From NCBI GenBank assembly GCA_010405405.1, contig MU004238.1, forward strand, positions 2,102,262 through 2,166,261: 64,000 nt of DNA, in the 5' to 3' direction. The translations under genes were made by a program, and so were the position numbers. This DNA is from Microthyrium microscopicum (Eukaryota > Ascomycota > Dothideomycetes > Microthyriales > Microthyriaceae). The notes below the pieces were generated by a model. That model was not told the DNA's origin and did not search any database. It saw only the letters and a program-made list of their open reading frames with translations. Of the stretch, positions 1 through 64,000 are shown piece after piece; positions within the stretch are counted from its first letter, which is position 1, and every line of letters starts with the position of its first letter.

Positions 1-805
1 CTTGTCCAGAAATTTTGGTAAGCTCTGACTGAGGGATGCCAGCTTCGCGATATGTGGCAATGATTTGCAACGCCTGAAACTCCATGCTAGGGACGATTTT
101 TGGGTTGGGATCAGAATTTGCCAGCGCAAGCCAGATGCGTTTCTCGGTTGTATAGATCCGAATATGAGGATTTAGTAAGGTTTCGGATTCTGGATCTTCC
201 GGGCGATTTTGAGCTTCTACAGATTGAAGCTGGGTGAAGGAGAGATGATTGAGAGCACCATCCTTGCCAATGACAAAGTCGTCGCCCTCTTGGAGCCATT
301 TCCAGACCCGAGACAAGAAATCAATGTCATCTTCGAGAGAATCAGAAGGTGAATTTAGATTGTTTGTGTCGTGAATTTTGTAGAACTGAACAACAAAGTT
401 CTTGAATTGTTTAGTGGTGACGCCTATAATTTAGGATTAGCACATTTAGTCTCAAAGAATGGTTTCAACCGAGCACAAATGAGATGCATGCCCCCAACCC
501 GTCCAATATCTGTCAACGACTAGAAGAAGCGTATACGCTACTTCTCATCGTAATCGATATTCAAACCAATCTTGTACGCACTCGTTGGAAAACAAAACAC
601 TCTAAACCAGAGCGTTGTACATAAGAGCCAGCGAAGCTGATGGGGCACGCCAGCCTTATGCCGACGACGTAGGTTGAAAAGCGACCAATAAAAAGGTACG
701 CAGGGGAATGAGCAACAAGTTCTTACCTTGAGGGCCGTGGATAGCGATTTCGTTTAAGACATGTTCGAGAAGTCGATCCAAACTGGCCTGAAAAGGCGGC
801 GCCAT
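1..805 (-). CDS. TFC3: TFIIIC B-block-binding subunit (Tfc3/Sfc3-like), 5' part, runs off left edge
   Basis: Two exons are visible: 805..727 and 423..1, joined across a 303-bp GT..AG intron (726..424); the frame stays open to the edge. The start codon at 805 opens a protein beginning MAPPFQASLDRLLEHVLNEI. The second exon begins GVTTKQF and later carries a winged-helix stretch MEFQALQIIATYREAGIPQS followed by KISGQ. In the fungal family this module is followed by a conserved TGQDxRS motif. The family is the largest subunit of RNA polymerase III factor TFIIIC, which binds the B-box of tRNA genes in the nucleus. About 167 residues of a protein that normally exceeds 1,500 are in the window. The intron is long for this locus, so the first exon join is the least certain part. 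Confidence 0.8.
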
Positions 806-1505
806 GGCGGGGTATACTTTTCAGCAATGATAGTATCGTGTAGATGTCCAAGGCGAGGGATGGAAAAGTGGTGGGAGCGGTGTTCGAACAGCCGTGCTGG
901 TGTTGAGTGTCGAGGGTGTAGGCAAAGGTGGTGGAATAAGTTTCGGTAAAGTTGCTAGAGGATGCGAGGCTAACTTTTAATTCGGTACTAAGGTGGGGTG
1001 TTGAGTGGGCTGGTCCGTGTGCCTTCCCTGTTGGGTCATTCAAGACGTGCTTGCCTAGTTTCCGGTTCGAACTTCGTTCCGGTACTGCACCTTCCAAGTC
1101 AATATTGAAGGATGAAAACAGATGTCGAGTAATTCTGGGCTATTGGTTGTACTTTGGATTTCTGTAGTATTTTGATGCTTTGGAATTGCGAACCTTGGGT
1201 GGCATGGTTTTGGCCCTTTTGGGTCCTGCGAGGCTGTGACTTCAACATATGTCATCGTACCACAACTGAGTTACTTTGAACAGAGTTGACAACGATCTCC
1301 CATCACTTACGAAGTCTCCCATCGCAAGTCGAAAAAGGCGGATGCTATTGTTCCCAGGGCATCCGCTGCTAGGTCGAACAATTCACTAAGGATAAGCGTA
1401 AGGAGTATAACTTGCCTGCATGATAGGCCCATGATTACAGTGGGCGGTTGATAGAGTGCCTTCGTACCGAAGACTTCCTCATTATAGATTTGTAGCTTCA
1501 AATAT
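806..1505. other. Intergenic region, TFC3 upstream / P450 downstream
   Basis: This holds the presumed promoter of the TFC3-like gene and the 3' flank of the P450 gene. Short ORFs occur on both strands, but none has recognisable protein character or convincing splice context. I see no RNA gene. Confidence 0.6.
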
Positions 1506-3199
1506 CTATTCTGACAGAAAGGTAAAGCCCAAGATCAGCTTGTCACCTTTCGGAGTGGCCATCATATCATCTAGCTGTTCAATCCCTTCATCATCGATTA
1601 TCGTAGTCTCGTAATTCGTATATATTGCAGCCAGTACAAGCTTGAGGACTATTCCATCATGTTAGCAAGCCGCAAGACTACCCATAGAGTCGCATGAAAC
1701 TTACCAAGAAGTGTAAAGTTGTTCCCAACACACATCCTGCCTCCACTTCCAAAGACCCAGAACCATCGCCGCATATCATTACCTCCTTCGCGTTCAACGT
1801 CTTTCTCATCGCTATCATTCTTCGGCATCCATCTCTTTGGCTTCCACTTGTCTGCCTCAGGATAGATATCTTCATTCCGATGCATGGAATACGGCGAAGC
1901 ACTGATCGTTATGCCAGCAGGTATAAAGTACCCATCAACCGTCGTACCTCCCTCCGGCACCATACGCCGCTGAGGACCAGGAGCCGGAGCATTAAGCCTC
2001 AACGTCTCATGAATAACCGCATCCAACCTCGGCAATCCATCCAACGCCCTCACATTCTCCGTCGAAAACGCCGTCTCATTCGGCAACGGATACTTGAACG
2101 TCTTCCCCAGTCCCAACAACTCCTTCCTCAACGCCTTCTGCACCAACGGCGTCCTCGACAGATGCCACATCGCATACGTAAGCGCAATACCAATACCCTC
2201 CCTCCCAGCCTCAATATTATCCAACAACTCCGACGCAACCAACAACTCCGTCTCCTTCTCCGACTGTGTCCCCTCAATCTTCGGAATCGTCTCTCGTAGC
2301 TGCGCATATACGACCGGAAACGTCTCAATCTGATCATCCTTAACAACCACCCTTCCCTCCAGCGCCAAAAACGCTTCCGTCCGTCGACACATATCCAAAC
2401 ACATATCCTCCAAGTCCTTCGTCGCAGCCTCCTTCCCCCTGAGCTGACGAAACTTCCTCTTCGCAGTCTCCAAATACTCCTTCCGCGCTGTCTCCCGCCC
2501 AGTCCTCACAATATCAATGCCATTCGCAGTCCCCATCTCATACGAGCTAATAAATTCCGCCCCCAACGCACACCCCATCTCGTACACATCACACCCCTCG
2601 CCTGCCAAATTCGTCAATGCGATGGCCGGCAGAAACCGTCGAAACAACAACACAGCCGCCATGGCCCGAAAGTCCTCCGATCTCAACAAATAGCTCTTCG
2701 AGTAAATATTAGACACCATACGTTTTCTCCGCGCATGCGACGCGCCATCGAATAACGTAACCAGGTTCGGCGTGCCATTATAATTCGCAAAAGCAAGAAA
2801 CCACGCCGTCCGCTCAAAGCCGCCCGTATATATCTTCCTCAAGCCATCGAGGGAGGCGACGGAGACTTCGTTGGGAGCGAGTTGGATTATGGGCCCGTGG
2901 GCTTTGTGCGCGGCGGCGATGGTGCGGGATTCGTAGCCGGTGCGGCGTTTGTAGGTGATCCAGAGGGGTGTGAGGGAGGAGGTAAAGTGGGCGGCGGGGA
3001 GCTTGGAGAGCGGTGAGAGGAAGGCTGGGTAGATGATGTAGTTGTAGATGAGATAGCTAAAAGCTAGAAGGAATACTGTGGATGAGAGGGGAGTGAGGGT
3101 GATAGAGCCCCATTCTATCATTTTGATGTTGTTGGCGAGGAAGTTGGAGAGAGATTGATATTGATCTTGGAGTAGAAAGGTGAGGTCAAGCCCCCACAT
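1506..3199 (-). CDS. Cytochrome P450 monooxygenase, membrane-anchored
   Basis: Exon 1 is 3199..1705 and exon 2 is 1648..1506, with a 56-bp intron (1704..1649); the product is 545 aa. Without splicing the frame would end early and lose the usual C-terminal KLVLAAIY..PKGDKLIL stretch. An N-terminal hydrophobic segment (about residues 36-55) should anchor it in the ER, followed by a proline hinge. The K-helix ExxR is E398-T-L-R401, a PxRW segment lies near 455, and the haem loop FGSGGRMCVG places the haem-ligand Cys at about 490. Oddity: the oxygen-binding I-helix reads AGREG (331-335) where AGx(D/E)T is usual, so the conserved Thr is missing. The substrate is unknown. The start lies 136 bp from the end of the decayed TIR element, so its promoter may have been disturbed. 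A downstream Met (residue 27) is an alternative start. Confidence 0.9.
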
Positions 3200-3334
3200 T
3201 TAAATGGCAGGTTTTCTTGGAATTTTTCGCTGGGGTCATGTCATATCTTGTTTATTTATTGATTTTAGTAATGAGAATGCTTAGTAAATTATGTTTTCTT
3301 CGCTCAAATGGGCAAAATTTGTCGCTGTTATTTG

Positions 3335-3353
3335 CATTAGCGGCGGTCTATGG
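3335..3353 (+). repeat. Left terminal inverted repeat
   Basis: Nineteen bases match the right end perfectly as a reverse complement. A weaker inner block (tggtggtt, then aacggttacg, ending near 3393) also matches. The repeat is GC-balanced, unlike the interior, so it largely escaped RIP. Confidence 0.85.
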
Positions 3354-3492
3354 GCCTGGAGAACGGTTAGCTGGTGGTTGAGGAACGGTTACGTAAGCTT
3401 GACGTTTACGCTATAATAACGGTTAATACTCCAACGGATTTCGCAAACATGCTAAGTAATAACCGTTTAAAGCTAATAACGGTTTGTAATAG

Positions 3493-3519
3493 TAAACGTT
3501 TATAAATAATAAACGTTTA
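3493..3519. repeat. Left subterminal palindromes TAAACGTTTA (2 copies)
   Basis: Perfect 10-bp palindromes lie at 3493-3502 and 3510-3519, with related acgttta and aacggtta motifs between 3360 and 3490. Clustered subterminal motifs of this kind are transposase-binding sites in several DNA transposon families; that role is inferred here. Confidence 0.65.
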
Positions 3520-6098
3520 GCGCCTTACAAACGCTTAATAAGCTAAATTTTAGACTAACTAGATTTCCTCAATACAACGCTTAAATTTACCCTACCACGC
3601 TCTAGCGCTACTACCCTACTTACTTATACTAATTAATAAATTAAGATTAGGATAAGTAATTATATTCTACTCTACTACTATACCTTATAGCCATTACATT
3701 ATATTCCACTATATTACATAATACTATAATTAATTTAATTATAGTATCATATAATATGCTAAATCCCTACTCTAGAACCCCTTTCCATACTCTTAGACCT
3801 CCCTAAATTTTAATTACTACTAACAACCCCTTCTTCTCTCCTTTTAGACCTCTTAATACTATAGTAAGATAGTAATAGCTCTAGAGTATATAAGGATAGC
3901 TATAAAGGATAGTATCTTTATTATTATATAGTTAGAAGTAAGCTAGTTAAAAGAGATCCTACTTATAAGCTAGCGTACTATAAAGTTTAAGGGTTAAAGG
4001 AAATACTACTTACTATCTAGGCGTTTTAGACTAGATCTTCATTAGAGCTCCTCTCGTAGAGTAATATAGCCTTTAGAATTAAAGGTAATAGAATAAAACA
4101 TTAAATTAAAAAGACGAGCAATTTTAGAAAGTTCGTAAAGTAATTTAAATAAATAGAAATAAATCTCTAGATTCTGGCAAGTATAGCAATATAAATATTA
4201 TATCTAGCTAATAGCAAGAAGCTAAGCAATTAGTTAGTAATGTCTTATATTATAAGACACTTTAACTATCTAAGGTCTATAGCAACTACTACTAGAAACT
4301 CCTAAAAAGTAGATAATATAAATTAGACGATTATAAAGAACAAAGATCTTAAAAAGATAGAACTCATAGACCTTTATAAGTTAAGTAACAACTACTATTA
4401 GTTAGGCTTTGCCTTAAGGAGGTTATACTATAGATACTATAAATAAAGCGTTAGAAATAATTAAAATTAGTATAGAAAGTAAGAGAGAACTTATCTAAAT
4501 ATGCTCTATAAGTTTAAGATATTTATAATTAAAGCCTATAGAGTTATGGTTAGTAGTTATAATTAGGTTAATATAGAATATATATATTTTACCATATAGT
4601 TAAAGAACTAATAACTAGTAACAGCTCTAGAAGTATTATTTAGTAAGAGGAGACGTAGTTTATTATATATAACTTACCTTTATAATCTAGAAGCTTTCAT
4701 TATATAGGACTTTCTACTATTATACTTAGTTAGTTAGGTATTTAAATTACTCTATGTTACTAATATATATAGGTATAAGGATCAAACTAAATAGCTTTAG
4801 AATAGAGTAAACTAAAGAGAAGGCTCTAAGCAACGTTATAAAGATCTTAAGGTATAATTGCGAGTAAGGATAGTACTATAAGGCTCTATAATAGAGGTTA
4901 GTATTGCTTTATACTAAATAGGACATACTTATAAATAGCTATCTAGTAACGTTAAAAAGACCTATTAAAACATTATTAGCTATATCATATTAGTACAAAT
5001 AATATACCTTTTAAATTTAAAGTATGCTAGTTAATAGATAGTACTATAATTTATTAATATCTAATTAATATAGAGTAGCTAAAAAGATATAATATCTAGT
5101 ACTTATATCTTATAAAAGCAATGTGGCATAGCTTTTCTATATATATAGAAAGATAGGTTAGCTTTATAAGAGTATATATAGTATTAATTTATATATATAT
5201 AGTGCCTTAGGTATAAGCCTACTACTATAAGAGAGAGTCTATAAAATATATTAATTTTAGTATATATAACTGCCTAGAGTAGCTAGTAATAGATTAAGAA
5301 ATACTTAAGTAGTACTAGAGTACTTAGATAAGGTACTATTATCTATAAAGGTTAGTTAGGATATTAATATAGCTATTAGAGGACTTAATAGTATAAAAGA
5401 CGTATAGGTCCTTATAGAGTAGAAATTAACTTATCTACGAGTATATCTTAATTACTTAGATAAGTCTTAATATAAATTAAAATGCCACTAAGGATTAGAA
5501 CGTTAAGAATAAATAGAATTTAATAAAAAAGAGGAGATAGAAGATAAAATAAAGTTAGATTTAGAGGCAAGTAGATAGGTGTGCTAGAAAATTTTTAGAT
5601 AGAAAGAGTAACTACGCTATGCAGATAACTCTAATTTCGTTACTTTAATATATTTAGGTTAGATTTAATGCTCTTTATAATAGTTTAGACTATTTAATTA
5701 GTAATAATACTTGTTTTTTCTATCTAGATTAACCTAAAGACGATTAAAAGCAGCTAATTGCTATATATTTTAGCCTACCATAGGGCCTATTATTAACTTT
5801 CCTTTCTACAAACTACTCTATTATATTACTATTATATATTAAACTACAATATATTTATAAGACTATAGTTAAACGTAAATAACATAATATTATTATCTTA
5901 ATACTTTTTTTAACTATATTAGGAATTCTATTAATACCTAGGGGTCGTAGCACTACTATACTTTATATAAAGCTAAAGTCCTAGTTAATATATAGATAAC
6001 CTTATATCTTTACATTGCTATTAGATAGTTCTAAGCATAAATTGTCTTTAGTCTTAAATAGTAGAAAGTATAAGAAAGTTAAAGAGACATTTTAAAGA

Positions 6099-6660
6099 CT
6101 AATAATCTTAGTTATAGCGTTACCTTAGTTATTAAATTGTTAGCGTAGAATAGCATAACTAGTAATAGGATTAACTTTATTAGTAGCCTTAAGAACTTTA
6201 ATAGAGAAAAAGACATAAGGGTACTTAAAGGCTAGATTATAAATAAGTACTTATTTAATAATGCTATACTTTATACTATAGTAAAGAACTCTATCTCTAC
6301 AACTAAAGATTATATAACGCTTAGATTACCTAAACACTATTAGTTATAATATATAGCTATTAAAGATGCTAAAGTACTTATAGATTAGTAAAGGAGATAG
6401 ATTTACTTTAATATAGAGTCTTAAGAGGATTAAAGTATATACTACGCTTCTTATAGTTAGTCTCATATGCTTTAACTAGTTAGTCTTTAATTAGAAGCTA
6501 GCCTAGATTAGCTATATTAGTATAATAAAGAAGATTATAGTCTTATTAAGTAGACTCTTATATTAGTGCTAGTAATACCTTAATAGCATGATGATTGTTA
6601 GTCGTTATAATATTACTTTTAAAGATCTATCTATACTTTATAACTTTAACTAAGTTAATA
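6099..6660 (+). pseudogene. Unidentified degenerate reading frame inside the TIR element
   Basis: One plus-strand frame stays protein-like for about 185 codons, interrupted almost only by TAG and TAA at positions where RIP would convert Gln or Trp codons. Open pieces include NKYLFNNAILYTIVKNSIST and, later, IYFNIES, IYYASYS and LILVLVIP. I do not recognise the family. A function in transposition or as cargo cannot be told apart. Confidence 0.45.
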
Positions 6661-9434
6661 TATGACTATTATTTAGACTTTAGGAGAAGATAAGCAAAGA
6701 TAATTAGCTTCTCTATATAGAGATCTTAGAGTATCTATATAATATAAGGCGCAATATTTTGTATAGCGCTATTTAGTATAAAGTATAAAGAATGCTACTT
6801 AGCTTTATAAATTAATAGATCTTAATTAGAATTACGCTTATTTATTTTGTAAATTATATCTTTCTAGTTATAATGCTACTTCTTACTAATAAATATAGTA
6901 ATATTACTAGAGTTAATATACTATTTAATAATTATATTACTATATAGTCCTATATAAAAGTTAGGACGCGATTTAACTTTATGATACTTTGTAGCCTTAA
7001 TAAAATTTAGCTTAATAACTACTAGCTTATTTGCTCTAGTACTTATAGGTATAGGTAGAGGGAACATAAAAGATAGTAAAATAGCGCTAGGTAATAGTAT
7101 AGAAGTGCTAGCACTAGGAGCAAGACTTATACTACGACTATAGCTTCCTACTTAATTAGTAGAATAGCTAAAGCTATAAGGATTAGTAGTATAGGTAAGA
7201 GCTATAGCTTTATAAATCTTCTACTAGTATAGATAAGCTTTAATCATTATATTATAAAAGTTCTAATAATCATTATAGCTAATGCGGTTAGTAAGATGTA
7301 GTAGATTTAATTTTGTAATGACTAAGAAGATATAGGCTATAATAGCTTTAGTGAGGATATCTCTATATATATAGTAACCTAGATTAATCTCGTCTTAAAC
7401 TAGTAGTAAGAACTCTAAGACTACTATAAAGCAAAAGAATCAATTAAGATAATCTATACGTAACTATAGACGGCTTATGCCTACTATAATAATTAACTAA
7501 CGACTATATTCTTAAAGTATATAACTACCTAAGTAATAAATAGGGTTCTAGATATAACTTTAGCTTATAGGAGATAAGAAGGATTTAAGGGCATTACTAT
7601 ATACTAACTAGCTTAATAAAAGAAGCATTCTATTTAGAAAGTAGTTATAGAGAAGGTTTGTTAGGCTATTAAGCTTAGAGTAGGCTAGGTCTAATAGCTA
7701 AGAGGTTATAAGATCTAGCATAGGCATAAGTTAAGAGATTACGACTTAAGATAGGATTTATAGTCTTAAAGTAGTAAAATATACGCCCTAAGCACTAGTT
7801 TCTAGGAATACTATATATTCTTATATCTAAATAATCTTATCATAATAGTGACCTTAATATATCGTATTAAACTTAATATTATTATGTTCCTAAGCCTTAA
7901 TATTATAGAAATAATACGCCTTAGTAGAACTAAGTACTTAAAAACTAGAGTTCTAATGCTATTAAAGCATATTGCTAAGAAGGTAATAAACCATAATACA
8001 TAATCTAAAGTTATTACTATTTACATCTTTTATAATAACTCTATGTTTAAGGGCTATAAAGTAATAAATAATAGTATCTATAATGCTATTCATCTTACTA
8101 CTATGTAGGCCTAATGTAAATAGAAGAACGTTAGCCTATTATAATTATTCTATAAATAAGAGACTAGCTAGTATAAAATAGAAGCTAGTTATAGTATGAT
8201 GCATATTTTAATATAAACTAAATCTATCTATAAAAAGATTAATAAGAATTAATTATATTAGTATGTCTAATAAGTAATAATTCTTCTTAAGGAACTTGTA
8301 GCTATAGTAATAGATCTTAAGCTCTATGCGTAGAATAGTACATTAGAAGTATAAGTATAAGCTATGCTTAGGATAATAGATTTAATACATAAACGTGCTA
8401 TTAAGACTAAAGACTAGCTAAACTACTTGCTCTTAGCTATGACGAGGAACTAGAAGAGGAATATTAAGACTAAATTTATTATTAAAATAGAAACGTCTAG
8501 TAGGTAATGCTTTAACTAAAGTATAAATAGCGACATTTACTAGTACGTAGATAATAGTAGTGTTATAAATAAACTACTCTAGTTTGCTAGTAGTAATTTT
8601 TAGTAAGAATAGTCTATAAGCTAGAAGACTATTATTATCTTAGCTAATATTAAGAACGCCTAATTTAGGCTCTAACAAGTAGGTCTTCTTTTTAGTATTA
8701 TACTTAGACTTTAGTTACTAAATACTTTTGTTATAGGCTTTAACTTAGATATATTAAGCTACTAATATTAAGAAGGTTTATTAATTATTACTATAAGTCT
8801 AAATTATAGACCTATAGATAAGCTCTTTAACCTTAAGAATTAGAGTACTAGCTAGATATTTAAAATTAGTAGTAGTACGAAAGTCTTTACTAAAAGTAAC
8901 AACAAGTTCTATATAGCTTTAACTAGGTCTATCGCTAGAATAAACGTTATAATTTACTTTATAATAAGCACAATAAAATATAATTACGTTAGAAGGGAAG
9001 ACTAGACGAGCTTTAACCTTATTTAATAGATTTATAAGCTTAATTACGTCCCTAGAAGTAGCATAAATTAATAAGGCCTAGGCATCCCTATGCTATAGTT
9101 CTTATAGTTTATCTACGAACTTAGCTATACCTATATAAAGCTTTTTACGCATTTCTAGGCTTTTTGTAATAGTAGCAAAAAGATTAATTAGATTAATAAA
9201 ATATATATAATTAGGCAGAGGAGCTTATTGCTTATTCTTTTATTTTAACTACTAGGTTAGAAGTTTAGTTTAATTTAACTCTAGCTTTATATAGCAAAGC
9301 TAGAAAACTAGAATATGCTTATTAACGTGTTACTTTAATATACCTAGTATTATAGGAAGAGATTTAAGCTTAGGAATAATACAATGTTTAAGTAGCTTAA
9401 GTATAGTAAGTAAGCTAAGATAGTTTTAATAAGA

Positions 9435-9785
9435 CAATCTAGCGTCCTTAACCTATAATCCTATAGCTAACTTAAATTTAGTAATCTTATAAGTTATAAA
9501 ACTATAGAGATAAGGTAATAGTTTAGATAGATTATCTTTAATAGGCATACGTCCTAGTAGAGTCTCCTTATTAGAGGTACCTAGAGTAATAGGCTTAATT
9601 TCTTTGTCCTTATTATTAGAAAGATTATTATACGTAGCATTAAGGTTAGTAATCTTTGCTAGCTCTTAAATAGTAGATTTATCTAAAGTCATAAGATTAC
9701 CTAAGTCTTTAACCGCTAGGTCATTAATCTTCTTAATAGATAAGCCTTATAGCTCATTAAGCTAAGAAATAATCTAATCTAAATT
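9435..9785 (-). pseudogene. Unidentified degenerate helical reading frame, minus strand
   Basis: A minus-strand frame of about 115 codons has only a few internal stops. It is rich in Leu, Lys, Asn and Ile, and looks alpha-helical (for example KETLLGRMPIKDNLSKLLPY). Its strand is opposite to the frame at 6.1-6.7 kb, so the element holds at least two genes, or two elements. No family is recognised. Confidence 0.4.
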
Positions 9786-10846
9786 CTAAGCAAAAATTAG
9801 TATAGAGAAGGGCTAAGGAGGAACTATACTTATAAGCTTTATAATATTAACTAGTTCTTTTTCTATGCTTTCTAATATACTATCTATAATATTATTATTA
9901 TCATTAAATAGAGGTTTATTATTATCTTCGCCTATAGGTATATTAATATTATTACTATCTATAAACATTAGCACGTTATTATCTTTATTATAAAGTTATA
10001 AATTAAAAGTAGAAAGCTAAGTTAGAGGTAGTATAATAGATACTACTAGTATATTTTAAAAACCTTACTAATACTTAGTAGGTAGAGGAGGCTACTTAAT
10101 AATTAGATAACTTTATTAAGACGCTATGCTAATAGTCTTAATAAGAAGATCTATAGGTTAAACTATATACTATAGTATAAGAGTTAGTATTAAAGCTCTA
10201 TAGGTAAGCCTAATCTAATTAACGCAACGCGACAAAAATTAACGACGTAGTATAAAAGATTAAGTTCTTAGCGATATATATACTATAGTATTATATAACA
10301 ATTAGAGTAAGTAGTTAATTATAAGTTAAATAATAGGATATTATCTTAATAATTAAAGACGAACGAGTTTAGTAGTAGTTATAGAGAAAGAGGTAGAGTA
10401 AAAGATTTTATAAGTAGTAGATGTAGGGTTTATAGTTTATACCCTACTAGTAAATCTTCTAACTATAAAGCTAGCATAGACTATAAATAGAGATCTCTAT
10501 ATATATTTCTAGATTAACTTTCATTTAATTATTTACGCTATTATAAATAATAAGTATAATCCTATAGTAAAAAATAAATAGAAAGTTAGAAGCTATATAA
10601 GAGACAAAGTATATATTTATATTACGTTTACGCATACTTATAATAGCTATATAATTATAGTTCTCTAATTATAAATATATTATACCTTTGCGTAGTATTT
10701 TAATATACTAGAATTTATAAAAGAGATAATAAGAAGCTAGTAATAACGTAAGACTTTATATATTTTAGTAAGTAGATATTATAAACATTATTTATAAACT
10801 TAAATAACTTACTTATATAAACTATAATTAATTGCCTATATATATA

Positions 10847-11150
10847 ATGTCTTCTCCTTTATAATTCCCTAAGTCTAGTAACTCCTCTCTACCTCTTCTA
10901 AGTAGTCTATTAAGCACTAGGGCTAGTTTAGCTAGACTAGGTCTAGGTTATCTAGATTTTATAGATCTTATAGCTATGTTTAATAGCGTACTAACTAGTA
11001 AGTATAAAGATTATAAAATTGTACTAGTAGTTAATTATTATAGCTATAGTAGCTATTACTCGCCTCTAAGAAGTAATGAACCTAGTGTTAGTTACCTTAT
11101 TATTACTAGTAGATATAGTAATTATGTTATTAAAAGCCTACGCGTTTAAA
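10847..11150 (+). pseudogene. Unidentified degenerate reading frame with ATG
   Basis: From an ATG at 10847 the frame meets one stop at codon 6, then is open for more than 90 codons, long for such AT-rich DNA. The open part is Ser/Leu-rich and then Tyr-rich (for example LARLGLGYLDFIDLIAMF). A second protein-like stretch rich in Glu and Lys follows in a shifted frame near 11150-11220, suggesting a frameshift or a lost intron. No family is recognised. Confidence 0.35.
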
Positions 11151-14079
11151 GTATAAGTTAAGGAGCGCGTTATAAAAGAATTAATAGACGTAGAGATAGA
11201 GGTAGAGAAAGATAATACCTAAGATAGAGAATTAGTATAATATTAGCCTATATAGATATAAAATAAAGTTACTTACGCTTATTAATAATAATATTCTTAT
11301 AGTATACTAAATACTTAACCTATTACCTTTCCTAAATAGAAAAGTAAGCCATAAGCTACTAGATATATTAACTAGTTTATTATTAAGCCTAATTATTACC
11401 TTTAATATTAGCTATTATTACAAGTTTGCTAATATGCTTACTAGAGGCTTTCTCTTTAGTGTATATAATATAGGTAATATAACGCCCTATATTAAAGTTA
11501 AAGTTAAAGCTAAAGATATTAAAGAGAAGAATATAGGTATAGATAACCTAGAAGTAGTAGATAGGATTAAATCTTAAAAGATTTATAGTATAGATAGATA
11601 GCACTTAGTAGCTAGCGTACTCTTTAGTTAATTTAATAAGGTAGCTAAATCTATAAGTCTATAGTTAGTAAATATACTATACTAATCTTAATAATATTAG
11701 TATACTAATCCTAGTAAATAGTATAAAGGCTTATATATATACAATACTAGCTAGCTTAGACTACTTAGAAAGTAGACTAAGAGTTAAACTAAGGGTTAAA
11801 TTATAACCTAAATTAAGAGTTAAACTAGGCAATCTAAGTACTTAATTAAGACCCTATATTACTATATATAGTAAAAGAAGATCTAGTAGTATAGTAGGAA
11901 GCACAAGAGAAGAAGTAAGCATTATTATTATAATAAATAAAAGCTAAGATGTTATTAATATTAGCTATTATACTATAAGAATAATAAAAGAAAAGTATAT
12001 AAGCATATAAAGAAATATATAATATAAGGTTAGTAGGATTAAAGGAGGTAGGTAAGTAAATAAATAGTAAGTAAAGAAGGAGTATAAGAACATAGAAAGA
12101 GATATATAATAAGAGGTTAGCAAGATTAAGGAAGATAAAAATACTAACTCTCTAGTTCTTTAGGGGCGATAGTTATACTACTATAAAGACTAGTAATATC
12201 TAGTCTTTTTATTATAACTCTACTACTACTAGATTTACTAGTTAACTATATAAAATCGCACAAAGTTAAGCTATTAAAGAAAGCATAACTAGGTGCTAAA
12301 TTCTAGTAGGCAATTATAGCCTTATTAGCTACTATCTTAGCGCTAGAATCTATAGCTAGGATATATATAGCAGTCTTATATACTAGATTAGTAAAGAAAG
12401 CTAAAAACATTAATCTATAGTTATAATATATATATTAAGTATATATAGCTTACTTTTAAGGTATCGCTAAGCTAGTAGCTTTAAGTTTTTAATATTAATA
12501 TACTTATCTATAAATTTAAAAACTTTAAAAAAATTTATAGGAGTATAATTTTACTATAATTAGGCTATTAGGCTAGCTAAAGACTCTAGAGAAGAAATAA
12601 ATAGTCTAGGATGTTAACTAAGATAGTTAGTTATATAGATCTACATTATATATATATTAGTAAATTTTATATATAATAGTAAGTAATAGATTAAAGTTAG
12701 AAGCAAGGTATAATAAATAACTAAAAGATTAAAGCTATAGTATACTATGCTATAAAATAATATAGCATAATAGCATAGAATAGAATAAAGAGACATAAAG
12801 ATATAAATATATAATAATATTAAGAGTTTATGATAGATATATTTACTTATATTTATATTTTTATAGGTAGCATTACTAAAACTATATATATTTAAGTCCT
12901 AGAGCTAGGCTACTTAGGCTTAAGGAAGGTTTTTAAGGCTATATTTCTTAGATAGCTAAAGTTCTTTAAAAACTTTATTTTTAAATATTTTATTTGTATA
13001 TATAAGCGTATAAAAACGTATTTAATAGGCTAAAAGTTTTATTTTATGGGCTATCTTATCTATAGAGTTAATCTATATACTATAATTAGCTTACTATTAC
13101 TTAAACTTATACTACTATCTATATAATACTTTATTTTAGTAAATATTAACTATTAACTAGCTATATATACTCTCTATAACGAAAGATAGCATTATAGGTA
13201 GTAAACATAGTTAGTAAGTTAATAGTTACTAAAGCAAAGTATTATATAGATAGGTAGATAGATTAATAGTCTAGATATAGCTTACTTTTAGTATAATTAT
13301 AGTATTAGCGTTATCTATGCTACTAGTAGTACCTAGGTAAGTATACTTCTTTACTTACTCTTCTTTAAAAGTAGTAAGAGTAGCTAATTGTTTCTTATTA
13401 GTCTAGTAAGGGATTAGGGCGCTAAGTATAATATAGAGTTTTTCTTTATGAGCCTATATAATATATTAGATAAATACGCTAGTATTAATTATATACTTAG
13501 AAGATTATAATAGTTATAGTATATAGTAAGAACATTAAAGCATAAGTAGAATAATGTATAAGAGTCTTAAGCAAGATATAGTAATAATTAATATATATAT
13601 AGTAGTAGAGTAGAAAAAGATAATTATAATAGCATATATATATAAATAATTTAAAATATAAGTAGATATATAAATATAGATATAATTTACTTAATTTAAA
13701 CTTAAACTATATAACTTACTTTTACCTAATTAACCTTAAGAAAGGCTACGAAAAGAGCTAGATTAAGCTTAATATTATTACTAACTTCTCTAAAGCCTAA
13801 TATAGTAAAGAAAACGTAAAAAAAAGGGTAGTAAAAATAGGAATTTAATAACGCGTAAAATAAGGTAGTAGGAGTATATAGGCAGTATAAGACAAAATTG
13901 TATTTATTATCGTAATTACTTTAAAATCTATATCTATAGTTTTAACCTTTAGAGTTAAGGTTATTGCTAGCTAATATTATAATATACGTTTATAAGTACT
14001 AAGTAGTTATGATTAGTTAAGGTTAGCTAATATAAACTACTAACTATATATAGCCTTTAATTAACTAATAATACAATGC

Positions 14080-14167
14080 TAAACGTTTATTTGTATGTAA
14101 ACGTTTATCTCTCTTAAACGTTTATAAATCTTACGGTTCATAAACCACAATTTCTTATAAACGTTTA
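14080..14167. repeat. Right subterminal palindromes TAAACGTTTA (4 copies)
   Basis: Perfect copies lie at 14080-14089, 14098-14107, 14115-14124 and 14158-14167, within 200 bp of the right inverted repeat. They mirror the two copies at the left end. Their conservation inside heavily mutated DNA is notable, although the motif contains no CpA or TpG, which would shield it from RIP. Confidence 0.65.
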
Positions 14168-14261
14168 CAAACGCAAACACTTATAAATATCCACGTTTAC
14201 TCGATTTTACCGTTGACTAACAGAACTATCGTAACAACCGTTGATGAACCACCATCTAGTT

Positions 14262-14280
14262 CCATAGACCGCCGCTAATG
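14262..14280 (-). repeat. Right terminal inverted repeat
   Basis: Exact reverse complement of 3335-3353. The inner block with aaccaccat and aaccgtt at about 14234-14256 mirrors the left side. Unique-looking DNA resumes at 14281. Confidence 0.85.
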
Positions 14281-14488
14281 TGGTTCAGAGGTTGTATGTA
14301 CCAATTTTCCGTGCTACTTTCGAAGCACCTCTAATATCAAAGAGATACCATTTCGAATGTCTTTCCAATCAGAATCTCTCATAATAGTAATTATTCTATT
14401 TTGCGTCTACATAACACCATATATTCGCATCAAATATCGCTATACGCTAATCTCAACGCTCAACAAATTAGAGTAATCAACAACCAAA

Positions 14489-16380
14489 TCAAGCCACAAC
14501 ATCTTTGCGACCATCTACCTCTCTCAAATACTGTCTCGCCACAGGAACTTGGAAATGCTTGCGTCCACTAATCGCATAATGGAGCATAGATCCAACAATG
14601 ACCAATCCCAATAGTGGTCCTGCATAGTTCATGTTCTGTGCTGTCACTGGCAAGAATTGTGGGAATGGCATCCAGGTAATAATATAGAAAAGGTAACACA
14701 GCGAAAGAATATTGCAAGGGATTCCCCATTTGCCTAGGCTGAAAGGTCCATATTCGGGCCTTGCTCCGTGTCCTAGTTTGCGGATGAGAATGAAGAGGAT
14801 GGGTAGCACGTAGGATACGGCGAGACCCAGAGCTTGAAGGGAGATGATGGCGTTGAAGGCGGTGGAGGAACCGATGTAGATCAGAGAGAGGAGGAAACTG
14901 ATCACACCAACGAGGATGAGAGCGTTGACTGGGAGTCTAAGAGTTGGGTGAAGCTGTGGAAAGGTTAGTGAAGCACTGGCAGAGCGACTATAGACTTACG
15001 TAGGCAAAGTGGCGGGAGAATGGGAGCCCCTGGTCCTTTGCGAACACCCAGATCAGTCGCGAAACTGAAGCGAAAGCATTGAATAATGCGCCAAAAAGGA
15101 CGAGAGCGGGCATGACCACGAGGAAGTTGGTGGCTGATTTGGAGCCGGTTGCTTCGTAAAAAACTTCGATTAGAGGAAGTGCAGTTGGCGTAGACATGAC
15201 CTTGGTAACGTCGCCGATGCAGTAAAGAACAGTAAGAACAAATGCGAAGAGCATGATAGAATTGCTGACAGCAGCAATGATCATACTTCTTGGCACTCTA
15301 GTCTCGACTTTTTTAACTTCGTCACCTATAGCGGGTTAGTTATTTGAACGTGGAAAGCGATCCGAGAAAACAAACTCATGTGAAGAGCTCCATCGAAGCC
15401 TAAAAAACTGGTTAGCTATTGATTGCAAAACTTCTTAGTAGTTCTTACCGAGTACAGAAAAGCTGATGGTCAAAAGTCCAAGTCCCCAGGCCACCCCTTT
15501 GTTTTCCCAACCACTTTGATCATTCGTGAGCGTGTTCCATACGTAGTCGTTGGTCGATCTCCTGGCCAAGGCAGCCAAAACGATGATGGAGACCAAGAAG
15601 AAGAGCACATGGAATATGCCGCCTACAGTCTCAAGTACGTTGAGTAGCTGTTTAAAGTAAAGATTGAATACGAATGGAACGATGATGAGTCCCCACATGA
15701 TCAATGTGGTGTGCCAGCCTTTTGGTGAATAGCCATCATAGTTGAAGATGGCAAGACTGGTGATGATGTTGGAAATGATTGCTGGAGGCCCAGCAGCGGC
15801 TATTATCCATGCGAAGATGGTGATCCAACCTGGTCATCTGTTAGTCTAGAGTTCTGCAAAATGCTTTCAAGCTGGTAGAGATACCTTGCAGCAGTCCAAA
15901 AAATCTAGGAGCAAAAGGCGCGAATCTTGCCGACCATCGATATTGAGCTCCTACTGATGGATCCCTGGGGTGCGTTAGCAATACTCCAACGAGGCGATCG
16001 GAGATATTGTCCATACATTGAAGACAACTCTGCCAACGAGCAAGCGACAAAGGACGCGCCAAAGCCAACAAGTATGCACCCGTAGATCATTGATGAGGGA
16101 CCGCCATTGTACAGGGCGAACTGGAAGGTGACCGCGAAAGCCTCCCAACTACAAAGTACAATGAATGTGAAGTTGACAATCGCTGGTAGGTTGATATATC
16201 GCTATATGAGAAATTAGTCTTTGAATCTATGAAGATCACGACAAGCTTGGACCAGGATCAATTGCTTACCTCGAGCATCTGAGGAGCGCGAGCATCAACG
16301 ACGGCCTCATTCGAGGTTGCGACATTGCCATACTCCTTGTTAGGGAGCTCGTTATCGTTGGCCATGACAACGTCTTTCAT
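14489..16380 (-). CDS. APC-family amino-acid/choline-type permease
   Basis: Seven exons give a 523-aa integral membrane transporter: 16380..16270, 16201..16017, 15964..15885, 15829..15449, 15399..15376, 15325..15000 and 14953..14489. The introns are 46-69 bp, all GT..AG. Exon 5 is only 24 nt. Family hallmarks are the stretch LAELSSM-DPSVGAQYRWSA near the first third and FDGALHMSDEVKKVETRVPR in the middle, both typical of fungal GABA/choline/amino-acid permeases of the APC superfamily, which have about 12 membrane helices. The protein probably moves an amino acid, GABA or choline across the plasma or vacuolar membrane; the exact substrate cannot be read. The reading frame is intact throughout. 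The stop lies 209 bp from the TIR element. A second in-frame ATG at 16365 is an alternative start. Confidence 0.9.
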
Positions 16381-17852
16381 GGCTACTGTAGGAGGTAGTA
16401 CGGAGTACTGGACACCCGAAGTTGTAGATGAAGTCGCAGGATTTGGAGAAAACCGATGGAGCGGAACGGGGTGCGTGGTACGGACCTTTCAACTGGTAAC
16501 TCTGATCATCTCCCAGTCAAACAGACATGATTTGCGGCGGCTGGAAAGCGGGTTAATGTACTTTTGGTCGGCAAGGTATGGGCCTGATTTGAGAATTTAG
16601 CGGCGACAGGAAGCTCGTGCAGTAGCGCAACGCGTCTGACCAGCAAGACGAGATTTGGTGGGTGGAAGGAGGTTGAAGAAACGTTGGAGGTAACTCCTTA
16701 TGGCTCAAGCACCAGGGTCTCCCGTCGTGGCGTTCAAAAAGTGGGCCAGACCACGGCGTGATAAGCAATTCTTTTACGCGATTTTGAGTCGTTCGTTGGC
16801 CCACTGGTGAACCCAATTGAAAAAGGGTCTTTTTGATACTAGTATCTTAGGCTACTTGTCATATCCGCGTCTGTCAACGGGTCTCATTGTCGCGTCTGAA
16901 GATCTGGGGTTGTATCTGATATGGATTCATGGCGTATTCCTTCCGTAACTTCAAGGTTGTCAACGTTGGCCAGGAGTACAAAATCCTTTGTGAATCGAGA
17001 CGGAAATCTCCAGACTGGCCTCCAAAGAGGTCGGGCTGGTCAATTGTGGTTGGCTGCACAAGGGAGGAAGGTGGGCGTATTCATGCTTGCTTTGCATGGT
17101 TTTCCAGGATCCCTTGTTATCGGCTGGCAGACGGCACGCTGTCCCGTTGCTAGTTTCTCCCTTGCACTTGTTCTAGCCCAAGATTCGGGGTTGTTGTTCA
17201 GAAACACCAGTCCTAAATTCGTAAAACATCCCACAACCCAAAGAAAATGATAGGCTAAAAGTTCATAGCCGCGCGAGCCGCTTCCCGCTCAAGAACCAGA
17301 AGCTTTGACATTGATATATTCCCAGCAGGTGTGGAGTGGAGTTTCTTTGTCTCACCCAGAATCCAGGACCCTGGAGACTTTTAGCACTGATGCCAAGTGA
17401 TACTCATCAAGGACGTCGACATTACATCTGTCCTGTCTAATAATGTGCGGTCACTCTAGCAAGGTAAGAACAGTTGCTATTGAGTAATACTTTCAGGAAC
17501 CTTTTTCTTCAAAAGCACTTTAGACAGTCAAAATGCATCGACGCTATTATGGAAGCTACTCCAAGATCTAGATGCTAATATGACGGGGAAAAAAAGGGTC
17601 GACTAACTTAGCCACGGGTACTCGCGGCTGCTAAGCACCAAATCATACGTGCCTCTATTTGAGCCTCAAGTATTATCCGGATCTTGGTATCATTGATGAA
17701 TCGGCCTTTACTTGGTCCATGGTTTTTACAATTGTCCGGAGCGATGATATAGATTTAGAGCCTCAGTTCCATTGACTACGTAACTCTTAATGACCATGGC
17801 CAAGGAAGCTCATATAATATTGCCCGAGTCGTGCATTTCATTCATTTCTACA
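16381..17852. other. Intergenic region, permease promoter side
   Basis: About 1.5 kb of normal base composition. ORFs of 60-109 codons occur on both strands, but none resembles a known protein or is supported by splice signals. I see no RNA gene or repeat. Confidence 0.6.
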
Positions 17853-18880
17853 TCATGTATCTCGTTTCGCAGCCATCATCGCCCGATAGCCTTTAATAAT
17901 ATCCTGTCTCGTCTGTCCCAACTGCTCACGACGCCGTAGACTACCAGCATCTTTCGGTATATCCACAATCTTCGAGCCTTTGAAAATCTCTCGAGGCAGC
18001 TTTCCGAATTTTGGAGGAGCCTTTGCAACATCGAATATGCCTTTGGAATCATCCCTTTGGTTCTTGAGTACTGCCCAAGGATCATCATCCTTCTCGTCAA
18101 TTTCTCCAATCAGCTTGCCCTTTTTCTTCTTCGAGCCCTTTCCACCAAGCTTGCCCACTGTCATCATGATTTGCCGAGTATCTTTGTCCAGACTCGCCAT
18201 CTGCTCTTCTAGCTCTTCCTCGGCTATTTCTCGTTCTTCTTCTTCCTTCTCTTTAATCCGTGCTTCATCTTTCCGCCAACCATCTTGTAGTTTCCGTAGT
18301 TTCTTCTCGTGCTTCGTCCGTCGTTCTTGTACGCCGTCTACCTTTTTGCCCTTGGTAGATAGACCCGCTATGGGCAAAGCTTGATCTACGCGAATCGCAA
18401 AGTCACCCAGCCTCTCGCCTGGCTGTATTGTAAGCGGCGCAGTTTCGGTGACATGCTCGACAGCGGTCGGGACTACAGGTGTCTCCGCTTCCGCCTCCGG
18501 CTCTGTCTGTCGCTTTCTCTTCTTGCCCTTTGCTGGCCGGTCGCCATTATCCAGTCTGTGAGAAAGAGGTTTGCCGGTCTTTTGGAGGTTGAGGAGTCGC
18601 TTGAAGGCTCGCGGGGTATCATCGCCCTTGTAGTTCGTAATGGCCGGAGTTTCACTCTTCGAGCTTGGTCTAGTGTTTCTCTGTTGCCCTTTTTGTTGTC
18701 CTTTCTGCTGCACATTCTTTGCGTCCTTCTGGGTGTCGCGAACGGGTAGAGGCTTCGCTTTGCTGGTGGGAGGGAGATCGTAGCTACAATGATGTTAAAC
18801 TAGTCCAAGTTGCAATATTTTGATAACACATACTGATTCGCTGTGTTGTCTTGCGCTCTGCGCTTGTGTTTGTGAGGCAT
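17853..18880 (-). CDS. CCDC137-like nucleolar basic coiled-coil protein
   Basis: Exon 1 (18880..18834) and exon 2 (18783..17853) flank a 50-bp intron; the product is 325 aa. It begins MPHKHKRRAQDN and continues YDLPPTSKAKPLPV, a start typical of a conserved family of fungal basic proteins. Low-complexity basic stretches (KGKKRKR, GSKKKKGK) look like nucleolar or nuclear localisation signals. A charged coiled coil (about 180-220) is rich in E and K. The C-terminus (PPKFGKLP..LRRREQLGQTRQDIIKGYRAM) resembles the end of human CCDC137, where a PxKFGEV-like segment and an RERAVQAYRxLK segment follow each other. The function is probably in ribosome biogenesis or nucleolar chromatin. The assignment is by resemblance from memory and could be wrong at family level; that the gene is real is much surer. 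Confidence 0.75.
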
Positions 18881-20159
18881 TCTGACGTTCGGCAAATGTT
18901 AGTGGGATATTTTGTTGCCTCCGCCAGAAAAAATCTGGTCGTTGAAGGGACCAAAAAAGTGGGTGGATATGGCTGCCCGAACTGGACTAGCACCTGGATT
19001 TCCCCAACTCCATCTCATCTCTTCCTGAAGAGCCTCATCATTGGGACAACAACTTCAGATTATCTTGAACAAAAATCACGCCTCAATTTGAAGATGATGT
19101 GGCTGGTGTGTAACTAGGACTCTGTGCGACTCAAGCGTCTTATCTCTATTCCTCAAAAGGTCGAATTGAGGTAGCCAGAGCATGGCTAGAGATATCTCGT
19201 TCTGGTCCAAAATTATCATCAATCCGCGACCCTTTCTTGGATCATTATCTCTAGGTCTCGCACTCATATCTACGACACCTATAGATCTCTAACTGGCTTT
19301 CTTCTAAGCATTCTCAGCTCCATGCCCGAATAAGATAACGTCGTGACCCTTTGCATTTTCGGGCCCTTTCCCACCGTAACCCTCTTTCCATATTGTTATT
19401 GCAACAAGTAATTGCGTTTGACAAAAGCAGGGAAATTACTACACGTGATGCCAACAAGATCCTATTGCCAGATTGATGGAAGGATTTTCCTATCATGAGG
19501 ACTTTGAGAGGACATATGTAGAAGTGAATACATGGTAGTCTCTAGTGTCTCCATTCGCTGAAATTTTGAAACTTCAACTGCATTGTGGTCACATACTTTG
19601 GGAATAAGAGTAACCTCTCAAAGTGCTTGTTGCAATCTTTTGTCACGACTCACGGACATCTCAAGATCACTTCGCGCTTTCTATATGTTAACAATGTGGG
19701 TTGGGCCTTCCATTTTGTCATGGACCACGATCATGGGCGTGCCTTCTCCGAGGAGTCAGTAGCAAGCGCTCCTGTCGACACCCAAACGCACTGCTGCCTA
19801 ACTCAAAGCTCAATATTTCGTTCAAAACTCAATTCTATCCTTGTCTTCTCGTCACCAGTGTCAACGCAAGCCACGAGGTTCACTAGCTGACCAGAGATTG
19901 CGCTCATCGCCAGTGCCAGGAATTGTTGCACCAAATCGAAGCCTACAGGCTCAGTTCCGCAATTGTCCTGCCTATTTACTGGTTGGACTTCGTAACAGTC
20001 ACTTTGTCGCAGGCAGAAACTAACCATTTCACACCGTCACATCATATTTTGAAGGTAGGAGGATATTCCGCTTGCGCAGCAGAGTATACTACAATCTAGC
20101 AAAGTGGTTCCTTAGCTTAATTTCAGCCCATTCGATACTGACCTTCTTACAGATTCAAT
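18881..20159. other. Divergent intergenic region between CCDC137-like and BTB genes
   Basis: About 1.3 kb between two divergently transcribed genes, so it should carry both promoters. No convincing ORF, RNA gene or repeat was seen. Confidence 0.6.
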
Positions 20160-21126
20160 ATGGGTGATGACGATGCAGAATTCGAGTTCTGGGACCGCCT
20201 GGGGAACGAGTTCTACTCGGAAGAATTCAGCGATGTCACCATTACCTGCGACACCAAGACTTGGAAACTGCACAGAGTAATTCTTTGTCAGCATTCACCC
20301 TGGTTCAGAGCAGCACTGAGTGGTGCCTATTTCAAGGTATGCAAGCACCGATAGGTGTGCTCGGTTTTATTGCTCAAGTTTGACAACTTTCAGGAAGCTC
20401 AATCTCAACAGATCTCTCTGCATGACGAAGACCCGCGGATCCTTGAGCCAGTGCTGAAGTGGATGTATAGTAACCAGCCAGTTCCAGACACTCTTGAAGG
20501 GTTTCCCAACCCTTATGTTCTCTTGCTGGAGCAATTTCGTGTTGCCGATTTCTTTCAAATGCCTTACCTCCAAAATGTAATCAAAGGCATGATAGTCAAC
20601 GGATTCAAGAGTGATTTCAAGGGCAAGGCTGATGTCTATCCCGACTTGACAAACGGTGTGGAGTCTTCTGCCGTTTCCCAATTTGTCGAAGGTCTTAAAC
20701 ATGCTTGCGATATTTTCGGAGCTGACAAGGAAAGCAAACTTTTCACTTGCTTGATCGAGTGTTGTCTTCGGATATTCCCTTTGCTTATGATCTCTACCTC
20801 ATACGGAGACTTGATCTCGTCAGACAATGGACACGTCTTTCTCGGATCGCGAGTAATGGCAAATTACTGTTTCGGGATTGTGCACAAGCAAAGCAAGTAT
20901 ATTCCGCTGCAATGGATCGTATGGTGATATCCAGCTAACAAAAGTAGAGTATTGCTTTGAGATACGGAAGTCATGCTGGGGCTGCAGCGAACCAGAAGAT
21001 AAGAACAAGTTTGCCGTTCCTTGCACTTTTGCTACAATGCAGTTCTGTGCTTCATGTGCAGAGCGCGCCATTTTGCCCATGTCGAAATTGCTTCTGAAAT
21101 ATTATGTCTTACAGGCGAAAAGTTGA
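20160..21126 (+). CDS. BTB/POZ-domain protein with paired CxxC tail (copy 1)
   Basis: Exons: 20160..20336, 20394..20892 and about 20945..21126, giving about 285 aa. The BTB fold occupies roughly residues 20-95 (FSDVTITCDTKTWKLHRVIL, then SPWFRAALSGAYFK). A C-terminal CWGC and a following FCASC form two CxxC pairs spaced like a zinc-binding site. The first intron (57 bp, phase 0) interrupts the BTB domain exactly where it does in copy 2. To join the BTB body to the CxxC tail, a second intron is needed; the best solution uses a GC donor (a|gcaagt at 20893) and an acceptor at 20944 or 20947. Without it the protein stops at 20927 and loses the tail. Fungal BTB proteins of this size are often orphan adaptors; a CUL3 link is possible but unproven. 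Confidence 0.75.
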
Positions 21127-21930
21127 ACTTTCAGACTCTCGGCCACCAAGCGATAGACTGCTCGTGATTCGAAAGGTTGACCGAGGAGGCTTCAATAACA
21201 AGCAGGACAAAACTAAGTAGTTCGAATGCCAATCATACTTGAAATCATCTCTGACCCAACACTGAGCCCATGCCACAATGACTCTTAAATAGAACATAAG
21301 ATATATACGCTTCTATAAGAAAGTCGGACACTTCTCTGATCCTACGCTACTGAAAACGATTGCGATACTGTGAATAACTCAATTCCCCTCTAGGTCATAG
21401 GAGATATCAAAAGGTACTAGCAGTCGACGTTGACAGCTCGAGTTTATGACCTCCCACATTCTTTCTTGGTTCAATTGTGTCCAGTGAGCTCAACTCAAAG
21501 CACACTTCGAAATCAAGTCTTGAGTCTCATAAAATTACTGTAGCCGGAAACGCTGGCTGAGTAACACAGTTCTTAAGCTAAGGTGCTTTTTCTGCTCATT
21601 CAGCTTTGCAATGAATTGCTAGTTTTGGCAAGTATGCTCAGAAGATGAAGAGCTAAAGTCCAGCTTCTGTCCTCGAGCCACCAAGTCTTAGACTACTCTT
21701 CTAGGAAGCGTGCCTCACTCAAACAAATGTTGTCCGTCAGTGCTTCATCTGTGAACTAGAAAGCATATCGAAACTTCACTGATACCTACAATTTCAACTT
21801 CCAGTTAAGCGACTTCAGCTGCCAGAGACGACATATAGTCTCGCTTTCGCCAGAACATGTCCTCCTTGTTTCTTTTACACACATACTACTAGATACCTCG
21901 TGTTACTCCATCTGACCGGTATCAAACAAA
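21127..21930. other. Intergenic spacer between BTB paralogues
   Basis: About 0.8 kb; it should include the terminator of copy 1 and the promoter of copy 2. A pyrimidine-rich stretch precedes the copy 2 start. Nothing else is recognised. Confidence 0.55.
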
Positions 21931-22918
21931 ATGTCCGCCCCAGACCCTGACACCGTCCAGCTTCCTCACAGCTTTTCAGAAGTACTGAAAGTTCACTTTG
22001 ATGACGGCCAATTCAGTGACGTTGTCGTCAAATGTGGCTCGTCTACTTGGAAGCTCCATCAAGTCATCCTATGTTCATATTCTCCTTGGTTCAAGGCGGC
22101 TTGCACTGGTGCTTTCTTGGTACGTACTTGTCTCTCTTTGGTTCAAGGAGCGTTTGCTCACCAAGTGGCAGGAATCACATACGAAGGAAATCGTTATCCA
22201 CGATGAAAACCCGATTGCTCTAGAAGCAGTGCTGAAGTCATTGTACGGTCTCGAAATTCACGCCAAACTGCCGGGTTCAGACAACGACTTCCTGAATCTG
22301 ATTGAGCAGTATCGTATTGCAAACTTCCTTCAGCTCAACAAACTAGAAAAGGGACTTTTAGACCTTTTCATGACGGTATTCACACGTTCTGTTCGAGCAG
22401 CAGCAGAGCATTCCATCCGCCACTGCAATCAAGTAGAGTTCAGCATCTATCCGGAAGTCGAAGACGATAGCCAACTTGACTCTCACCTGATCCTCGCATT
22501 CTGCGAAGCCTTGAGCTGTGCTTGCCTCAATTTTGGAGCCGATCAAGACAACAAGCTTTTCGACATCCTCATCAGCGCTAGTATGTCAATACTCCCGTTC
22601 TTGATGGTATGCAAGCGCTGGGCAGAGCTATGCATGCATAGAGACACAGGTGTTTTCTGTGCACGAGTGATGGCAGTCGGCTATCAGGACTTGGCGAGTG
22701 ATTGCGCACTTGATACCACATACAGAACAGCTTGCTGGGGCTGCGAAACTCTCTTTTTTCCTCAAGGCGAAGATAGATTGGTCTTCCAGGGTCTCAATAT
22801 GATCATGTTCTGCTCTTCATGCTATGAAGTCGTTGCAAAAGGAAGCCTATCATTGCTGTGGAAGCGCTCGGGAACGAAATGGAGTGCTGACGATGAGGAA
22901 GAACCCACCCCAAAATGA
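21931..22918 (+). CDS. BTB/POZ-domain protein with paired CxxC tail (copy 2)
   Basis: Exon 1 is 21931..22119 and exon 2 is 22172..22918, with a 52-bp GT..AG intron at the same place and phase as in copy 1; the product is 311 aa. The BTB core reads FSDVVVKCGSSTWKLHQVIL then SPWFKAACTGAFL. The middle shows a conserved YRIANFLQLNKLEKG helix (copy 1: FRVADFFQMPYLQNV) and NFGADQDNKLF (copy 1: IFGADKESKLF). The tail carries CWGC and FCSSC pairs and ends with an acidic segment (DDEEEPTPK). The pair is a tandem duplication in the same orientation, clearly diverged, so it is not recent. Function is unknown; the shared tail suggests a metal-stabilised module specific to this family. Confidence 0.85.
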
Positions 22919-23425
22919 AGACGAAGAGACGTCTAGTGACGCAATAATGGTGGGATCCCAAACTCTGGTACGGGATGAGAGTGCGAGCAGAATGTTTTGA
23001 CACTGACTGATCAAAGATATTTTGATGTGTTATTTGTAATGGGAAGAAGAAAACAACCTTCGGTGTGAAGATCGCCGTGGAAGGGGAAAAAGTTACGGTG
23101 CGTGTAATTTGCAAAGGCGATGGCCGGCTTGATGGTCATCGAGTTGATTTTCATCTGTGGCCAACATTGGAAGTCTTGTTTTACATCTATTGTGGACATT
23201 GGTAATCCGAATGGATGCATTTGGAAAAAGTATGATTCTTCAATGACAAAATGTATGTTATGCTTTCTCGGTGCCACATGTAAAACAGGTGTCTCGAGAA
23301 TGGATGATGGTAATGTTCTATGGCATTACTGTTGTGTCAACGTTATATAGACGCTGTCCAGCGCTTGTCAAGGATTTCAATCCAACAACCCCTTACGGTC
23401 TTGAGATCTAATGTCGCAGCATTCT
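22919..23425. other. Convergent intergenic region, BTB copy 2 / esterase
   Basis: Both flanking genes end here (one plus, one minus), so this should hold two terminators. ORFs of 76-103 codons cross the region but lack protein character. Confidence 0.55.
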
Positions 23426-24368
23426 CTATATACCCCAGAACTCCAACACCTGCTTAGGATGCTGAGGAACAACATGCCCAACACCAGCACCAACATAACC
23501 CACAAGCTGAGTACCATCACCATACACCATCTTCGTATACCTCGCCTGCGGATCATTCGACACATTCTTAGCAAAAGGCTGAGCTAACACATCACTCCAC
23601 TGCTTCATCGCCTCATCATATGTATGCGGCTTAACAATACCATCCGCCGTCCCATGCCACACGCTCATCTTCGGTCTCTGGCCCGTATAGCCCGTAAATG
23701 CACTTCTAACCAAATCACCCCACTCCTTGCTCGTCTTCGTAACACCGCCCTTTGTGCACGGGCTCGTATCACTGAACGGAGAACTACCCTTTGACCCGCT
23801 CAAACATCCATACCCGACACCACTGAAAGGTGCACCACCGGCAAAGACATCAGGGTATGCGCCGCATAGCACAGAAGTCATCATGCCGCCGGAAGAAGAG
23901 CCAGTGACAAAGACCTTTTTGGCGTCGCCGTTGTACTTTGTGACGGCGTACTTGACCATGTTGGTGATGGACTGTGAGTCTCCGCCGCCATCGTGCTTCA
24001 AGGATTTGGCGGTGGCGACGTCCCAGCAGTGAGAGTCGAAGGTGGTTTGTGGGTAGATTAGGATGTAGCCTTTTTGCTGGGCGGCGGTTTCGTAGGCGCG
24101 GGAGGCGGCGTAGTATGCGGCGGCAGATTCACCGCAGCCGTGAAGCTAGAGATAGAGGGTGAGCTTGGATTGGAGAAGAGCTGGGAAGGTGGAGACTTAC
24201 GAGTACGATGATGGGTGCGCCTGCGGTTGGTTTTGGTACGGAGACGTACATGGAGATGGCAGTTGGCCCCTTTGCCCAGTCGTTGACTAGAGTCAAGGAG
24301 CCACTGGAGAGGGACGAAAAGAATGAGACTGCAGTCAAGCTGCTGAAAAGAAGTGAGTTCAACATCAT
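23426..24368 (-). CDS. Secreted CE1-type acetylxylan esterase / feruloyl-esterase-like (PHB depolymerase fold)
   Basis: Exon 1 is 24368..24201 and exon 2 is 24145..23426, with a 55-bp intron; the product is 295 aa. A hydrophobic N-terminus (MMLNSLLFSSLTAVSFFSSL) looks like a secretion signal. The alpha/beta-hydrolase signature is complete: nucleophile elbow G138-S-S140-S-G142, acid D224 in HGTAD, and H280 in GVGHVVP; LHGCG near residue 57 fits the oxyanion strand. The family removes acetyl (or feruloyl) groups from xylan outside the cell and assists plant cell-wall breakdown. There is no C-terminal cellulose-binding module, since the protein ends right after the catalytic domain (LEFWGI). The exact substrate cannot be decided by eye. 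Confidence 0.9.
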
Positions 24369-25818
24369 GAACAGTAGCACCAGCGAAAAATAGCACTTCC
24401 TGGTGATTTCACGATGGTAAGTCTTTTCTCAGAGCGTACTGCTGAGTTATATTCGGAGAGACACGAATCTTTTGGATCACCTTATTTGCCAAATTTCCGC
24501 GACGCGCATCATGACTGAAGTTGAACCAGACAAATAGGCAAAGATCCCGAGTGACACCAAAAGCCCGGTCCAATCATGAATAGAGTTAATGAGGCACTAA
24601 GCTCATATCGTGGATAGAATACGCAGATAGAGCTGACAGTTGTGAGTATGAGGCTGAATACGTAGAACGTGTGGTATAGATAGGCCGCCGTAAGGGTCTG
24701 TTTTCCAATTAGATTGAAATGTTTGCTTACTCTTCAATCTGGTGATATATTGAAGATTTGCGGTCACTGCTGGTCATATGGCTGATCCACAGGCAAAAGG
24801 GAGTCTCCGTAGGGCAATTTAGATGGCAATCGGAAAATCCGGTCGAGTATATGAAGTAGATGCCCCATTGGTATTCAGGGGTAATTTGATAGGTTAGGCT
24901 AGAGACGGATTGAAAGACAAAGAATACTCAGCGGCATATAGCGATGGAGTATCGGCTTGTCTGGCTCGTGTTGTGGAAGATTGGAAAGTTGAATGAGCAT
25001 GATCTGTATCAAGCTCAGAGTTACCGTTTTTGAATTGATGGTTCGGGCTATTGGTAGTTGAAATGTGCAAGTCGATGTGGGAATTATAGTGTTCGAACTG
25101 TTTCAGCACCATCGCACGTGGTAGAATATGTGTTAGCAGTTAAGCATGGAGAGCCTCTGGGACATGATTCTGATAGTTACGAGTCAGCCAATTTGGCAGT
25201 CAAAGGTCTAAAGTGGGATTCTTGAAATGGCAAACGGCCTAAATAGGAAATGATGAAGCTATCTCGACTCTGCGAAATGAGCAGGGACCAGGCAGGCACA
25301 ATGATCTGCCGTGCAGCGCACCTAGGTGTCGTCAATTTCACTCGCTTAGTAGTTGCTTTATGTTGTAAAGGCTGCGCATAGGACTGGACAAAATCAGGAA
25401 TCAGAGACGTGTTTTCTTTTGCTGTGAGACGCGGGTACTGTCGTTGGTTTTGAGGAAGTTGATAAGTTCAACTGTTGGGAGCGCCTGGATTCTTGGGAGG
25501 GTCGAATTGATTGGCTGAGAGCGATTGACATGGCAACCACGAAGGGCCATGATTGAAACGCGCCTTCCACTTTCCTCTGCGACTTTCACGCGTCGTCAAC
25601 TACCCAACCTCTTAAACTTCAATTGCTGAGTTGATTTCATCTCCTCACCATAACACTCAACTGCGCGTCTGCTCCATCATAAATACCTAGCGTGTCTGCA
25701 TTTCCCATCAAACTTGTTTAAAGTTTCCATCTTACCTTACTCTCTCCCACTACACATATACCCCACCATCCACCGCCAGTTCTTCCAAGAGAGACCAATA
25801 CCCAATACCACCGCCAAC
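24369..25818. other. Intergenic region, esterase / ASF1 divergent promoters
   Basis: About 1.45 kb between divergent genes. A C/T-rich leader (about 25735-25815) precedes the ASF1 start. No further gene, repeat or RNA is recognised. Confidence 0.6.
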
Positions 25819-26754
25819 ATGTCTGTCGTCTCACTTCTTGACGTCAAGATCCTCAACAATCCCGCTCCATTTGGCGCATCATACCAATTCGAGATTACCT
25901 TTGAAGCGCTCGAAAATCTTCAAAAGGACCTTGAATGGAAGCTCACTTACGTTGGCTCTGCACAATCGTACGTTGTTCGCCACGACCATCGGAACCAAAC
26001 CTTCAAAGCTCACCGCTAACCCATCTCACCGCTTCTAGATCCGAACATGACCAAGAGCTCGATAGTCTCCTCGTAGGCCCTGTTCCACCCGGAGTCAACA
26101 AGTTCATCTTCGAAGCCGACCCACCCAACACAGCAAACATTCCATCATCTGAAGTCCTTGGCGTTACTGTCATTTTGCTCACATGTGCATACGATGGCCG
26201 CGAATTCGTGCGCATTGGCTACTACGTCAACAATGAGTACACGGACGAGTCGTTGGCCGAAAACCCACCAGCCAAGCCTGTTATCGACAAAATCAAGCGC
26301 AACATTCTGGCTGAAAAGCCACGTGTGACGCGCTTCGCCATCAAATGGTATGTACACTTATTAGCTATACACTAAAACTTTGACTAACTTGATTAGGGAT
26401 TCCGAAGCTACCGCACCAGCAGAGTTCCCACCTGACCAGCCAGAGGTCGACAATGCCCCTGATGACGAGGAAGCTTATGCCGCCGATGAACCTGAAGTTG
26501 TCGAAGTCGAAGGAGCCGCGGAAGAAGAAGAAGTTGAAGGCGAAGACGAGGAAATGGGCGGTGTCGAAAAGGAAGACAACGTTTCCGAGGCAGGATCTGA
26601 AGACATTGAAGATGATAGCAGCGAAGACGATGAAGAGGACGAAGAAGAGGAGGGTGACGAAGATATGGAGATGGACGAAGCTGGTGCTGCGGACGCTGCT
26701 CACAAAGAGCACATCGAACCCGCTGGCCAGCCTGCTGATGTTATGGTCCACTAG
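25819..26754 (+). CDS. asf1: Histone H3-H4 chaperone ASF1
   Basis: Exons 25819..25967, 26039..26347 and 26397..26754 give 271 aa; the introns are 71 and 49 bp. The conserved immunoglobulin-like core fills the first ~155 residues: [17 protein letters not shown] at the start, ..DHD-like [20 protein letters not shown] in the middle, then [20 protein letters not shown] and the segment ending RFAIKWD. The C-terminal third is a long acidic tail of Asp/Glu runs, as in yeast ASF1. The protein hands histones H3-H4 to assembly factors and to acetylation in the nucleus. It is usually a single-copy essential or near-essential gene. Length matches the yeast protein (279 aa). Splice junctions restore the family sequence without gaps. 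Confidence 0.97.
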
Positions 26755-28781
26755 ATGTGTGCTGTAGGTCGTACTAGGACGTGATGTGTGATGAAGCGGA
26801 CTATATTGCAGCGTTCTGAAGCATTCAGGGGCTGTCCCTTGGAAGTAATGACTGTTTGGTTCTGTTGTTATTTGGTACGTCAAGAACAATATTAGATGCA
26901 TAATATGAATTACAACTTCATGATGATACTGCAGTCTTGCTTGTGTTTGCCTGCTGGTCGAGTGGCAAGATAGGCGCCATACTCCAACCAACAGTACGGC
27001 AAGGTAAAGTCAATAAAAGTCACAGCAGCCCCTAATGTGCTATCTAGGTGACGACCATTTTTCCTGAAGTCGCACAACATCATCACACGAGTCAGGTCAT
27101 ATACCATCTACCATCTACCCGCAACAATATCCTTGCTATATAATCCTCCTTACCAATCCACAGATCTCTTCGAGAAACAGGCATGTTCAATCCATCTGAT
27201 ACCAATGAAAGTCGTGTTTCATCTTCCGCTCTATTTGTGGGATGACGCCAACGAATGAACAGCATGACCTACTGTATAACGTTGCCTATAGCGACAACTA
27301 CATTATGCACATCAGGCATATATTTAGCAGCAGGTTGTGTACATCAGGAATTTTATGTTTGGAGTATATAAGTATTGCAGTATTACTGGTGCCTATTAAT
27401 GGCAGTGAATTCTTCGTTTTGATAAACGAGTTCAAAGAAAAACGATAAACCTGTGAGTGCGTGTTTCTACGAGTTGTTTTGTGGATGTTAGGCATGCCCG
27501 GTAAACGGTAATTCTTGCGTACAAGAGATGGTGTACTTGTGTAACGCTGTGATTGTGATGCTAATGAATTGACTGTAATCAAAAGTCGAGGAGATCTACA
27601 AAGCTTGTTCGGAGATCGTAGACATGGTCATATGTCTATCAAACCCAGGATTTCACCAAAGGAAATGCGGCAAGAAGAAACCGTTGAACATTGATGGAAT
27701 AATTCTTCCGTTGTTCGTGAAGGTCTTTTTGTGGCCAGATGCTGTGGAACTTGGCGTGACCAAGATCCATTAATACATCAATGGAAAGGATTGGCTCATT
27801 GCTATTCTTTTATGGCTAAGATCATCAGACCTTACCAAATTTGAAGCTACAACCCGTTGCATTTCAAAATCAATTCTCCGAGTCATGTCCGCACAAGATA
27901 ATTTCACAAATGTTGGCTAATTAGCTTGTAAGGTCGGAAAATACCGTATTGATAGCAGTTGCTAACACTCCTAAAGCTGGATTCGGGGAAAAGCGACGAT
28001 GTCCAGTTATGGATTGCAATCTATTTGACAAAGACAACGATAAATCTCGGACGGCAAACAAATGGGTTGATTGGTAGAGCAGCATGTTTTGAAGCATCTT
28101 TTGCGCTTAGGGCAGTGTTGCTCTTTGCAAGATTTTGACAGATCAAAAGCTAGGGCAGGGGGGTCCAAGGCGCAGATATGAGTGGAAACTTGCGTTTGTG
28201 AAACATGATGTTGGCTACCTATTGACTGGGAAGAAAAAAATATTACTGTGGGCGGACAGCGCTGAGCTTCTTGTATGACAGATATAGCTTGGAGTTGTTC
28301 ACGATTGAGTGGTGTTGTTTGCTTTTGTTCCAGGAACTGTGCGGAGTATTTGATCGAGATGCACGATGGAAGAGTGGGGTTTTGCTTGTTGAGCCGCACG
28401 GCCCGAGTCAGCATTCACCATCACGACACCAGGAATAGCTTGCTTTGCTTTAAAATTATGATTACGGAAAGGTAAGCGAATGGCGATTGGATCGAGCTAG
28501 TTTTTGTTGTTCTAAGAGATGATAATCAAAATGTGATCCAAGCTTTTGTTCCCAGCTTGTCTGAACAACTTGATCAGAAAGTGGAGGGAAAATCTCTGTA
28601 CGGGGGAAACCTGTACACAGCATTCGAAACAGCTAAGCGGGCCGATCAAAGTTGACAAGCTTGGCTTGCATCTCTGGCAGTTTTGAACAAGATTTGGCAG
28701 AGGATAGAGTAGCTGCATGAGCAAGTTACAATTCCATGTGTTACGCTTGGCTTGGCTTACATGAGTTTTTATTGAATTCTA

Positions 28782-28801
28782 GCTGGCTGGCTGGCTGGCT
28801 A
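28782..28801. repeat. Simple repeat (gctg)n
   Basis: Five tandem copies of a gctg/ctgg tetranucleotide. A microsatellite in the acrB upstream region. Confidence 0.8.
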
Positions 28802-29439
28802 GATGTTGATCTACTGCGATTTCTGAACAGCCATGGACAGGCATTGGAGAGCAGGGTGAGTGATAAGTTGCCAGGTGCAAATGGGCGGTCAAGGCTTAAT
28901 CTAATCGCACCTGGACGGTTCAAGAGGTTTTGGAACATGGTATAGCTCTCAGCATTGTTTTGTCAAACGGCCCTAAGGATGGGGTCGAGGGGAGGAAGAA
29001 TGGGAATGGGCAAGGGCTTGTGGGCTGAATAGATACGAAACTGGCAAGATCCCATGGCGTTCAGCTCTTTTACGACCTCGTAGATATGATGCTTGACTTG
29101 GGACGAACTGAGCACGAGCACATGCTCAATAGGTGCTGTCTGTTATGCACAGCGGGAGGGAGCATGAGGGGCGACAAGATTTGTTGGAGATTGATACATA
29201 ATGGGGCTGATGGTATTAGCAACCATTGTAGTGGACTAGTAGTGGATGAAGAGACAAATTATTGAAGAATTCCCGAGTGTAAACTCTGGACAGACAGTTA
29301 AGAGATAGAAGTAGGAAAAGAGATAATTATCAACAAGATCACACAATGGCAGATCAAGCTGAGTAAGCGCGCTTGTGTGTGTGCTTGACTAGGAATTGCC
29401 AACACAGAAAAGAAGGAAGGAACTCAAGGAAGGAAGGCA

Positions 29440-29460
29440 CAGTCAGTCAGTCAGTCAGTC
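29440..29460. repeat. Simple repeat (cagt)n
   Basis: Five tandem copies of cagt, about 300 bp before the acrB start, probably in the promoter or 5' leader. Confidence 0.8.
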
Positions 29461-29765
29461 GAGCGCCAAGCTTTCGCATCCCATCCACCCATCTTCCAAC
29501 TACTCCTTCCTACCAACACTAGACAACCACATCCAGTCTACAACCACCAATCTTTCCGAACAGCCAGTCCTTTTCTACCATACACATCACACCACTTCTA
29601 TTTTACTGCCTGCTGCCTCTTCCCCCCGTCCTCTTTGCAGCGCTGCCTTTCGTCTACACTTTCATTTAGCCTGTGTGTTGTTCCGCCGTTCCGTGTTAAT
29701 TCCCAACTCGCGGCTCGTCTCGCTGCAAAGTTGCTGCGTCTCGAGCACAACAACAGCGGCGCTGA

Positions 29766-32700
29766 ATGCCACCAAGGCCAAAGAAGCCCGCACACGAAAG
29801 GAACACTGCCAACCACTCCCACTCCCTTGGCCTTGCTGCTCCCGGTCGCCGTATCCTCCGCTCAAAATCAAGTCTCTCGGATCTCAACCGTCAACCTGCT
29901 TCCGCCAACACCACCTCCGCTGATACAAATGGGCTTCCGTACTCGTCTTGTCCTTCCGCCTTCCAAGACTCCCCTTTTACGGGCCTAGACACTGATTCCT
30001 CGAGTTGCGCGCCGCTGGTCAATGAGACGACCGGCGACGCTGCTATCATGGGGTCTACGCAGTCTCATCCTGTCTCGTGTCGAAGGAGAACTACTTCCGC
30101 CAGCTCAATCAACGATCTCGAGGCGCATGGTGCCGATAACCCATTTACCTACAGCCCAATGTCTTCTCTAAGCCTTGATACCTCGAATACCACCGTCAAA
30201 CCTGCGAATCAACACAAGAGCAAGCTTGCTGTTGCTACCACCATCCTATCCGCTTGCCCATTGTGGGATGTCATCGCTATCCTCATCATACTCCTCCAAC
30301 TCCCCCCTACGGTTATCTCGGTTGTCCATGGCTTGTTCGCCATCATGACGTTTGTTCCTCCCTCGTCAACCCTGTCTCTCGGAAACCTGCCGACATTTCA
30401 TGAAATCGTCGCCGTGGATCCCGCCGGAACCCCTTCGTTGCAAACAATATTTCTGGTGGACGCCTTGTTGATGCTCTGTTTTGTCTGGCTGGCAGTCCCG
30501 GCGCAGAACATTATCCTGGATCTCGCCCAAGCTGTAATTGCCATTTCACTAGGCGGCGCTGCTGCTTCTCAAGGTCAATCTACACGAAGTGTAATATGCT
30601 GTCTCTCCATTATTTCCCTGTCGCATATTATGCACTGGAAATCGGCTCGACAATTTGGATTTCGGCTTGTTGCATCAACTTTGAAGTTCAACCTACCTGC
30701 GGAAACATCTGGCTCTTCTCTTTCGACGTATCCGGATAGGATACACACTTTTCCCGGAAAAGCCCGCAGTATTCTAGGCGCACATATTCTTGCTCAAGGT
30801 ATTCTTAAAGGAGTCCGTAGATATATTTCCTGGACCAAAAATCAATCAGAATTACAGAGTTCCAAAAAGAACGACTCTGATCTTTTTGCTGGATCAACTG
30901 TCAGTACGCCTCGAACAACTTTTCCCCCCTCAGATTACAACACTGAACCTGGAATGAACGCGACTGGGGATGGCCGGCCTCCTGGTCCGTCACCGTCAGC
31001 CAGTGGCGCAAAAGAGAAAAATACAAGTGTGAAAAAGAAAAAGAAAAAACAAGCGACCCAAGTTCGTGTTCAGCAGCCGTTTTGGGCTGCCCTTGCAAGT
31101 ACTAAAGTCACGGTTGCCAAAGAGTATGAACAGTCATTGGCATCTTTAGACGCGCAAGAGGCTCAAGCGGTTGATGTAACGAACTTAGGGGACGTTGATT
31201 TTGCGAATTCCAACAACAGAGTGTGGATATTAGAGGTTGGGGCGATGGATGTTTCTTTTGGCGTTTCTTTGCTACTTAACCAGACCGATGATGATGATGA
31301 GAATGAGATGGAACCAAAGAGATGGTTTGTGAGGGTGAATGGCGCTTCCTGGCATTCAATCAAGAGCAAGCTTGTGGAAAGAAGTGTGGTTGGTCTTGAA
31401 GTTCTGGAGACATGGGAAGCCAGGATCTATGGCTTGACCCCGTTATCTTCGTATCATTGCGAAGTTGTGGTGGATGCTGAGCATTCGGTGATTTTTGATA
31501 CTAGTCTGATCACCCAGCCAGCACCATTCACGGAGACAGGTAAGCAGTTGTTCATCGCTAAAGGATTACTATTGACACAAGATAGCGACGGTCATCTCAT
31601 CTCCAACTCAAACTTTACAACCATCCTCTCCAACTACAACCTTGCGAAACTCTATTCATGCCGCGGAAATGGACTCGGAAAAGCTCAAGAACAATTTTAG
31701 GGTTGCTCGAAAGCAGCACAAGTCCATGCTTGAGCGCTTGCAATCTCAAATTGATCGTGAAAAGTCTAAAGCCTCCAATACCGGTGGAACGGATGAACGC
31801 CAGAGGCAAAGAGCCAAACAGTTGGAGAACTCGATTGCAAAGATCAAGGCCGATCAAGAAGAAACTCAGCACGCCTTGAATGACATGGGTGATGTTCCCG
31901 TTTCAGAGAAGAAGACCTATGGGTCAGCCAAGGATGAAGCTAAGACTAGGCAAAGAAAGATGGATAGGCAGAAATCTTTGCTTGAAAAGTCGCGAAAAGA
32001 GTCGGACAAGAGAGTTGCCTCAGCCAAGGCTGAGATCGACGCTGCGTTGCACAAGCGCACAAGATTCGAAGCGCGCCAAAAAGAGTATGCCACCAAACTT
32101 TCAGATGCTTCCAAGAAAGCCGAGCACGCCGCCCAGGCCAAGTCAAACCGCGTCAATAGAAAACTTGAGAGTGCTGCAGCCCGGCGTGCTCAAGTAGTGC
32201 ATTGGGAAGGCCTCAACGCAGAGCTCGACCGATTGATCGCAGAGGATCAAGCCAATTACGCAGCACTGCACCTGGAGTTCAAGCAGCTCGAAGAATGGAC
32301 TCCAGCCCCAATCAATGGCTCTAACAATCCTGACCTGCCTGAAGGCGCTCTCCTTCCACCCTCTCTAGCTTCTGTCAATACAGGTCTTAGCTCCAATTCT
32401 CTACCCGGCACTCGTCCTTCCAGTCTCCACGTCTCCCACCCTGGCTTCTCGCCCTCCTTCACTTTCCCTCAACTCTCCTCTAGCCCCTCCACATTTTCCA
32501 GCAGTCTTCTCTCTGGCAATACCCGCCGCCGCGCTTCCTCCCTTGAAGCTTCTGGTCTTTCTGCCGCTGAGCCATCACCAGCCTACCACACGCCATTCTC
32601 CACTTCCGGTCTTGCTGCCCCGCCAGGCTTTGGTCACTTCTCGCCCACTAGCAGTGCGGCGCTTCTGGCCAACTCGACGGCACTTGCACCTGCTCCCGGT

Positions 32701-32913
32701 TTTAGCCCCTTGATGCACCATACCAAGCCGGTTGGTGCGGAGATGGATGGCAGTCGCCGCAAGGGCAGTAATGGGTCGGGACATAGCTTACGAGGCAGTG
32801 ACAATGGCAGTCCGAAGATGGGAAATGGCACAGTTGGGAGTGGACTGCGTAATGGGCTGGTTAGTCCTCCTGCCAGTGCGATTTGGGAGGCTGATGGCCT
32901 GAGGGGTCTGTGA
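29766..32913 (+). CDS. acrB: Ubiquitination-network signalling protein AcrB
   Basis: Exon 1 (29766..31539) and exon 2 (31586..32913) give 1,033 aa. The 46-bp intron uses acceptor TAG at 31583-31585; the nearer AAG would keep the wrong frame and end the protein early. The N-terminus (PPRPKKPAHERN..GLAAPGRRI..KSSLSDLNR) is basic and typical of the family. Membrane segments lie at about residues 155-200 and 230-275. The middle has a poly-Lys stretch (KKKKKK) and an acidic DDDDENE run. A long coiled coil covers about 610-770 (MDSEKLKNNF..KQHKSMLERLQ), and the C-terminus is Ser/Pro/Gly-rich and disordered. In Aspergillus nidulans acrB was found through acriflavine resistance and is linked to the CreB deubiquitination network that affects carbon regulation; the biochemical role is unclear. 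Confidence 0.88.
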
Positions 32914-33294
32914 AAGAGACTGGTTCCGATCAATGGTCTGGTTTTTGTAGCATGAATGAAATGTGCTGATTTGTTCGATTTTATTTGTTTATCGTTGTCC
33001 GTGATATGTGACCGCATACAAGATATCTTTGCTTAACCTCAACCAATTGGTCCAATTTACGGCATGTTCGTTGAATGTATGCTTAAGTTCAACTCGTAAG
33101 GGGAGAAAATGTGCTAAGCTCCACTGGGCCATGATATGTCTTGGTATTTGATCTAACGGGCTGTTCATTGGGTAAGCATTCCCGTAAGTTTGTGACTTTG
33201 CTTACGTAATGCCCATCCATGCCTTTAACTTCCTACCTCAATGCTTTGATGATTGATGTCATGACTTCTTACCAAACCTTTTCAGCACTTTAAA
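32914..33294. other. Spacer between acrB and LYRM5-like gene
   Basis: About 380 bp; it contains the acrB terminator and the promoter of the small downstream gene. No other feature is visible. Confidence 0.6.
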
Positions 33295-33656
33295 ATGACG
33301 GACAAAACATTACGATCAAGTGTAATCAAGATCTACAAAGGTATCGATACTTGCTGTACTTGGTGATTTGACCTCTCGTCTCTAATCAGTGACCAGAGCT
33401 TCTCTTTCTCGGGCGTGAGTATCCTCAAGGCTATACATACTACCGAGATCGACTACATCGTGCGTTTTGGTCGCAGCGAGAGATCCAAGATGAAGAAAAG
33501 ATCAAACAAGGTATCAAGCGTGCAGAGTTTGTCAAGAAAGAAATTGAAGCTTTGTAAGTTTCTAGACGCGAAGGCTTAACATGCCACTCACACTGTCAAA
33601 GATACTACTTGAAAAGATATCGAGCTTTAAGACAACGCTATGACAAGATCGATTGA
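33295..33656 (+). CDS. LYR-motif protein, LYRM5/ETFRF1-like
   Basis: A small three-exon gene: 33295..33340, 33397..33553 and 33602..33656 (introns 56 and 48 bp), giving 85 aa. The protein begins [20 protein letters not shown], continues [15 protein letters not shown] and ends [19 protein letters not shown]. This matches the LYRM5 family closely in order and length, including the LGR-Y-P segment and the terminal ALYxLxxYRAxxQRY. LYRM5 acts in the mitochondrial matrix with the acyl carrier protein and regulates electron-transfer flavoprotein by displacing its FAD. No single exon is long enough to stand out as an ORF, so the gene is easy to miss. Its stop lies 17 bp from the stop of the convergent methyltransferase gene. 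Confidence 0.9.
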
Positions 33657-33673
33657 GAAGACACAAACGTTTA

Positions 33674-35161
33674 CTACTCCCCAAATGGCTTCAATTGCTT
33701 TCGGCCAACCCATGCGCCAATCTCAAGAGACTCACCAGCAGCACACCCATCCATGAGACTCACTGCCAGTTCATTCCGCCAACGTGTCCACTCTTCCTCA
33801 CTTTTACCCGAGCTCTCTTGCAAAAAGGGTTGTATAGCATCAATCCATCCGAGTACTACTTCCAGCGCAATTGATCGCAGCGCCTTCTGCTCCTCCGTAG
33901 GGCCTTCGCCTGAATCCACGTCCCACGTCCAAGATGAAGAAAATGGTATCGCCACTCGCCGAAGCTCAGTATTCTCTGCGGGAATAAAAGGAAACCCCTC
34001 TCGATATATCAGCGCTCGCAGTGGATTTACAAGAATATGTTTTGCGGACAGAAGATTGGAAACATAAGTGTTTGCGTCGTTGATTTCCGATATCTGACTG
34101 GGAGCAAAGCGCGCATCGTTGCGCAAATATTGACATCCAAGCTCTCGAGCCGCTTGGTGCTCCTTTTCTTTGCCTGGCGATGCCTGGAGATGCTCATCGC
34201 GCACGACTCGTCGGATAGATAGATCTATCATTACCCATTCCAGAGTGCCACCTGGCTTGAGGGTCCGGATCGTTTCTCCATAGAACCTGTTAAATTCCGG
34301 CATACTGTGCACGAGGAGGCAGTCTTTGCTAATGATGATATCAAACGACTCATCTGGAAATGGTAGCCACTCTGTGATATCGTGCTGGATGAACGTCCAA
34401 TCCACCCCGAATTGCTTCAAGTCCGGCGGCGCCCTAGCAATGTCGATACCAACAAATGCTGGAGGAGTAATCTTCAAATGATCACGGAAATACTCGTGGC
34501 ACATCAAACTCCAGTGACCAGATCCACAGCCCAACTCCAGCACCTTCTTCGGCGGATTGTTCAGATCGATAGTCGAGAATACTGGGCCTCCAAGAACGGC
34601 ACTCGTCAACAAATTACTGAGCTGCTGTCTCTGCGTCTCCTGCAAATCACTCGGCATGAAATACTCCGAATCCTGCAAATACCACCGCCCATGGCGGAAG
34701 ATATATCTCGGCTTTTCTCCTTTAACCGGAGCACTCACAACACCCTCGTAATCAACCAACTCATGCTTCTTGCTCAACACGCTTTCCTGCCGCTGACTAC
34801 AAGTCTTGCGATGGTGCGGCCGAACTAAACCCTGAAACGGCGGCGACTGCACCAGATCAGAATCAGTACGTGCCCGCCTGTCTGAAATATCTGGCCTCGT
34901 AAGCGAGCTCGCCCTGTTTTTGGCACCTGCGTTTGTAAGGATATCTCCTTGGTGTATGACGACGGGTACAATGCGCTGTGAGCGTGGAGGCGGCACACTG
35001 CCGGACTTTCTGCGTGGTGTTGGGCTGTGGCTGCGGTGGCGCGGGAAGCGGAGGTCGTGGAGACGGTCGATTTGCTTTTCGAGGACGGGGAAGCGGAGGT
35101 CGTGGAGACGGTCGACTTGTTTCTCGAGGACGGGGAAGCGGTGGTGGGTGATGGCTGCCAT
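33674..35161 (-). CDS. Class I SAM-dependent methyltransferase
   Basis: A single exon of 495 aa from ATG 35161; an in-frame GTG lies three codons further upstream. Residues about 205-330 form the Rossmann methyltransferase: VLELGCGSGHW (motif I, SAM loop), FVGIDIA (motif II acid), QHDITEWLPF and the FDIIISKD strand. The N-terminal ~130 residues are disordered and basic, beginning with a 15-residue unit (RFPVLEKQxDRLHDL) repeated twice at about 8-37. The C-terminal third is unlike the well-known small-molecule families. The substrate is unknown; there is no targeting sequence and no cluster partner nearby. The gene is convergent with the LYRM5-like gene, with 17 bp between stops. Confidence 0.85.
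   Translation of the reverse strand: MAAITHHRFPVLEKQVDRLHDLRFPVLEKQIDRLHDLRFPRHRSHSPTPRRKSGSVPPPRSQRIVPVVIHQGDILTNAGAKNRASSLTRPDISDRRARTDSDLVQSPPFQGLVRPHHRKTCSQRQESVLSKKHELVDYEGVVSAPVKGEKPRYIFRHGRWYLQDSEYFMPSDLQETQRQQLSNLLTSAVLGGPVFSTIDLNNPPKKVLELGCGSGHWSLMCHEYFRDHLKITPPAFVGIDIARAPPDLKQFGVDWTFIQHDITEWLPFPDESFDIIISKDCLLVHSMPEFNRFYGETIRTLKPGGTLEWVMIDLSIRRVVRDEHLQASPGKEKEHQAARELGCQYLRNDARFAPSQISEINDANTYVSNLLSAKHILVNPLRALIYREGFPFIPAENTELRRVAIPFSSSWTWDVDSGEGPTEEQKALRSIALEVVLGWIDAIQPFLQESSGKSEEEWTRWRNELAVSLMDGCAAGESLEIGAWVGRKQLKPFGE
35046..35135 (-). repeat. 45-bp tandem duplication in methyltransferase N-terminus
   Basis: Two 45-bp units (35046-35090 and 35091-35135) differ at three sites, all transitions by eye. 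A third partial unit begins at 35136. The period is 15 codons, so the repeat stays in frame. Confidence 0.85.
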
Positions 35162-37062
35162 TTGTTGCACTGGTTTGGGGTATGTTGCTGCTTGGTACTG
35201 GCTTGGGGAAAGGTCGATGGGTTGATATGTTTGGCGTGGAGATGAGTATGGAGGAATGGATTTGATTGATTGTTGAGGTTTGTGCTACTATATACTAAGA
35301 AGAAGAAGATACATGGCTTCCGCAATCTCTGAGAACTCTCTCCTTTCATTAAGGCTCTCCTTTTCTTGGTCCCAAGCTTCCCCTCTGGGACTTCATCGAA
35401 GTTTGGTTGAGCTAGGCTAACTCGCGGCTCGAACCGTTCCAGTCGCCGTAGTGAACCGTGTAAATTGTAAGTAGAGCAAGTCAAATCGCATCATCTTGAG
35501 AATTACTTTGTACTAATGCTTTCAAACTCGTATCTGACTGTTTTCAAGATGATGAAAGACTTCAGGGAGATCGTCAAACGTTATGCATTGGGTGCTATGT
35601 AGGTAGTTCAGGGAATTGATTCAAGAAGTCGACTCATCATGTGGTTGTTGAGCTGTCAGACACAACTTTGAAGCGCCAAAAGATATTGAGGCAAGATCAA
35701 TACGAATACAATGAAAGGTAACCATCATCTTGGTAAAGATAGAGCTGTGGGTTTGGTGTTATGAACCTTGTGGCCGCTATGAGCCGTCATACAAAGTTCA
35801 ACTGGGTAGAACTAGCTTAGGCCAGGCGTGCCAGGGTTCGTAAGGGTACCGAGAGAACCGACTTGAGAGATAACCGGTAGCTCAATATAGACATGTCCCA
35901 AGTCGCAGACACTGTCATTGCACATTTTCGGATATACGAATTGAAATGGCCGTCTTGTATAGAGACCAGGTCAGCAGATAGAAGCACCGTAAAAGGTAGG
36001 TCGCAAGTTTCAACAGCAAAACATGCAAGGGGTTCAAGATCACTAGGACACATCTGCACGTAAGCAACCTTGGCAGCTCAAGAGTCAAGATTGACAGTAG
36101 CTGTGGGGATTGTGGTTGTAAACATTTAGTAAATAATCGATACATGTACCAAACGCTGTAAGCTGTAAACGCGCAAGACAGTTGAGGCAAAGACAGGCAA
36201 ATGATTGTTGTTTCAAAGCAATCACGTGTAGCCTTTGTATCGCCGGCTTAGAAAGGACTAGCGTTCTTGGCGTCAAACCCCAACCGCGCGTATGGGAGCT
36301 TGGCGACCTTCAGACAACAGCCAGACCAATGCTCCGCTCTCCAACCACCATCATCATCGCCAAACACTGCGTATTCACTGCTGGCAGCTGTTCGTTCCCA
36401 TGTCATTCGCCCTTCCACCTTGGGCATATAGTCACCATCGCCTTCGACTCCTCCTTGCACGTCCATCTTTCTAGTACTACCAGCCGAAGGCCGCCCAGGC
36501 GCAAAGCCACACCCTCGTCGTCCCAATTCACGATCGCATAATCCTTCTCCATTGATTCCAGTCGCGTGCCTCTCAGCTTGTAAGAAGCCAGGCATCCTAC
36601 TGTATCCTCCCAACCATAATCCTAATGTATTGAATCGCCAGTGTAGAGATAATCGTCCTCCAACCGCCCACCTTAAGCGCCAACCACCCCTCAGCGCCTG
36701 ACGGTACCTAAGGCCGGTTCAATCGCCAAATCGAGCTTTCCAGAGGTAGACTTGAACAACGGGTACCTTGGATATTTTTAAAGACACAGCGCCATCTTAC
36801 GTGCTTGCGAGTGTCTACCAAAAGACCGCGGTGACAGTTTTGCAAGGTGACTGCTATCCCAGTTACCAGCATTGCAAGACTTTGCGATTTTACATCCACC
36901 ATCACAAACCCACGCCTTTGATGCCCTCTAACACTTACAACTTCCATGCTCCGCAAGAGAAAACATCGAGTGCGCCCAGAATCAAAACCGTAAACCCTCT
37001 CATCGACAATAATTATTCATCAATATCTGCTCCTCCACCCAACTATTTCGAAGCGCCATTGA
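35162..37062. other. Intergenic region upstream of CCR4
   Basis: About 1.9 kb between divergent genes. The last part is likely the CCR4 leader. An ATG at 36921 opens a 70-codon frame that overlaps the CCR4 start in another frame and ends at 37133. No RNA gene was found. Confidence 0.55.
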
Positions 37063-39317
37063 ATGGCCGATGGTCCCTATCGGTTCCAGCAAGGGAACCA
37101 GCATTTCTATCAACCATTCAGTGCAAGAAATAGAAACCAACCTCGCGCTTCGTCCCCCCTCGGCGTCCGACTACCCTTCGAGACAGACTCCCCATCCCGC
37201 TCACCCGGACCACAGTCGCCGTCTAGGCAAGCTTTCGGCATGTACAATACCGGCTCACAACACATCCTCAATGGCGGACAGCGGGCGTTTGGGTTGCCCT
37301 TGAATTTGAATAAGTACCAACATCAAGGTCATCAAGGGCAGCATCAACATCAAGATCCCAATCAAGGGGGACACTCATATGCTCATCATCATCACACTCA
37401 CTCGGGGGGTATGGCCAATGGTGCATCTCAATTTGGAGGTGGCAATCATCTGCAAAATGGTTCGCAGGGTCTAGGCTTTGGTAACATGTCAAAGCCCCCG
37501 AACGATCATTGGCAATTGCAGATGACAATGGCGCAGCAGGAGCGCGACTGGAGCTCAAGCAACGTTGGTCACGCATATGCGCGCTTGGCGCAAGGCTCGA
37601 GTAAGGATCTAGTCACAACCACGGCGAGCATGATGACTACGGATGGAGAAAAGGAGCAACGACAGCGCCCTGGTGATGACGATTCGACGTCAAAACCTAA
37701 AAATCAATCGTGGACAGAACTGGATCTTGGGGGTCAAACAATCCGATTCATTTCCCCTTCACTTTTCAACTACCGCTTTCTCACCAAGCTCTACTTCAAC
37801 AACAATAGACTCACATCAGTCCCCGGAGAAATTGGTCAACTCCGAACCCTCCGAAGCCTCGACTTGTCCATAAACGAACTGCGATCGCTCCCTTCACAGA
37901 TTGGCATGCTTGTTAACCTTAAAGAATTACTGCTATTCGACAACAAGTTGCAAACGCTGCCATATGAGGTTGGAAATCTATATCAATGCGCTATATTGGG
38001 TCTGGAGGGCAATCCTTTGAACGATGAACTAAAGTCGATCATAATGGATTCGGGATCTCTTGAACTTATCAAATATTTACGGGAGAGTGCACCCGGTAAG
38101 TCAAATCCAAGCCTCCTTTGAATAAAGTCTAATTTCTTGCAGACCCGGAACCACCCAATGATCGTGATTGGCACGTTGTAGATGAGAGTCCCATTGTAGA
38201 AGCTGACAAGCTGACCCTCCTCACTTACAATACCTTGTGTCAACACTATTGCAATCCTGGACTTTACGGCTACACTCCACAACCTGCTTTGTCCTGGGAT
38301 CACCGACGCGAAGTCATTATGGACGAGCTTCGAAACCGAAACGCCGACATCATGTGTCTTCAAGAGGTGGAACACGACGCTTTTGAGACGTATTTCCGCC
38401 CTACTCTAGCGCACATGGATTACAAAGGAGTGTTTTGGCCAAAAGGTCGCGCAAAAACCATGGGCCCTAATGAAGCTAAAATGGTGGACGGTTGCGCAAC
38501 CTTCTACAAAAGCAGCAAATACATATTGCTCGACAAGCAGGTTATTGACCTTGCGGGTACAGCAATCAATCGTCCCGATATGAAGGGCGAAGCGGACATT
38601 TACAATCGTGTCATGCCAAAAGACAATGTTGCAGTTGTAACTTTCTTCGAAAATCGAGTATCTGGAGCTCGTGTCATTGTGGCCAATGCACATCTTCATT
38701 GGGATGAAGAGTACAAGGATGTCAAGGTGGTTCAAGTCGCTGTGCTGCTGGAAGTCTTGACGAAACTTTCCACGACATACTCTTCGTGGCCACCACTCAA
38801 GGACAAGGAGAAGCAACCATTCCGCTTCAGTAATGGTGATCTACCAGATGGTGAAGAGCACGAGGTTATTCAACCTGGTCCTTCTATGGCGTACACGGAC
38901 CCCATCTCGATTCCGATGATACTCTGTGGTGATTTCAATTCGCTACCAGACTCTGGTCCAGTCGAGCTAATAAGGAATGGAAAACTGGCGCCAAATCATC
39001 CTGATCTTCAAAAACGAAAGTATGGAAAATTCACACGAGATGGCATGGACCATCCCTTCAACTTCAAATCCGCATACAGCGAAATCAACGAGATGCCATT
39101 CACCAACTACGTTAGCAACTTTGAAGGCGTAGTGGACTACATATGGTATGCGCGCAACAGTCTCGGCATACGCGGAATACTGGGCCAAGTGGATCCAGAG
39201 TATATCCGTCGAGTGCCTGGCTTCCCGAATATACACTTTCCATCTGATCATTTGGCGTTATTCGCAGAGTTTGGCATCAAAGCACGGCGCTTGGGGGTGA
39301 AGGACAAGGACAAATAG
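37063..39317 (+). CDS. ccr4: CCR4-NOT deadenylase subunit CCR4 (LRR + EEP nuclease)
   Basis: Exon 1 (37063..38095) and exon 2 (38143..39317) give 735 aa; the intron is 47 bp. The first ~210 residues are Gln/His/Gly-rich and disordered. Leucine-rich repeats follow at about 225-330 (for example LTKLYFNNNRLTSVP, LRSLDLSINELRSLP), the surface that contacts the CAF1/POP2 nuclease. The EEP phosphodiesterase domain covers about 365-725: LTYNTLCQ, CLQEVE with the metal-binding E419, NAHLHW (H528), GDFNS (D608, N610) and SDH (D713, H714). All catalytic residues are present. The enzyme shortens mRNA poly(A) tails in the cytoplasm as part of CCR4-NOT. An overlapping upstream ORF may influence its translation. 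Confidence 0.95.
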
Positions 39318-40541
39318 CTCGAAAACCGAAATACTCATTTCTAACACACTCTCTCTTCATGACACTTGCCAAGCAAAACTGTACGATTCTGCGGGTTGTT
39401 TATTACCGTCTATCAAATCTTCCGTAGTTTTTCTCGCTGCTCAACTGCTGGAGTTAAGGTCTAGGAGTTTGTTGTTGTTTTGGTGCTGCTATGTGAGGAA
39501 ACAAACCATTATTGATATTGGGCCGAGAGACGGAGGGAACAATGTTCGTTTTTGCTTTTTTTCTTCTCCTTTCTTTCTTGTTGTTTTTGCAGATGCTTTC
39601 TGATCTGACCGGCCTGCTCCTATGTCTTCTCCTTGCTCCCGCGCTCATACACTCTCTGTTCGTTCAATCAGATTGGAAGTGTTAGTTGCTCTTTTGGATC
39701 TTATCGAGCGGAATGAGACTTTGCTGTTTTCGGGCTGGCATAGAGGCGATTATTTGCAGTTCTGGTTAGTTTAAGGGGTTCGTGTGGGGTTGGACGGGCT
39801 GGCATTACTGTGAGTATCGATTGACACAGATCAACCAAATCAAATGAAAAGATCATTATCACTTTACTTCAGGGTTTCGTGTCATTGTGATATGCTCTGT
39901 TTTCCGGAGCGACATTGCGTTTTGCCGCGTGCTCACACTTTCGATGGTTCGGCGGATTCATTCCCTGTCTACATCTTACGTTCATGCGGCTTTCCTTTGA
40001 GGCGGCTACCATGACATAACTCTTCAATCTTCTAGCAGCTCCAGACCATGATGTTCGGATTTGGTGTCTTACATAACAAGTCTAAACAGCAAACCCACCC
40101 ATAATATGTCTCCTCTGCACATCAGATTATCCGGAGAGACACGTAGCTTATGGGAGAGCTGAGCTTTGAATCCCAGAATTACTTCCTGTTTCCTCGTTGC
40201 TAATTCTACTGACTGTCTTGTTGTGCGGAACATTGCAGGTCTAGCGCATATGTCGATAAGCGATGTCTCATAAAGAGCGTTTGCAGACTCTAAGACATGC
40301 ATGACGGCTTGATGGCTTTCTAGAGTCGTGAAGACTCGCCGCTTCATACCAGCACTTATATGTCGCCTTTGCCGCTTGATAGTCAAACCTGTCCATCATC
40401 AACACAACACTCGTTCACAGCACACGATTTCCATCTTTAGCAACATTTCGAACCTTACAAATCCCTGACTGCATTGTCCAATACTTTTGGGACCGTTCGC
40501 ATGTTCAAGATCACCCACACCATCGTTCCAATTCACCTCAC
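39318..40541. other. Intergenic region, CCR4 3' side / orphan gene 5' side
   Basis: About 1.2 kb of normal composition with T-rich patches. A minus-strand 105-codon ORF (40069-40386) has no recognisable character. Nothing else is seen. Confidence 0.55.
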
Positions 40542-41354
40542 ATGGCCTCCACACATCTCACTAGCCCCGAGCAGCTCCGTCGCTTGCTTTTCAACCGCTA
40601 CAATCACCAACAAACGTGCATCGGGCACGCACTGTCTCTCAGACGCCGATGTCAGGGCATCATCCCAGAATATGACCGACGATACTGTAGGAGTTTGTGC
40701 AATGACGGAGATATCGATTACGTCCAGGCCATGTTGGACGAACTCTTGGAAGCCGGATTGTGCGCCCGGCACAAGAAGCAGGCCGCTCGCATTTCGAACA
40801 TACTGGACACATGTGATGGAGTATACGATGCGGATGCAAAGCCATCGATAGCCGACCGTAGATTCTTTGAGGAAGAGGAAGTCGGTGAGCGAGACAGTCT
40901 CGACTTGTGGGGTTTTCAGGTCAAACAAGAGGCGGACTCGCAATCTTACTATTCCGCAATGTCTTGTCCTCCAGTTGTCACCGCTGCCATAGATCTCCCC
41001 GAGGAGCAAGTCGTACCACTGCCCCATCTCACAATGCAGACCAACAAATCTACCAGTGTGTTACATTCGAACGATATCCCGTCAGCAGCATCGATGGGTT
41101 CAAACGCATGCCTTTCTCCACAACTCCAAGTGTCGTCTAATAACACCGGATCCGCCATTACACCACTGGCACATTACAGCACTACCGGAGCAGCGGGCCG
41201 TCGGCTTGTCCAAGCTGCGGCATCTGCCAGCGGTACACTACCAAGAGACGGAAACAAAGGACGATTAGATACGGAGAGATGGACTGGAAGACGAAAGATA
41301 CTGGGCGTAGTTGGCATCCTCATCTGCGGAGGATTTCTTATTTTGCACTGTTAG
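40542..41354 (+). CDS. Orphan protein with Cys-rich N-terminus and C-terminal membrane anchor
   Basis: A single exon of 270 aa. The first ~90 residues are helical and contain several Cys (TCIGHAL, RRCQGI, YCRSLCNDGD, GLCARHK, DTCDG). The middle is acidic and then Ser/Thr-rich and probably disordered. The last ~17 residues (ILGVVGILICGGFLILHC) form a hydrophobic segment at the extreme C-terminus after a basic patch (TGRRK), the arrangement of a tail-anchored protein. No signal peptide is visible. No family is recognised. The gene sits about 450 bp from the AT-rich block, where lineage-specific genes are common in such genomes. Coding status rests on length and composition alone. Confidence 0.6.
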   Translation: MASTHLTSPEQLRRLLFNRYNHQQTCIGHALSLRRRCQGIIPEYDRRYCRSLCNDGDIDYVQAMLDELLEAGLCARHKKQAARISNILDTCDGVYDADAKPSIADRRFFEEEEVGERDSLDLWGFQVKQEADSQSYYSAMSCPPVVTAAIDLPEEQVVPLPHLTMQTNKSTSVLHSNDIPSAASMGSNACLSPQLQVSSNNTGSAITPLAHYSTTGAAGRRLVQAAASASGTLPRDGNKGRLDTERWTGRRKILGVVGILICGGFLILHC

Positions 41355-41810
41355 ACGTATCAAGTTCTGTGAGCCATCGAGTCGCGTGCGTCCCGTGAAG
41401 CGAGGTTGGTAATAAAAAATCTCTCGGTCTTTGTCTTCGCATTGAATCTTTTTCTTCTCAATATGGATCTTTTCTCAGCTCTTTGATATGATGAAAGCAC
41501 AAAGCTATTGTGGTAAAAGAAAACGCACTTGTACTTAGGAAATGAACATGCCTCACTGAATGTAGAATGATAGAAAGATATATTCGGAGAGCAAATTCTA
41601 CGGCTCCATACTTTTCATCTTTTCATGCACGTTACAGGCTCTCATCGATCTCATACATTTTTTAGAGACTAGACTGTTATAGCAATGGCATTTACAAGAT
41701 ATGAGCTAGATGATGATGCTCGCACGTTCAGCAAATGCGCGAACACCCTACCTGCCTACCATAGCGTGGAGGGGAGGGTTTTGCAATTCATATTGCCATT
41801 ATAACGATTC
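41355..41810. other. Gene-free flank before the AT-rich block
   Basis: Normal composition up to about 41800, then an abrupt shift. No gene or RNA is recognised. Confidence 0.6.
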
Positions 41811-41838
41811 CTAAAATAGTACTTAGTACCTATTTTAG
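41811..41838. repeat. 28-bp near-perfect palindrome at the compartment border
   Basis: Arms ctaaaatag and ctattttag (41811-41819, 41830-41838) are perfect inverse complements. The centre (tact, t, agta) extends the stem, leaving one unpaired c. It lies exactly where base composition switches to the AT-rich block and may be the terminus of a mobile element or an insertion scar. Confidence 0.5.
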
Positions 41839-44551
41839 TCTAAGTACCTAGTATAATTATAAGATCTTAGCTAAGCTTCGCAACACTATTATATAATAAA
41901 AGAGATAGTTTAATTAATAATTTTTACTAGGAAAAAATCTTAAGATTCTCTTTTATAAACTATATTTTTATAGTTAAAATTAAGTAAAAGATAAATATAG
42001 TATTACTATATAAAAATAATTTAAGATATATTATTACTAAAGATTAGCTTTATACCTTCTCTATTTAGTAATAGAATTAGGATCTTAGATATAAAATAAT
42101 TAGACGTAAATATTATAGAGTATATCTAATTAGAATATAGGTTTATCTAATAATATTATCCTATTACTATAATATATTAATTCTATATAAGAAAACTATA
42201 GCTAGTAAACCTAAATTACTAGATTAATTATATAAAGAAGTAAATTTACTCCTTTAGAAATAGATTCCTACTTAAGTTATCTATAGCTTAATATAGGTTA
42301 GAGATTATTACCCTATATACTTCCTATAAAACGCGTTCTTAATAACTTACTCTTAATACTAAGAGAATTTATTATAAACCTCTTATTAAATAAATAGTAT
42401 AGTATACTTAAAAATAATATAGCTATAGTAATATTACTATATTATTCTTAAAAGGGCTTAAGAATAATACCTTAATAATATTTATATAAGATAATAGTAA
42501 CTATATAATATAATTATATTTATATAACTTGCTTTTAGTAGAATCTAAACTTCTAGATAAGGTAGCTATAATATTCTATTTTAATCTTATTACTATTATA
42601 TCTTAGTCCTATTACTATAGCTTTAATATATAATCCTTTATATAAATTAACTTAGCTAGCCTATTAGATTTACTAGTTATAGTATATATTACTAATAATT
42701 TATAAAGTAAGATTAGTAGTAATTATAATAAAGAAGCCTTTCTAGTAGTTATTAATATTAGCTACGTATTTCTTTAGTAAGTTAGGATCTAAAGCTAATT
42801 ATTTAGACTATCTTTATTACTTTATATACTATTAACTTCTTTTTATATTTAGTAGATAAATAGTATATAATACTTTCTATTATTTATTAATAGTAGTCTA
42901 TTATTTCCTAGTTCTATTTTAATAATCTAAATATTATTCTTATATTATAGTAAGTTAATAAGCCTAGTATAGAATTTATTAATTTAGTAATAAATATAAT
43001 AAAGAAGTATTTTAAAATAGTATAATTTACTTCCTAGATTTACTTTATAGTATTACGCCTAATAGTTCTTCTTCTTATCTATTAGTAATAGAATCTCTAT
43101 ACCTAATTATTTATTTAATTAGTAGAAGAGGTATAGATAATAATTTCTAGATTAAATATTTTACTATAGAAAGCTTCTTTATATTATTCTACTAACAAGA
43201 TATAAATCTTACTACTTAGCTAATAAATTTATTTTACTAGAAATATCCTTATTTAATAGTATAAAGAGAGTAAATACTTTTAAAACTAGATATTTTATAG
43301 TAAGTATATACTCTATATTTTTTTATAAGTAAGATTTAGATCTTATTACTTAACTAGTAAATCTTTAAGGCTAGATATTTTCCTATTTAGTAGATTAGTA
43401 AAAGAAAATATAATATAAAAAATATTACTCTTATATATTATTTACTAAAAACTTTTTTATATTTTAGCTATATATCTTATATAGTAGAGTATTATTCTAG
43501 TTGCCTTAGAAAATATTATTTTAGTAAATTAAGAAAAGTTTATTATATTTTAAGTAGATTACTAAAGAACTACGTTTACTATATATTTTTATAATAATAA
43601 GGTATTTATTTAGTATTTCTTTTTTATACTTATTATACTTAGAAAAAAAGAATATTAGTAGCTACTAACGAGATTTACCTACCTAGCTATATAAGTAAGC
43701 AACTATATTTTTTATATTAGGTTTAGCTTTAAAGCTATATAGCTTATTATTATAATAATTACTTACTTTATTAAAGAAAATTATTATTTAAAAGCGTATA
43801 AGAAGGATTCTATTAAGAAATATATCTATTAGAAATATTAATTACTTTTAATACTTTTTATATAAAGGTAATAGGCTTATAGCTTTATAGATTAGTTATA
43901 ATATTAGATTATATTATAAAATAAGAATAAAAAGATATAGTAATAATTATAATTATATTTAGTAAAGACTATAAAGTTATATCCTAGTTAAGCTATAATA
44001 GCAAAGAATATTTAGAGAAATAAGCTAAAAGATTAGAAAATAAAACAAAATTAATACTATACTTAAGATATAAGATATATTTTACTTAGAAGTAAAAACA
44101 TTTACCTCTACTACCTTTATCTCTTTTACTTTTACCTTTATATTTATAATATATTCTTAGATAGTATTACTTATTTTTATATTATTTATAATTACTAGAA
44201 TTATAAAGAAATAGTTTATATTAATATAATTTTTCTTCTTTAATACTAGCTTCTTATTATCTATCTCTAGCTATATAATTAATTATTTATTAGTAACTTT
44301 TTCTACTTCTAATTCTTTAATCTTTATATTAGTAGTATTAAGTTACTTTTATATCTTTTAAATAAGCTTATATTAGAAGTTATATTATTCTATTATTAGT
44401 AAAGTACTTAGCTATAATAATAAGTAGTTTGCTACCTTTAATTAGGTAGAAAGTAACTATATTTTATTCTTTAAGTTATTATATATTTTAGAGCCTAAAT
44501 AAGAAGTTATATTACTAGCTTAAATAGCTTAGGTAGACTCTTATGTAGTTA

Positions 44552-44760
44552 TATTATTAATACTTTTAACTTTCTTTTTTACTAGCTTATTATTAGATAC
44601 TAGGGTAGCTTATTTTAAAAGTATTACTAATAATTTTATATTACTCTTATTCTATATCTCTATATTACTATTAATCTTATTTTTTATAGGCTTATCTTTA
44701 TAAATAGAAGTAGCTAATTTTAGTAGTACTAATAATAACTTTTCTTTAATCTTATCCTAT
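44552..44760 (-). repeat. 105-bp tandem repeats, left fragment (2 units)
   Basis: One clear unit (44657-44760) and a more diverged one (44552-44656) belong to the array that resumes at 61130. On the minus strand the unit reads as 35 codons with one stop, for example KDKPIKNKINSN then NRIKEKLLLVLLKLATS. It is cut by the outer LTR element at 44761. Confidence 0.65.
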
Positions 44761-45120
44761 TAGAGATTAGGGTTATAGAGTAGGTAAGAAGGTTATAAAA
44801 TACTTAATAGATTAAGTATATAGAAATAGGGATAAAAGTAATTGCTAAGGAACTATAAAGGGATTCCTTAGCCTTTATCTTATTACTTAGGAACCTCTAA
44901 GATTCTTCTCTAAGCTAGAGTAGTCTATTTATAAGCTAAAGTACTTTAAAGGTATACTTAGCTACTAATTATAATAGTTAGGGACCTATTAGTTCTTTTA
45001 ACTATAGAATATACTAAAGCTAAAGAAGTAGCTCTACTAGCTTCTAATAGCTATTAAGCTAAGGTACTTAAGCTATAATACCTATCTTAAAGAGTTCGTT
45101 AAGTTTAATTCCTAATATTA
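44761..45120 (-). repeat. Outer element LTR, left (3' LTR)
   Basis: About 360 bp matching 60765-61123; the differences seen are mainly transitions. It starts tagagattag and ends cctaatatta. Confidence 0.8.
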
Positions 45121-46853
45121 TCCTCTTAATAAGAACCCTAATGTCTTTATAAGTCTTTAAAAGGTTAACTACGTTCTAATAGTACTAATATACTTTAAGA
45201 TATATTATATTATAATAGTATAAACTACTTAGCTACTATCTAGCTAGCTAAATAATAATTTTAGTAAATCTTAGTAAACTTATTATTAATTTTAAACGTT
45301 ACTTAAAGAGGTACCTCTTAAATAATGATTTATAAAGCTAAACGTTACTATTAGGTACTTGTTTAGATTTATCTAGGTTTATTAAAAACTTAGGTATTTT
45401 TAAGTTTCCTTAAGCTATTATTTTAAGCCTACCTAATCTATAGGTTATTACCTACTAAGAACGACTTCCCTCTTTAGAACCTTTACTTATAGTAAGAATT
45501 AATATTAAAGCTTTCTTTAATAGAAAGTACTTAATAAAGTAAATATTTACTTTTTACTAATCTAACTAGGTAGAAGAGTATTAAATAAGGTATATTTAAT
45601 CTTATAATTATATACTTTTTTTAATTCTTCTTTATTCTATTTTTATAGAATTAAGGTATATACCTAAGTAAACCCTAGCTAACTAAGTAAAGCTAACCTT
45701 TATAAATAGAGCTATAATATAAAAATAAGTCTTAACTAGTAATCTTAACATTTTACTAGTAGCTTCTTTATAAATCTACTTAGTATACTTTATATCCTTT
45801 TATATCTATTCTCTCTAATAGCTACTATAAAGAATAAAGTAGAAACTAATAAGGCTCTAAATAGATCTAGTTTATCTCTATCTAACGCCTTTAAGGTTTT
45901 TAAAGATACTATTAATTTACTAAAGACTCTAATTACTAGCGTTATAAAACTAACTAATTTTACTAATACTAATATTACTAAAAAGGTAACTAACTAAGTT
46001 AAATTTATTAATAGTACTAAAATTAATACTAATAATAACTATATTAAACTATTAAGTTTAGGCTACTCTTCTTTAAAGCCTTCTAAATCTAAAGAGATTA
46101 AAAAGAATACTACTTAGGTTAAGAAAAAAGAAAAGATTTTTAAGCGTAATTATAGTAATAAGTCTAAACCTTCTTAGCTTAATATAAAGTAAATATATAT
46201 TAATAATATTATATATACTAATAAAGCTTAGACTTAGTTTAAATTATACTAAACTTTTTTTATCTATAACGTATTAATTAATTATAGTTAGTTAAGTAGT
46301 AAACGTTTTCTATATAACTTTAATAATAATAAAATAAAACTATCTAATATAGATAAGTTTATTCTATATAAGAATAAAACTAAATTAATTATTAAATAGT
46401 TTCTTTTACTTAATCTATATTAGTAATATACTAAAGTATATACTAAAACTTTCCTATATATTAATCTAAAGGATTAGTACTATATAGCTTATAAGAACTA
46501 CGTATTAGCCTTTAAGGTTTAAAATAATTATTACTATATAACCTATAAGACTATAAAGTCTTATTAATAGTATTTTAAGGTAAGTTATTTTTAATTAATT
46601 TAATTTAAATTTAATTATTACTAATTATTTTCTAGGTTATTTCTTATAAGAAGAGTATTACTAAGAACCTTATTATAAAGCGTTATAATATATTAAAAGT
46701 CTATATACTTTATTAATAAACTTATAATAACGATCTAAGTAAATATAATATAGATTAGCTTCTTTATACTAAAAAAATAGTTTATATTACTAATAAAAAC
46801 GTTATAAAGGCTATCTAGATATAAGTAAACCTTCTTATTATACTTAGGTTTAA

Positions 46854-47003
46854 ACTAATATAAATAAGTATATCTATATTAATGCTATAAATAATACCTT
46901 CCCTCTATATTCTAGTATTGCTAAGAATAGATATAATAATATCTATATAATGCTAATATATTATAAAAATAGTAAGGATATCCTTAAGGCTAAGAAAGCT
47001 ACC
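46854..47003 (+). pseudogene. Plus-strand frame of outer element, left part, split by inner element
   Basis: Open for 50 codons up to the insertion point (ending DILKAKKAT) and continuing in phase at 54662-54772 for 37 codons (starting YYSKVALLKATIS) once the inner element and one target copy are removed. More plus-strand coding character extends leftward to about 45.8 kb, including a possible intron (gtaagt near 46580, ctaat..ttttctag near 46635). Function is unknown. Confidence 0.5.
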
Positions 47004-47229
47004 TGTAACGAGCTATAGAACTTAAGCAAGTAGATAATTAGATTATATTCTAGAATCTACGAATGGGAAAGAGAGAGAAGAAGATCTAGAAGAGCTATAG
47101 ATCTACGAGGGAAGTAAGTCCGCTTAGTAGATCCTTAGGCGCGCTAACCTCCTTAGGTCTAGCGCGTAATCTTATAATAAGATCTTTCTTATAATACTAC
47201 TATGAAGCCTATAAAGAGGAATTATTATA
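47004..47229 (-). repeat. Inner element LTR, left (3' LTR)
   Basis: 226 bp, starting tgtaacgagc. Compared by hand with 54431-54656 it shows 25 differences, all transitions, and no gaps. Confidence 0.88.
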
Positions 47230-50200
47230 TAACTCTTCTTTTTAGTATAGCTCTCTAGGCTATAGACTACTAATTATATCTACTTTCTTAATCTATTTTA
47301 TTTTAATCTAGTCTAGCCTAGTTTAGTCTAGTTTAGTCTAGTCTAGTCTAATAAACTTTTTAATAATAAATAATATTTTAATCCTTCTATAGTATAATAC
47401 TAACCTTACTAGTTATTTAGAGTATCTTAACCTTTAGCCTACTAAGGTAACTATTAAGAAGCATTAATAAACTCTAAGATGTCCTTAGAATACTCTAGTT
47501 CTTAAGTCCTAGTAGTCTAGTAGTTAGTAGTCTTATTAATATAAAGGAATTAGTAGTATAATTATTTACTCTTTCTAATTAGTAGGAACGCTATTAGAGT
47601 TATAATTAATACTATTACTAGTAGGCTCTAGTATTAGTAGTATCTAGGTAGAATATAGGCCTAGCTTACTAAAGTACTAAGCGTAAAACTTAGTAATAAG
47701 CTTTAGTATATTCTTAGTAGCTATCTAATTATACTATTTAGCTTTATTATAATTAGTATACTTAATCTTATATTATAGCTTCTTATATTAATTAGTAAAG
47801 TAGCTATTAATAATAGCGTTAATAGACTATTTATTATTATTTATAGTTTCTTTAATAACTACTAGTAGTAAATTAGTATACTTAAGTAGCTTAGTATCGT
47901 CTATAATATAGTAGAGGACTTAGGCGTAAAAGATATTATATATCTTTATAAAAGAGAAGAGATTAAGTTTATAGGTAATAGTATTAATCTTCTTAATTAT
48001 ATAAAAGGAACTTATATTCTTATTATCTAGAGTCTTTAAAGGACGTAAAGTAGAGTAGTTCTATGTATCTAAGCGAACCTAGTTGCTTAGTAATAGGTCT
48101 AGAGCTACGTAGTAATAGCGATTAGTGTATTCTGCTTATTAAGCTTATGCCTAGATTAATTACTCTATTAAATAATTATATATCTTAGTACGACCTTTCT
48201 ATATTATGTCTATATTAATAGCTTCTTTATTAGTAGCTATAGAGGCGTTTATAAGTTTTAGGAAGTAATATAAGAACTTAAGGCCTAATTAAGGGTTAAA
48301 TTTATTTTAAGCTTTAAAGGATATAACTCCTATAGTAGTATTTATAGCAAAATTAACTATAAATTTAGTAAAGAGTAGAAGAGCTACCTAGTTATCTTAA
48401 TCTTAATTAATAAACGCGCATAGGAATTACTTAAGTACTATAACTAAGATTTCTATTATGCTATTAGTCTTAGAGTAGAATGCTATACTAAGATAGAGTA
48501 TTATGCCTATGTATTTATATAAGTACTTCTAGAATATAGAGGTAAATTAGCTACTATAGTTTAAAAGAATTATTAATAGCTAGCTAACAAGTTTCTATAT
48601 ATAGTTAATAAAGGCTAGTACTATTAAGTCTATAAATAAGTCTAGTAGTAAGATAAAACGTTAGGTCTATATATAGTAATTAATAACTACTATAATATAC
48701 TAATAGATTATACCTTAGTATAAATAATAAGGTAATAAAATAGTAAAGTTAATAGAAATATTAGACTATATACGCTTAGGAAGAGAAAATTAATATAAGA
48801 AGCTTTACTTCTTTTAGTAGATAGGTTTAGTAAATACACATTTATAGCCTTTAATAAAGCTTTTAACGTTTTATAATATCTTAGGCTACTAGTAATCTTT
48901 TTATAGGTAGTAGTAAGTTATTACTACTCTACTATAGCTTATAGCTTTATAGCTATATGCGCTCTATATAGCGCAACGCTAAAGCTTATCTTAAGGAATA
49001 AAGATCTAGTTATAGTAGAAGATTATCTTATTAGTAGCTACTACGTAGTCTCTAAGCTTAATTTACTCTTATTTTAAAGTACTAAAGGGTAAGAAGAGCT
49101 AGTAATTAGTCTTAACGTAGTAAATAGTAATTATTATTTTATTATGCTTTACTACGTTTATAATATCCTATAGAAACTAGTTGCTATTAAAATCTAGGAA
49201 TAGGTTATCTCTTAAGGGATTAAGTAGCTTACCCTTAAGCGTCTTATTATTACTAAGAGACTCTTTTATAGAATTAAGTAGCTTACTTATAAGATTAGAA
49301 ATATCTAACTTATTCTAAACAATAGTAACTAAGTATAGTATTAAGAAATAAGTAGGTTTAATAAGCAATATAGCTAACTTTACTATATATTTTATATTAA
49401 ATTAGTATAGAAATAGTAAAGATTAGACCTATTAAGAGACGTAAAGGTTATTATTACTTTATAAAATATCTTATAACTAATAAGTAAGGGTATCTACCTT
49501 TCTATTAGCTATACCTAAATAGTACTTTATCTTAAAGTAAAACTAGGAGAGGAACTTAGCCTATCTAGCTTATTATTAAAAGAGACGTTTTATTATTATA
49601 AACGTTTAAAGGTTATAGTAATTAGAGAATACTTAAATAAGGTTAATAAAGCTAAATAGCTCTAGTTCTTACTCTTTAAATATATAGATAATAGCTAAAA
49701 GCTCTTTATTATAAATATTATAATTATATTCTACTAAAGTTATCTTCTTTAAGAGGTACGTAACTAGGTAAAGCTTCCTATTATTATCTTTTTAAGAAAG
49801 AATTATAGTATAAACCTAATCTAAAGTATCTATTTCTAGCTATATTTCTTTTATATAGTTAAAATAACGTAATATCTTAATAAACGTAAAGTCTTACTTT
49901 AGCTTCTTAAACGTACGTTCCTTTAGTTTATTAAAGTCTTAAGAGAAGATTACTATAGCGTCCTTCTTTATAAGTACTATTAGTAGTACTATAATTTTTA
50001 AATATTTAAGAATAAATTAGTAATAAAAGTTAGTAAAGCTAAGGAAAGCTTAAACGTCTTTTACTAAAAAGGAATATTACTAGTTAACTATGCTTTAAAT
50101 CTTTTCTAGGTCTATCTTAATACCTTTAGTAGTAATAATTAGGCTAAGGTATTTAACTTATTAAGTATTAAATTTATACTTTTAGATATCTAAGTATAAT

Positions 50201-50254
50201 CCTACTTTACTTATTACTTCTAGGACTAGATAGGTATAGATAGTATAGCTAGCT

Positions 50255-50610
50255 TTAGTATTACTAAAGACTAATAGATTATTTATATAATCTATAATAA
50301 AGTCATCTAAATAATTAATTAGGATATAGTTAAGATAAGCTTAGAAAGTCTTTAGGACTTTAGTAAAGCTAAAAGGCATAACTTTAAATTTATATAACTT
50401 ATAATAAGTTAGGAATATAGTTTTGTATTTATTACTAGGTTTAATATAGATATATATAAAGGTAGTAATAATATTAAATTTAGAGAAATATTTTACGTAA
50501 TAAATATAGGTAAGTATTTCTAATAGCTATAGAGGAATATTATAATTCTTTTATATAATCTTATTAAGTTTATAATAATTAATATAAACTTAAATTCTTT
50601 TTCTTAGCTT
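50255..50610 (-). pseudogene. Decayed reverse transcriptase of inner element
   Basis: On the minus strand, about 50500-50600 shows an EKEFKFILIIINL-like remnant where RTs have a (V/I)DYRxLN motif. At 50262-50310 the frame reads LDDFIIDYINNLLVFSN. The family has a catalytic YxDD at the YINN position, so both Asp codons have become Asn (GAT to AAT), the RIP direction. Gypsy-type elements carry the preceding (F/L)DDF segment, preserved here. Confidence 0.7.
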
Positions 50611-53600
50611 ATATATATATAGTATTAGTATAGCGTAATATAACTTACTAGCTTAAACTTAATCTTAACTAAGTATTTAATTAACATATTATTTAATAAT
50701 AAGGAATTCCTAATAACCTAAGCTACTATAGTAGTGTTTAGGAATTATAGCATTAGAGATAATATTAATAAAGTAATCTTATTTACTATAGTATAGTATA
50801 AGTTTATTGCCTAATTTTAGGTTAAAGACGTCTATATAATAATAATATTTCTTTAGTAAGTATTTAAGAATCTCTTTTTATAAAAGAGAAGGCTTATTAT
50901 ACTTTTCTTACTACTTTTTAAAATCCTTAGGTAAGATTTTGCCTAAGTTAATAGTAACGTCTTTCTTTAGTATAGGATTTAGATTTAGAGGTTTCTTTTC
51001 CTTTCTATTTTTAAAGTTATTAGGCTAGATTTTGCTAAATTACTAGCCTTATTCTAATAACTTAATAAAGGTAGTAACGCTAATTATAGTAACGTTTTTA
51101 AAGTAAAAGTCTATTAGATTAACTAAGTAGCCTTTATAATCTACTAAGATTAGGTAGCCTACTAATAAGTAATATATAAGGTAGTAGTCTAAGTTAAAGT
51201 AGATTTACTTCTTACTTTCTTTAAAAGTAATCTTATAGAGGTTAATTTAAGGGTTACTAAGGATAAGGTTATAGCTAGTAACGTTTATAATAAAGTAGTA
51301 GATTTATTTAATATACTCTTCTAAATAGACGTTAACTATAGTAACTTTATTAACTTTTATAATAGTTTTATTATTAGCTAATTATATAATTTAGGGGGTA
51401 GAAAGATTAATAGTAGGGATTCTATATTATTTAATAAAGTTAGGGTAAATAATTCCTATTACTTTACTACTAGTATCTATAAGAATATTAATTTTTAAGT
51501 AGTAGCTTTATCTTAGAGAGAATATAGTACTAGAAGTAGTCTATTAGTTACTTATTATAAATATAGTAGCTACTTCTTAGAGACGAAAATTATATACTAT
51601 AGAAGTAAGGGATATCTTAATAATAGCTAGTTTAATATTATTAAATATAATAGGCTCTAAGGATAACGCTTATTAGAGATTACCTTCTAGGCGTTAGATA
51701 GTCTTATTAACCTTATATTAGATTTATTCTTTAAAGAAAACTAGCTTAGGGTTAGGTTCCTCCTTCTTCTATTACTAATTATATACTTCTTACTTATTTA
51801 GCTCCTTTACGCATTTCTATAGAAAAGCTTTTAGTTTTCTATATTATTACTATAATTATACTTATTATAATTATCCTCTATAGTTAGGAACTAAGGAGAT
51901 TAAGTAGTAATTTAATTATAGATAATAGCAAACTCTATAATAATAGTAGCAACCTTTAGTTATATTTTAGTATCTAAAAGAGCGTCTCTATCTTTATATA
52001 GTGCTAAGTTATACTAATAGCTATAACTCTTCTTTTTATACTTTATATAATAGTTATTAGCCTTTAAGGCGTTATAGATATTTAAAGAGTAGTTAAACTT
52101 TAGTTTCTATTTACTACTCTTAGCTACTAAATAATTATTATTATTATAGCTTTGTAGATTAATAAAGGGGACGTATTTAATATAATAAGCTATAGTATAT
52201 AAGCTCTTAAGGAAGTCTATAAATGTTTTTAATTCTATAAAGAGCACTCTCTCTATAAACTTTAAAAGTAGAAGGAGACGCATTTTAATAATCTTATCTT
52301 AATTACTAAGCTTAGCTTCTTATAAGTTCTTTAAGAAGTAAGCTAGAAATTATTTAAGCTTCTTAATAGACTTTATTATAGCTTCTTAACTTTTAAGCTA
52401 GGTCTTAGTAGTAATATAGCTATCTTTAATACTATACTTATAATCTAAATTAGACTATATCTCTACTATAGATAAATATAAGTTAGTTAACTTATAATTA
52501 CTCTACTTGTTAATAGTACTAAATGCTTAATCTTTTATTACTCCTTAAATAACTTAGATTTTAGAGGCTTTTATAAGATAAACTTATATGTTATTATTAA
52601 GGTAATCTAATACTTTATCTTTTTAAGCATAGTACTTCTACTTATTCTTTCCTAAAAAGAGTAAAGGCTTATTATCCTATATCTTAAGGAAAGAGGCGCT
52701 ACTAATTAAGTTAAGATTAAAAAAGAAAATAGTTTAACGTAAGTCTAGTATTCCTAAAGATATATTTAAGTTAGGTTAGTCTATATCTTAAGCTAAGGAG
52801 ATTTAACAAAATAGATTATTATTTACTAACTCATTACAATTAAGATAAAGATTAGTTACCTTAGTAGTTAAGGGTTTCTTTTAAAGGGCGTTAACCTAAG
52901 CTTAAAGAATAGTAGCTTTATTTATCTTTTTTTATAGAGCCTTATAGTATTTACTAATCTTATTAACGTAAGTAGTAAGTACTTCCTTAAGTAGATTATT
53001 ATCGTATTATAGTTCCTATACTTTTTAATAAGTAGTTGCTACTTTCTTAAGAGTAATAGCGTTATTTTAGATTTACGCTTTAAAGTAAGTAATCTACTTT
53101 ACGCGTTTATTATTAGTTTTAGCTAAGTCCTATATTTCTCCTTAAGCTTCTAGAACTTCTTCTTAAAGAGTATAGATTAAGTCTATATTATAAGTATTTA
53201 TATTCTACTTAATTTTAAAGAGATAGGCTATAGTTTAGAAGGCTAATAAAGAAGCGTAAAGCTATATAACTAAGTTGTCTAGTATTAATTCCCCTTTTAA
53301 TAAATATTCTAAATCTATATCTAATTTAATTAGGTAGTAAGAGTAATAATAGAGATCTAATTACTTTTCTTTATAATAAAAGTATACTCCTACGTTCTTT
53401 AGCTTATCGCCTTCTTTACTAGGCATCTTTTATACTTAAGTAGCTTAGAAGATTAAAGGGTTCTTATTAATAGTTAAAGTAACTAGTTAATTAAGGTTTA
53501 CTACTATAAGGTAATAAGATATTAATATAAGTAGTACTCTAGGGCCTTTAGCTTATTAACATAGTTCTATTAGCTATTTATATATTTTAAAAGAAAGTCT

Positions 53601-54430
53601 AGTATTATCGTTAGGTTAAAAAGGAGCTAGTAGTTAGTTATTTCCTATATTTATTTAGTTTAGTAAAGTTATTTAACTAGTATTTTAAGGAGCATCTTCT
53701 AACGCTTTAGTCTCTTTACCTTTATAGCCTCATTCTAATAGATAATTATCTTCTAACTTATCTTTATCTTCTAATAACGCTTTTAAGTTTAGTTCTAGCG
53801 ATTTTAATAGTCCTAAGACGTTCTCTACTAAATCTACTACTTTCTAGGTAGTATTTAGTTATATTATATTCTAGGTATTAGGTTTACTTTAATACTTAGT
53901 ATATATAGTAAAAGGGTAACGTAATAGAAATAAGTAACGCAAACGTATAGGAGATAGAGATTAACGCTAATTATAAGGCTAAGTATAAATAATTAAAGAT
54001 AGCAAGTAGGCTATATAGCTATTAACTTAGGTCTATTAAGTAGAAGCCTTATTAGCTATAATTATAAATAATAAAGAAGAGTACTAGGAGAGAATACTTA
54101 TTTATTTAACGCGTTTTAATAATAAGTATATTAAGTATAATTATAGATATTTAATAGTAGTATAGAAGATAAACTTTAGTATTCTATAGAACTAAGGATA
54201 AGGAGCAATTAACGCTTAGACTATTAATAAGTTAAAGAGTATTAAGAAATCCTAACGCTCTAATTAGATAGGGGGTTAGCAGAGCTAATAAATTTAGTAA
54301 ATCTATAAAGAATCTTTAATAGAGTTTAAGACTATATGCATAGAATATTAATCTATATAGGTACTTCTTTAGAAGTAAATTCTAGGGTATGTAGTATAAG
54401 CATATAAATATTTAAATAGTTTATAGATTA

Positions 54431-54656
54431 TATAACGAGCTATAGAACTTAAGTAAGTAGATAATTAGATTATATTCTAGAATCTATAAACAAGAAAGAG
54501 AGAGAAGAAGATCTAAAAGAGCTATAGATTTACAAGGGAAGTAAGTTTGCTTGGCAGATCCTTAGACACGCTAACTCCCTTAGGTTTAGCGCGTAATCTT
54601 ATAATAAGATCTCTCTTATAACACCGCTATAAAGCCTATAAAGAGGAATTATCATA
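54431..54656 (-). repeat. Inner element LTR, right (5' LTR)
   Basis: 226 bp, starting tataacgagc (TG changed to TA) and ending ttatcata. It is the 5' LTR for the minus-strand coding sequence. Confidence 0.88.
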
Positions 54657-54661
54657 CTACC

Positions 54662-54772
54662 TATTACTCTAAAGTAGCTTTACTTAAAGCTACTATTAGT
54701 ACTACTTATATTAAGCGCTATAATAACCTTTATACCTATTATTATAAATTTAAACTACTTATAAATAATAAC
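54662..54772 (+). pseudogene. Plus-strand frame of outer element, right part
   Basis: Thirty-seven open codons in phase with the fragment ending at 47003. A TAA at 54773 sits where a Gln codon would give TAA by RIP, and protein-like sequence goes on beyond it. Confidence 0.45.
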
Positions 54773-57700
54773 TAAGAAAGTATAAGTACTCTAATTATAT
54801 TACTTAAATTCTAATTAACTTTATTTTAGGTTATAGATACTTTATTACGTTAAATTAGTAAGCTTACTAACGTTATAAAGATATTTACTTCTTAGTAGGC
54901 TAATAGTACTAAAAAGAAGAAAAAGGCTTTTAATACGAGTTAGTTTATAATTCTCTAAAGCTAGATTAATAAGTATAAGCTTAGTTTAAGTAAGCAAATA
55001 GTTCTTTGTTGCTATCTAGTTATAATAGGTTAGATTAATTCTAATAATAACGATTTAGAAACTAAAGAGTCTAAAGAATAGATATAATATCTAGTAAATA
55101 TATCTAATATTAAGTTAATATATCTAGTATTTAATAGATAAGGTTAATTATATTTTAGGTTTATTATAAGCTATTTATTAGTACTTAGTAGCTATTAGGT
55201 TCTATTTAAACTAATTTATATAAATAGTATAAGATAGTTTCTCTTAATAAAATACTTTCTTAAATTTCTAAGTCTTCTCTTATAAACCTAGATAGTACTT
55301 AGGAGTATATTCTTATAAACTTAGAATTATTATTTTAAGGTATTTAAAGGATACCTTTTTAAGGGTTAATAAGTAAAGCTAAAGTAATATTAATAGTTTT
55401 AGATTTAGGTTTAAAATTAGTTCTATATCTAGTTTTAAATTTTTTCTAAGTCTTTTCTATTTAGACTATATTTATATATATATCTATAGGAACCTATTTA
55501 TTCTAAAGTATTATAATAATACTATTTAAATACTATTTAGTTTTATTTAAATAAGCTTATCTTAATTATAAGTAAAATAAATTATTATTATATATCTATA
55601 TATACTATAAAGTAACTATGCTTTTATACTTATCCTCTCTATAAAAAGAAGCTCGTTCTAAGTCTTATTATAACTATTTTAGTCTACTTAGCCCTTTCTT
55701 AGCTAGTATAAGTTTAGTAAATACTAAAAGCTTCTTTAGACGTTTTCTTAGCTTCTTAAGCTCTAAATAGGGTTTATCTAAGTTAAGTTATTCTAATTTA
55801 TATTTAATTACTTCTATTAGAGCTAATTTAGCTAAAAAGATACTCTTTTTCTTTAACTTCTCTTAATAGCGCTTTAATATAACTAAGAAAAGGTTACTAA
55901 TAGGTTCTTAGCTTACTTTAAATATAGAATAGTTTTTTTACTTTACTTTATAGTAATAGATACTATCTTTATTAACCTTATATCTAATTATATCTTTAAC
56001 TTTATAGTAATTAGTCTCTTTAAAGTCTAAGATTTCCTAAAATAAGATTATTTACTATAAGAAATATATATTAAGTATATATTATTATAATAAGGAGATA
56101 TAAAAGATATTATAAACTAGAGCGCCTTTAAGTAAGTTAATATAGTATATATTATAGTTAATAACCTCTATTACTTTAAAGAGGCTTATATACTTAATAT
56201 TTAGTTTCTTTTTAGACTTAGCTATTCTAATATTCTTTATATTAAATAAAACTTAGTTATTTACCTTTAAAGTAACATCCTTATAGCCTTTATTATAGTA
56301 TTTAGCTTATAGAGTTTAAACATTTTCTAAATAAGCTTAAAAAGCTCTTTAAAGAGATAGAATATATTCTACTAGTTCTTTTACGTTAAGAGTAATACTT
56401 ATTAGGTACTCTTTAAGTACTTCTAGTACGTATAAGTATTTACTTATATATATTATAAATAGAGTAATACTAATTAAGTTATATATACTATTATTATATA
56501 TAAATTTAGTAAAATTAAGCTTTTTAGCCTAATTATTCTACTCTTAGCTATAATAGATATATAAATAGTATTTAATCTCTTAGTTTTAATGCTCTATTTA
56601 CTTATCTATCTAAGGTTAAAACGTAGTAAATAACTTCTATTAGATTCCTAAATAATAGAGGAATATATTCTAGAACTTAAAGATAAATATAAAGCCTCTA
56701 TTAAATATAATTATATTTAATACGCTATAAAGTTATACTACTTTATATAAAAAGAGCTTAGCAAGATTATTTACATCTATATCTTTATAATAAAGTATAT
56801 AATAAGCTATTTTAGTTAGCTTATAGATAACTACTATAATAAAGTTATATAGCTATCCTTAGAAGACGCTTAAAAATAAGTTAATAATAAAATTAACTAT
56901 AATATCTTTCTAAAGGGCTATTAGTACTAGTAAAGATAGAAAGAGTCTATTTTAGCCTTATTTAATAGACGTATTTTATTTATACTCTAAATAGGCTATA
57001 TAGTACTCTTAGATATCCTTATTAATATTATCCTAAGTATAATAGCGTTAAATCTTCTCTAATATCTTATATTAGCTTCTATAGCCTCTTTCTAAGAGAT
57101 TATTATAAAAATATTAGAAAACTTAGACTTTACTATTCTTTATAGTAACCTCTATCTATAAATAAGTTTATTTATTTTCTATTAGCTTAGTAAAAGAGCT
57201 ATTAAGTACATCTAATATAGTAATAATATCTACTTTTTAAGAATTATTTCTTAGATACTATAATAAGGTACTAATAGATATAACTAAAGCGTTAATAAAC
57301 CTAATTAAGTCTTTATTAGACTTAGGCGCCTTAGATAGTTATAATTTATCTTAGATAAGGTTTAATAAGGTATTTATAGTTCTTTTCTACTTTATATTAT
57401 CTAAAGAGACATAGTCTAGTCTTTATAAAGGTCTATTTATAAAGTTTATCTTTCTTAAATAATATTTAATATTAAACTTAAACTTAGTAAGAAAATCTAC
57501 TTATCTTATATATATAGTAAAGATATTTTAGGATATATTAAGTAAATAAAGGTTTATATAATCTATTAGGATTAAAAACTTTAGAATACTATATAGGTAC
57601 TTATAAAAAACTCTTATAGAGTTAATAATAGCTAGAAACTTCTACTATAGAGTCCTATAGTAACTCTTAAGTCTTAATAGCTTTCTTAAGTAAAACGCTA

Positions 57701-58227
57701 TAAGTTACTATTAGTCTTCTTAACCTAGCTTAATTTATTTCTAGCTTAAAATACTATAAATTACTTATCTAAAAGCGTCTATTTTTAGATAAGTCTTTAA
57801 TATAAGATTATAGTAAGTAAAAATTAATACGTATATAAAGGTAGCCTTTAAGTTATTAAAAAATTAAATAGCTTTAAGAGAAAGATTAATAGAAACTAAT
57901 TCCTTATTATATAGCTATTAGCTTTTTAAGGCCTACCCTAAAAGCTTCTTAATTAAAGAGTTTAATAAAGAAGTAATATAAGAGAAGTTAGTAATAAAAT
58001 ATTAATAATAGTTTATAAAGCTAATAAACTTTCTTACTTAGTATATATTACGTAGTGTTAACTAATCTATAACTATTATAATTTATTCTAATTTTATTAT
58101 AATACTATCTAAAGTTATAATATATTTAAAGTACTTAGTTTAGTCTATATAAAAGCTATACTTTAATAACTTAATATATAACTTAAACTTAATAAGTCTT
58201 TTAAGTACCTCCTTTATATATTTAATA

Positions 58228-58610
58228 TAATCTTCTTTATTCTTAAAGAAAATAAAAATATTATTAAAGTAGATAATATAAGTTATATTAATAAGGCTAT
58301 ATAGGGCTTAATTAATATATACTTAAAAAGTAGTAGAAACGTTAGTAAACTTAAAGAGTATTACTTAATACTTAAAGGACCTATATTTAGTTTAAAATAC
58401 TATCTTTTACTCATTACTAATATAAATATAAATATAATAATATATTTTATAAAGATCTAGGCTTATAAAGAACTTAGCTCTTAATAATTAATTTAATAAC
58501 TCTTTAATTAGTAATAAAGCATAATAGTCCTTAACTATAATATTATTTAAGCCTTTATAGTCTATATATAAATATAAGGTACTATCCTTCTTCTTTATAA
58601 AGATAATTAA
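58228..58610 (-). pseudogene. Decayed reverse transcriptase of outer element
   Basis: Around 58545-58606 the minus strand reads KKKDSTLYLYIDYKGLNNI, matching the conserved RT entry motif with IDYxxLN. About 300 bp further on (58228-58290) it reads YFNNIFIFFKNKEDY, where the family has YxDDILIFS; both catalytic Asp are now Asn. Order and spacing are correct for one RT domain. Confidence 0.75.
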
Positions 58611-59521
58611 GGCTCTAATAAAAAACTAAGATTTATAAATAAATCCTCTCTTAAAATCTTTCTTAAAGTATTTATATAGAATAACTAGTTTTGCTTCTAA
58701 TAAGTCGTAAATAAGCTAATAAAGTATACTTATACCTAACTTAAGATTAATAACTAAGTCCTATAAACTATATTCTACTAAATTCTATACTTTATCCTTA
58801 CTAAAGGCTTTTATAAGCTTCTTATAGTAATATAGTAAGTCTTATAGACTAACATAGTTTAATAAACTTACTAAATACTTAAAGAGCTAAGTAGATCTAT
58901 CTTAACCTAATTAGAGTAACTCTTTTAGGAAGATAAATCTAATCTTATTATAGTAGTTATCCTTTAAATAAATAAAGAATAAAGTCTTAGCCTTAAAGTC
59001 TAGTAAAAGGTTCTAGTCCTTAAGCTAAGGTATCTTTATAATAATTATATAGTATAATAAATCTATAATATAAAATAATACTTCATTAGTCTTTAAGATC
59101 CTATTAAAGTTAACTACTATTACTTTAGTAGTTACTATCCTATAAATAGTTATAAGTATATTATTTAGATACTTAGTTAACTCCTCTAGAAAATAATATA
59201 TCTCTAATTAAAGCTTCTTAGCTAAGGCGTAGTCTATAATATTAAAATAGGCTCTACTATTTATTATTATACTTTATAGTACATAATCTTAGCCTACTTA
59301 ATTCTAAGTAGTTCTTTATAAGATAATTTAGCGTAATTTCTTTAATTAGTATACCTTCTTATCTAGAATCCTCTTATTCTTTATTACTTCTAAGACTTAA
59401 GTAATAACGACTTTATAAAAGTTACTAAGAAAGTTAAAAACTAGATTATTTATAATAAAAACTATAAAATCTTAGTTAGCTACCTTATAGCTTAGTCTTT
59501 TCTCTTAATTCTCTTTAGCTT

Positions 59522-59578
59522 TAAGTTAAGGTAATTATAAGCTATATAACCTACTTTACTATAATTCTAATACTTACT
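59522..59578 (-). pseudogene. Decayed gag CCHC zinc knuckle of outer element
   Basis: The minus-strand frame reads Y*NYSKVGYIAYNYLN. Against the CxxCxxxGHxxxxC knuckle, the Cys and His positions are all Tyr (TGT or CAT changed to TAT). The spacing of the knuckle and its KVG and I-A-Y-N positions are kept. It lies about 1 kb upstream of the RT, as gag should. Confidence 0.6.
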
Positions 59579-60764
59579 TTTACTAGAGTTACTAAGAAAT
59601 AGCTATTTAACTCTAGGTATTATATTACTCTTTAGTTTATCTAGCTTTAAAGCCCTATTAGAAGGGCTTAGTCTAGACTTCTTTAACTTATTCCTTTAAG
59701 AACCTTATTAAGTCTTATCCTTTAAATCTATAAATATTAAACGCTATTTAGAGAATTTACTATTCTTAATATCTTTTTTAAGAGTAGTTAGTATCTTCTA
59801 GTTACTAATAAATCTTAAATACTTTAAAATATATTAAGATAAGGCTTCTTTAGCTATCTTAACTATATAGTTTAGGTTAAAGATTATATTATTTCTAAGA
59901 TAAGTAAATAGTCTATTACTAAAGAATAATAAATAAATTAATACGTTATTAATCTTATACTTATAAAAGAGAAGTACAAATTTATTAAAGTATTCTTAGA
60001 AGGTTTTTTTCTTTATTATAGTAGTTAAGAAGCTCTAAAAGACCTTATAACGCTTCTTAATAGGCAGACTAAGAAGTTTAAGAGCCTATTATTCTATAAG
60101 GGCCTATATAGGTTCGTATTAGTCTAGTTTAGCTAACTAGATCTAGAAATTAATATAATTATTCTAAATAGGTTACATAACCTTCTTATTAAGATAATTA
60201 TAAGCTTAGAGAACTACTAGATATAAGTCCTCTTTATATTTCTTTATAGTAAGTATATTAGTTATATTAAAGACCTAATCCTTATACTCTTATAAACTTT
60301 TAGCTTTATATATCTATAGTTTATTACTACTATAAGCTAATTTAGAGCTATTATATTTAATATAGGCCAAAATAGCTAGGCTAGCGTTATATTAACTCTA
60401 TTTATTAATCTACTTAACTAAATAAAGTTCTCTATATTTATAAGCTACTTTTATTACTTTAAATTATTTAATTTTAAGTATATTACGTATTTACTATATT
60501 TTAGCTTATAGCTATTCTAACGTCTCTTTTATATTTACTACTAGTTCTAAATAAGCTTATTCTATATTATTAGGATTACCTATAGAGCTACTTAGTCTTA
60601 CTAGAGTTAGTATAACTATATCTAGTATAACTAGATTTAATCTAGCTAGTTTTATTTTAAAAGCCTTACCCTTAGGTTTTATTAGTTTATTACTTATAAC
60701 TAATCGTAGTATTTTAAAGAAAAAGCTTTATAAATACTTTATTAGTAAGAAGTAATTATAATAT

Positions 60765-61123
60765 TAGAGATTAGGATTATAAAGTAGATAAGAAGGTTAT
60801 AAAATACTTAATAGATTAAATATATAGAAATAGAAATAAGAGTAATTACTAAGGAACTATAAAGAGATTCCTTAGCCTCTATCTTATTACCTAAAAACCT
60901 CTAAGGTTCCTCTCTAAGCTAAAGTAGTTTATCTATAAGCTAAGGTACCTTAAAAGTACGCTTAGCTACTAATTATAATAGTTAAGGACCTATTAATTCT
61001 CTTAACTATAGAATATACTAAAGCTAAAGAAGCAGCTCTACTAACTTCTAATAGCTATTAGGCTAAAGCACTTAGGCTACAATGCCTATCTTAGAGAGTC
61101 CGTTAGGTTTACTATCTAATATA
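60765..61123 (-). repeat. Outer element LTR, right (5' LTR)
   Basis: About 359 bp. It is the 5' LTR because gag and pol read leftward from it on the minus strand. Confidence 0.8.
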
Positions 61124-61129
61124 TCCTAT

Positions 61130-61410
61130 ATCTTTATATTACTATTAATCTTATTTTCTATAGGCTTATCTTTATAGATAGAAGTAGTTAGTTTTAGTAG
61201 TACTACTAGTAACTTTTCTTTAATCTTATTTTATATCTTTATATTACTATTAATCTTATTTTTTATAGACTTATCTTTATAGATAGAAGTAGCTAATTTT
61301 AGTAGTACTACTAGTAATTTTTCTTTAATTTTATTCTATATCTTTATATTACTCTTAACCTTCTTTTTTTAAGGCTTATCTTTATAGATAGGAGTAGCTT
61401 ATTTCGCTAA
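61130..61410 (-). repeat. 105-bp tandem repeats, right fragment (about 2.7 units)
   Basis: Units start at 61131, 61236 and 61341, an exact 105-bp period; the third decays after about 70 bp. The minus-strand reading is 35 codons per unit (KDKPIENKINSNIKI, then NKIKEKLLVVLLKLTTSIY), with one stop where Gln is likely. A 35-residue period in frame shows this was coding sequence. The family is not recognised. Confidence 0.7.
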
Positions 61411-63027
61411 CTTTTATAAAGATTTTATAATAGCTTTAATAGATATATTAAAGATACTATTATTTAGATTCTTTATTATAATAACTTTAGAGCTTTAGCT
61501 AGTAGTTTTTTTAGTAACTTTAATATTTTTAGTCTTAGCCTTAATAGCTATATCTTCTTTAATTATATCTTTAATTATAAAGAGAATATATACTATAATT
61601 ATTTTAGTATCTTATCTCTTAAAGTATTTAAAGCAGCCTTTAGATAAATTAGCTACTAAGTTAGTTAATTCTTTAGAATTAATTTATATACGTAGTCTTA
61701 GCTTTATTAGGCTAAATTAATATTTACTTATAGCTATATTTACTTTACCTTTCTTAGGCTTCTTTTTTATTTTTATATTAAGAAGAAACTTTTAAGAGAG
61801 TTTAGATTAAATTTCTTTATATAAGTAATCTATAGTATTCTCTACTATACTAGTATTGTTAATAATTTATTAAAGTTTAGTTTAATCTAAATCTTTAATT
61901 TATAAAATAGACTTAAAAGTTATAAAGACTTTATATTTATATATAATATCTAAGCTTTTATTAAAGTTATAAAGTTCTTCTTTATTTTTAAGATCTTATT
62001 ACTTAGTCTTAGTAATAATAACCTAAAGCTTCTTTATTAAGATCTTTTTCTATTTAGTAGTAGACTTTTTATTATACTTTTATTATATATAAAACTTACT
62101 AGTAATATCTAAAAATACTACTAGCTTAATAGCTATAAATATAGAAGGGACTTAAATATATAGGTCTTTTTTATCTAGTTTATTATAAAAAAATACTAAT
62201 ATATTTATATAACGTTAAGAATAAATAAGATTACGTAGCTTTAATAGTTTATTTTAAGCTATAGTAATATATTATTCTCTAATATATACTTACTCTTTAT
62301 ATATATATATATCTTCTACTAAATAAAGTTATTATTTAATATTAAAAAAAGCGTAATTAATTTTAAAGACTTAGCTACCTTCTCTATCTTTAAGTACTAT
62401 TATAATAAGAGCAACTTAAGTATATATCTTATTAAAGTATATATTTAGTAATAACGTTACTAATTCTATATCTTAAGCCTATATAAAGATTTTCTAGCCT
62501 AGGGCGTTATATACTTTTACTAACTCTTTATTTTCTTATAGTAGTAAAGTACTATCTAGAGTATATAATTATAAAAAGAAGAGATAATATAATATATCTT
62601 TATAGCCTTTACGCTTAAATATATATTATAATTATAGGATTATAAAGTACTTATTTATAATCTTAAAACTAGCTTTATAGTGAAACTAAGAGTTATTTCT
62701 TAAGAAGCTATACTTAATAAAATCTAGGTTTATAATTTATTATATCTAATATAGACTTATAGATTTACTATTTACTAGGTAAATTTTAAGATATTTCTTA
62801 ATATAGTTAATATACTATAAATAATTAACCTAATTAAATTTTAGTAGCTAAATTAATAAAAGATTTTTCTTATTATTAAATTACTTAAAGGTCTTTTTTT
62901 TAGTCTTATTTTATAGCTATTTAAGACGCTTATTATTCTTAGTTATAGTTTACTTAATATATTTTTAGAGATTTTAGTTTGCTTTAACTCCTTCTTTCTA
63001 TATAACTTATTTTTTCTTTATAGCTAG

Positions 63028-63090
63028 CTTTTTAGGTTTAGACTTAAGCTTTTTAGGTTTAGACTTAGACTTTTTAGGTTTAGACTTTAG
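63028..63090 (-). repeat. 21-bp repeats encoding a Lys/Pro/Ser heptad
   Basis: Three units start at 63028, 63049 and 63070 with a 21-bp period. On the minus strand they encode repeats of the type SKPKK(L/S)K. Together with the 35-codon repeats this suggests a large basic, low-complexity protein gene on the minus strand, now decayed. Confidence 0.6.
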
Positions 63091-64000
63091 CTTTTTATTA
63101 CTTCTAGCTATCTTGTTATTAATTATAATATTAGAAAACGTATTCTTATCTTTATTTATTATAAGCTCTTTAATAATATAACTAGACTTATAAGGTTTAA
63201 ATTTCTTAGCTTATACTAATATAGGTTTATTTTTCTTAGCTTTTTTATTATTCTCCTTATTTTACTTAAATTCTAATATTTCTTAAAGAGTTTCTCTTAT
63301 ATTAGGATTATTTTTAAGTTACTATTACTACTTTTTAGTAAAGAGTTTTTATATTAGCTTTAGATTCTTAGGAAGGGCTAGTTTATTTTTAGCGTTTTTA
63401 GTTCTTACTATAGTAAGAATAGGAAGTCTATTAAAGTTAGCCTTTTAGCTCTAATAAATATAAAAAAATAAGGCTTTAAAACTTATATATTAGGTAGAGA
63501 AATAGGTTAATAAGAAATAGATTATAATAGTAATATAGAGTTATATAAATTAAGTATAATTAGTAGTTTTAGCTATCTTTATAGTTATTCTTAAAGACTT
63601 CTAATAATTATATAGAGATAGTTAAAAAGAAATAATAGTATAGGTCTAAAAAGCTTTATACTATATAGCTAGCTAACTTTACTTATTTAATAATTATAAT
63701 CTAAGCTTACTTAACTAAAGTAATACTTTAAGCTAAGTAAGTAACTAGTATAAAAGAGTATAATAAGATTAAGTAAGCTTATAAATAATAACCTACTATA
63801 TTAGGAAATTAGCTCCTATCTACTTTTAACTCCTAAAATAGTAGTAAGTACCTATATAGATTATATTACGTTATTATAGCTAATAATAAAATTAAGTTAT
63901 TAAATTTATATAGTAAAAGAGTTTAGTATAAAGAATAGATAGTACTATAAGTTTAATAGGATTATTTTTAGTTTCTATAATTATAAGCTTATAGATAGTA

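Follow-up and report, generated by a model that had tools for sequence, protein, structure and literature searches.

CACTA/EnSpm transposons of plants have CA..TG ends, repeated subterminal motifs, a size of about 10 kb and short deletion derivatives, as does the element described here, and usually carry CACTA ends and 3-bp target-site duplications, in contrast to the CATTA ends and 2-bp duplications of this element. The broader CACTA-Mirage-Chapaev-Transib (CMCT) group is described as having mostly CA..TG ends and duplications of 2-5 bp, and its transposases as displaying a DDE triad with C(2)C and H(3-4)H motifs between the second D and the E (PMC12730594). The same source describes PlavakaB from Agaricomycotina, with CATCA..TGATG ends and duplications of 2 or 3 bp, and a TET/JBP cargo gene in some fungal transposons (PMC12730594). 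Sly1-1 of Neurospora crassa is reported to be 11,534 bp long, to carry a second gene beside that for a CMC transposase, and to be accompanied by two mutated copies, each about 12 kb in size and devoid of reading frames; the account mentions a third nucleotide of the duplication, which is thus at least 3 bp long (PMC4592977).

Within the 64-kb stretch of DNA analysed here (the window), positions 3335-14280 hold one member, complete at both ends, of a small family of large DNA transposons. It is most likely, at a probability of roughly 0.75, a full-length large cut-and-paste transposon of the CACTA/EnSpm-Mirage-Chapaev-Transib group, near Sly1-1 and PlavakaB. The two ends comprise the following features:

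3335..3353, plus strand: left terminal inverted repeat, CATTAGCGGCGGTCTATGG
14262..14280, minus strand: right terminal inverted repeat
3333..3334, no strand: left target-site duplication, TG
14281..14282, no strand: right target-site duplication, TG
3354..3545, plus strand: left subterminal region; its short repeats are AACGGTT at 3362, 3384, 3418, 3461 and 3478 and AAACGTTTA at 3493 and 3510
14080..14261, minus strand: right subterminal region, AAACGTTTA at 14080, 14098, 14115 and 14158 and AACGGTT at 14236

The 19-bp inverted repeats reported by the first-pass annotation are present and exact. They form one of six 19-mers in the window whose own reverse complement is also present; the other five are AT-rich, and three of these belong to a single overlapping palindrome. 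The looser extension of the repeat to about 60 bp, which the same annotation proposed, is weak, as 15 of the 41 positions from 20 to 60 agree without gaps and the gapped score was reached by 8 of 1000 shuffles. Its AT-rich block does end close to the composition switch, the best two-boundary fit (3446-14190) lying 111 and 90 bp inside the element ends, and the limits are given more exactly by the 2-bp TG duplication than by this switch. The 16-base core TAGCGGCGGTCTATGG has five exact occurrences genome-wide, four of which are the ends of the window element and of a 718-bp copy on C1. With up to two mismatches it gives 18 matches in the genome against 15 for the reversed control, which is near background, so only exact or context-proven matches were counted. 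The left subterminal region shares approximately 85-88% identity with the right end of the 718-bp copy. Within 300 bp of the element ends lie six AAACGTTTA and six AACGGTT sites, and neither motif was found in the interior of the window element, where shortened forms do lie (AACGTTT once and ACGTTTA four times).

Six loci of the same genome, including that of the window element, display matching or related CATTA...TAATG ends. An exact 2-bp target-site duplication lies outside these ends at all six (TG, CA, GT, TG, CT and CT), the count taking in the loci with both ends located (n = 6). Re-pairing of left and right flanks gave six matches in 4 of 720 arrangements, which are the true pairing and the swaps of equal pairs. 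CATTA is found at 11 of the 12 ends; the exception, an end of the C11 copy, has CATTT. The shared end type and the 2-bp duplications thus bear out the earlier proposal of a single mobile element, a DNA transposon, and the second copy with the same ends that was sought in this genome is present. Three features dominate the interior:

5852..9803, minus strand: putative transposase gene remnant of roughly 1,300 codons, in a frame common to the relatives
11766..13156, minus strand favoured, not certain: second conserved block, common to the C2 and C3 relatives and partly to C2b
13115..13253, no strand: hairpin of 139 bp, with 37-bp arms that are 92% complementary

The minus-strand frame from about 9803 to 5850 can be read as a transposase some 1,300 residues long, in which candidate positions for Asp, Asp, CxxC and Glu are present. 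Across the 1,147 codons of the main frame (6363-9803) there are 79 stops, and the match continues in a different frame at about 5852-6460. Between the window and the C2 copy this frame scores 493 bits, the next best frame of that pair reaching 237, and between the window and the C2b copy it scores 332 bits, with 154 for the next best. A protein search of the genome with the transposase listed 17 places carrying 9 to 65 stops apiece, and eight stretches from further match places were taken into the protein alignment. With residues read through the mutation (D or N, C or Y, E or K), the 12-row alignment has columns of Asp or Asn, two Cys-or-Tyr columns spaced as CxxC, and a column of Glu or Lys in which 8 of the 12 rows carry Glu. 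The candidate catalytic codons are D near 8228, D near 7973 and E near 7511, and the candidate CxxC codons lie near 7916 and 7907; as seven columns of Asp or Asn and nine of Glu or Lys clear the same threshold, the triad given here is a selection among candidates. An H(3-4)H motif was not found among the conserved His-or-Tyr columns at that spacing in the 12-row alignment, which is weak evidence because the mutation converts His codons to Tyr codons.

Pfam scans of the read-through frames of the window and of the C2b readings revealed no transposase, and neither did an NCBIfam scan of read-through frames; the window frames scanned were one plus frame per stretch and the transposase frames. Sub-threshold matches to DUF5527, DUF2851, THAP9_C, MgtE_N and SidF (E 0.039 to 1.5) were regarded as noise. 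Genome searches with the Pfam profiles Transposase_21 and Plavaka (PF02992 and PF18759) found none, with uninformative controls and heavily mutated copies. Two profiles searched against PDB sequences matched nothing, and an 11-row profile run against viral contigs picked up 83 pattern matches but no relative. For the C2b transposase core, AlphaFold gave a model with a mean pLDDT of 31.6, which is unusable. Outside the transposase, the Pfam scans of the C2b copy showed no TET/JBP gene, the mutated sequence making this a weak test.

Given neither a profile match to a known transposase nor an H(3-4)H motif, we infer the family from the ends, the duplication length, the size and the motifs, which most probably place the element in the CMCT group. 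Its CATTA ends and 2-bp duplications agree with the CA..TG ends and 2-5-bp duplications of that group. The first-pass annotation saw no obvious family; this stands for the profile libraries, which name nothing in the readings scanned, whereas the ends, duplication, size and motifs suggest a position near CACTA, Sly and Plavaka. The element resembles Sly1-1, as described, in size (10,946 versus 11,534 bp), in low copy number, in mutated copies that measure about 12 kb and lack reading frames and in a transposase accompanied by one further gene, here the putative gene of the second conserved block. It differs from Sly1-1 in its 2-bp duplication and in that no intact copy was found in this genome, the comparison being with its published description. 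In the Sly relatives, as described, the two genes (NCU09969 and NCU09968 homologues) are divergent, whereas here the transposase remnant and the second block probably lie on the same strand, with a noisy signal. PlavakaB is matched in the 2-bp duplication length and in the candidate C(2)C between the second Asp and the Glu, and its CATCA..TGATG ends resemble the CATTA..TAATG ends found here, although CATCA itself occurs at none of the 12 ends. The Pfam Plavaka profile has no match in the genome, which the broken copies could explain. Tentatively, the copies may represent a separate CMCT lineage with CATTA..TAATG ends and strict 2-bp duplications, distinct from Sly, PlavakaA and PlavakaB and divided within one genome into three subfamilies by end sequence, all copies seen being broken.

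It is unlikely that the element is a cut-and-paste transposon from outside the CMCT group that shares its end type and duplication length by chance. The missing profile match to any CMCT family and the missing H(3-4)H motif would suit such an origin, while the CA..TG ends, the 2-bp duplication, the length of 11-12 kb and the CxxC between the second Asp and a late Glu jointly fit CMCT as the group is described (PMC12730594, PMC4592977). Far less probable is a TA-duplicating transposon (Tc1/mariner-like, ESTA or PHISTA), in which the repeat would start with GCGG, CAT/ATG would reflect target preference and CATTAATG would be the target. Five of the six loci are readable with TA on both sides, but this leaves the outer-dinucleotide matches at all six, which are not TA, to chance (approximately 6e-8 at 1 in 16 each). 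Furthermore, TA is missing from one end of the C11 copy, and CTG stands in place of the predicted repeat start GCG at one C2b end.

The length of the CMCT-like element is natural at about 11 kb, as two full-length relatives measure 12,008 and 11,850 bp. Conserved blocks are collinear and similarly spaced in the three copies; the block-order DNA comparison used strict scoring, permissive scoring being dominated by composition. The remaining loci are one short form (the 718-bp copy) and two enlarged by other sequence, the C11 copy being an element of the 718-bp type split by approximately 20.6 kb of such sequence, with the junction duplicated over about 9 bp, and the C3 copy extending over 43 kb. 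Used as a genome query, the interior gave at least 19 matches besides the window itself, 15 of them to the C2/C3 relatives and four others of at most 122 bp each. That the window copy is a short non-autonomous element enlarged by nested insertions of other transposons, as is true of the C11 copy and as the span of the C3 copy might suggest, is scarcely credible against this common block order and spacing and against interior matches that, among those listed, go mostly to the C2/C3 relatives. In the window copy we detected neither cargo nor a nested insertion, and the earlier suggestion of a cargo-carrying or nested element lacks support here, given the nearly equal length and collinear blocks of the two relatives.

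The interior bears the signature of repeat-induced point mutation: within the element CpA stands at 0.30 and TpG at 0.20 of expectation, and outside it both are near 1. Between the C2 and C3 transposase parts, transitions account for 127 of 129 differences (counted without a shuffled control). They are not dominant between older lineages, with 313 of 749 for the window versus C2 and 112 of 210 for the window versus C2b, likewise without a shuffled control; six of seven comparisons were usable, C2 versus C2b aligning over 20 columns only. The host's own mutation defence appears to have wrecked the element interior, and all copies seen in the genome are broken. At one time the element would have coded for a DDE transposase some 1,300 residues long, on the minus strand from about 9803 to 5850, and probably also for another protein, at about 11766-13156. 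This transposase would have bound the short repeats adjoining the ends (AACGGTT and AAACGTTTA), excised the element and inserted it elsewhere, duplicating 2 bp. The 718-bp form would have been moved too by an enzyme of the same kind, and the copies would afterwards have been mutated by repeat-induced point mutation. The previously unexplained AT-rich block is now defined as an element, its boundaries exact and its duplication length and probable transposase identified. CATTA...TAATG with a 2-bp duplication provides an end rule for finding fungal relatives despite a coding part that profiles do not recognise.

The flanking P450 and amino-acid permease genes named in the first-pass annotation are present. 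The element lies 136-214 bp upstream of possible start codons of the P450 gene, so insertion polymorphism there could be examined for an effect on the gene. The multi-gene composition proposed earlier is possible, as a second conserved block is present. This block probably represents a second gene or upstream exons, and its better reading is on the strand of the transposase, in a very noisy signal. The 139-bp hairpin is perhaps a small insertion, and related sequence is found at C2:1944813-1944927.

An exact 19-bp inverted repeat, CATTAGCGGCGGTCTATGG, occupies positions 3335–3353 with its inverted copy at 14262–14280, as the first-pass annotation had described, and delimits a 10,946-bp DNA transposon. 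The switch to AT-rich composition near these repeats is likewise recovered, with the block fitted from composition alone spanning 3446–14190, about 100 bp inside the repeats, and a GC content of 25% in the interior versus 48% in the flanks. The proposed looser extension of the repeats to 60 bp is weak, since 15 of 41 positions match without gaps and the gapped score is reached by 8 of 1,000 shuffles. The genome comprises 36.9 Mb in 20 contigs, one of which, C9, has the window at its end. The element separates two minus-strand genes:

1649–3335, minus strand, P450, candidate start codons 3199 and 3121
3335–14280, transposon
3' end near 14489, minus strand, amino-acid permease

Measured from these two candidate start codons, the element sits 136–214 bp upstream of the start of the P450 gene.

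The expectation of other copies with related ends in the same genome is borne out. A genome search with the left end of the element matches two further places, while the right end matches only itself. The exact 16-base core of the repeat occurs five times: twice in the window element and twice in a 718-bp element on contig C1, in each case once per end, and at one end of a copy on C11. Relatives of the interior are located on C2 (two places) and C3 (one region). Target-site duplications are given for the six loci at which both ends were located, a set that does not include the further transposase matches:

Window, 3335–14280, 10.9 kb, TG/TG
C1:344826–345543, 718 bp, CA/CA
C11:506620–527965, GT/GT
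C2:3059902–3071909, 12.0 kb, TG/TG
C3:2538945–2582291, 43-kb span, CT/CT
C2:1437574–1449423 (C2b, the second element on C2), 11.85 kb, CT/CT

The match outside CATTA..TAATG is exactly 2 bp at all six loci, and CATTA is found at 11 of the 12 ends, with CATTT at one end of the C11 copy.

The strongest coding signal is a probable transposase remnant on the minus strand. The best six-frame match to the C2 element covers window 6363–9803 (493 bits, next best frame 237) at 43% identity over 1,180 columns, and the same minus-strand frame matches C2b at 6942–9785 (332 bits, next best frame 154). The match runs on in another frame as far as about 5852. In the window the transposase frame carries 79 stops in 1,147 codons (42 TAA, 36 TAG and 1 TGA). 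One protein search of the genome lists 17 places, the stops in each numbering 9 to 65; a second, with another family member, lists 16, none of them free of stops. The two lists overlap. A 12-row alignment places Asp-or-Asn columns near window codons 8228 and 7973, with Asp in 4 of 11 and 7 of 12 rows, respectively. Two Cys-or-Tyr columns with CxxC spacing follow at 7916 and 7907 (Cys in 3 and 2 of 12), then a Glu-or-Lys column at 7511, where eight of the 12 rows have Glu. As seven Asp and nine Glu columns exceed the threshold in all, the selection of these candidate catalytic residues is our own. A second block, 11766–13156, is common to the window, C2, C3 and partly C2b elements and reads better on the minus strand, at a high level of composition noise. 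No clear shared frame is present in the left (3560–5950) or middle (9780–11780) part.

The CACTA-Mirage-Chapaev-Transib group is mostly characterised by CA..TG ends and duplications of 2–5 bp (PMC12730594), with C(2)C and H(3–4)H motifs between the second Asp and the Glu of its DDE triad. PlavakaB has CATCA..TGATG ends and duplications of 2 or 3 bp (PMC12730594), and Neurospora Sly1-1 is an 11,534-bp CMC (CACTA-Mirage-Chapaev) element that carries a second gene besides its transposase; two further copies, each about 12 kb, are mutated and devoid of reading frames (PMC4592977). The window element agrees with these descriptions in ends, duplication and size, and its candidate cysteine pair, read through mutated copies, would fit C(2)C. 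In these heavily mutated copies, no H(3–4)H spacing was found among conserved columns of the alignment, and no profile scan of the readings reached a known transposase. The element is placed near Sly/Plavaka, where it most likely belongs and whose mode of action it most likely shares, short of proven membership of either.

Transposition would most likely involve a DDE transposase acting on the ends and the subterminal repeats. In the window element, AAACGTTTA and AACGGTT each have six sites, all of them no more than 300 bp from an end; similarly, the 11 occurrences of AACGCTT/AAGCGTT in the C2 element all fall in its terminal 300 bp. For C2b, the five motifs tried gave no subterminal cluster. 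The right 190 bp of the 718-bp element are 88% identical to the left end of the window element, and its interior mostly finds no match in the window element. Thus, the short form is not a simple deletion of the window copy, and it probably used the enzyme of a relative.

In the interior, CpA stands at 0.30 and TpG at 0.20 of expectation, with a TpA/ApT of 1.66. The composite index returns to −0.94 in the 500 bp from 14300. Among four copies measured, the CpA index is mildest in C1 and C2b. The transposase parts of C2 and C3 differ at 129 positions, 127 of them by transitions. Among the other usable comparisons transitions make up 21/26 (window left end versus C1 right end), 68/108 and 9/19 (C1 versus C11), 313/749 (window versus C2) and 112/210 (window versus C2b), lower shares indicating that these pairs differ by older changes too. 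This pattern is interpreted as repeat-induced point mutation. Of the 127 C2/C3 transitions, only 29 show an unchanged A following C/T or an unchanged T preceding G/A, which may reflect saturation.

The nested insertions suggested by the first-pass annotation are not seen in the window copy. The window, C2 and C2b elements (10.9, 12.0 and 11.85 kb) share their blocks in a collinear arrangement. Searched against the genome, the complete interior gives at least 19 matches, 15 to the C2/C3 relatives and 4 elsewhere, each of the latter at most 122 bp long; these counts are lower bounds, and the window itself does not appear in the match list. The window element thus appears, as far as can be seen, to lack a nested insertion. 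The C11 copy is of the 718-bp type, interrupted by about 20.6 kb of other sequence; this insert has ATAGGTTAGG-like inverted ends and itself contains other repeats, and its junction shows a duplication of about 9 bp. On C3, 43 kb separate the related ends, partly as N, and the second conserved block is present there in three or more places. At window 13115–13253, inside the transposon, lies a 139-bp hairpin (37-bp arms), perhaps a miniature element, which has a related sequence at C2:1944813–1944927.

Window 41900–64000, up to the contig end, is a further AT-rich block, longer than the transposon and strongly mutated, with a GC content of about 0.2 and CpA/TpG at 0.03–0.08 of expectation. The final 300 bases show no telomere repeat. 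Window 54657–63156 matches a C11 repeat stretch at 81% over 8.6 kb, and two arrays of 105-bp tandem units (61122–61404 and 44561–44760), alike by eye, lie within this contig end.
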